Below are positions 1 through 64,000 of a stretch of 64,000 nt of DNA, one piece after another. The first letter of the stretch is position 1. The number at the start of each line of letters is the position of its first letter. Made by a program: the position numbers and the translations under genes. Origin of the DNA: Asterias amurensis (Eukaryota; Echinodermata; Asteroidea; Forcipulatida; Asteriidae). The notes under the pieces were generated by a model. It was not told where the DNA came from. It ran no database searches and saw nothing but the letters and a program-made list of their open reading frames with translations. Location of the stretch: positions 16,458,450 to 16,522,449 of the forward strand of contig NC_092648.1 of assembly GCF_032118995.1 (NCBI RefSeq), given 5' to 3'.

Positions 1-10542
<10,542 letters not shown>

Positions 10543-10772
10543 AGCCGTGCATATAAATGGTTTAAAGATCTTAAGACACCTAGATTAAAAGGGTGCGGGT
10601 TTTCGAAACAACTCTTTATAAACTTGACTCCGTTTTGATGAAGACTATAAGGTCATTTTAGTAATATCAATCAATCAAATGAATGATAAATTCGGCATAA
10701 AAGTTTGTAAGTTAACAATTGCCTATTTATTTTGAGATCAGAAAAAAAACATATTTTATTCTGATCACGGTT
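10543..10772 (+). other. RTK-A 3' UTR and end of duplicated block
   Basis: The variant poly(A) signal ATTAAA lies at 10584-10589, about 42 bases after the stop. RTK-B has canonical AATAAA at the equivalent place (28281-28286). Similarity to RTK-B continues past the stop and ends abruptly after CTGATCACGGTT at 10772 (28472 in B), which marks the downstream edge of the tandem duplication. Confidence 0.65.
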
Positions 10773-11460
10773 CTGAAAAAAAGTCACACCAGAGGATGTT
10801 TTTCTCTCAATGAGAAAATCCTATCTGCCTTTCAACATTTACAGATCAACAAATAAGTTTTGGTTTGATGTAGAAAAAAAGGCAATTTAATTGTTTCTGG
10901 TCTGGTCTTTTAACAAATAGTTGGTGTCTTAAAAAAAAAAAAAAAAGAGCTACACGCCATGCCATGTCTTGTGAATTTTCCTGCAAGTTTCAAGCCCTGA
11001 TTTGACAGTCAACATTTTCTGCACATCACATGCAGCGCCTGTACCCATCCCAGTGTACAATGTATAGCATTCGCTGCAACGCCTGTAACAAGTGTAGCAT
11101 TAAACAGCCGTTGATGGACATCCACCCACAACGCGTCACCAGCAAACCGAACAACTAACAATTAAACGAACACGTTCCCTTATGAGGCGCCAAGTGTAAA
11201 CTTATTATTTAACGCAACTATTTACAACTATCTCACCAAGTCGACTTACAGAAACTAAGAAGTTGACTTAACAGCCTGAACACGCGTTGAGATGTGTGTG
11301 TATCAAACCTTGTGCACCACTATGAGAGCACTCTATTTCCTAGTCTGTATGTTGCTTTTTAATTTTACGTTTGCGGGCTAAAACTAAATGTAATACTGTA
11401 ATGCCCCTTTAAATGATGTTTGACCAGGCAAAGATATAAAGTAGGTTCCAACGGTTACAA

Positions 11461-11921
11461 AATATTAGTATGATTAGCCCGTGCTTAGCCCGCTCAGGGG
11501 GGTTCCATTGTTTGTGATTAAGTTTACTTCATTATCATTATGTTTGACAACTTGGACCGAGCACCTCTGGGTCAAAAGATGTTTTGGAGTTTTCTTAACT
11601 TTACAAAATTATGATGTCACTTAACCATTGCTTCGTCCTTCGGATGGGACGTAAAGCCGTTGGTCCCATGTGTTATGTAACGCATATAAAAGAAACCCAG
11701 TGTACTTATCGAACAGAGAAGGATTTCGCCCCGGTGTTCCCGGTCCGATCGGCAGCAAAATTGCGCCACAGCACCTTGTAAAGCATTACATGGTGCTACC
11801 AGAATATTAGTATGATTAGCCCGTGCTTAGCCCGCTCATGGGGGTTCCATTGTTTGTGATTAAATTTACTTCATTATCATTATGTTTGACAACTTGGACC
11901 GAGCCACTCTGGGTCAAAAGA
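11461..11921 (+). repeat. 119-bp direct repeat pair (11461-11579 and 11803-11921)
   Basis: Both copies run from AATATTAGTATGATTAGCCC to GGGTCAAAAGA with the same length and only a few differences. A weaker third echo (TTGGATCGGGCACCACTAGG, GGTTCCAAACG, TTAGCCCGG) follows at about 12115-12205. The 220-bp segment between the copies is SINE-like. Confidence 0.7.
11605..11800 (+). mobile_element. SINE-like / retroposon fragment
   Basis: The segment contains CTTCGGATGGGACGTAAAGC, CGTTGGTCCCATGTG, AAGAAACCCAGTGTACTTAT, GGATTTCGCCCCGGTGTTCC and GGCAGCAAAATTGCGCCACA. From memory this order is a dispersed retroposon signature in many marine invertebrates. No poly(A) or target duplication was defined, and it sits between the two 119-bp direct repeats. 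Confidence 0.45.
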
Positions 11922-13465
11922 ATTACGGATTTATTTTAAACACATGTCATGACACGGCGAAACGCGCGAATATGAGGGTGGGTTTTCCCGTTATTTTCTC
12001 CAGGCTAAATTTTCACAGGTTTGTTATTTGATATAGAAATTTTGATACACGAAGTGTGGGCCTTGGGCAATACTGTTTACCGAAAGGGACCAATGGCTTT
12101 AAGTCATGTTTGACGCCTTGGATCGGGCACCACTAGGGCAGGAGATGTTAAGGAGGTTCCAAACGATACATAATTAGTATAAGCTTAGCCCGGTTTTGGG
12201 TTCCAGTATTTTCTTATTTTATGTAAATAACATTATATGCGCTAAAGGAACACGTTGCCTTGGATCGGACGAGTTGGTCTATAAAAAGCGTTTGTAACCG
12301 TTTGTTTCGAATACATAATGGTTGGAAAGATGTTGTAAAAGTAGAATAAAATGATCCACACAAATTTGCCTCGAAATTGCGTGGTTTTCCTTTTACTTTG
12401 CGAACTAACACGGTCGGCCATTTTTGGGAGTCATAAAAAACAGGATCTATGGAAAAGCTGTAAATAAAAACCATGTCGAAATATACCATTGCTATTCAAT
12501 AGAGACGTATTGTAGTCACTTTGGTTGGGGAGTGAGGAAACTAGTAAAACACACATAAATCACAGTGCTGGCTGGGACATAATTTTATGCACCTGGCAAA
12601 TCTATGCATGGATATTCTTTAGAAGGCTTTGTTTGTTTGAATAGATTCACATGGTTCGTTGAATATAAGGGGGTTGGTTGTGGCGACAACAACCTTTTTA
12701 TCCTTTTGACAACCATCATATAATATTGTAACTTCACGGCTCATGGTTGCACTTTGGTATTGTCACTTTTCAACTCGGCTCTACGTTCCATACATACATT
12801 TTGTTATAAATTTTTTTCATTGTGTAAAGGCTTATAGTTTGCTGAATAATATGACGAAAACAAACTTTTATCCGTTTGAACTGAATTCATGATTTATTGT
12901 CTCAATCTTCTCACGTAGTTATTACGTAGGGTCAAAACCTATTTTGCAAGTACATGTACACCATGTAGTGTAAGTTGGACGCAGTTTGCTAACAGCCATT
13001 AACCTTTTTTAAATAAAATCAGTAAATTAATAATTTTGCTTGTTACATAAAATAAAAGTGAAGAGGATGCCTGAATTGACTAATACAATCGGAGTTGGAC
13101 GAGGTGTAGACTTGATTCAAGTCTTAGATTGTGGTTATTCTTCTGCATCCCAGGCACAAAAAACGCCCCACATTATTAGCGATCACGCGGGCCCTAACTC
13201 GCAATCTCAATTTGCAACGTGTGCAGGCTGTGTATAAGTAAACTGTAAGTCGACTTGGTGAGATAAATTATGTCAGTAAGTGGACTTAACATTTGATCTA
13301 AGTCGACTTGATGAGATAAATTATGTTATTAAGTCAACTGATAGTTTTGAGTCATCATGACGTAACTCACACGGTTTCTTCTCCTAATAAATCGCTAACT
13401 ATGTGTGAAGTTTCAAGTTCATACGAGTTTGGGAAAGGCGCTTTTTTTAGCGGACAAGGGACGCT

Positions 13466-13609
13466 GAGAAGAAGAAGAAGAAGAAGAAGAAGAAGAAGAA
13501 GAAGAAGAAGAAGAAGAAGAAGAAGAAGAAGAAGAAGAAGAAGAAGAAGAAGAAGAAGAAGAAGAAGAAGAAGAAGAAGAAGAAGAAGAAGAAGAAGAAG
13601 AAGAAGAAG

Positions 13610-13639
<30 letters not shown>
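13466..13639 (+). repeat. (GAA)n microsatellite, about 58 units
   Basis: About 174 bases of uninterrupted GAA triplets. Reading frames through it give poly-Arg, poly-Lys or poly-Glu on one strand and poly-Leu, poly-Phe or poly-Ser on the other. These are artefacts of the repeat, not genes. Confidence 0.97.
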
Positions 13640-13641
<2 letters not shown>

Positions 13642-13676
13642 TGAAGAAAAAGAAGAAAAAAACGAACAAAAATAAG

Positions 13677-15380
13677 AGGTGTTCCGGGCTGTTGGCCCGA
13701 ACACCTAAAAAACGAGCAAAAATAAGAGGTGTTCGGGTTCAATACCCGAACACCTAAAAAGAAAAAAAAAACGAACAAAAATAAGAGGTGTTCCGGGCTG
13801 TTGGCCCGAACACCTAAAAAACGTGGATCAAAAATAATGATTTTTTGAAATAATAATTTGAATTTTTATTACTCAAGAATGGATGACGTCATCATGACCT
13901 AACTAACACATTGTTCCACTCCTAATGCATATCTAACTATGTGCGAAGTTTCAAGTTCATACGAGTTTGGGAAGTGTGCTTTTGTTCGAGGACAAGGGAC
14001 GAAGAGAAGAAGAAGATGAAAATCTGGATTGTTTTATTGATTTGTTTGTACTAAAGTTTTGTTTAATCCGGCAGTTTTTTTTAGCAAGACCACTCCTAAT
14101 TGCTTGGGCCTTATGCTTTAACCATTCTGTTTTCTTTGAATGTTTTGTATTGTAACATCCATGTCTGTGCATGGAGGTAGAAATAGATTAGTTTACGTAA
14201 CGTCCTTTCCTACTAGAGAAAGTTTAAAAGAGCTTATGTTATTCCAGAGATTTTTTTTCTTCAAAGTATTTAAATCAGAATAACTTGGACAGTTGTTTTA
14301 ACAAATAATCAAAACAATTGATGATTATGCTAAGTTCAAGAAGTAATAGATATTGTAATACTGACGTGAATTCCGTGGGCCCAAAACGCCCTTCACCCGG
14401 GGGGAGTGGTCGATCGATGTAACGTCTCGATTCTTCTCGGTGTTTAACCAAAACATGACCAATGTTCGTCATTTTGTACTGTTGTTTTCTCACATAATTA
14501 AAAGTCCCATGAATCACTGAAGTAGGTGGCCATCTCAGCGAAACTTCGTCTTCAATTACACATTGACCATTAAGCCATCAGAAGGGTAACATTTGAACAA
14601 TTTGACGCCGAAGATTGAGAGGAAATCGTTTTCGCAGTGTTCTGCATAAATACAGCTATATAGCTCTATGCATATCACGCTATGGCACAGAGTACAATAA
14701 ACTTGGCAGCATGCCACCAAATAAAGTATGCCTAATACACTACACGTGTACGCCACACGTGTTACGCACAACCAATGGGGAAATTTCGTAGTTCTTTATA
14801 CATGAAATTATGAATTTTCAAACTCGATTTTGAACCAGAAGACGAAATCAAAATGGGATCATGTCTGCGAGGCATTTACGGAGTTTTTAACGAACTTTCC
14901 GATGATGTGTCGATTGTAACAATCCATCATGTAGATCAAAAGTTATGATTTTTTGAAATAATAAACTTAGAAAATTCATAACTCCAGAATTGATGACGTC
15001 ATCGTGACGTAACTCACACGGTTTCTTCTCCTAATAAATTGCTAATTATGTGTGAAGTTTCAAGTTCATACGAGCTTGGAAAAGGCGCTTTTGTTAGCGG
15101 ACAAGGGACGGTCAGAAGAAGAAGAAGAAGTATGAAGAAAAAGAAAAAAAAACCGAACAAAAATAAGAGGTGTTCCGGGCTGTTGGCCCGAACACCTAAA
15201 AAGAAAAAAAACCGAACAAAAATAAGAGGTGTTCCGGGCTGTTGGCCCGAACACCTAAAAAGAAAAAAAAAACGAACAAAAATAAGAGGTGTTCCGGGCT
15301 GTAGGCCCGAACACCTAAAAAGAAAAAAAACTTAACCGAACAAAAATAAGAGGTGTTCCGGGCTGTTGGCCCGAACACCT
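13677..15380 (+). repeat. Seven stem-loop repeats (AGGTGTTC...GAACACCT)
   Basis: Near-identical 30-bp hairpins lie at 13677-13706, 13726-13755, 13786-13815, 15168-15197, 15227-15256, 15287-15316 and 15351-15380, spaced 50-64 bp within two clusters and separated by A-rich linkers of the type AAAAACGAACAAAAATAAG. The usual form pairs GGTGTTC and GGGC with GCCC and GAACACC around a TGTTG loop, leaving one C bulged. The second unit instead has GGTGTTCGGGT facing ACCCGAACACC, a perfect stem with altered inner base pairs. Confidence 0.85.
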
Positions 15381-17209
15381 AAAAAAGATGGCGGTATTTA
15401 TATGCCTATGAGTAATACCATACGCTGCCTAGTTTTAGGGAGTAAGACAGATCTGCTGTCAGATTGTCGTTGTTAGCAACCATTGACGCTCCAGTAGCAT
15501 AAAATGACAATCTTCTTACCCCAGTTTTTGCTTTCGTTGGCTTTATCCGACAGAATATTTTGATTCCTTGCTTAACCATCGTCTTAAGATATATTCCATT
15601 CTATATCTTAGGATGAATTCATGCCCACTTCAGTCACAACAAGATCAAAAGAGCCGTTTGTAGTTACATTTGTACACCGAGAGACGTTTACTGTGCACAC
15701 CAAATCAATCACCAAAAATGCCAGGGAAATTTCAGTAATGAATGTGCGCCCTCTATCGGCAAAATTTCGTTCAATTCATTAGAGTATAATTTATTTAATT
15801 CTGGACTACTATTTTATTACTAAAATAACTTTTGATTTTTAAACGAAATATAAAATGACAAGGATCTAAGTGGTGGGTAGCCGTGTTATTTTAGGTAGTT
15901 GCAAAAAGCAATCATGTAGAACTCGTATAGCAACAACTAGACTACTTCAAAGGTTAAACAAAATGTAACCGGTTATAAAATAAACCACTTGAATAAACCA
16001 ATTAAAACTGAATGCTATGGGGGAACTCTCTTATAGAAAAACTCAATTAAACAAGATCGAATAGGGTAAAGACACGATGAGAAGCAAATAAACAGGAACA
16101 GTGACTCAAAGTGGTAGGTTTATCATTAAACAAAAAGTACCAAATAACTTATAAATCAATGACCAAAAGCCAACAACAAAAATTAGCCGAAATTAATGGA
16201 TGGACTTGGGGAGCTTAATATTCTTGAAGCCAAGTGAAACCTAAACAATCGCTAGAAAAGCACTTTTCTACACACATCGAGAATCGAAACAGTCCAGGTT
16301 TCACCTCGTGATTATATTTTGTCATCTAGTACGGTTCTAATATTTGTATTCATGTGAAAGTAAAACCTATAGCTCTTCGTTCAAAGTTGGAATGAGAAGA
16401 AAGGAAAACATTTCATGTTGGTTCCCGCCCCCATATTTTCCTTATCAAAGGTAGGCATAATATATCAACTTCTTTCAAGAAGTTTCGATTTTTAAATAAA
16501 AACACAAAATTTTCTTCTAAAGGGGGGGGGGGCCTACAATGAAAAGAGATAGCTACAGCTTTGTGATTGTTTCCAAAGTAAACATTCGTTTCAATCAAAA
16601 GGGCCTTTCACTTTCTTCACACGAATTTTCCCAGTAAATAATGAAAGTCTTTGCCAACTATCCATATCGAATTAACCATTCATTATGTGTAATTACCTGT
16701 GTTTATGTTGGAGGTCTCATAGTAGGCCTTCGTGTATAAGAGAAGGAACAGCAATATCTCAAAAGACAGAACCTGCTATTGCGAGTAGGAAGAAGCACAT
16801 AACATGAGATGATGTTGGGATAAATCGAAAGGATTTCTGGTGAGTAAATAATAATTTTGACATCCAGTTTTAACGACCACAACATATAACAGCAGTTGAT
16901 GAAACACTTTGTTTAACTTGAATACGAACGAGCTTTAACCATTGAGAGAACATGAAGGTGGCGATTTGTTGATTCAATTGATATTGTTTTTGAGGCCACA
17001 TCACACAGGGTTTTTACAGGTAACTTGGAGGCAACCAACTGCATGCTGATTGAACACTTCGTGCAGCACGAAGGCATATTTACCAGATAAACTTTCCAAC
17101 AACATCCCGAGTGGAACTATGTGTAAATTGCCTCGTGAGATTATGAAATAGCCCCATTCTTAAAAATTGTTTCGGTTTTTTTTTATATAGAAAAATCGAC
17201 CGCAGCCAT

Positions 17210-20200
17210 ATGCAATGCTCGATGATTGAGATGACGTCACTGTTGGTTATTATCGCGATGGGACAAGCCTTTTTCAGGTTGACTCATGCAGGCAAGTTAC
17301 GTTATAAAGTGATTAGGCTCTACTTGAGTTCAAAGGAAAATTGTGTTTCAGTTATGACTATATAATTATAAGCAACAAAGGTGGTTGGATTCATTTACAT
17401 TTCTAATAATTTAAACTTTTAGGACAGTTGTAAACAACAACAACAACAACAACTATCAAGTAACATTGGCTCCTCCCACCCAATGGGCAAGTATTTCATA
17501 CTTTTATGTCGTCAATATTGTTGAGGGCATTAGGGCCTATTTGTATGTGGAGGGTTTCTTGAATAATGTTTACCCTCACAGCTGTTTGCTGCCGTTAAAT
17601 GTAATATTAATAAATTATAGTTCAGAATTTGAATTGCAGGTGACTTTGCGATATTCGTGGATATAAAAAATGTAACAATATCGGTAGGAAGCATGGATAA
17701 GGAACTAGCCGACGCAGTGACGATACCTCTCGAAGGGCTGATAAACCCTGTGGATGTTGACTATGACCCCGTGGAAAAAATGGTGTACTGGGATGACCTC
17801 AGAACTAAGCCTGCGGCAACTATTTCCCGGGCACGTCTTGACGGCAGCCACCAAGCCATTGTTGTAAATGGACTTGATTGTGAGTTATATATAAGTTTCA
17901 AAATAACTTCAACAGGCACTTGAGACCTTTGGTAATTTATTGTCAAAGACCTGTCTTCTCACTTGCGACTAGGGTACATAAATTATGCATAAAAAGTTTG
18001 AACTCACTATTGGTCGTCGAAGTTGCGAGAGACTAATGGAAGAAAAAAAACCTTGTCGCACAAGTTGTTTGCTTTCAGATGCTTGAATTCGAGACCTCAG
18101 TTGAGGTCTCGAAACCAATTCAAAATATATTTTACTGACAAATTACTTCTTTCTCAAAAATTACGTTACTTCATCAGAGGGAGTCGTTTCTCACAATGTT
18201 TTTCAGCTCTCCATTGCTCGTTACCAAGTAAGTTGTTACGCTAGCAATTATTTTGAGTAAGAACCAACAGTGTCAATGCCTTTAAGAAGGAAGAAACATG
18301 ATTTCATGTAAGCTGGGGGTAGTGATTTTTTTACTGCATGGTTGGTACTTGCATTTTGATTTTGGAGTTGACGAAAACAAACAGTGGTACTGAAATCATT
18401 TTTTTTTAGATCCGGACAGGCTGACCTTGGACATTGAAGGCAGGATGATTTACTGGACAGAAATTGAATTGGGGTACATTGCGAGAGCTCCGATGAATGG
18501 TACAGGAACCGTTGAGATTATTGTGGAGGATCTTGTCAATCCCAGAGAAATCCTATTTGATCAGGTCTTAAAGTAAGTAAATCCATAAGTGGGGAATTAT
18601 ACAGATAGCACATTTTACTCTCAATTTTGTTTGCATCCATAATAATTGTACACGCCCTGAAGGCCATTCTTTAGAGTTTGCGTCCAATGGGAAACATTAG
18701 TTTGTAGTATAGCACCAAGGCCAAGAAAAGGGCACCCAAAGTCCAATGACATTCGTGTAATTCCATAAATGCTTTATTATCCCCCATACTGTATTGAACC
18801 GTACCAGTTTGCCTTTTTAATAAACAATTAATGATTTCATCCAGTAAAAACAACCTGATTATTACCAAATCAGCGAACCGAGCTGAGAACAAGTTGCAAC
18901 AGATAGAACCACAAACCGAGAGGACGTTGCCATGATACATCACGACACACAGACACTTCAATTTCAAATTTAGTGCAATATACATTTGAGTGCAAAAGAT
19001 TTGGGTTGTGATGAGACATACTCGTAATTGAATACCTTTAAAGATTCTCTGTCTCTCACGCATCATGTTTTATTTTATTTTTAACTTAACTATTTCAGGA
19101 ATATCTACTGGACCTGTGTATTAAAAACGAATGGTACAATCGGAAAATCAGACTCAAACGGTAGAAATAAGACGATCATCGTTGTGGGGAATTTACTTCA
19201 GCCAAATGGGTTAGCTATTGATTATGAAGGTAAGATCTTACTAAAGAACACAACTAGTTTACCCAATATGAAAACAAGTGACACGAAGCACGAATACTGT
19301 TTGTATCAAGGCGAAAAGTAATTCCTCTGCCAATCGTTGGGCAACAAATACTGTAGAAAAGGTGTCTTTAATAGTGACCATTAGCAGAAAGCTACTTACA
19401 TCAGGGTAAAAATGACTGTATGGACCACTACTGACTTACCAGGGGTGATCATTAGCACGCGATGCATGCTATGTGTATCACAAGTGAGAAATTAATCTGT
19501 CTTAAATTGCATGCCACAGTCGGATAAAATGCCTGAGAAACAAAATAATGATTAATTCTTAAGGGGGAATGCCACCACTATACAATTGCAACACATTTTT
19601 ATCAATACACTCACAGACTGCATTTGTCCAAGTTTGGCTACAGCGTGGGAGAAAATTATCTTTGTACATTTTTTTTATATTGACCATCTGATCGTCAGAT
19701 GACCATTGTCCACCATACATGAGCATATTGAGAAGGTGCAAATTTGTAAAATATAACTACAATGTTCACTACAGATGAAGCGGTCATTGATCGCAGATCA
19801 TGCGGTGTGGGATAAGGGTTTAGTTTGAACAAGTTTGGTTTACATCTGTTGAATAACTTCGATTTTCCTTTTTTTTACCCGAAGAAAGAAACCTACTTTG
19901 CACCGCTAATTTACCATTAAAGCAATTATTCATTCTCTAAAACGTTTATAGAAGAACAACTGTACTGGATTGATGATAACTTTCCTCCTAAAATCGAAAA
20001 GAGTGACCTATCCGGCAACGAAAGAGCTCTGGTGACAGAATTGCAACTATTTCTTAAACCTTTTGATCTGGAGATATACGGGGACCAACTGGTCTGGACC
20101 GACCGAAACCATTACAAGATATTGCACGTGCGGAAGAGCGGCAGAGGGGGTTCCTCACCGTATGAGTCTGAAACAAAGAACGCAATGACCGGAGGATTAC

Positions 20201-23200
20201 GCATTCAAACAGGTTTGCTGAGTTCTACACCCTTATTTATTATAAAATAATAGGAGAAATTGGGTGGGTAGATGATAATACAATTTTGTGGCGAATAAAG
20301 CAAAACTGACAAGCCTGAGGCTTGCCAACATAAGCTATTATACAAATATTGACTGCTTCGAGTGTCACGGCTAAAACTATGACTCCCGAGGTGATCCCGG
20401 AGCGTTCTATTTGCCCGAGGCGAAGCCGAGGGAAAGTAGAACGCTACGGGGATCACCGAGGTAGTCATAGTTTTAACCATTGCACGAGTAAAAGCGGTAA
20501 ATAGTTGTTTTATAACACCCCAAACATTTCTAAATACTGTACTATTATTATTAAGTCACAGACCTGAATGCTACAATACACGGACGACGCGAATACAGAT
20601 TGCAAAAACTTGTACTGTGCTGCATGTAGTGTCGTGCAATCCTAAATGGTTACAGACTATTAATTTATCAACCTCGTACACGCAACGGACGTCTGGGTAT
20701 TGCACGCCTATCAAGTCATTTCGGGTTTAAGTTGAAGGGTTTTAAACAGACGCATGGAACAAGTGATGGAATTAAGTCACCATGATAAAATGCCTATAGT
20801 TTATATTTTATGGGATTTGAAGCATTGGCATGGTGAAGTATCAATGTTTGCGATAGCACCATCTGTCTACCTTCCATGTATATTTTGTTCCATAGAGAAC
20901 TGTCTTGTACGGAAGCGTATATAGGACATACCGAAAAAAGAATCAGGCTCCACTATTTCGCCCGGGCGGATTACTATTTCGCCCGGGCGGATTACTATTT
21001 CGCCCGGGCGGATTACTATTTCGCCCGGGCGGTTTACTTTTATGCCCGGGCGGATTACTAATTCGCACGGGCAGATTACTATTTCGCCCGGGCGGATTAC
21101 TAATTCGCCAGGGCTGTTTACTATTTCGCCCGGGCGGATTACTATTTCGCCCGGGCGGTTTACTTTTATGCCCGGGCGGATTACTAATTCGCCCTGGCGG
21201 ATTACTATTTCGCCCGGGCGGATTACGAGGCCGCATGTTTACACAGGGCTACATGTATCATTTCACTTTTACCTTAACAAACATCACCAGATAAAAGTTC
21301 TCTTTAACCCTTTAACCCCTTCCAGCCTCCTTTTTCTCCTTCAACCCCCCCCCCAACACTCTTTCTTCCGTGTAAGTAATCCGCCCGGGCGAAATAGTAA
21401 TCCGCCCGGGCGAAATAGTAATCCGCCCGGGCGAAATAGTAATCCGCCCGGGCGAAATAGTAATCCGCCCGGGCGAAATAGTAAACCGCCCGGGCGAAAT
21501 AGAAATCCGCCCGGGCGAAATAATAATCCGCCCGGGTGAAACAGTAATCCGCCCGGGCGAAATAGTAATCCGCCCGGGCGAAATAGTGGAGCCCGATTTT
21601 TTTTTCGGTATGTCCTATATACGCTTCCATAGTCTTGCTATATTCTATAACCGCGGAGAACATCGGCATTTGCGGAAGTCTTCTCAGTTCTGAAAAGAAC
21701 TTTCCTGCTTTTTAACTAACGCCTACTTATACCTATAGGCGGAAGGCAGAAAATCGGCTGGGACAACTATTCTAGCTTAAAGGTGTCTCAACGTTTCAAC
21801 TAGCTTGCTCTAGCCATCGTCAGGAGACTGATTGTTTGAATTACTGATATCTCTCGTTCCATGTACAGAAGTCAATTATTGTGATAATTTCACTAAGTGT
21901 TCAAATGGATCCACCTGCATCGATGTACCGAACGGCTTGAGGTGGCAGTGTCAACCTGGATTCGAAGGAGCTACCTGCTCAATTAAGTCTATCAGTAAGT
22001 TCCACCCATTAGCCTTATGGCAAACAAGGAACTCCATTTGATTATGTCAACGATTTCCAAAGAAAAAGCTCCCTATTATTGTACGAAATTCATTCCAATC
22101 CAACTTTTTTCCAACAACCAAGTGCCGTGTAAAACAAATCCCTGCAGCCGATTTCACGAAACGCTAAGATTAATCCTAACTCGAGTTAGGATGAGTAACT
22201 CGTCCTAACTTAGGATAGGTTCAATGCGTCCTACGTATTTGGATACGAAACTGAACCCGTCCTAAGTCCTAAGATTAATCCTAAGTTAGGAAGAGTTTGG
22301 TGAAATCGACGGCTGGTCCTTTTATTATTCAGCTTATGGGCCTTTTTCGAAACGACGGCTTCAGCTTTGGCCCCGCGAGTGATTTGACATTTGCTTGTGC
22401 TTTGCGTACTACGGGCTTCAGGCGAGAGAACAGAGCCTGATCCAAAGCCAAAGCCGCGGTTTCGAAAGAGTGAATATAATATGTGAAGTTTTGGTGTGTT
22501 TTTGTTTCATTTAGGCTAGGCCTATATCAGAAGATAATTTGACGTACAGGTTCAGTTGTCACAGAGAAACATTTTCAAGGGGGATACAGCATTTATGTTG
22601 GTGTCACCACTCCCGTTCAGTAATCTATAAATGAGGGAATAGATTATTGCTCATTGCGGTCATCAGTTATGCAGCAGAGCTAGTTTACGCTTTAAAATAG
22701 TGTTTTGTATTTTTCCAAGATATGATAGCTTGGTTGGTGCCGTTGTTGGTGATGGTCTTCGGCGCAGTCGCAGCCTCTCTAACCATTTGTGTCATCAAAC
22801 GGAAGCACAGACGAGACGGAACTCAAATGGCACAAGAAATGCGCCACGACATCGTCGAAAATGAAGGGTGAAGTTTATACATTATGTACCTTATGCAAAC
22901 CAAATCTCATTTGGTCGCACCAACCTTTTAAAAATAATTATGTCCACTCATTGTCTCCTTTCTCATACAAAACGAGTAATATCGATACCACAAACATAAG
23001 GGACGTTGCCTTCGGATTAGGCGCTTAAGGCCATGAAACCGATTGTTTTGAAATAAATGGTTGGAAAGTATTTTGAAAGTGCCAACTGTGAGGTTTTTGT
23101 AGAATCGATTATTTTTTTCCTCCTTAAATAAAAGTGGATCAAATCATCGCAGCGCCCACCAGGGGAATTACGTGGACCGTAAAAAGAAATTTGCTAAATT

Positions 23201-26200
23201 ATGTAACTTTGTCGTTTTTTTTTTATTCTTCGTTATTGTGTGTGTGGTTTTCCTTTTTACTTCGTGAACTTCGCGAACCGCCATTTTTAGATCCGATTAT
23301 TTATTTTTCTCCACAAATAAAAAATGGTTTAGATCATCGCTGTAGCCAATATCAAACAGCAGTCGTATAGGCCTATTCCATAGACTTACTTTTCTGTATC
23401 TTTACTTCAGATCCCAACTGGTGCTCGAAACCCTCGAATTTCCCGAAGTGCCTGACGTAGCAAACTTCAATGGTAAGTAACCAGTTTGTCAATATCAGCT
23501 TAAAGGCACTGGGTTCGAAAAACTTAAGGCTAGTTCTATTAGTTAGGACGAGTAACTCGTCCTAACTCGAGATTGGATTAGTCTCAACTCTTAATCCACC
23601 CCTGAACACCTTTGGTAGTTGTCAAAGACCAGTACTATCACTAGGTGTGTTTCAACATATGCATAAAACAACAAACCTGTGAAAATATGGACTCAAAAGG
23701 TCATCGAACTTGCAAGAAAATAATGAAAGAAAAACACCCTTGTTGCACAAATTAATTGTTGTGCTTGTAGATGCCAAAAAAGGCTTCGGAGGCCTTTTTT
23801 TCAGATTCAAATATTTGAGTGAGAAATTACCTCTTTCTCGAAAACTACGTTACTTCAGAGGGTGCCGTTTACTCACACTGTTTTATACTACCAGCAGTTC
23901 TCCGATGGTCGTTACCAAGTAACATTTTTATGCGAACAACTATTTTGAGTGATTGCCAATAGAATCCAGTGCCGTAGAGTCATTTTGTTTAATGACTGCG
24001 TCCAAACAATTTAACACGGAGGGAAATTTGATATTGTGCTCCACACCCTTTAAAAAAGTGGTTATCCGTTGCCTCCAGGATTGAAGCCGATGGCGGGACA
24101 AAATATGGTCTGGTTTAATACACAGTACAATACTTGAACTTCATGACAAAGGTGGTCAAAAACATGGAGGGAGGGACATTTTGATATTGTGTCCCCCTCC
24201 CCTCAAAAGGTCGGGAGACTAATATCCCCCTGTCCCTTCCCTGATCGACGCCCCTGACTGAGAACGACCATTGTCATTCTAAACCTCCAGATATCTCCAA
24301 AGATGGAACATCTTTCCACGCAGAAACGAGTCTCTCGTTCCCGAGGCATCTCATTGTGATAACGGGTGAGCTGGGTGTAGGAAACTTCGGACGGGTGTTG
24401 TTGGCCACAGCAATAGGAATCGAAGAAAGCAAGAAACATACCATCGTGGCCGTTAAAACAATCAAAGGTGAAAGTATAGATAATGACCACTGTTTGGTTT
24501 GGTATGCAAACACATTTTACCCAAACTAAATAGTGTCATAGATAGTGTGTCCACCAGCAAAATGGCTGATTATCATCCACACCCAATTTCAGTAAAGGTA
24601 AACTTGTGATAGTTTACTTAAAAAAAGAAAAAAAGTTGTAACTATTTCACGCAAAAATAAACACAGCAGTCACAGCAGCTCAGCTAAAGAGATCTGTTTT
24701 CCATCACCCGTTGCATTTACGATGCAGACGACTAGGTTACTGGGGACCAATCATGACCATTACCGACAGTGAACGCCGAAGCCACGGCGCACACCCTGGT
24801 GATGAAAAATGCTTGGGGACTGAAAACGGTGATCATAAAAAAAACTATGAAAAAAATGTGTCACTATGGTTTGTTTAATTATTTTTTTTTTCTTTTTTTT
24901 TTACAAAAGAGGGTGCTGACATTCAGGCCAAGAGTGACCTTCTTCAAGAGTTGGACTTAATGAGAGCAGTTGGTTCACATCCAAACATCGTCCGATTGCT
25001 GGGATGTTGCGTAAGAGAAGGTAAAACATATGTTTCTCAGTTCGTGCAAGCCATTGCTGTACGGTATTATAGTTGTAGTAAAGAGTGATCTGAAATCGAG
25101 GCTCTTAATGTTACAATAGATTAACCATTTATGGTATAATAAATGTCACAGTTACTTTGTGTCAAACTGATAAAAATGAGTAACCATCAATTAACCATTC
25201 ATTCACTACCAATAAGAAAGCTTATAGTCAGTCGGTCGGATCAATAACACAACAGTGTCCCGACCCGAGGGTGGTGGGGCAACAGTTCATGAAATACTCT
25301 TCACTGATAATAACAACAACAACAACAACAACAGCAACAATCAGTGAGAGTCGGTGCAGAAAACCATAGTCATAGCCATTCGCCTAAAGAATCTGTCATC
25401 TGTGTTTCATTCCTTTCAATCCCACCGCTGCCACCATTTAAAAGTATACATTATTATATTATATTCAAACTATTCATACTATCGTCCAATTTTATGTGTT
25501 AGAGTATCAACAAAATATCCATATAGCAGTGCCAAGCCAAGTACATTCCTGACCTTTCATCCTCTATCATCTCGAATTGTGAAGTTTCGATGTTCAACTG
25601 TTTGACTCCATAGATCCCATTTATATCATAATGGAGTACCTTGCTAAAGGTAATCTGAAGAGCTACCTCAACGCGTGCAAAACTCAAGACCCAGTCTATG
25701 CAAACTCCACTGGCTACAGCAAGAGACTCTCACAGACCTTGGTCAGGTGTGCCAGAGATGTGGCGAGTGGAATGAGTTTCTTGTCTTCGAAAATGGTAAA
25801 AACTCAAAACCAGTTTCACCATGTTTGAAAAAAGAGAGTTTGTGGGACCTTATATATTGTGAATGCGTTCTGTACAGTTACGTTTGACTGTGGTGATAAA
25901 CAGAATTTAGAGCAGCCACACCTGCAGTGGCTGTGGGGCGTGGTCGTTGTCTTCGTGTTGTATGTTCCGTTGTGGTGGTCATGATGTTATTGAATAAAAT
26001 GACCATCCTTTGTTCTTATTTGGATGTTTGATAGATTTACGTTTATGCATTCAATGCTTAATTGAGGTAAGTAGAAATAATAGCAATCTTCAATTTCCCG
26101 CGCTTACTATTTTTGTTTGCCCTCTCAAGTGCATCCACCGTGATCTGGCTGCTCGTAATGTGTTGATCAGTGACGACATGGAATGCAAGGTGTCTGATTT

Positions 26201-28239
26201 CGGCCTCTCTCGGGATATCACACATGAACGGATCTACATCCGAAAATCTAAGGTGAGACCATCTTTGCTCTATTAGGCTTGTTGAGATGCGGACACCATA
26301 GGAGTGCACAGTTTGGTTTGGGTGTATCAGACAAATCAACCCAAACCTACTTAGTGTCCTGGCATTGTTTCCACCATATATTCCTCATAATGGCTTAGGG
26401 TGATACCTCTGTACCAACACCCCTTTCATTATCAAGCTTGAACTTTCAGGCCCTTGGCAAATTTCTCAGCCCCAGTTGGCTGATGGAATGATCACTCGAA
26501 AGGCAATATATTTTACGCAAGTACCACGGCGGCTTCAGCAAGGTAGCAAACAACAACTTCGTAGACATTACAAGCATGGATGTTTTTGTAACAAGAATAT
26601 GAACGTGCACACACATCCGAGAGCAATGAACGGATTGTTGTACTATACAAAAGGGCGGTGCAAACCACACAATTTCAAGACATATTCGTGTGGATCATTA
26701 TGTTCTACTTTTAAAGCATCTTTCCAGCCGTATACGCCCTCCTGATTTCAAAAAAACATACAAACTTTTTATAGCCCAAAACGCCGATTCAAGGCATAGC
26801 GTCCCAATAACGAAGGGAGCAGTAGGCATATAAATAACATGATAATGTTTTCACCGAAACTATTTGAAATCATTAATTTGCAGAGACCTCTACCCATGCG
26901 CTGGATGGCGCTGGAATCTTTAGTCAGTGACGTGTACACATCGGAAAGTGACGTATGGTCTTTTGGGGTTCTTCTGTGGGAGTTGGTCACGCTTGGTAAG
27001 AGTCATGTTTATTAATTGGTAATCGATTTTGTTTTTGTTTTTAATAGGGTTGGATAATCTTTGCAGTCACGCCTTAGGTTTGTAGAGTGAGAACACTGAC
27101 AACCTTTATAAAGGCCCAATCGACCACTGATTTCTTAACCTAAATTTGGTTCCGTTTACAGGACACCGGCCGTACCCGCTCATGTCCGTTAAGACCATGG
27201 TAAGCAAACTACAGAATGGCTACCGTATGCCGAGTCCACCAAGCTGCAATGAACAGATGTAAGTTTATTTTATGACACATATAAATGATTTGTAATTATC
27301 AAAAATGAAGAAAAAAACACCTACTATTAAGTTGATAACAGTTTTATAAATAGACCTACCAAAATAGTGCTGAGCCCGAATTTGTGTACGGCTATGCGTC
27401 ATCACCGCGTCATTTATAGGGAGTTTTCGTTTACGACGACGGATGGTTCTGCGACGGCAATGATGACATTTGCATGCGTCGGCTTTGAGGACGGTCGTCC
27501 CTCAATTTCTACGACAGTACTTGGGATGAATCTTCGTTGTGCTGAAAACGACAACGGTTTGGCTGAAAAACCGTCGCAGAACCACCCGTCGCAAAAACTC
27601 CCTATTATGACGTAGCAACAACCTTCGTAGCCGTAGCCGACAATTCCTATCTGGCATGCAGTGGCCATGGCATTGAAGACCCATCAGGCACCAACAAATT
27701 TAAAACAAAAATATTACATTCATATTCGCAATGTGTTTTGTATGATATAGGTACTCAATGATGTTGAGCTGCTGGCTCCAGAATCCAGCTGAGCGGCCAT
27801 CTTTCCAAAGTCTTTATGAGCAGTTGGACGAAATATTAACCGAGGAAATGGTATGAGCTATGGGATTGGTAATCGCACGTTAACGAACCCTAGAACACAT
27901 GTCACGGAAAAGGGGGGAGGGGGTGGTTACCTCAGTGTTTCTGGTTTACAGAAATTATGTTTGAATGTTTCCCCAGGCTTGCGAGCTATCTTACAGTGAT
28001 TAAATTCACTCAGAAAAAGCACAATGGCGCTGACTTGTGTAAAAGTGTATTAACATGTTTCATTTTGGAAAGCTGTATATCGAGCACATCGGATCGGGAA
28101 TTAAAGTTTAGTTCAATTTTTTTACTCGGAGATTAATAAGTGTATTTTTCTCTGACAGGATTACCTACTGTTGGATAAACTGGATGACGACAATTATGAT
28201 GACACACAGCTGATGGAAGAATTCGATGAGATATTATAA
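17210..28239 (+). CDS. Receptor tyrosine kinase B: complete YWTD propeller-EGF-TM-kinase (~731 aa)
   Basis: Exons: 17210-17291, 17640-17879, 18410-18572, 19099-19229, 19952-20212, 21869-21994, 22720-22867, 23411-23472, 24291-24467, 24910-25020, 25614-25795, 26130-26252, 26884-26995, 27162-27258, 27751-27850, 28159-28239. Total 2196 bp, frame closed. Residues 1-27 are a signal peptide (an in-frame Met8 at 17231 could also start it). Residues ~28-292 hold LDL-receptor class B blades (MVYWDD, MIYWTE, NIYWTC, QLYWIDD, LVWTD), consistent with one six-bladed LRP-type propeller. An EGF module spans ~293-334 and the membrane span ~336-358. The kinase has GxGxFG at 433-438, Lys460, Glu477, catalytic Asp566 in HRDLAARN and DFG at 584-586. 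The tail [19 protein letters not shown] is acidic with possible phosphotyrosines. The first intron would be GC-AG (CAG|GCAAGT). One EGF cysteine is Trp (codon 21943-21945). It should be an active membrane kinase; its ligand is unknown. Confidence 0.88.
17914..18280 (+). repeat. Abundant ~400-bp TIR repeat, copy in an RTK-B intron
   Basis: It runs from GGCACTTGAGACC to AGTGTCAATGCC followed by TTTAAG. It shows the family landmarks TTGTCAAAGACCTGTCTTCT, CACAAGTTGT, and GAGACCTCAGTTGAGGTCTC (a short internal palindrome), then CGTTACCAAGTAAG. The corresponding intron of RTK-A lies upstream of the window, so its age relative to the duplication cannot be judged. Confidence 0.75.
20369..20477. mobile_element. 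Palindromic hairpin element, 109 bp, in RTK-B
   Basis: The left arm CTAAAACTATGACTCCCGAG...GATCCCGGAGCGTTCTA faces a right arm TAGAACGCTACGGGGATCAC...GTCATAGTTTTA around a short GC-rich centre (GAGGCGAAGCCGAG). Nearly the whole element folds on itself. It is absent from the corresponding RTK-A intron, where surrounding sequence also differs, so no precise empty site can be read. Confidence 0.75.
20908..21631. mobile_element. Foldback element with tandem-repeat arms, 724 bp, in RTK-B
   Basis: The termini are inverted: GGAAGCGTATATAGGACATA near 20911 and its complement TATGTCCTATATACGCTTCC ending about 21629. The left arm then has 13 copies of a 21-bp unit (CGCCCGGGCGGATTACTATT, about 20957-21226). 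The right arm has 10 copies of its complement (about 21379-21592). A ~150-bp unique centre contains CATGTATCATTTCACTTTTA and a C run. The element is flanked by GTCTTG on both sides (20902-20907, 21632-21637). RTK-A has a single GTCTTG in an otherwise continuous sequence (about 3791-3796), an exact empty site. No transposase coding; the apparent FARADYY reading frames are repeat artefacts. Confidence 0.85.
22145..22315. mobile_element. TAGGAC-palindrome MITE, copy in RTK-B
   Basis: It begins CAGCCGATTTCACGAAACGC and ends GGTGAAATCGACGGCTG, with an interior of repeated CCTAACT/AGTTAGG palindromes. RTK-A reads straight through (AAATCCCTG joined to GTCCTTTG near 4339), so the insertion is younger than the duplication. 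The flanks suggest at most a 3-bp (CTG) duplication. Confidence 0.75.
22338..22470. mobile_element. Foldback MITE, RTK-B counterpart of 4362-4512
   Basis: Same family and intron position as the RTK-A copy: TTTTTCGAAACGACGGCTTC at the left and GCCAAAGCCGCGGTTTCGAA at the right, but shorter and more decayed. Shared position shows a single insertion before the gene duplication. Confidence 0.7.
23505..23973 (+). repeat. Abundant ~400-bp TIR repeat, RTK-B counterpart of 5541-6009
   Basis: Almost identical to the RTK-A copy from GGCACTGGG to CCAGTGCC, in the same intron between the juxtamembrane and first kinase exons. This shared insertion is useful for estimating neutral divergence between the two genes. 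Confidence 0.75.
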
Positions 28240-28472
28240 AGCTGTGCATATAAATGGTTTCAAGATTTTAAGGCACCTAGAATAAAAGGGTGTGGGTTTC
28301 AGAAAAAACTCTTTATAAACTTGACTCCATTTTGATGAAGACTATCAAGTCATTTCAGCAATATCAATCAATCAAATGAATGATAAATTCGGCATAAAAG
28401 TTTATTGTAAGTTAACAATTGCCTATTTATTTTGAGATCAGAAAAAAAAATCATTTTATCCTGATCACGGTT
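28240..28472 (+). other. RTK-B 3' UTR and end of duplicated block
   Basis: Canonical AATAAA lies at 28281-28286, about 42 bases past the stop. Similarity to the RTK-A flank stops at 28472 after CTGATCACGGTT. Confidence 0.65.
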
Positions 28473-28688
28473 GCAGGCAAAACAGATAAGCACGCAGGTA
28501 TATCCCTATTATATGAGAACAGTCATCTGACTCTTAAAACAATATGACACAAATTAAAGACGATTGTGAATATAATCCGTGATTGAGGATTAGTATAATT
28601 ATGCAAGTACAACCAGCAATTAACCAGGAGTATCCGTTTATTAGAAATAAGTTTTCCGCAATGTCGAGTATCATAGTAGTTACTTGAA

Positions 28689-29047
28689 GGCACTAGGCCT
28701 ATTATACAGGACTTATATGTTTTAGTTTGGCCAATATTAAGGATAAGAGAAAATCCACCAGACGCGTTTCAAGAATTGATTGGCAAAGATTATGCACAAA
28801 ACAAGAAACTTGTGAACATTTGAATTTTTGTCGTCGAAGTTGCGAGAGAATAATATATAATGGAAGAAAAACACCCTTGTCGCACAAATTGTGTGCTTTC
28901 AGCTGTATGCTTGAATTCAATTATATTTCAGTGAGAAATTACTTCTTTCTGTACGTTACTTCAGAGGGAGCCCTTTCTCACAATGTTGTATACTATCAAC
29001 AGCTCTCACTGCGTTATCAACAGCTCTACAATGCTCGTTACCGAGTA
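28689..29047 (+). repeat. Abundant ~400-bp TIR repeat, interrupted copy
   Basis: It starts GGCACTAGGCC and carries AGAAACTTGTGAACATTTGA, GTCGTCGAAGTTGCGAGAGA, AAACACCCTTGTCGCACAAA and GCTCGTTACCGAGTA. It is interrupted at 29047 by a Tc1-type element and resumes briefly as TAAGTTTTGTATGC at 29530 before losing similarity. Confidence 0.7.
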
Positions 29048-29529
29048 CCGGTGTCACATGCAATTATATCCTCTGTGCAATACTATCCGGAGAACATTAC
29101 TGCATATGCAATAATGTCCGCCGGATGGTTTTGAATATGCCATCGTGTCCGCCCGGACGCTGCTGTATAATGCATGTCCGCCTGGACACATTTGCATATG
29201 CAGCTGTGTCCGCCCCCGTGAAAAACCGTTCTTGCAGTAAATTAAACGCCCTTGGTCGACGGAACACGTTCGCCATTTTTACAAGCTAAGTGCGTGTCAT
29301 GAATGACATGTTCGGCCGTTGGGTATTCGCTGCAATCATAAAAAACGTGAATATTCATGCTGCACATACGTATAGGTTCAGTGCATGCACGCTCGCTTAC
29401 GCGCGCACATCATACAGTCATGTACATGTCCACCGGACGGTTTTTGCATAGCCCCGGACACGATTGCATATGCAAAAGTGTCCGGAGCGGACACTATTGC
29501 ATGGCGGACACAATTGCATCTGACACCGG
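29048..29529. mobile_element. Tc1/mariner-like MITE, 482 bp, nested in the repeat
   Basis: The left end is CCGGTGTCACATGCAATTAT and the right end ATTGCATCTGACACCGG, inverted and flanked on each side by TA (29046-29047, 29530-29531). The repeat resumes after the second TA, as expected for TA target duplication. Subterminal regions hold several GCATATGCAA and GTCCGCC/GGCGGAC motifs in both orientations. No transposase coding. Confidence 0.75.
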
Positions 29530-30354
29530 TAAGTTTTGTATGCCTACCTTTAAGATGCTGAATGTGTATGTTTTAGATTGGCCATATCAGGATACAAGAA
29601 TTGGATAAATAATTCTTCTGATACCGTATTTATTAACCAAGATAATGATATGAGCAGTTATATTGAAAACAAACTAATATTACGAAGAGCCTGTAACACT
29701 GACTTGTATCTATCTCTCGTCAAGAACGACAATTTTATAGACGGCCAACTCTACGAAATATTGTCCAATAACGAGTTACGTAATATGAAATAGTTTAATA
29801 TTGTATGATAGTCCACCGTATATAATAAGCTATCCGTCATATAAAAACAATATCTAAAAGCACCATAAATGGTTTATTTTTACTTTTTAAAACCCCTTTC
29901 TATAGTATGCTTTGAATTAAAGTATGCCTATTAGGCCCTATTATAAAAAAATATATATTCGTAATTTTGAGTATATGGCCCTTGACTATGCCTCCCCTAT
30001 AACCATAGGACCCTATCCTCTAGACATGTATGTTGTGCTTAGGTGGTATATAGATCATCGGCCTGAACTATTCCCGGATGCAACCCGTGCAAATGGGACT
30101 GCACTTTAAACAAAACAAAAATCATCTAACCGGAAATTTGCATTTTTGTCTGTCAGGATCGAATAAAAAACAATATGCGTAAATAAATCCCCGGAATTAA
30201 TCCTTTTTAAACCTAAAGTAAACATGCATTTCGTATCAGAAATAATGTAAAATTTTACTAATAATGTTACATTCATTTCTACCTCCATGGTTACATTTTA
30301 TTCAATAACAGGAAATGTCCAATATCAAATTTTCTGCTGCCAATGGGCCTCGAA

Positions 30355-30655
30355 CATAGAGTTATATACATGTATAAGAACTAGAGCGCGCACTGGCCTA
30401 TATACGCGCCCCGGTATGCGAGCAGGCGGCCATTTTGTAAGTTGACAAAACAGCTATCTCACAGAGTGTGTTTGTGCGGCCATTTTGTAAGTTGAACAAA
30501 CAGCATCGCGTGAGCGTTCAATAAAAAAAAACTCAAACGTGTATTTCATATTCAACGCGCGTGCAGAATGACGCGCTTGTCATCTTGCGGTCCCGTGGCG
30601 TTTGTGCACGAAGCATCACTCGTGCGCCCTCTAGTTCTTATATATACACTCTATG
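30355..30655. mobile_element. hAT-like MITE, 301 bp
   Basis: The ends CATAGAGTTATATACATG...AAGAACTAGAGCGCGCAC and GTGCGCCCTCTAGTTCTTAT...ACTCTATG are inverted over ~35 bp. An 8-bp direct repeat GCCTCGAA flanks it (30347-30354 and 30656-30663). An 8-bp duplication with short TIRs is the hAT pattern. The interior holds two copies of GCGGCCATTTTGTAAGTTG (about 30427 and 30478). Confidence 0.8.
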
Positions 30656-31196
30656 GCCTCGAAGCGGTCTCGGACAAACCATGGAGGTAGAAAAACGCCC
30701 AGAAATGTTACAACTGTATTTGTTGACATTACCAGCCCCTGTCCTCCAGTAAAGGCCGTCGACAATGCCAGCATGATCAATTGTATGACCATTGAATTTG
30801 AAGAACTTTTCACAAACTGCTTGGCTAGTTTGATGTGGGAATTAAATACTCTTCTTAAAACACGGGCTTTTCCTGTCAGAGATTTCGCCCTGCCTTATTT
30901 ATAGTTTTTTTGGGTGTCTCTTTAGAGCCACCGTACCATGTGTTGTTTACAAAACGAACTGTAGGCCATACGGGTCGAGGTTGTTGTTGCTTTTGTGCGG
31001 GTAGCAAGTACCGTGCAGTACCGGTCCACACACAAAGTCACAAGTGTGTCACCTCCAGGCATAATTTGCTATAAATTGTTTCGGAGTCATCAAACTGTAA
31101 GACTCAGTTTTTTTTAAGCCCGTATTTTAGCTCATCTTTATCTTGTCGTTATCTGTGTTGTCGTTCGTCAAGATAAAAACCAACAACACTGTGAAC

Positions 31197-34100
31197 ATGC
31201 GGATCAGTGACACTCACACTGTGAGTGCGAGTTACAGTATTTGGTTTTGTGTCGTCGTCCTTGCTTCCGTGTCTGTGACAGCAGGTACATGTAAAAACAA
31301 CTTTACTGTTTGCCTATTTAACAGGGAATTATGTTGATACGAAATGACAACTCTTTCGTCTTCTTGAGTAATGAGAGGATTATAACTTGGCATTACAAAT
31401 GGGCTCTCGATTTCATAATATCCTAAGTTGGGTTCCTATTCCTTTTGAATTCGTTCCTTTTCAACGTTCCAACTTTTAATTTGGAGTTTACCCTGGGCCT
31501 TAAAATGTTGAATGATTGGTGTAGCTTAAAAGGCAGTGGACACTATTGGTAATTACTCAAAATAATTATTAGCATAAAACCTTACTTGGTAACGAGTAAT
31601 TGGGAGAGGTTGGTAGTTACTAGTATAAAACATTGTGAAACGGCGAGTAGTTTTCGAAAAAGAAGTAATTTTCCACGAATTTGATTTCGAGACCTCAAGT
31701 TTAAAATTTGAGGTCTCGAAATCAAGCATCTGAAAGCATACAACTGCGTGTGACAAGGGTGTTTTTTCTTTCATAGTTATCTCGCAACTCCGACGACCAA
31801 TCAAGCTCAAATGTTCACAGGTTGGTTATTTTTTTGCATATATATATGTTGAGTGGATCAAGTCAGAAGACTGGTCTTTGACATTTACCAATAGTGTCCA
31901 CTGGCTTTAATTAATTTAAAACAATAACAATGACCTGTAGACCTACTATTAATAATTAATTTAATTGTTCCCATATGCTGTTTTTAATTGAAAAAGAAAC
32001 GGGAGGAACTTCACCTTTCATCATCACTTCATTTGTTTTTAATAGACAGTGAGGCAAAACATTGCCCACCTGTCACCCGATACCAGGCTGGCATCTGCAT
32101 AAATGAGTGCACATCGGACAACGAATGCTTCTCTTCCAAGAAATGTTGTGGAAATGGCTGCGGAACGGTCTGCCAATATCCTGTGAAGTTTGAAGGTACC
32201 TAAAGTTCTTGACTTCTAAGATTGAAATTTTAATCTAATAAATCTATGGAAGCGTTAGTGTATGAACACAATAATTATCTTGTACGTGCATTGTACTAAA
32301 AAAAGTATCATGTACAAACATGTACATGATAGTAATTGTGTAAACAGATCAATCTTACACGATAACTATCACTCAGGATGGTAGATAGTACGTACACAAT
32401 AAGTCGGGAGTTGTCATGTACATACATCAGATAGTTGTTTTAATGTACGTACATGATAGATAAATATCATGTACGTACACGACTACCCATCTGTTTATTT
32501 CATTATTTTGCAAAACGATATGTAGAAAAAAACTTGAGGTTGAGAGATCCTGACAGGATGTTACTGTTAGTAACATTGTGAAAATTGTCTCATGTGTTAC
32601 CATGGTTCCATGGTGTTAGTCTAGCTGTTACTAACATAATTTCCCTAGTTTCAGTATTGACTCTATAAAAACGAATGACCATAAAAACTTACTTAATACA
32701 TGCAGTAAGAAGCACTGCAGCTGTTGATGCAGTAAAGAACATTTTGAGAAACAATGTTTTTCAAAGGAATGAAGTCTTAGAGAGACATTTTCCTCAAGTA
32801 AAATAGACGTTGTACAAACTAACAACTTGTTTTTTGATTCTCCAGTACCCCATGCAGGTGTGTGTCCAGTGGTCAATGATACCATTGGGGCTTTATGTAT
32901 TGACCCTTCTCCATGTGACGTTGATCAAGAGTGTCCAGAGTTTAAAAAGTGTTGCTCCAATGGTTGCAGCAAGCTCTGCACAACCCCAGAGAAGACTGAT
33001 GGTAGGCTTTTAACATTGTTTTTTCCTATTTACAGGATCTCAACCTAGGACACGGTTAGTATTTCGGTACACAAAATACCAGTAATGATAATGATGAATA
33101 TTTATTTTGTGCAATATCCACCTAAATAAGGTGCTAAAAGTGCATGAAAAAGAACGATAGTAGAAACAGACAAGGAAGAAGAAACAGTAAAGACGAAGGG
33201 AAGCGAAAGAAAAGATTTCTGAAGAGCTGTTTGAAACAAGTTAAACTTCAATCTGTCCTTCAATGTGTCCACGATGCCACTATCCCAAATATGTGAGGGT
33301 AAAAGGTCTGTAACTGACTCCAAACAATAAATATGATGGACAAATGAAGAGACGATCACACAGGAGTTTTGTGGATGTGAGACATGACGCCAGTGTAATT
33401 CATATGACCTCTGACTCATAATCAGCACGGCATACTGTATGCACTATGGACAAATCTAAATACGAAAGACTCCTGGGCCCAGTTTCATAGAGCCTGTATT
33501 AAGCACAAAAACCTGCTAAGCACAGCAAAATCTTGCTTAGCAAAAACAGGCTATCAGAATCACACTATTGCACTTTGTTAATTCAGATTTATTGATGACT
33601 GGATTTAAAATTATTTTCTTGGTTGATTTACTCCTGATGAGAGAGCTATTATCTGTTGAAACTAATCCCTACTTTTTACTCATCTTTTAGAAAATAAGGT
33701 CGGCCTTTGCAAGGGGGATGTACCAGTTGGTGTAGGTTCAGAGTGGAACCCAATGAGCAACTGCTCCTCATCGTGCTCTAGCGACAAACACTGCACCGGG
33801 GATGAGAAGTGTTGCTGGGTCGAAGAATGTGGGGGTTATGCCTGCTCAGAACCAGCACATGGTAAGGGGTCATTTCAGACCAGTCTTATGATTTGCCAAA
33901 AATTGTTTCCTTTTATGAAAGATGTGACTGAACATGTACAATACAGGCGTGTGAGACTTCCTCTTTTCAGCTGATTTCCACTTTTTTCTTCACTTTCTGT
34001 GTACAAAAGTATAGCAATGTTATCTTTTTCTCTTTTGTTCTTGCCGGTTTTCTCCTTCCTGTTCTTCTATAGATAGTTACTCACATGCTTCGGAATAACA

Positions 34101-36665
34101 AATTCACCCATAATCTGTTAGGGTTTCCATTTGTGTTGACGTTGGGACTATAAAAGTAAGTTAAAATGAATGATATTACATGAAGGTTAGCAAGCTTGTT
34201 GAGTTTTGAGTAAAATGGTCAAAGGAAACAGCTATTCAGAACCGCCACTTTGTCATGTGTTACTTTGGAGGAAAACAGTATAAAAAACGTTACTGCAGCT
34301 TTCACTTCAGCATCAGTTTGCTGGTTTATAAGTCTGCGACAGAATGCAAGATGTAAACATGAACGTTTACTTTCTCAAGAAGACGATCAGAGCATACTGA
34401 ATCGAAACGACAAGTTGAAACCAACGGTTCATTTTTGAACCACCCCAACTCATTAGAGATAGTCAATACATGGTGTTACCGCAAACCTTTCCATAACATG
34501 AATGTTCTCTATTCACTCACAGTGTGCGAATACAATGGAGATGTCTACATGGATGAGGACATTTATGATGAAGATGGATGTAGCTACTGGTAAGTCTCCT
34601 CTTGACAGTATTCATAAATCTCACGGGGCTGAGCAAGTAATGTCTTTTAGACAGCCAGTCGAATTGGCGAATCTTTCCTCACATTCCAACCCTAGGACCT
34701 TTAGACACTGTGGATTGTGTTTTTCAGACCCTCTATGATAGCGTGTTTTTTTCCCTGGAATAATTGACTGGGGATTTCCAGCATAAGATGGTAAAAATAA
34801 TATTTAGAAACTGTTTTTGTTGCAGCTTGATAGCATGTCTTCCAAGTCTGTCTTGGTCTTTGGGGGTAATTATGTGGTCTGGTGCCTTTGGGCTTCACCA
34901 TGCAAACTTGCTGATGATTTTAGGAGGCCAGTGTTCACTGGAGCCTGGGGATAAGATTGTAAAACTGAGGCTCACCATTTATTTATTTTTTGCAGCTCTT
35001 GTTTTGACGGTCAGGTGATTTGTGCTCAGAAAACCCACTGTGGTAAGGCTTTACAACTTGTCTTGTCTAAGATCCTACTATATCAAAATTGCTAATCGCT
35101 TCAAGTGCTATTTTTTTAACTTTAAGAAACAAATTTCTCTGGAGGGTTGGTTTTGGTGAGACCTTTGTTAAAGAAAAATAACAAATGCTGTTATTCCTCT
35201 TAAATAATTATATGCTGTTTATTTGATTTTTGTCTCCCTAACAGGAAAGTTGTTTCGACTTTTACGTCGTGTAAAAGTTTTTGCTGAAATGTTTATAAGA
35301 TGATCTTGAAAACAAGATATCTGCTACCTTTCCCAAGTGTAATGTATAACTCCCAAACCTTCAAGTTCTGATCATAACTTTTTATTTTCAACTCTACAGA
35401 ATTGACACAACGTCGTAAATTGAAGATGGTAATCTTCAGCCTGATTGGAGTTGTAGTGCTTTGCATCGTCGTTGCCTTGGTTGTGTTTATTGTGGTAAGT
35501 AACAGTAGTAGTGTCAGAAACTTTTGTCTATTGCTGTTAAAATAAACAATAGATTCATTCAAATGAAAGCTGTGTGCTGCCATTACTGCTGGGTTGACAA
35601 AATTCCATAAGCCTTTTTGAGGTATGGCGGACGTGATACACGTGCGTCACACGCTGGACTGATGCCATGCTCACCATGTTGGTGGTCATTAGGTTTACGT
35701 GTAAACGCCGCGTCGCCTAAAATGCACACTTTACTGAATAACAATACGTTCTATTTCTATGGTCAATACGCACAAATTTACCACAACTTTACAGTGTTGA
35801 AGCATTGTGTCCGCCACACCTCAAAAAGGCTTATTAACTTCGTCTGGCATTCATTTTTGTACAAATCACAAGAATCATTGATAAATGACGTTGACGCAAT
35901 GTTGAAAGCACCAGTATGACCAGTGTGATGCCAGCAGCAGATACAGCAAATTGTTTTGTACTCCATCCTTACATTCTGGTCACAAATTTGAACTCAGCCT
36001 CTCACTGTGTTTTTATTCTCTTTGTGTTAATGCAGTACCGTCTTATCAACAAAAACAATGTGACCCATCAAGACCAGAAAGCCACCATGCCTCAACAGAA
36101 CCATGTAAGTTTGTAGCCTCGGGTGCCACTAAAACAAAACCCAGAAGGGGGGGAGGACTTGGTTATTGCAAAGAAACATTTCTTAATATTGACATCAACA
36201 TTTCTCATTAGATTGTTCCCTATTAAGCCAATTCAGCGAACATAATCGTGATAAATGCTCGCAAACGAATACGGTTATTGAAACCAATTCGGTAAATATT
36301 CACTTGTCTAGATGTCAAGACCAGCAAAATATTGAGACCGGCATAGTTCCAGACCAGGACAGAGACAGGGCGGTAGGGGAGACCACAGGTCGGGAGACTG
36401 ATCGAGACCTACTACACTGATAATCAGCTCTGGTTTACACACATGCCTGCATGATATTTGTAACAATGAAAACCCTGGTGTGTCTGCTGCCACCTTGTGT
36501 CTGTACAGTCTCCAGTTCAATGATGACATCACCACTTCTTGTTGTATCGCCAATGTTGAGGGCATTGAACACATTGTCATTCTTGTTTTTTTGTTTCTGC
36601 CTTACTCTTAGATGATGAATCAAGACAAGGCTGTAGAAGCTGGTGCCCTCCCACCTAAGGTATAG
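31197..36665 (+). CDS. Membrane-anchored triple-WAP / half-VWC protein (~298 aa)
   Basis: Exons: 31197-31284, 32046-32195, 32846-33001, 33691-33861, 34523-34589, 34996-35042, 35400-35494, 36036-36104, 36612-36665 (stop TAG). They total 897 bp in one frame with GT-AG junctions. The ATG at 31197 opens a ~29-residue signal peptide with the core FCVVVLASVSVTA. Three WAP four-disulfide cores follow, one per exon (residues ~30-79, 80-131, 132-188), each with all eight cysteines including the CC pair (KKCCGNGC, KKCCSNGC, EKCCWVEEC). Residues ~189-226 match the first half of a VWC domain (CEYNGDVY, GCSYCSCFDGQVIC). A membrane span (MVIFSLIGVVVLCIVVALVV) precedes a ~40-residue cytosolic tail without obvious motifs. 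WAP domains often inhibit serine proteases or kill bacteria, so cell-surface protease control or defence is a reasonable inference. The VWC half hints at BMP-type ligand binding. I recognise no named orthologue. Confidence 0.87.
31532..31904 (-). repeat. Abundant ~400-bp TIR repeat, intron 1 of the WAP gene
   Basis: Terminal GGCAGTGGACACTATTGGTA and ACCAATAGTGTCCACTGGC are inverted; the interior is in the opposite orientation to the other copies. It contains a perfect internal palindrome, GAGACCTCAAG facing TTGAGGTCTC. TTAAA/TTTAA lies at the flanks. This is the best-preserved copy in the window. Confidence 0.8.
32275..32480. repeat. CATGTAC-rich palindromic stretch in WAP intron 2
   Basis: Many copies of GTACATGATA, CATGTACGTAC and their complements within ~200 bp, for example ATCATGTACAAACATGTACATGAT near 32307-32330 written in both senses. 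It is probably a degenerate simple repeat. Confidence 0.5.
33081..33440 (-). mobile_element. LINE 3' end fragment (CR1/L2-like) in WAP intron 3
   Basis: On the minus strand a frame of ~108 codons ends with a reverse-transcriptase C-terminal signature, LLPSHIWDSGIVDTLKDRLK followed by FNLFQTAL, similar to the LPxxIRxSxSxxxFKxxLKxxLF pattern of CR1/L2/jockey LINEs. On that strand it is followed by AAATAAATATTCATCATTAT, a typical short-repeat tail. 5'-truncated. Confidence 0.6.
33477..33557. repeat. Fragment of a GGGCCCAGTTTCATAGAG repeat
   Basis: GGGCCCAGTTTCATAGAGCC is followed by alternating TTAAGCACAAAAAC/TTGCTTAGCAAAAA segments that partly pair. Related pieces occur near 37130-37225 and 59375-59400 (AACTATGAAACTGGGCCC). 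Probably a decayed MITE family. Confidence 0.45.
35610..35831. mobile_element. TIR MITE, 222 bp, in WAP intron
   Basis: The left end AGCCTTTTTGAGGTATGGCG and the right end GTCCGCCACACCTCAAAAAG (then GCT) are inverted over ~25 bp, flanked by TA on both sides. It lies between the membrane-span exon and the first tail exon. No coding. Confidence 0.65.
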
Positions 36666-37230
36666 AGAACGAACCTAGAGAAAAACCTCGCCCCCCTCCC
36701 CAACCTTGCCCCACCCTTATGGCAGCAGATCAGTGGATCTTATTTTAAGGTGATTGTTAGGTGCCAGTTTTATGACAAACACAATGAAGCTGTAAAAATG
36801 GGAGTGCCGTCCCTTTCAATTTCATCATAATCTTACTATAAAATGATTGGATGATATATTTTGTGAGGTCTTTAACAGCTTTTTAACATTATTTCTGCTT
36901 TGTGTTGTAGATTTATTCCTTTGAATTCCATTCTTTTATATTTAAAAGCATGTAAATGTCAGTACCATGATTTTAAGGTGCACAACATTTTTTATTTTTT
37001 TTTTGGGGGGGGGCTTTGGTCTCGGTCTTTCATTGTATACTGTCAGTTTGGTTGGAGTGTCAAGGCTGAGCAATATTCATGCACTGGACTCACTCCAGGG
37101 TTTCTTTTATGTGGTCGATCTTGATCACCGATACCAGAAACCAATTTCATGTAGCTGCTTATAAAAGCAAAAAAGTAGCTTAGCATAAGACAGTTTTGTT
37201 TACCAGAATAAGCTTACCAGTAAAAGTACC

Positions 37231-37402
37231 TGGGGTCGATTTCACAAAGAGTTAGGACTCGTCTTATCTCGAGTTAGGACGAGTAATTCGTCCTAACTTA
37301 GGATTAATCTTAAGGTCTGCATGCTACAGTGCAGGGTTGGGACTCGTCCTAAGTCCTAAGATCAGTCTTAAGTTGGGAAGACTTGTGTGAAATTGACGGC
37401 AG
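37231..37402. mobile_element. TAGGAC-palindrome MITE
   Basis: It runs TGGGGTCGATTTCACAAAGA to TGTGTGAAATTGACGGC, with internal GAGTTAGGACGAGTAATTCG and related palindromes. Same family as 22145, 54139, 56546, 59041 and 59415. Confidence 0.7.
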
Positions 37403-38061
37403 GTCACACGTTCAGTATTTAACAGGATTCCTGGTATAGTTTTTCTAACCAAAACAAAATGTTCCGCAAATATTTCTGCTTCATTTTAATTTTTTGCTGG
37501 TTCATTCCGTTTTTAAGAGCATATTTTGAGTTGACAAAAATGTTTGTGTATTTTTTTTTCCCGTGTCTTGCTATATTCACCTTTTGAAAGGAACATTTTT
37601 TCAAGGACCTTTGAAACCACTAATGCATACCAAGTGTCCCAGTAATAAATGAAACATTGGTACAGGACATGTGAAACTTGACTTAAAAAAAAAGAATTGT
37701 CTGAAAATTCAAATTGCAGGGGGCTATAGCAAACGTTTGACTACTTTGCGTATTCTTTGCCAGTGTCTTGCTAGATTCAGCAAGGACCTTCATGAGTACC
37801 AAGTGTCACAGTGGTAAAGGAAAACACTGGTACAGGACATGTGAAACTTGATAAAAAATGGATTGTCTGTTCAAAATGGATTGTCGGGTTCAAATTGCAG
37901 GGTGCTATAGCAGGACACAGGATGTTGAGATATCACTTGGGTATCATCAGCAGGAAGCTTTCAAATAATCTGAACTGAAATGTAAACTTCCCTCAAAGAC
38001 ATGGTCATGTTGCAATCATGTCTTCATGTTGCACATGAAGACCTTGTAGACAAAGGGTTAA

Positions 38062-38232
38062 GGCCCGGTCCCACTGCAGCGATAACGAAAACGTTAACGA
38101 CGCTAAGAGAACGCACCCTATTGGTTGAATGAGTGTGTGCGTATTCTGCGTGGAGCAATTCAACCAATAGAAGGCGTTCTCTTTGCATCGTGATTGTTAT
38201 CGTTCATGTTATCGCTGCCGTGGGACCGGGCC
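38062..38232. mobile_element. piggyBac-type MITE with TTAA duplication, 171 bp
   Basis: The ends GGCCCGGTCCCACTGCAGCG and GCTGCCGTGGGACCGGGCC are inverted. They continue as GATAACG/CGTT and AGAACGC...CTATTGGTTGAAT/ATTCAACCAATAG, so almost the whole element is a hairpin. It is bounded by TTAA on both sides (38058-38061, 38233-38236), the piggyBac target. Confidence 0.8.
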
Positions 38233-39185
38233 TTAAGTCACGTTGAAAAGTTAGGATTTTGTCAAAAAATTATACACAAATATACAGGTCATACTTCTAT
38301 AATTGAAAGTTATAATCTATGTTTATAATAGAAATTATAGTATTCCAAAAACCAATGTTGTTTTCTGAAGTGGTCTGCCTTTAACTCAAAGTGAAAAATG
38401 TGGATGATATTTTATACCAGTTGTTTATGTCTCTGAAATTTCAAAGTTTTAAAAATGTTTAAGGGGTATTCTATCATTCATGTTTTGATAATGTAAATCA
38501 TACTCGCATAAAATGTATGCGAAGGGTATATATTTTTCTGTATTTGTAATTCTAACAATAAATTTTGACAATATCAGTTAAATATATTATATGAAGTATC
38601 CAGTGTGTGTTATTTAGCTCCACCTTCTGACAGCTTGGCTTAGATGTTTAGAATCTCATTTGCACTTTTGAACAAAGTCCATAATATAGATGCCATCCAC
38701 ATCCATGTAATATAACTACATTTGTGTGTACATGTAAATGACCTACATTTCATATACTGACAATCACCATAGGATTGTTAAACAATAGCCTATATTTTTG
38801 AGGATGTATTTTGAAAATAAATTTTTTGTCATCTTGCTGGATTGAGTCAAAAAATTAATTCACCTTTGAAAGTGAAAGTTCCGATGAGAGCCGACATTTC
38901 TTGGAAAATGTGACCCCCAACTGTGAAATCTTCGTTCGCAAGCAACATGTGGGGGTTTAAGTAACTTAACCAACTTTCCATTGCAATAAATTAAACAATT
39001 CATGAACATTGTACAGTCATGGACCACAAATATCTTGTGGTATTCCCCTTAAAGGGAAGCTATACAATAATACATACATTTGGTAATCTTAAAAATAATG
39101 GCAATAAAATATACTGGTTATGTTAGAAGCCTAGAGCAGCTTTCGATATAAAGCATTTTGAAAAACGTTTCACTTCAAACTGTTG

Positions 39186-39357
39186 TAATAAGCGTATTCG
39201 CATTTGCAGCTGCGCATGTCTGTTACTGCTGACAACGCAATTTGTTTATCTCTCGTGACCTTTTCAACAGGTATTGTCAAAAGGTCACGGGAGATAAACA
39301 AATTGCATTGTCAGCAGTAACGGACATGCGCAGCTGCAATTGTGAATGCGCTTATTA
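39186..39357. mobile_element. Hairpin MITE, 172 bp
   Basis: The left arm starts TAATAAGCGTATTCGCATTT and the right arm ends AATTGTGAATGCGCTTATTA. Pairing continues through GCAGCTGCGCATGTC, GTTACTGCTGACAA and TTTGTTTATCTC...GTGACCTTTT, with only a few mismatches, around a short TCAACAGGTATTGTC loop. High arm identity suggests a young insertion. Confidence 0.75.
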
Positions 39358-40559
39358 AAGTAAGGTTTTTTGTGTTTTTTTAAAGTTTTTATGCCTCAGA
39401 ATTTGAACATGAATGAAGTTTTTCAGATCCAGTATTCCTATTAGGAGTTATTCTTCCTGTGCTGCGTGGACATATTCACACCAAATTTTCAACTTTTGTG
39501 AAATGAAATGTTTACATGTTAGTTTTTTTGTATACATCTACATTTAAATCGGACTAAAACAGTCAAACGATTCCAAAAACCAAAGGTGTACTTTGCCTTT
39601 GATGGGTTTTTTTAAATAAGAATTTTGCTGCAAAGAATTTTCTTGACAGGTTGGGGGGCCATACTGCGAGTGGTCTTTGGATCATTTCCAATGAGGAAGT
39701 GTAATGAAAGGCCTGTCAGGAAACAGAAACGTCGGTAGAAACTTAACGACCGGGCTCCATGGGGGGAAACACCAAGATATACATGTACGGAACATGGACA
39801 TTAAACACTTAACTGCTATCATGAAATCTTTCCTGTGTCTGTTGACTATAAATAAATACAAAGATGTTAAGACACTTCACTACTTCTTTAGTTCCTAAGC
39901 GATTTTTTAAGGTGAAGTCAGAATAAAAATACAAACACCAGTCTGTTTTGGGAAACATTTCATTTGCTTGTTTTTTTGTGTATCATGTAATTTTCACTTT
40001 CATGACAACAGTATTACACAAACTATTAAAAAGCTTACAGAGAAATACAAAGATAACATTCTAACCATAGTTTTGGGTGGCTATTTAATAATAAATACAA
40101 AAATCCCAACAAGAAAAGCTCAATCAGTTTTAAAAGAGGTTATTATTATGACTATTATTTATGTTTGGATTCAGGATGTAAAAAAAAAAAAAAAGGTTAT
40201 TCTTCCAGACACATGCTGCAAGTTGACCTTGAGTGAGCAAGCTAGCGCAGGGTTATCCGTCCAAAACAGCTAGATGGAAAACCACCTGGCAAGACACTTG
40301 AACTAAACATTTCTTGAAACAATAGCAGTTCGGATGGAAATCTTTGAAAAAGGGAAGGAAATCTTTGAAAAGAGGGAAAGAAAGGGACAACTTTTACTCA
40401 CCCTTTTTTCAATGAAAGTAAAAAAAATTCTTCATGATTTCTGGTAGAGTGTACCATTCCTAATGACCACATGGCTGTTCCTGAACTATTGACGAGCAGG
40501 TTAAGAGGCATGTAATTAAAACTTTAAAAGGGCAAGGCCATTTTCATTTTTGCAAAGGG

Positions 40560-41330
40560 CATTTCAGTTGAGAGACTAGGGCAATAGAGGCAAGACCAGA
40601 GCAACAAAGGCCAAGAAGAGGGCAACGGTGGACAAGAAGAGGGAAACAGGGCAACATGGGCCAAGAAGAGGGAAACAGTGGCCAAGACCAGGGCAACTGA
40701 GGCGAAGACCAGGGCACACTTACCAGAGTCAACAGAGGCTAAAGGAGAGTCTAAGACCAGGGTAGCAGAGGAAAAGACATGAAAGACAAGGGCAACAAGG
40801 TCCACAGGACTAGAACAAAATAGGCTTGAGGCCAAGATCTGAGCAACAGAGGCCAAGACCAGAGCAACAGAGGTCAAGATTAGAGCGATAGGAGGTCAAG
40901 ACTCGAGCAATAGAGGCCAAGACCAGAGCAACAAAGGTCAAGAAAAGAGCAATAGAGGTCAAGACTAGAGCAATAGAGGCCAAGACCAGAGCAACAAAGG
41001 TCAAGATTAGAGCGATAGGAGGTCAAGACTCGAGCAATAGAGGCCAAGATCAGAGCGACAAAGGTCAAGACCAAAGCAATAGAAGCCAAGACCAGAGCGA
41101 CAGAGGTGAAGACCAGAGCAATAGAGGTCAAGACTAGAGCAATAGAGGTCAAGACTAGAGCAATAGAGGTCAAGACTAGAGCAATAGAGGTCAAGACTAG
41201 AGCAATAGAGGTCAAGACTAGAGCAATAGAGGTCAAGACTAGAGGAATAGAGGTCAAGACTAGAGCAATAGAGGCCAAGACAAGAGCAATAGGCCAAGAA
41301 AAGAGTAACAGGCCGCAGACTTAAGCAAAA
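40560..41330. repeat. 21-bp minisatellite
   Basis: Imperfect tandem copies of GAGCAATAGAGGTCAAGACT (21-bp period), about 35 units. The most regular part is 41117-41265 with seven nearly identical copies. Because 21 is divisible by three, long artefactual frames (TRAIEVK, ALVLTSI) run through it on both strands. Confidence 0.9.
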
Positions 41331-43429
41331 GGGGGCCAATGGCCTTTGTGATGAATACCAGGCCTGGTATCAATCCTATGTACATGTAATAGGCCTACCA
41401 GGATACAGGTTGAACAAGAACCTAAACCAGGAAGTTTAAACAAGTATTACATGAACCTGTACGTGTGTGCAAAACAGTATCAATTGACAGATCATGGCCT
41501 TTGGACTGGGTGGGGCACTTCACTGTAGTGCCATATGCATCAAAAGAAAATCTCTGCATGGATGAGCCATCCATGGTTAATGTAGGCTCTAAACCGATGG
41601 ATTGACAAGTACATCTTTTGACATTGGGCCCACATGGTCGACATATGAAAATGCCCAACCAGCATTATGCGTAGAAGGGTCTACTAATCTATTTCACCAA
41701 ACACGTCCTGCATTATATCACAGAGGAAGATAAACATGAAATTTGTTTCTGTGGTGGAGAGGGTAGTTGGGGGGGGGGGGTGGGGTCATGTTATACTCTT
41801 CTTCCACATAACATACGCCAAGTACACACTTTGAAGATGGTTAGAGATAAACACATGTGTATTTGGTTGCAAGTGTGGAAAATCATTCTTTCACAGTTCC
41901 ACAAGTATACGTGTAGACTCGCGAGACTTCTGCTCCCGCAACAACCGCCTCAATTTAGTCGGGAGCCCAGCAGTCTCCCAAGAAGAAGTGTAGTCATGTA
42001 TCAGCCTTTAATGTGACAAACATTAAATGACTTGTCTGCAAGTCTTATTCATGTGGGGAGAGAGGAGGTCAGACCTTCCTCAGCATGAGCATAGCTCTCA
42101 GCATGAGTGGCTGCAACCTTCCCTGCCTCCATGCCTACAACAGCCCTTATGTCTATATATACATAAAGTGAATGACCCTGTGGAATGACTCTGTGATAAA
42201 AATTAAATTCCTAACCAGTATTATCCTATTACTGGATTAACATTGCAACCATTTTTTAATGGATTACCACTTCACGTTAAGACTTCGCATAGACCCGTGC
42301 TCAATGTACGCAAAAAAGGCCAAGTACAGGTAAAATATGTCTGTTAAATTCGCACCCTTGCTCATTATGCACAGTTCCTAACATACTTCTTCTCTACCTG
42401 CAAACATGCACAGTGTCAGGTCCCCAGAAGCACAAATTGATTTTTTGTATTAATTTTGTAAGTATTCAGCTGGGTTCATTGCTCGGTCTGTTGCACAATT
42501 TAAAGCTAGCTTTAAATTGAATGAAAGTAAAATGGAGGTCCATGTGCCAAGGAACACTCATGGATTTGGCCTTGGGAGCGGAGGGCTGATTAAATAGGAT
42601 GATTTTAGTGTGAATGCATTTTGAAATTCTAAACTTTCATATCAGACCGAAAGACTTATCTGCTACAATTCACAGTTGTGACTGCTTAGGCGTTTATTGT
42701 GGTTACCTTTTTCCGTTTTCAAATCATACTACTACTACTACTACACGTATATACGCAGAGCTGCCTCACAATTAGGAGGTAATAAATCCGCTAAACTTTC
42801 ATTAATACAAGTGATACACTTGCACTTTAATAAACCAGAGAACAATGTAAGTAGGCCTTTAACAGTTCCATGTTAGTCATTTCGGTCGTCAATGATACAT
42901 GTAGTTTCAATCCAATTCTTTCCTCAAACATTGCTGACTTCAATACTAATGAATTTCTTTTATGTGATTTCCTACATTCTAAACAATGAAACCGACAAGG
43001 CGTTTGGTAAAACATGTAGAAATCATGGCCTCTTTTTCAAAAGAAAATACTATTAGTTTCACAAAATTGTAAAGAAACAAAAGTGACTCCTTCTACCTGA
43101 CTATAACTCATAAACATTCTTTAGTAAATATAAACTGCCTACGCAATATTGGTGAGGGTACAAACATCAATTAAAAGTATGAAAACTTACTGATCATCAA
43201 GTTCATACTAGGACATTTCTGTGAAATACTATTTCAAAAACCTAAACAAAAGAAGAAAAGTGACAGCTGATTTTGGTAAGGGGGGGGGGGGGGGTTACAT
43301 GCTGAAAGCACATCTTTTCACTAGTTTCTCCTAACACACACACGTTTATGTTTTGAAACCAATATATGTCATTCTGCCTTCCAAGAACAAGCTTGTTTTG
43401 ACCTCTTCTTTGCACTTTAATATTGACCA

Positions 43430-43985
43430 ACTTATGGCTCAGACTTAACACACTTGTGGCTCCAGATATTTGACCTGCTGTACTTGTGGCTGAAGGAATT
43501 TGACTCACTTGTGGCTCAGAATGTATGACCCACTTTTGGCTCAGAGTATTTGAACCACATGTGGCTCAAGATACTTTAACCTGCTTGTGGCTGAAGGAAT
43601 TTGACCCACTTGTGGTCAGCATATTGGACCCACTTGTGGCTCAGTGTATTGGAACCGATTGTGGCTTAGTGTATTTGGACCCACTTGAGGTCTAATTGTA
43701 GAGTATTTGACCCACTTGTGGATTAATATATTGGACCCAGTTGTGGCTCAGTGTATTGGAACCAATTGTGGCTTAGTGTATTGGACCCACTTGTGGCTTA
43801 ATTGTAGAGTATTTGACCTACTTGTGGATTAATATACATGTATTGGACCCAATTGTGGCTTAGAGTATTTGACCTACTTGTGGATTAATATATTGGACCC
43901 AATTGTGACTCAATGTATTTGACCCAATAGTGGCTTGAGTTTTGACCCACTTGTGGCTCAACATATTGGACCCACTTGTACATAA
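43430..43985. repeat. ~25-bp degenerate minisatellite
   Basis: About 20 imperfect units built from GACCCACTTGTGGCTCAG plus a variable TGTATTG/AGTATTT spacer. Unit length varies and higher-order blocks (43640-43720 and 43745-43830) recur. Confidence 0.85.
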
Positions 43986-46185
43986 ATACCAGCAAAACAA
44001 AATTTTGATTTTTCAAATGCATCTCTGTTTGAGATATAACAAGTCAAATACTACTTTCAAGAGCCCAACGATTACATTTCCTAAAAGGTAGTACAGTTGA
44101 CTCCCGTTTTCCTCGTATTAGATCCAAACTTTGTTGTATCTTCTTGCAGTAATAATCGTGTACTAAAAATGTACAGTACTTTGTTTTTAGTTTTTAAGAT
44201 TTACTTTGCATTCCTGCTTATATACTGTTTTTATACTAGTTACATGTTGTCTAGAATACTCAGCACAATTACATGGGATTGTCTACCCATTAACACCAAG
44301 GACTTGTTGCCATTATCAAGGCCCTTGACTCATGATACGTACCCCTTGAGATCAAGCTTTGCATAAACACAATGACACGTTCTTTTTACAGTTCAACTAC
44401 ATGTAGAAAGAAAAACAGTGCGGCCCTGAATTCTAAATTTGCAGAAGTTAGTAATTATTTAGTTCAACATTTTTTTTTATGGAAATAATCGTTAAGTTTC
44501 TTTCACCAGAAAAAAAATAATATCCTGACATTATAAAATGATGGGTACAATTCATGCATTTATTTCCCTCAAACAAAAAAACATCAGAAAAACTATTAAA
44601 CACAGTTGACAATGTATGTGTTGTATACATGTGTATGAATAGTTGCAAACAAATGTGTTAATAATTGTATACATTTAAGAGCTACATGTGTATAAGGAGC
44701 AATTAATTATGATATAAATATTTTTTTTTACTTTGTGATAAACATGTTTGAATTCATGACAAGTGCAGCCATGAAAAACATGTGCATTTGAAATGTTCAA
44801 AATTGCAACGACAAAATTCAAAAAAATTCTGTCCAATCCTTTTTTCTTTTTTTAACTACGGCAGACGCTAAATGATATCCAGATTACAACATATAGTTAA
44901 TTAAACAAAGATTATTTACATAGAGTATTTACTTTATAGAGTAGAAATAGTACTTTTGAAACCTAAACACAAACTACAATGTACCAGTTTTTGGTAATTA
45001 ACATACAAACCTATATAGCGTTAGTTTTCCTTTTCCAGAAATAAAATACCTTAAAGAAAAAGAAATGTTTACAATTGAAAAGTGGGTGGGTACACGTAGG
45101 CAGTAATGTTTTACTTTAGTCAAACAAGCACACTGTGATAGTACAATAGTCATCATATCATCTCTTTATATGCATGTTTTTTATTGACATTACACTGTAT
45201 AAATTTATCTTTTAATTCAGACACAACACTGACTACCAAAGTCATGTATGTCACTCGAACTCGCTCCGAGCAACAATGTCGTACATGTATCTCTGCGTCT
45301 ATTGATTTTATGCTTACATCCAGGTTTTTTTTAAAGCATCTACAACCTTTTGAAACTTTAAGCTACATAGTATTCCATGTTAACGTTAATTTACATGTAA
45401 CAAACATGAGGGTGGGGATTCTGCGACTCTTGTTCAATAGACCTCAACATGTAAATGTAGGTCACCATTGCCAAGTTCAAACAGTGTAAGTGTGTTCATA
45501 AGTCACGCACTTCTCTGAGCCAATGAACAGTTGATTCTTTTGCTTTCATTGAAGGCGCTGCTTGACCTTGTGACATTACAATACATGCATGATGATGGGG
45601 GTACATTTATTTTAAAAGCAAAACAAACAATTTAAATTTAATCAGAATGTGCTCTGATTATCATGGTTAAAACTATTTCTCATATAATACAAACATGTGT
45701 ACATACATGTATCCCTTATGGTGCAAAACAACCAAGTTCAATGAGCAAACTTTAGTAAGCACAACCATTGTCATTTTCATCTTAAATATTTTCTCTAAGA
45801 TGCCATTCTCTGTACATGTACCAAAAGTGGCCTTTATAAATTATAGCCTTGTTTTGGGCCAATTTACATAAAGAAAAACTAAACACTTTGTAACTCATGC
45901 ACAGTGATCAGTGAGTACAACGACGCATGGATGTTGCATCACAGTGGTTTTCATTTTTCATGGCGGCAAACAGTGACTTTTAGTGTTACAAACTTTGACA
46001 AGCATGCATTAGGACCTTTTTTCAGTTGCATTTTACCAAACATTTGTCTGCCTACTACGCTTGTAAAGATGATACAACATTGGTTGCTTCGAGACTTTCA
46101 TGAAATTGCTGTTTTCATGACATTTTGTCCACTCCTTAGAAATATGTTTTGGAGAAACTTGCAGTCACAATGCAATCATTTTATC

Positions 46186-46427
46186 TTTATTACAATTTTT
46201 TTTTGTTTAAATACATCATTCACAGGAAATTTTGCCAACATACATGTTATCAATACTGTTCAATGACTTATCACATATCAGTATTGCTTTGGTCTTCATT
46301 CAAATATTGGGTTTTTCCCGAAAGCTGCTATTTTCTCTCTAGCTCAAGATTTATGCTTTTATCAACAACACACCGATTAGTGAGAAAAGAAAAGCGCCGT
46401 TGTTTCTTGCACTGAACCTTGGGCGGA
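46186..46427 (-). other. EHD 3' UTR with candidate poly(A) signal
   Basis: On the minus strand AATAAA occurs at 46191-46186, about 237 bases after the stop, the nearest canonical signal. Use of more distal signals cannot be excluded. Confidence 0.5.
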
Positions 46428-49400
46428 TTATTTAAAGGAGCTTTCAGTGGCAAAGGGACGTTTAGAAGGAGGGACAAGATGTCTTGGGAGTGATTCAGGG
46501 ATGTCATGTCCCTCCAGCTTGATGCTGATGAGGTGCTGAGCCACAGCAAACTCTTCAGAATCCAGCATCCCATCGCGGTCCACGTCAGACAGCTTCCAGA
46601 TGCGACCAAGGACTGTATTAGGCAGCTTGGACTTAACCATCTGCTCTTTGGCACTTTTACCTGATACCTTACCATCAATAGGACCAAGTTTCTCAAAGAG
46701 TTGATCATAAATGTGCTTCTTCTCTGAGATGACCCACTCATTGATCTCTCCTTTGCCGTAGTCGGCGCCTTCACCAGATCCAGCGCCAAATGGGTTGTCA
46801 TTCCCGACGAAGGCACCTCCTCGGATCGGCATGTGCCTGCTGTCGTTGGCCTGCTGGGCTTCTTCTGTGGGTACCATCTGCATGAGGCGAGTCATGTCCC
46901 GTGACAGCATCAAGTCCAGCTTCTCGATCATCTTGGGCTTGAGTTGATGGAACTTGGTGAAGTCCATGTCCTGAAGGACTTCCTGCATGCGCTTCATTGG
47001 GGGGAAGTCACCCGGGGATATGGCGTAAGTGCGCTCTACTTCTTTGTAGACATCAGCCAGGTTGTTGATCAGCTGTTGCTTCTTGGACTCCTTGCCAAAC
47101 ATGGACGGCATATCCCGACGTAGAAGACTCATCACATAGGCATGCACCTAAGTGTAAGGAAGAAAAATAAAAAAGGACAATGTTAAGACATTTAGCACTC
47201 ATGGCCATGAGAATTAAAACTCAACTATACAACACATTTATACTACACTCCAGAAAGTATATCAAAATGGTAAGTCTGCAATACATATCTCATTTCCATG
47301 TTTGTCCTTAAAGGAACCTTTCTTAATAAAACAGATCAAAATGTTCATTGTGTTGCCCTTTAAATTGTCCCTACTCAAAGAGCTGAAAGTCATGCCAAAC
47401 ATTTGTTACACATGAAGCACCTTAATAATAATAATAAAATCTATATAGCCCCAAATCCATCGAAAGCAATGCTCCATGGCGCTTTAAATACAGAGAAACA
47501 TTAAAAGACAAAATCCCTAAATAGATAAACAGAAAAAACATCAAGGTATAAAAATGAGTTTGAAATCAGTAAACAATTTCATGCAAAAAATTACAAACAA
47601 TTAGGCCTATAGAATTAAACAATATACAAAGGAAATGTACAATATATCGTAGCGTCATACGTTATGGACCTTCATATGATTCCTGTTTACCGCGAAATTG
47701 TGCAAACTGCACCGGTGACAGAAGCTATGCAGTTTACTCACGGTCTGTATTTTCATCAGCTTAATCATGCTGAGAATAAAGTTTGCTGTCGTTGGTTATG
47801 CTCAAACATTTATAAAATGATTGATTTTTTGTACTAATCACTAGTGCATTATTATGCCAATATTCAAATGAGTCAAAGAAACATCATCCAACCTCGAAAG
47901 TTCAAAACAAAATTACTATCTGCTAGATTGAGTTTCATTCTGCTTTAGTCACTAGATGGATCACGTGAGGTGGTTACTATTTGGAATTCTATGGTGTGCA
48001 AATGTGGGGAAAATATTAAAATATTTTAAGTGAAAATGACAACATTTTTTAAAATTTATTTACTGCATACTGCAATAAATTCCGATAAGCGTAATAAATA
48101 TTAAGTCTACATTAAAGAGAAAATATCATAGATTGGTTTCTTATCTCCTGAAACCAAACATTACTGGTCTGAAATGGGGGAAAACGGATTGTTATAAAGT
48201 GTGTGTGCATCAAGGGGGGATGGGGTGTTTTACTTTCATGCCTTATGATATCTCTGGATTCTAATATGCCATTCTAATATGCCATAATGCCTTAGGACAA
48301 AAATGTAATTAAATTAATGTAATTAAAGTAGTAATTGAATAATATTTTTGATTTGTTTTGCACGCCATACTAGCTTCTGAATATTCAATAAAATACCAAC
48401 CAATGAAAGGTGTGAAAACATATGACGTTGCTCCAATGTCGTGCATGCATTTATAAGCATTGTTAATGGCGGACTGTATCTCGCAACGTAAAACCAAAAC
48501 TTAAAAAATTTCAACACATCATGAAGTGAAAGTGTTATTGTTAAAAAATTTGATAGATGATTTGAAAAAAAAAAAATTAGTTTTTGATAGTAGAAAATTT
48601 TCCTGTTATCCTACTGAAAACACATGACACCAGGATACAATACAATTTTATGCAAAAATTTCAAAATGCAAAGAGAGTGTAAAAAGCAGACAAGCTGTTA
48701 CCCCAGTGAAATTGTAAGATTGGATAATAAGCAAATGTCGCCTTTTTACACCTGAATGACATAATACAGGATACAAGATACAGTTCATGTACATGTACAT
48801 TTATTTATGTATGAACCACAATAAGAAATTGGAAAAACTTCTGCACCTTTATATGGGGCGCCGTCTGTCAATTAATTGTTTGGCATTTTTTTATTTTTTT
48901 TTTATTTGTAAACCATGTTTTTCATGCTTCAATTTTTATGGTTTAAAAACCATGAGTTGTAAACCATGATTTTCATGTTTCAATTTTCATGGTTTATAAA
49001 CCATGTTTTTTAAATGACTCATTTTTTATGGTTTATAAACCATAATTTTTAAACCATGATTTTCGTGCTTCTATTTTATGGTTTATAAACCATGATTTTC
49101 ATGCTTAAATTTTCATGGTTTATAAACCATGTTTTTAAGATGACCCAATTTTCATGGTTTATAAACCATGATTTGTAAACCATGAATTTGATGCTTCATT
49201 TTTTTCTGGTTTATAAACCATGTTTTAAAGATGCGTAAAAATTCCATGGTTTATGAACCATGATTTATAAATGTTTTTTGCATGTTCATGGTTTGTAAAC
49301 CATAAACTTACACACACAAAATACTACTTGGTATGTAAACCATAAAAAGGATTTGGCAACACTTTTATGGTTTACATCTAATTGCTATAAACCATGGTAA

Positions 49401-51146
49401 AAACTAGCCTTAAAAATGCCAAACAATTAATTGACAGACGGCGCCCCATACCTTTATACACCGTAATGTACAGACCCTTCACAAATGTGCCATCACTAAG
49501 GTCAAACAATAAAAACACACATTGTCACAGTCAACCTGGTGCGACCGTAACGCAAAAGACGATTCGCTACTCTTGAATGAGACTCAGAGTATAAAAATGC
49601 GGCATAATAATACGACACAACCAATAAATGGGAGGAATTTCTTTGGTTGGAAGTCTTCCTTTGACCTCAGTGAGGGCATTGTTTGAGCTCCTGACATTAT
49701 CCGAAACAGATTAAATCTGAAACAAAGTTCGCAAATCGCAATGTACTTGTGGTAAACAATTTGATGAAATGTCAATACTATAAGTTGTTTTGTTTAAAAG
49801 GGCAGGGATTACTTTCCATATGGCGCCACCACTTTTTCACTCATTTTTAAATAAAGCCCTGATATCTCATTGATGAGGTAAATTAGACACTTTATTATTT
49901 CATATCAAATGAAAAAGTGGTTGCGCCATACTGAAAGTTTTCCAAGGGAAGCTCCATCAGTGTAGTGCAGGGTTATGAACGATATTTCCAATTCTCTGTT
50001 GTCACTTCTGAAACTAACAATTATTACAAATTGACACATCAATGAAATGAACACAGAAATACCAGAGAATAAAAATGACATTCAGTCAATATATGCAAAC
50101 ATCGACACAGAAAAAAATTCAAAATATAAATAAATGAAGATGAAGCCGACATCTTCTCAAAGTAATTCTGGTAATAAAATAATACAATAATATGGTCATG
50201 AAAAATGAATATCAATTTTATAGTTGTTTACCTTTGCTAGTCTTGCCCTTTTGATGAGATCATTCAGCTTTCGTAGAGCTGCATTTCCGGGCAAACTCTG
50301 GATATCTTTGAAAAGATCCAACTCTTCAGCTTCAAAGAGTTTCCTATTCATGTCAAAATGTAGAGGCTTATCCCAGAAGGACCCGATGTAAACGCGGGAC
50401 ACCTCTGGCGTGTTGATGACTTTCCCCAGAGACCACATAAGGGCTCCGTACACCCTCATTAACTGCTGATGGTCAACCATGTCCGATTTGTTTAGGACGA
50501 TGCGGATCTTGTCATCATTGCCCTTCAGGGCCTCGATACATCTGCGGAACTCATCAGAGATGTCCAACTTGTGAGCATCGAAAAGCAGAATGATCCGATC
50601 TGCTCGTTCCGCAAACCACTCCAATACACCAACAAAATTGTACCCACGGTCTAGTCGCTGCTTTTCACCAGATAGGATACCTGGTGTGTCGATAATTGTG
50701 ATACTTTCAAGGACCGGGCTCTGTGTTAGCGAGCACTGGAAACGATTCAGGAAAGCGTTACCGAATTTGCTCAGAGCTCGGTACTGTCGTTTGGGGTCGA
50801 CAACAAGAGCATTACCAGGGATGACAGAGTCATTTTCACCGTATTCTATCGCCATAAATCTATCTGTGGTGGGCTCGGGACCCACGCGAATTCCAGGGAA
50901 ATCTTTTTCGAGTAAATACCTGATAAATGTCGTCTTTCCTGTGGAGTACTGGCCGACGAGTAGGACCATCGGCTTCGCCAGGAAATCGGCCGCGTCCATG
51001 GCCGGCGAGTGGAAGTCATGAAATCTGTAATGTTCTTCCAACGGGTGTATCGTCGTTTTGTACAGTTCTTGCAGTCCCTCGACCACAGAATTGTAGGTGT
51101 GAGGCTGCTTTCGGCGATTCTCATCCTTATTGAGCCAAGAAAACAT
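46428..51146 (-). CDS. EHD: EH-domain-containing ATPase (EHD1/3/4-like), complete, 544 aa
   Basis: Two coding exons: 51146-50232 (305 codons from ATG) and 47147-46428 (239 codons plus TAA), joined in phase 0 as RLAK|VHAY across a 3.1-kb intron. Dynamin-type nucleotide-binding motifs: P-loop GQYSTGKT at 65-72, TTDRF near 93, DTPG at 153-156 and NKSD at 219-222. A helical domain follows, then a linker with DNPFG (NPF at 423-425), and a C-terminal EH domain (~445-535) with an EF-hand loop DVDRDGMLDSEE at 493-504 and the family's HLVPPSKR end. Length matches vertebrate EHD1 (534 aa). Known role of the family: dimers bind ATP, oligomerise on endosomal membranes and drive tubulation and recycling, with the EH domain binding NPF motifs. 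Which vertebrate paralogue it matches best cannot be told here. Confidence 0.96.
47423..47530 (-). mobile_element. Retroposon 3' fragment in the EHD intron
   Basis: Read on the minus strand it is AAAGCGCCATGGAGCATTGC, then TTTGGGGCTATATAG, then an ATT-triplet tail. This resembles the LINE/SINE tail at 10270-10306. Confidence 0.45.
48853..49449. mobile_element. hAT-like foldback element, 597 bp, in the EHD intron
   Basis: TIRs ATGGGGCGCCGTCTGTCAAT and ATTGACAGACGGCGCCCCAT extend inward through TAATTGTTTGGCAT, about 35 bp and perfect. An 8-bp duplication ACCTTTAT flanks it (48845-48852, 49450-49457). The interior is an irregular array of palindromic ATGGTTTATAAACCAT motifs alternating with TTTTCATGCTTCAATTTT. 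No coding. An 8-bp duplication suggests hAT. Confidence 0.82.
49808..49940. mobile_element. Short inverted-repeat element in the EHD intron
   Basis: ACTTTCCATATGGCGCCACC plus ACTTTTTCA on the left faces TGAAAAAGTGGTTGCGCCAT plus ACTGAAAGT on the right, a ~30-bp imperfect TIR around an AT-rich centre. No clear target duplication. Confidence 0.5.
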
Positions 51147-51667
51147 ATTGAAATGAGAGTTTGTACCACCAAAAAGAGAGACTTACGGCGATTTGAATTT
51201 ACTCGATGTCAAATAAGTGCACTGCTGTCGGCGCCCACCAATAACACAACCATGTACACGCCTTTCCTATGCGATGTGGGATCGGTGTGGTGCACTGTGG
51301 GTAAACGCCGATGACACACCAAAACAGTCTGGTCTCTCAAGAAATTGTATGCACTGAGTCACGGTAAAAAAAGAGTCGAATGCTTGACGAAAATCGGATG
51401 ACATCATAATCGCCAACGCATCGTCGATTGATTGGTTGAGGGCGTCCTTGCACAAAACTTCGGCTTAAAAACTTAGCCACCACATCGGCCGCTTTTGGAC
51501 CTCCATCCCATGCGTCACAAATTGTATACAAATAAAAAACATTCACTTAATTTTGTAACATCCAAGTAGATCTTTGTCTTTTTGATTGGAGAATACAACT
51601 TTCTAAACGAACAAAGCGTAGGCCTACAATTTTTAATATTGTGAAATTACACCTGTTTTTGGACATG

Positions 51668-51890
51668 AAGGTATTGGTAATTGTCAAAGGCAAGCCTTCA
51701 CAGTTGGTGTATCTCAACTATGCATAAAATAACAAACCTGTGAAAAATTGAGCTCAATCGGTCTTGAAATCAAATTCGAAGAAAATTACTTCTTTCTCGA
51801 AAACTATGGCACTTCAGAGGGAGCCGTTTCTCGCAATGTTTAATACCATCAACCTCTCCCCCTTATACTCGTCACCAAGAAAGGTGTTCT
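51668..51890 (+). repeat. Abundant ~400-bp TIR repeat, partial copy
   Basis: It retains GGTATTGGTAATTGTCAAAG, AACAAACCTGTGAAAAATTG, AATTACTTCTTTCTCGAAAA, CACTTCAGAGGGAGCCGTTT and CTCGTCACCAAG, with a central segment missing and no intact 3' end. Confidence 0.65.
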
Positions 51891-52065
51891 CCGGCCTGGC
51901 GGCCGTCGGGAGCGGAGGAGTTATCGCAAATATTCCCTTCCCTGCCCCCGAAAACAACAACCTTTGAAGTTTGTGAGTTGACAGGGAACGGGAACGACGT
52001 TCTTATTCCTCCACAATTCCTCGACGATGACCAGAACGCGGTCCGGAAGTTAGCATAGGCTATTG

Positions 52066-52113
52066 GTAATATGCAAATTAATACAAGTAGCCTAACTTGT
52101 ATTTGCATATTAC
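52066..52113. promoter_or_regulatory. Hairpin with paired octamer motifs upstream of EHD
   Basis: GTAATATGCAAAT...ACAAGT is followed, after an AGCCTA loop, by ACTTGT then ATTTGCATATTAC. Each arm contains the octamer ATGCAAAT, the classical POU-factor site, once per strand. It lies ~920 bp upstream of the EHD start codon. A regulatory role is conjecture; it may be a small MITE remnant. Confidence 0.35.
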
Positions 52114-54138
52114 GGTCATACCGCGTATCCCCTAGTTGGGCTTCTGGCTGCTCACCATAGCGCCCTCAATTTAGTTGCCCGTGTGTACTTGCTCATTGCA
52201 TTTTATTTCTGTCGGCTGTAAACCCGCCACTTGCTGCCTAAATTTGAGGAAATGCAGTAATGGATATTGTGACATTATTGTACCAAAACTTGCCGGCTCC
52301 CTAATCAATCTTTCATTTTTGTTCATCAAAAGGGGTTTGGCGGTCTCCATTATAGTTTACAGATGGAACCTCTAAACTATGGGGCGGGGTTAATATTGGT
52401 CTAACTCTTCCAACCTTAACGTAATCATTATGACTAGGGTTATAGCTATTTCCTTCATCTAGGGTACATGAAGATCGGGGAGGGGGATCCTGAACTCAAA
52501 AAAATAAAAAGTAACACATAGACATTCCTTTCTTTCTGAAAATTTATTGCTGATCACTGTGTACTTATTTTTGCCTTACTTAATATTACACCGACATTAC
52601 CATTGATAAAAATAAGGATTTAATGAAGTTAATTCCAGGCCCTCAAAAAGCTATTCAAACATTCCTAAATTAAAAGTCAAAAGTAGAATTTCACAAGCCA
52701 GTGACAGAAACAGTTTTTCTGCAGATTGTATGCATGGATTGTTTTGGTTACAAAATGATAATAATTGAGGACAGACAACGGTCCGTATGTTTTGTAGGGT
52801 CACGTTGCCATTGTCAATTACTATAGATCACAGACTAAAAAAGGATCAAAGTCATCGAATGGTACTGTGTTTTAAAAAGCCTGTAAAAATAACTATTGTC
52901 TTTCTCTGGTGTTAGTTTATCGGCGTTTCGCAAGTATTTTTTTATTTCCACACAATAACGATATGAAGAAAAAAAAAACAATAATTATTTGTCTCACATA
53001 TTATAGTAGAAATTCTTACAATTTAAAAACTGGTTATTTGTGGGGCAATTATACAAGTATTCAAAAGTCACACATTACTAGATTCTATTATTTACAAACA
53101 ACAGGAACCTGCCCTTTGTAAAAATCAACAAGCTTTATTATTACTTAATTTTCGTTGTTTGGAGACAAAGAGCATTTATTTTCCCTAAACAGCCCCAATG
53201 GTTGATTTTTAAAAGGAAATCAAATCAAAACTGTTCACAAGCACATAATCAACTTTACGTGTATTTATCTAAAAGCAAAAATTCTGAATAAAGCTAACAA
53301 AACCATAATATAGCTCATGAAAGATACAAACAATCATAGGCCTACAATCACATCAATGAGAATAAACAACATAATATTATTGCTATCATTATAGTACGTC
53401 AAAGATTTTGAAATAAGCACCAGGAAGAATTGCCAATGGCAGACATGGAATGAAATTTGAACAAAAAAGTAAAGTATTAACTTTCAGATGATATTTGGGT
53501 CAAGTTCGTTTCAAAGTAAGTAATAATGACCCCCTTTAAAAACAATAAATGAAAAATAAAGTTTCAACATCTTAAAAACCTCCAGATAAACTATAGTGAT
53601 ATCACAGGTATTTCAGTTCCTATCTTTAAGTTCAATTATAAGTTTCAAACAATAGAAAGACAGAATAAAGGGAAAGGGAACGGGAATCAGGACCATGGTT
53701 AGGAAAACAAGCTAATTAAGTTCTAAACAAACTATGCTCTTCTGGGAAAGTTTTTAAAATGGGAGAGGTTAAAATATGTTTTTAATATTTAACAAATCTT
53801 CACACTTCCATTTTGGAAGTTGTAATATTAATTTATTTAACTGCAATTTTAAAACAAACATCCAAATAGTACTATATTATTTTCCTTGTTTTAATTTTTT
53901 CATTGAAAAGCAAATTGGTCCTTCAGTAAGTTTTTATGAATAATTAGGTTTGTACATATATGGGAGGTGAGCCTTTTTACAGTTACAAGTCAGGCCAGGA
54001 ATTTTACCTTTGAGAGAATAAGTCCATTGGCATTTCAATTTGAATGTCTTAAAGTCTATGGGCAACTGTTGAAGGGGCACCAAGAGCTGAAACCAAGGGC
54101 AACAAAGGACATGTTCCCCTTGGTCACTGTGTAATTCC

Positions 54139-54312
54139 AGGGGTGGATTTCACAAAGGTAGTTCTAACTTAGGACTAGTCCTAGGCAATGCTAAGAGATA
54201 GGACCAGTCCTAAGTTAGGATGAGTTACTGGTCCTAACTTAGGACTAGTCCTATCTCTTAGCATTGCTTAGGACTAGTCCTAAGTTAGGACTACCTTTGT
54301 GAAATCCACCCC
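54139..54312. mobile_element. TAGGAC-palindrome MITE, best-preserved copy
   Basis: It runs AGGGGTGGATTTCACAAAGG to CCTTTGTGAAATCCACCCC, nearly a perfect palindrome over 174 bp. Internal blocks include CTTAGGACTAGTCCTA and GCAATGCTAAGAGATAGGAC with their complements. Confidence 0.8.
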
Positions 54313-56037
54313 AGGCTTGACAATTGTAACCTTCATTCCAAGTGGCTTTGAAATATACAAACACATTTTTTTTTTTAAGATGGCATCAATTGAGATGAAT
54401 CCATTTTCTCAAAGTCATTATTTGTGTTTGTACAAACATAACATTTTCTCCATAAAGATAATCACCATGCCTTTGTCAAAAGTAGATAATGAAACCCCCA
54501 AAAATCCAATTAAAAAGTACCAAAATAGTTGACTTAAATCAAGGTGAACTAATTAGTGTGTATTGAACTGTTCCACAATTATCTTAGAAAAATTAATGTG
54601 ACAGCGTTTAGAGAAGAACGATTGAAACAAACACACAACAAGTACTTCATGAGGCATTCTAATAATGTTACATCACATAACATGATCAATTCTTACTTGA
54701 GGGTCTACATCAAATGTACTACAGGTAAATTATGTGTGGTGACATGAATTCTCAAATAAACATATAGGAAAATAATTTTAAAAAAACTAATAATAAGCAA
54801 ACTAACAAAAAAGCAATCGACAAAACGGAAAGCGTAAATAAAAATTAACAAATTCATATTGTTTGACTTAATATTCAGACCTCAATGTTACCTGCCATAT
54901 CCTTGTTGAGTTGCTGAACAGGCAACCTATCAACACCTACCCAGATAAACACGGTACATAATACAGTAACCATGCACACAGGTACAATACAGGTGTATGT
55001 GCAATGATGCGGTGTAGTACGGTTCGTGGCTGCATCTAACCGCTCTTTAATTTATGTTTCACCACATGGAAAATCTGAGAGGCCGAAGTTCATATTGAAA
55101 CCACATCAGTCTTTAGTCATACGCATACATGTGGGGTAGGATTAGCAATGTCATGATCATATACACGGTCAAATTTGTTCACAAACAACCTATGGAGTCA
55201 CATGGCTTATGTGGAACACAGACAATAGCAGCGTTTTTGAACACCCAAACTTGAAAAACAAATCCAATAAAAGGGGATTTCATGCAGAAATAAATTCTGT
55301 CCTTACTACATATCTCTCCGTCTTCTCTAAAAGAAGAATCTCAGGCTAATCCCCACACAGTGGAAAACAAATCTCTTTAAAATTAAAATTCAAAATGGCA
55401 AGTACTTTACACTGAGAGGTATCTGTGAGAAGAAAACAAAATCGGCACAACATTCAAATGTTCTTGCCATATGAATAACTGAAGCTAATGGCATTTTACA
55501 GCCAGTACAAGTCTTTTAAAAGTACCTGGAGGTAGAAATTCTGCTTAAATATAAAGTAGAGAAAGTCCACATCAGACAATGGGTTCATAATCATTTAACC
55601 CCCATTAAGATTTCAACGATAGGCTAAAATAATACACACACAAAAACAAATCAACAAACACCCCAACAAACAAACAAACGACCAAGCAAGGAGGGATGTT
55701 AGACAAGGGATCTCTTTGCAGAAATCAGAGCAATAAAATAAGTTCTTAAATAGAGAGAAACTGAAGCTTTTCTTTTATGGTAAATGAAAACTTTCTCTGA
55801 AAGTATTCCCCAACTTTTAAAACATGCTTAAAAAAAATCAAGTAGATCAAATGATAACTCAAAAGCATAACGTTATTTCTCTGTACAGCAAACCACTAAA
55901 ATCTTAAATCACAAACTACTATCACACACATATAAACTGTATCTAGTATAAGTACACATAAAGGCATGCAGAGACTTTTAATAAAAAAAAGGTCTGTGAC
56001 TGTGAACAAAAAAAAACCCCAATCATGCCACATGTCG

Positions 56038-56336
56038 TGGCTAAGCGGTTTAGTGCATCAGACTCAACTTCTGGTGGTTGAGTCATCAGGGTGTGGGTTC
56101 AAATCCCGGTGATGATACTTGTGTCCTTGAGCAAGACACTTAAAGATTGCTTCTCTTCACCCTGGGGTTAATGGATACCTGTGGGGGCAGAGATGGGGTC
56201 CTTGTGATCGAATCAGCTTGGTGCGCTACATACAAAGCAGCGCAGGCTGTGCTTGTACTTCCTAAGGGGTATTAATAACACTCAGAGCGCAATAATATCT
56301 TTCAAATTGCACTACATAAGAGCCGTTATTATAATT
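56038..56336 (+). mobile_element. tRNA-derived SINE
   Basis: The 5' head looks like a type-II tRNA (Leu/Ser-like): A box TGGCTAAGCGGTTTAGTGC (from 56038), a GACTCAA/TTGAGTC stem, and B box GGGTTCAAATCCC (56095-56107). It is followed by TTGTGTCCTTGAGCAAGACA, the central motif shared by V-SINE-like families, and an AT-rich tail (GCCGTTATTATAATT). The long non-tRNA body makes a functional tRNA gene unlikely. Confidence 0.75.
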
Positions 56337-56545
56337 GGCAAAAAAGCACCATTATTATTCCATGAGTATTGATTCTAACGGAAACCGATGTTAATAAAGC
56401 ACAGAGCAATGACAGCGTCAAGGGCAAGGTACTTTCCCCATGGACAGTGCAGCTATTTGATGGAAATCTATATCATTTCAAACGGCACCAAGGCAATCAC
56501 AAGAGGAGGCGATTCTTATGTTGCCTTCTAGAAGTATCAGGCCTG

Positions 56546-56656
56546 AGGTCGATTTCACAAACCTAACTTAGGACTAGTCCTGGGAGATATCGAAAATTTA
56601 AGGCTCGTCCTAACTTGAGATAAGACTAGTCTTAACTCTTTGTGAAACCCACCCCA
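56546..56656. mobile_element. TAGGAC-palindrome MITE, short copy
   Basis: AGGTCGATTTCACAAACCTA at one end, AACTCTTTGTGAAACCCACC at the other, internally deleted relative to the 174-bp copy at 54139. Confidence 0.65.
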
Positions 56657-57823
56657 GGTTTGCATTGAAACTCCAATAAAAAATTTTTGTTTTGGATTGC
56701 ACAAAATGAAACATTATCTCTTTACATTGCATGTTCACAGCTTTAGGATCTTGACACACACAACCAAAAAAACCAACAAACCCCCAAGTCGTACAAGAAA
56801 AAAATAAAACCAATGAAAGAGCCGCATCCAAACTAAAAGACTCAACTTCACCGTTAAAACAAAATATTGAATCAAACAATACATAGTCTCTGATTCCCTG
56901 TTTGGAATTTTTGTGACAAACTTCCCTTTGTGTACCGTATCAAATGACAGTGTCATTTATTATTCTGTCGCAGAGCGAGAGAGAAAAAATCCCAAAACCC
57001 CCCTTTTTTTTATATAGTACTGTGACACAAGTTTTAAAAGCAAATATCCCCTTGCTAAAATTGTACATTGATACTCTGTTGTCGATGTGGTGCATATACA
57101 CATTTGGAATGCAGATACTAGTATCAATCTCCACTGATAGATTGTACATGTTTATTTAGAGGAAAAGATCTGATTCTTTTTCAGGTCAAACACAGAAATA
57201 TTGACTAACATGGTTTATTAAACTTTCGAACTCCATCTTTATAAGCTATGTAACCCTCATTTTGGTGGTCTCCGTATTTTGTCTCTACCTTTGTTCAGGA
57301 TGCCAATCGGAAGTCTGATTTGATAAGCTTTTAGATGTGCTCGATGTCATTTGGATAATATACAAGCTACACATGTACATACATTACAAAAGGGGCTTCG
57401 AAATAATAAAAAAATTCATGCACACACCAATTCATCAAGCATCTTATTTATGTACAAATTACACCAAATGTTGCGCATTGGATATCTGTTTTCTGCGACA
57501 CTGTATCAGACATCATGCATTGATAACTTCCTGACGCCATCTTTGAACAACAGAAATGCACAGCACGCAAGGTGGGCCAATGAGCAACCTTCAAGTGACA
57601 TCATCTGCATAAGGTCTACAATTCTGTGTAAGTTACAAGCGAGATGTGCACAGAAAACCAGAAAACAAAATTCTCGTTCCACCTCGCAAGATTCTCAGAT
57701 GCATCGAGGATGTATATATGTACACATGATGAACAGCTCATCTTGAGGTTGTGACACAAGCCTACTTTCATGTTTCATCTTGCTGCGTTGAACTTGGCTG
57801 ACTGATGCACATTATAACGATAA

Positions 57824-58612
57824 CTACAAAACTTCTATTTTTTGTAATAACTCTTTTATGAATGTCTGAGGAGAGAAGAAGAAAAAAAAACAGACAAAAA
57901 TTTATAATAATGAAAACTTTCAAGAAATAACTAAACAGCAATTACAAGAGCGTGCTGTTTCTATCAACTGATCCCTTGATGAACAGAAAATCTCAACCTT
58001 GAATGTTTCTCACAATGTATACATATTGTACATAATGTTTATAATACAGGGTTTGTCTTCAACTACTGTATGTCTTAATTGAGATTCTGTACACACAAAA
58101 CTTTAACTTGGAGCACAGTTTGTATTAGTCTTGGTTCAAGACATTCTTGTTGAATTTGTCAACATCTGTGGTATTTTTACCATAGGTCCCATACACTCAA
58201 CTCTACACCAGGCGATCTGGAAGTTTTCCAACAACGCCTGCTATCGTTCGCTAGTAATGTGCACGGCGAGGAGAAGTGGAGCGGGGGATCACGATAGCTG
58301 AGTGAAAGTGAATAACAATATCTTGCACCAAGACTTAGTTTGTAATGGTAAAGCAAACAGCCCCAGATTTACATTGTAGCAAATGGAAATGTGAAGATTA
58401 GAATCACAAAGTTTTTACTCAATGCTTTGAAGCTAGTGGGAGGAGGGTCGAGCTTTTAAAATTGTTACTTTCAACAATTTGTGCAATGTACTCACCTCTT
58501 TAGGTTTCCTTACGTCTGAAATAATATCTGCTACAAATTTATACCGGTTTAAACCTTCTCCTTCTTCTAAGAGTGCATCAATGTCTATTTCTACAGGGTA
58601 ATCTTCGTCTTC
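57824..58612 (-). CDS. PPP1R14: Protein phosphatase 1 regulatory inhibitor subunit 14-like, last two exons
   Basis: The penultimate exon is 58612-58496 (39 codons, phase 0 at both ends, CAG acceptor and GTGAGT donor). It encodes EDEDYPVEIDIDALL...KPKE, matching the MPDEINIDELL...GKPVE stretch of CPI-17/PHI-1. The last exon is 57865-57824 (42 bp, acceptor CTCTCCTCAG) and encodes TFIKELLQKIEVL and TAG, matching the family's DFIQELLAKLQGL C-terminal helix. Joined, they read through without a break. The N-terminal inhibitory segment with the regulatory threonine is not in the window; I found no earlier exon up to 64000, so the upstream intron exceeds 5 kb or the rest lies outside. Family members inhibit PP1/myosin phosphatase when phosphorylated. 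The C-terminus stops right after the helix, shorter than in vertebrate CPI-17. Confidence 0.68.
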
Positions 58613-59040
58613 CTGTGAGGACAAAAAGAAGAAACAAAATATAAAATATTAAATAAATTAGTACATAATTAAGAAAGAAAAAAAAACAGCTCCAAAATCA
58701 GTTGATTTAATCCAGAGGCACTCTTAAAATAGATTTCATAGTACATGTTTTATACTCTGTTAAACACTAACCACAGGTTGATGCCATTGCAAATGAAAAA
58801 AACAGTCTGCACATATTTTCTTTCATGTTTTTCTGTCAGAATAGCCAAGGCACTTGTTATTCTTTCATTGGCTCAAAAAGCTGGAAAAGCGATTCACATG
58901 AATTATTTTGCAATCATTTTCACATGATTGGTTTTTCAACCTGCTGGGGACATTGTGAGCTAGTGCACATGTACCAATGATTGGAGCTGTACATGAACCT
59001 GAGTCACTCAACGATTGTCAATATCTAGACTGCACCAGCC

Positions 59041-59210
59041 ATCGATTTCACCAAACTCTTCCTAACTTAGGTTTAATCTAAGGAATTACGACGAGTTTAG
59101 TTCTGTATCTACAGACGTTAGGACGCATTGAACCAATCCTTAGTAAGGATGAGTTACTCGTCCTAACTCGAGATAAGGATTAATCTTAGCGTTTCGTGAA
59201 ATCGGCTGCT
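59041..59210. mobile_element. TAGGAC-palindrome MITE
   Basis: ATCGATTTCACCAAACTCTT to GCGTTTCGTGAAATCGGCTG, with GAGTTACTCGTCCTAACTCG inside. It is closest to the copy in RTK-B (22145), which shares the GTTTCGTGAAATCGGCTG end and the central TATCTACAGACGTTAGGACG-like segment. Confidence 0.7.
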
Positions 59211-59414
59211 GGGCCCAATATGGAGCTGCTAAAGGGATATTGCTAAACATTGTTTTGCTTCAAAGTATAAATGGACAGGATACCTGTCACATTTAATGTA
59301 AATATTTATATGACAAGGTATTTCGGCTGGTAACCTTATTCTGGTAGAAAGCAACTTTGTATGTATGCAATGCCTAAAGCAGGAACTATGAAACTGGGCC
59401 CTGATGTGCAATCA

Positions 59415-59555
59415 GGGGTGGATTTCACAAAGAGTTAAGACTAGTCTTATAGGACGAGTTACTCGTCCTAACTTAGGACTAGCGGAACGTTTTTCATAGC
59501 TCCTCAGACTGGTCCTAAGTTAGCACTAGTCCTAACTCTTTGTGAAATCGACCCA
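59415..59555. mobile_element. TAGGAC-palindrome MITE
   Basis: GGGGTGGATTTCACAAAGAG to CTCTTTGTGAAATCGACCC, with GGACGAGTTACTCGTCCTAA inside. It lies only ~200 bp from the copy at 59041. Confidence 0.7.
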
Positions 59556-59823
59556 TGGGTCTTGAGGCAACCTCGGTTCAGTACAACATCGAGGCAACAG
59601 GGCACACTTGCAAAGATTTGCTTAAAGCACAAAAATCAGCTAAACAACAAAATTATGCTTAATACCAGAATAAAGTATCCAGCCAAAAGAGCACTTCACA
59701 CGTATCTGGTTTCCTCCTTATTTTTGCTTAGCAGAGCATTTGTAAGCAATATGTTCTGCTATATAACCTTCTGATGCACCTGGTGATATTGGGTATAGAG
59801 TGTTATGCCAGTCTTTTAGTGCA

Positions 59824-59972
59824 GGGGCCGATTTCACAAAGATCTCAAATTGATCGTAACTTCAAATCAATCGTAGTTGCTAAGTAAAGTGTGATGTCAC
59901 AATACAAATCTCTATGGTGATACTGAAAATTTGTCTTGCGATGAGTTTTATTGCTTTGTGAAATCGGCCCCT
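59824..59972. mobile_element. Related MITE with the same termini but a different core
   Basis: The termini GGGGCCGATTTCACAAAG and CTTTGTGAAATCGGCCCC match the TAGGAC family ends. The interior (GATCGTAACTTCAAATCAAT, GTGATGTCACAATACAAATC) is unrelated, so this is a sister subfamily mobilised by the same ends. Confidence 0.7.
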
Positions 59973-60924
59973 GGACACATACATGTATGTTCGTTTTTGT
60001 ACAGCTCCTTGCACATAGTGATAGATTTAACAGGATGGAGTAGCTCTGTGAGTTCAGTCAATAACCTCAGTTGATCTGTTTGTTTGCATTTGGTCATTCT
60101 GTATGCGGCCATATTGCCCCAGGTTAAAATTACACAGGCTGTGACTTTTTAAAATGTGTATTTTCCCACCACAGACCTCATGCTCTGTTAAGGCACCAAC
60201 TGTCAAAACAATAGGATGGTGATAAAGGCAACAAGTTCACTTCTTACTTATTGTTTTAGGCCTACATCCAAATAATATGAACACAAAATAGAAACTTATG
60301 GACGAAAAAAACAAAAAACAAACAACCAAACCCTGTTACCCTGATTCCAATCCTGAACACAAATATTTACAAAGCAAAATACAAGTTTCTCTTTCTACAA
60401 ATTGTGAAGATGTATATCCTGCAATGAGCTTTTATGAAATATAAAATATGTTCTGAGGTACATTTTCTTTCCTTTAACCTGAAAATGCACACTATGTACA
60501 GTGCATGTACAATTACATCTGGCAACGAGACATGAAACTCTATATGTCTCCTATATCCACGTAAACCAGACAAGTGTTCTACAATAGCACATAATGTCTT
60601 GATTTGTAGTGAAAATGTACCATGTTGATTCAAATGAAGTTTTCATGTTCCGGTTGAGGGTAATATTTAATTATAAGATATACATCTCCAGATACCACTG
60701 CAGAGACAACAGGCTGGGCACACAGTCACAAACACCATCTGTTCATTCAACATTCCTACTGCATGAATTCGCCAAGACAGTATGTTGCAACTCCTGCTGC
60801 ATCGTCTTTTCTTGGAAACGAAGCACAATGGAGATGAAAAAGAAGATGTCACCAGACTGCTCATCAATGATTAAGAAAGATGAAGAGATAACACCTCTCA
60901 CAATTGAGACAGGAAATCAAGGTT

Positions 60925-61318
60925 AAATGCTGGGTAACTTTTGGTAATTGTCAATGTCTATATCATCCCTTGGCCATGTTGATGTATCCCAACATATGCA
61001 TGAAATAACATTTGGCCTCAAATGGTCATCGAAGTTGCAAGAAAATAATGAAGAAAACAGGAACTCAACACCCGTGTTGCCTGGAATTGTGTACTTTCAG
61101 GTGCTGTAAAAAAGGCTTCATGCCTGATGCCTTACACAGATTAAACTTTTGGGGGTGAAAAGGTACCCCGTTCTCTTTCTCTTTCAAAAACTACATTACC
61201 TCAAATGAGGTTGACAACAATGTTTTATAATGTCAACTACTCTCAAGTGCTCTATTACCAAGGACATTTTTAAGGTCATTAACTTTTGGAGTAATAACAA
61301 GGAGTATTCCCTGCCTTT
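60925..61318 (+). repeat. Abundant ~400-bp TIR repeat, diverged copy
   Basis: TGCTGGGTAACTTTTGGTAA through GTCATCGAAGTTGCAAGAAA, CACCCGTGTTGCC and GCTCTATTACCAAGGACATT to TTCCCTGCCTTTAAAG. More diverged than the copies at 31532 or 23505. Confidence 0.65.
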
Positions 61319-61767
61319 AAAGAGAGATCAACGACATAGGGCGGAAGCTCAAGACTAAAAGAATTCGGACGGGAATAGGAATGAATAGGAATGAGCGGAA
61401 AAACAGGAAAGACATCAATGGGAGTGGTGTTTAGATAATTTAGGAGTGAGAATGCAAAGTCAGGAGAGACCTGTGGACGGAGGAAACTCAAGCTTGTTGA
61501 TGAAAGTGATACATGTGTACATGTAATGAAAAGTTCAGTTGGTTCTGAAAATTGGAGTGTCAGCTTACAATGTGAATTGTTCTCCAGTTCCTGTTATACT
61601 GTACAGTAATGACTATGCCAGGCTTTTGTTAGTGGTCAAGCTTGAGAGATTGTGTATCTGGAAACCAGTGAAACAAAAGTCAGGATGTTATTGGTTTGAG
61701 TCAACCTGAGTAACAGAGTTAAATGTAGGGTCATACTTTGGTAATGACCCTCCCACAAAAAAAATAA

Positions 61768-61772
61768 TAAAA

Positions 61773-61807
<35 letters not shown>

Positions 61808-61808
61808 G
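61768..61808. repeat. (AAAT)n microsatellite
   Basis: About ten uninterrupted TAAA tetranucleotides within a longer A/T-rich run (61757-61830). Confidence 0.95.
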
Positions 61809-64000
61809 CAAATAAAAAAAATATATTATGCATAGATATGGCTGATATATACTGTGTACACATAATGAAGAATATGAATACCAAGCATGATCAGCTGTTG
61901 AACTTGTGAATGAAAGGGTGTCGCTTCTTAACAGTGATCTATGCGCTACCCTTTCAGACCAGGCAGATTGGATCGAATCAGGTCAGGGAAGGCACTTTCA
62001 CATGTAGACTACACGTACAAAGAACAGTATTATTAAATTCCAACTTTCTTCATTGTTGCCAAGGCTCACTGACTAAGCGATGACTTTGAAAATGACACCA
62101 CTGTGTTTTCCCCTCATATTCAAAGTTTGATTAAAATTGCCATCTGGGCCTTTTTGCCCTTGCCATGGTATGATAAGCAGTAAGTACAGCACTGTACATT
62201 TGCGTTTTATACAATACCTACATGTAGGCTATGTTTTGTAAACCTGCAATTTCAAACGCTGGCACAATATTGTGCCTGAATTGTTCAGTACTTGTGTTGC
62301 CCAGGCTAGCATAATGTACTCGTCTATCAACACTTCAGGTCAATGATGGACCAATTAATTTGCTTTCTACATCAATAACACCAATTTGTGCACAGTCCTT
62401 TGATAAATTAGCCTCTTTTATTATGATAGCTTTGCACTGTGCACTTCAAAGTTCAATGGCGAATGATAGTATACTGTTTATTTTCACAATGAACTGCCAG
62501 TTTGGGTTTCTCAGATATAGGCGTAGACCATCGGACCTTTGTTTTTGCAATGATAGTTTAAATGACAAGTCACAAAAAAACAATCAGGAAATGTTGTTCT
62601 CACCATGTTTAGTTTGACTCAGTGTACTAAAAATCACATTCAAACGAATGTTTATGTTAAAATCCACTCTACACAAACACTACACCACAATCCTCTCAGC
62701 GTGTTAAAGACCATTAATTTCTGTATAACCATCACCAGACTGTAAAACCACACAATTATGTAAACATAATTGGAAAAAAAAAATCTGAAAATGAAATTTG
62801 ATCTCGCCATTGAACTGAAGAATCATGAGAAACATTGGAATGTTTTTTTTTCTGGACATGTCCTTTCTTTGACCTTTTTGGTTGAGTGGAAGTGGGCCGG
62901 ATGTTGATTCTGTTTGTGGTCGCGGTGGTAGAAGACTAGACATTACAATGTTGCACTACTCACATTCACAAAAAAAAACCATTTTGAATAATCACAGTTC
63001 ATTCCTTTTTTGATTTTTGTCAAGCAAATACCACAGATTTGTGCTAACACACGGTTTAATGCATGCCACGGCTTTTAATAATTGATTATTTATTCTCTGG
63101 TCACACCTTCAGCTGGCTGGCAGTAACGCCAAACACGCATTTCCTTCAAAAGCTCTGGTGGCAGCTGTTGCACAGCGCACACTGCCAGTACAGAGTGGAT
63201 GGAGTTTGCATACGTACACTGTAGTACACTGCAAATGTAGTGTTCACAGCAATAAGGAATGACAGGCAACGATAACTAGATGCATTTACCTGTATATTTA
63301 AACAGTTTGTCCGATGATTTAATTTTACTCAACAAATAAACCAATCGAAGTAAATAATGGCACTGTCATTCAAATTCAGATAAAGAGGAAGGATACATGT
63401 AGCTAAAGATAACAAGATGAGGTATACCTAAGCAGTGCACTGTCAGATGATTTTATATTGCACACAAATATTTAAGCTAAATGGCGCTGTCATTCGTTTC
63501 AGAATGGAGATAGAAAGTAAACGATGAATATATAGATGTACACAAATATTTTTAAAGACTTGAGTTGAAAGTTAATAAGTGATTTTTAAGGCTTTCACTG
63601 TTCAGAGCGGAGTCCCAGCTACCAAGCAACAGCAATTAAGCCATTTCTTTTCAACCCCCCCCAAAAAAAAAAATTTTTCCAGTGCTTTTTAAAAACTTTG
63701 CAAAATGTATGTTGATAACAACTGCCAAATGTACTAACTAATGTACGTTGTCTTGTCATCTTTCTCCCGAAACAGTGGTCCTCTGGCGAGATAAAACACC
63801 CCAGGACCAGTCAGAACTCTATCCAAGTTGTCTGATTGACTACATGTAGGTAGGAGCACAATACTGAAAAGTATCTCTATTAAGAATGGACGATTAAAAC
63901 TGACGAACTTGTGAAATGACAAGCTACAATGTACCATGCCCTGTTGGCTAGCACTGAAAAAGTTAAAGGCAAACCCTGTTTGTGAGGATGAAATCCATCA

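What the first reader, a model, noticed from the sequence alone, without database searches (positions are those of the whole stretch)
17210..28239. Receptor tyrosine kinase with a single LRP-type YWTD propeller plus EGF as its whole ectodomain
From the sequence: signal peptide, five or six YWTD-type blades, one EGF module directly after the propeller as in LRP5/6, one membrane span, and a kinase with all catalytic residues. Established: ROS1/Sevenless kinases carry YWTD propellers but together with many FN3 domains, and LRP5/6 have no kinase. Inference: a propeller-EGF-TM-kinase receptor of ~731 residues is a distinct architecture, possibly an echinoderm-specific class, and might couple Wnt/Dkk-like or other propeller ligands to tyrosine phosphorylation.
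Basis: partly seen in the sequence, partly recalled or inferred. Interest (0 to 1): 0.78.

Follow-up and report, generated by a model that had tools for sequence, protein, structure and literature searches.

The report
Starfish chimeric propeller receptor tyrosine kinases
Two neighbouring genes, probably from a starfish, each encode a cell-surface receptor that joins an LRP-like beta-propeller and one EGF module to a growth-factor-receptor type kinase, and the same genome holds relatives of each half as separate genes, so it looks like a receptor made by exon shuffling.

Summary
Window 17210-28239 (+) reads as one 16-exon gene for 731 residues: signal peptide, one YWTD propeller, one EGF module, one membrane span, intact tyrosine kinase. 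A second complete copy, 699/731 identical, lies just upstream. The kinase is not ROS-type: at 100% support it joins five kinases of the same genome, two of which were read upstream and carry Ig exons; ROS1-like and FGFR-like kinases are separate genes. The ectodomain is 41% identical to two propeller-EGF genes without a kinase in 20 kb and agrees with them at all six intron positions on the sides scored. Best reading: a receptor made by exon shuffling, joined at the phase-1 intron between EGF and membrane-span exons. The EGF is Notch-like, and copy 2 has lost one EGF cysteine. Since duplication the kinase was constrained, the ectodomain not detectably. Wnt/Dkk binding is not supported: three of five acidic LRP6-pocket positions are lost. 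Ligand unknown; no transcript evidence. Eight paper searches on receptor kinases showed no such receptor; other animal genomes could not be searched.

The parts
17210..17291 (+). Gene 2 exon 1: start codon and signal peptide; GC-AG donor
17640..17879 (+). Gene 2 exon 2: propeller start, first YWTD-type motif
18410..18572 (+). Gene 2 exon 3: second YWTD-type motif
19099..19229 (+). Gene 2 exon 4: third YWTD-type motif
19952..20212 (+). Gene 2 exon 5: fourth and fifth motifs and propeller end
21869..21994 (+). Gene 2 exon 6: EGF module (Cys4 replaced by Trp318)
21995..22719 (+). Phase-1 intron 6, inferred fusion point between the propeller-EGF half and the Ig-RTK-type half; no AATAAA or ATTAAA
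22720..22867 (+). Gene 2 exon 7: membrane span and juxtamembrane
23411..23472 (+). Gene 2 exon 8: juxtamembrane
24291..24467 (+). Gene 2 exon 9: kinase, glycine loop and VAVK lysine
24910..25020 (+). Gene 2 exon 10: kinase, alpha-C
25614..25795 (+). Gene 2 exon 11: kinase hinge and short insert
26130..26252 (+). Gene 2 exon 12: kinase HRD, DFG and activation loop (Tyr597)
26884..26995 (+). Gene 2 exon 13: kinase
27162..27258 (+). Gene 2 exon 14: kinase
27751..27850 (+). Gene 2 exon 15: kinase end
28159..28239 (+). Gene 2 exon 16: C-terminal tail (Tyr707, Tyr718) and stop
28281..28286 (+). AATAAA, possible polyadenylation signal just after the stop
1..10542 (+). Gene 1, tandem copy; exons 1-2 and the first bases of exon 3 lie upstream of the window (start at window position -1257); complete 731-residue frame, intact EGF Cys4; ATTAAA at 10584

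Best explanation
Shown by sequence: two tandem, intact genes encode a type I receptor tyrosine kinase whose ectodomain is one YWTD propeller plus one EGF module. The kinase belongs to a clade of kinases of this genome in which the two members read upstream have Ig exons; the ectodomain belongs to a family of single-propeller-EGF genes of the same genome, two of which were read and have no kinase in 20 kb. Inferred: the gene arose by exon shuffling or fusion at the phase-1 intron between the EGF and membrane-span exons. The membrane-span exon looks like the Ig-RTK one (by eye, 21-24 cytoplasmic residues after the span, against 2 in gene B). It then duplicated in tandem. Inferred mechanism: the propeller binds a ligand, probably one also used by the kinase-less propeller-EGF proteins; ligand or clustering brings receptors together, the kinase trans-phosphorylates the activation loop (Tyr597), and FGFR-like outputs (Ras-MAPK and, through Tyr707 in a DYLLL tail context, perhaps PLC-gamma) follow. 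So it would plug an LRP-like input into an FGFR-like output.
For: Gene model and phases; domains; tandem copy with the same exon plan. Kinase: 53-64% identical to five clade members, 47% to human FGFR1, 42% to human ROS1; clade support 100; scored exon boundaries agree with genes C and D, which carry Ig exons upstream. Ectodomain: 41% identical to genes A and B, all six intron positions and phases in agreement on the sides scored; after the two copies, the best matches to the ectodomain are 7 loci of this family, none with a kinase match nearby, and directly for A and B. No AATAAA or ATTAAA in intron 6 of either copy; AATAAA (gene 2) or ATTAAA (gene 1) begins 42 bases past the stop in each. 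Kinase constrained since duplication: 5 nonsynonymous, 7 synonymous changes, one-sided P 0.0066.
Against: No transcript shows exons 6 and 7 joined. The propeller pair branches beside the five others (75% for the five excluding it), so the direction of the swap rests on FGFR-type receptors being Ig receptors; the position of the whole clade next to FGFR has only 60% support (Newick), and VEGFR, PDGFR, RET and TIE were not in the tree. Only two of the five clade members were checked for Ig exons; in gene C one of two candidate exons gave no Ig match. Splice sites of A-D were picked from several candidates with the alignment in view; the first junction was scored on the acceptor side only, the sixth in A on the donor side only. 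Searches scored 107 of 339 and 117 of 503 candidates, so a divergent kinase beside the five unfetched family loci is not excluded. Ligand, dimerisation and downstream steps are untested; the FGFR PLC-gamma site is recalled and the tail is not a strict match.
Confidence: 0.8

Rival explanations
1. It is a shortened ROS1/Sevenless receptor that lost its FN3 domains.
For: ROS is the only one of the 20 RTK subfamilies in Table 1 of PMC9953206 with YWTD propellers (table seen in passages); the kinase is 42% identical to human ROS1.
Against: A separate ROS1-like kinase of this genome (C14, 67% to human ROS1) pairs with human ROS1 at 100%, while this kinase sits in another 100% clade. No FN3 in the plus-strand frames of 10543-24290. 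The ectodomain has an EGF and matches the propeller-EGF family.
Confidence: 0.03
2. Two separate genes: a secreted propeller-EGF protein and a kinase gene starting at the membrane-span exon.
For: No RNA evidence; genes A and B of the same ectodomain family have no kinase within 20 kb.
Against: Junction phases fit; no AATAAA or ATTAAA in intron 6 of either copy; a kinase gene would have to begin at the membrane-span exon, unusual for a receptor kinase (inference; no search for another first exon was made); both copies keep the same plan.
Confidence: 0.1
3. The architecture is right, but gene 2 is a decaying copy and only gene 1 makes a functional receptor.
For: EGF Cys4 lost in gene 2; ectodomain 26 nonsynonymous and 5 synonymous changes, dN 0.034 about equal to intron divergence 0.034.
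Against: All frames and splice sites intact; kinase constrained (P 0.0066), though the pair test cannot say in which copy.
Confidence: 0.25

Closest known systems
ROS1 / Sevenless
   Same: Receptor tyrosine kinase with YWTD propellers
   Different: Three propellers and eight or nine FN3 domains (passages of PMC9953206 and PMC11743138), different kinase clade, no EGF
FGF receptors
   Same: Best human kinase match per domain among the 60 of 2418 PDB matches shown; the clade branches next to the FGFR pair, 60% support
   Different: Ig ectodomain; the FGFR-like kinase of this genome (C8, 70% to human FGFR1) is a separate gene whose match runs through the site of the intron before HRD
ApLRRTK of Aplysia
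   Same: FGFR-type kinase whose Ig ectodomain is replaced by another module (passages of PMC4200351)
   Different: Ectodomain is LRR, not propeller-EGF
LRP2, LRP4, LRP6
   Same: YWTD propeller with an EGF-type module behind it
   Different: No kinase; several propellers; different EGF spacing; three of five acidic LRP6 E1 pocket positions not shared
Kinase-less propeller-EGF genes of the same genome (A, B here)
   Same: Propeller plus EGF, 41% identity, same introns
   Different: Sushi exons downstream (A), or three EGFs, a span and a short tail (B), in place of a kinase

Membership tests
ROS1/Sevenless | FN3 domains alternating with YWTD propellers | tested here: not met
   one propeller, no FN3 in the model or in plus-strand frames of 10543-24290
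ROS1/Sevenless | Kinase groups with ROS1 | tested here: not met
FGFR | Ig-domain ectodomain | tested here: not met
FGFR | Kinase groups within FGFR | tested here: not met
   outside the human/own-genome FGFR pair; next to it with 60% support; small tree without VEGFR, RET, PDGFR, TIE
LRP5/6 | Four propeller-EGF units plus LDLa, no kinase | tested here: not met
   definition from passages of PMC10089208
Ig-RTK kinase clade of this genome | Kinase phylogeny and intron positions | tested here: met
Ig-RTK kinase clade of this genome | Ig ectodomain | tested here: not met
   Ig exons shown for 2 of 5 other members
Propeller-EGF family of this genome | Propeller+EGF homology and intron positions and phases | tested here: met
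Receptor tyrosine kinase (general) | Ligand-activated tyrosine kinase activity | not testable with these tools
   catalytic residues present by sequence only

The most novel reading that the evidence does not exclude
A young, lineage-restricted receptor class born by swapping the Ig ectodomain of an FGFR-like receptor for a propeller-EGF ectodomain. It would share its ligands with kinase-less relatives that act as decoys or scavengers, and its ectodomain would now be diversifying between tandem copies.
Probability: 0.35. Interest if true: 0.68.

Novelty: new variant of a known kind. Interest (0 to 1): 0.52.

Why it matters
Receptor tyrosine kinases are thought to have diversified by shuffling ectodomains, but it is uncommon to find relatives of both source families beside the product (judgement, not searched). 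Here a kinase clade, an ectodomain family and two copies of the chimera lie in one genome with matching intron phases, so the origin of a new receptor input can be dated and tested. It also offers a kinase read-out with which to look for ligands of the kinase-less propeller-EGF proteins.

Tried and rejected
ROS-type origin: rejected by tree and missing FN3. The FN3 scan has limits: it read raw frames at E 0.05, recovered the known EGF only below its cut-off and the propeller in 2 of 3 frames, so a domain split over exons could be missed; the 40 kb upstream of the window were not scanned for FN3. Sub-threshold Pfam matches in 10543-17209 (CDC45, Mpp10, Nop14, SRP-alpha) fall in one stretch of about 350 bases and look like charged low-complexity sequence; not followed. 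Positive selection on the ectodomain: not shown, 26 nonsynonymous of 31 changes against 78% expected, P 0.29. Exon 5 is the most divergent stretch at both kinds of site (dN 0.077, dS 0.074), so uneven gene conversion is as likely as selection. Rows dropped: 14 loci of this genome were loaded; two (C13) gave no plus-strand match and were left out of the tree, which used 12, chosen by hand. The tree alignment is anchored on the query, with gaps for missed exons (154-287 of 287 columns). Support values printed after re-rooting are shifted; those given here are from the Newick string.

Papers: of ten searches, eight concerned receptor kinases; two searches returned nothing, one search listed 15 of 505 and one search listed 15 of 20. 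The single hit (PMC9643190, coagulation proteins; one section and passages seen) names Ldl_recept_b and PKinase_Tyr in one figure legend beside two Oikopleura proteins; the figure is not held, so whether both domains lie in one protein could not be seen. Gla-domain receptor kinases of tunicates (recalled) would explain it. The 2006 sea urchin RTK paper is not held; the 2006 sea urchin kinome paper was not looked up.

Full report
Where it is. The window lies at C1:16458450-16522449 of a 491,506,623-base genome in 23 contigs. That size is close to the 491.53 Mb given for the seastar Asterias amurensis (start of abstract of PMC10625585 in a search listing). The species, and that it is a starfish, are inferences from size and content; no name was given.

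The gene. Exon by exon, a consistent reading of 17210-28239 is 16 exons with matching phases at all 15 junctions and an open frame of 731 codons. The product has a signal peptide, a propeller (Ldl_recept_b 76 bits), an EGF module, a span at about 342-360 and a kinase (303 bits). The best solved relatives are LRP2, LRP4 and LRP6 for the ectodomain and FGFR1-4 for the kinase; a tandem EGFR construct ranks first by sum only, with 156 bits per domain against 284 for FGFR1 (best 60 of 2418 shown). AATAAA begins 42 bases past the stop of gene 2 and ATTAAA 42 bases past the stop of gene 1; neither occurs in intron 6 of either copy (other introns not examined). No FN3 was seen in the plus-strand frames of 10543-24290.

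The second copy. In 124 kb around it, tblastn finds two copies. Gene 1 runs from -1257 to 10542 in window numbering with the same 16 exons and all splice dinucleotides kept. The proteins differ at 32 positions, so 699 of 731 are identical (difference list; the printed 700 counts the stop). Introns differ at 3.4% of aligned sites, 246 of 7162. The kinase shows 5 nonsynonymous and 7 synonymous changes (P 0.0066 for constraint), the ectodomain 26 and 5, which is what no constraint would give; the contrast has Fisher P 0.0099. Gene 1 keeps all six EGF cysteines and passes Pfam's EGF cut-off (29.5 bits); gene 2 has Trp318 in place of Cys4 (18.2 bits). Both copies have one further cysteine, Cys168, in the propeller.

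The kinase half. Searching the genome with it finds related kinase exons on C19, C22 and C4, among others. In a 17-sequence tree (3 human, 14 from this genome) the two copies and five of these form a 100% clade; human FGFR1 and the FGFR-like kinase on C8 (70% identical) form a pair with 100% support, as do human ROS1 and the ROS1-like kinase on C14 (67%). The clade lies next to the FGFR pair with 60% support. Gene C (C22:4.97M) and gene D (C19:8.80M) share the kinase exon boundaries; every side that was scored agreed, but the acceptor of exon K5 in C and the acceptors before K7 were not scored. Both have Ig exons before the membrane span: one of two candidate exons tested in C, two of two tested in D; a third candidate in D was not submitted to Pfam. 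The intron just before HRD is absent in the FGFR-like gene, where one match runs through it.

The ectodomain half. After the two copies themselves, the best genomic matches are seven loci on C22 (5.73, 5.79, 5.84, 6.38M) and C1 (10.69, 10.70, 10.74M), E 4.5e-18 to 6.7e-13; ordinary LRP-like exons follow from 1e-9 (107 of 339 candidates scored). Weaker matches to the same first exon on C12 (10.22M) and C17 (4.11M) may be further members and were not read. Two loci were read. Gene A (C22:5.79M) has a propeller and one EGF, with Sushi exons downstream; gene B (C1:10.70M) has a propeller, three EGFs, a span and a short tail with NPQY and PPPRY. That the Sushi exons belong to gene A was not shown by splicing. 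No kinase exon was found in the 20 kb read for either. Both agree with the receptor's ectodomain at all six intron positions and phases (1, 1, 2, 1, 1, 1) on the sides scored; the first was scored at the acceptor only and the sixth in A at the donor only. Six LRP-like matches without a stop (C13:9796872, 11233842, 11240060, 11249144, 11290529; C22:1678401) run through the fourth of these positions to query residues 245-262, so the pattern is not general to YWTD genes.

The join. The membrane-span exon is phase 1 in and phase 2 out in the receptor and in genes B, C and D, so either parent would fit. Its length after the span resembles the Ig-type genes (by eye), which puts the junction in intron 6 (21995-22719).

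What it would bind. Of 12 LRP6 E1 positions named in passages of PMC7585440 and PMC10089208, five are identical (D98, E115, R141, N185, T240); E51, D52, E73, L95, G158 and A201 differ and V70 is Leu or Ile (the alignment is gapped near E73). Several of the kept ones belong to the general YWTD repeat. So there is no specific support for sclerostin-, Dkk- or Wnt-type ligands, and they are not excluded.

Known or new. A published table of 20 RTK subfamilies gives YWTD propellers only to ROS. Shuffling of RTK ectodomains is established (passages of PMC8662651), and an FGFR-type kinase with a foreign ectodomain is known in Aplysia (passages of PMC4200351). This is therefore a new variant of a known kind; its strength is that relatives of both parts are in the same genome. 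One figure legend (PMC9643190) leaves open a tunicate protein with both domain names; see Tried and rejected.

Noticed in passing
window 20952-21226 and 21375-21587: Intron 5 of gene 2 holds two 21-base tandem arrays whose consensus units are reverse complements of each other (13 and 10 copies); intron 5 of gene 1 is about 880 bases shorter.
   Followed up: partly
window 31988-32203: An open frame with a WAP four-disulfide domain (PF00095, 41.5 bits), 3.7 kb downstream of gene 2.
   Followed up: no
G000 C19:2.48-13.83M, C22:1.51-1.63M and 4.97M, C4:23.30M: Many related receptor-type kinase exons, apparently an expansion of Ig-type receptor tyrosine kinases, dense at C19:8.5-9.0M; ectodomains were checked in two.
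   Followed up: partly
L045-L046 (C1:10703000-10722999): Gene B: a propeller-3xEGF single-span receptor with NPQY, PPPRY and tyrosine motifs in a short tail.
   Followed up: partly
window exon 4, residue 168 in both copies: A cysteine in the propeller with no evident partner (IYWTCV), aligned to a gap in genes A and B and LRP6.
   Followed up: no
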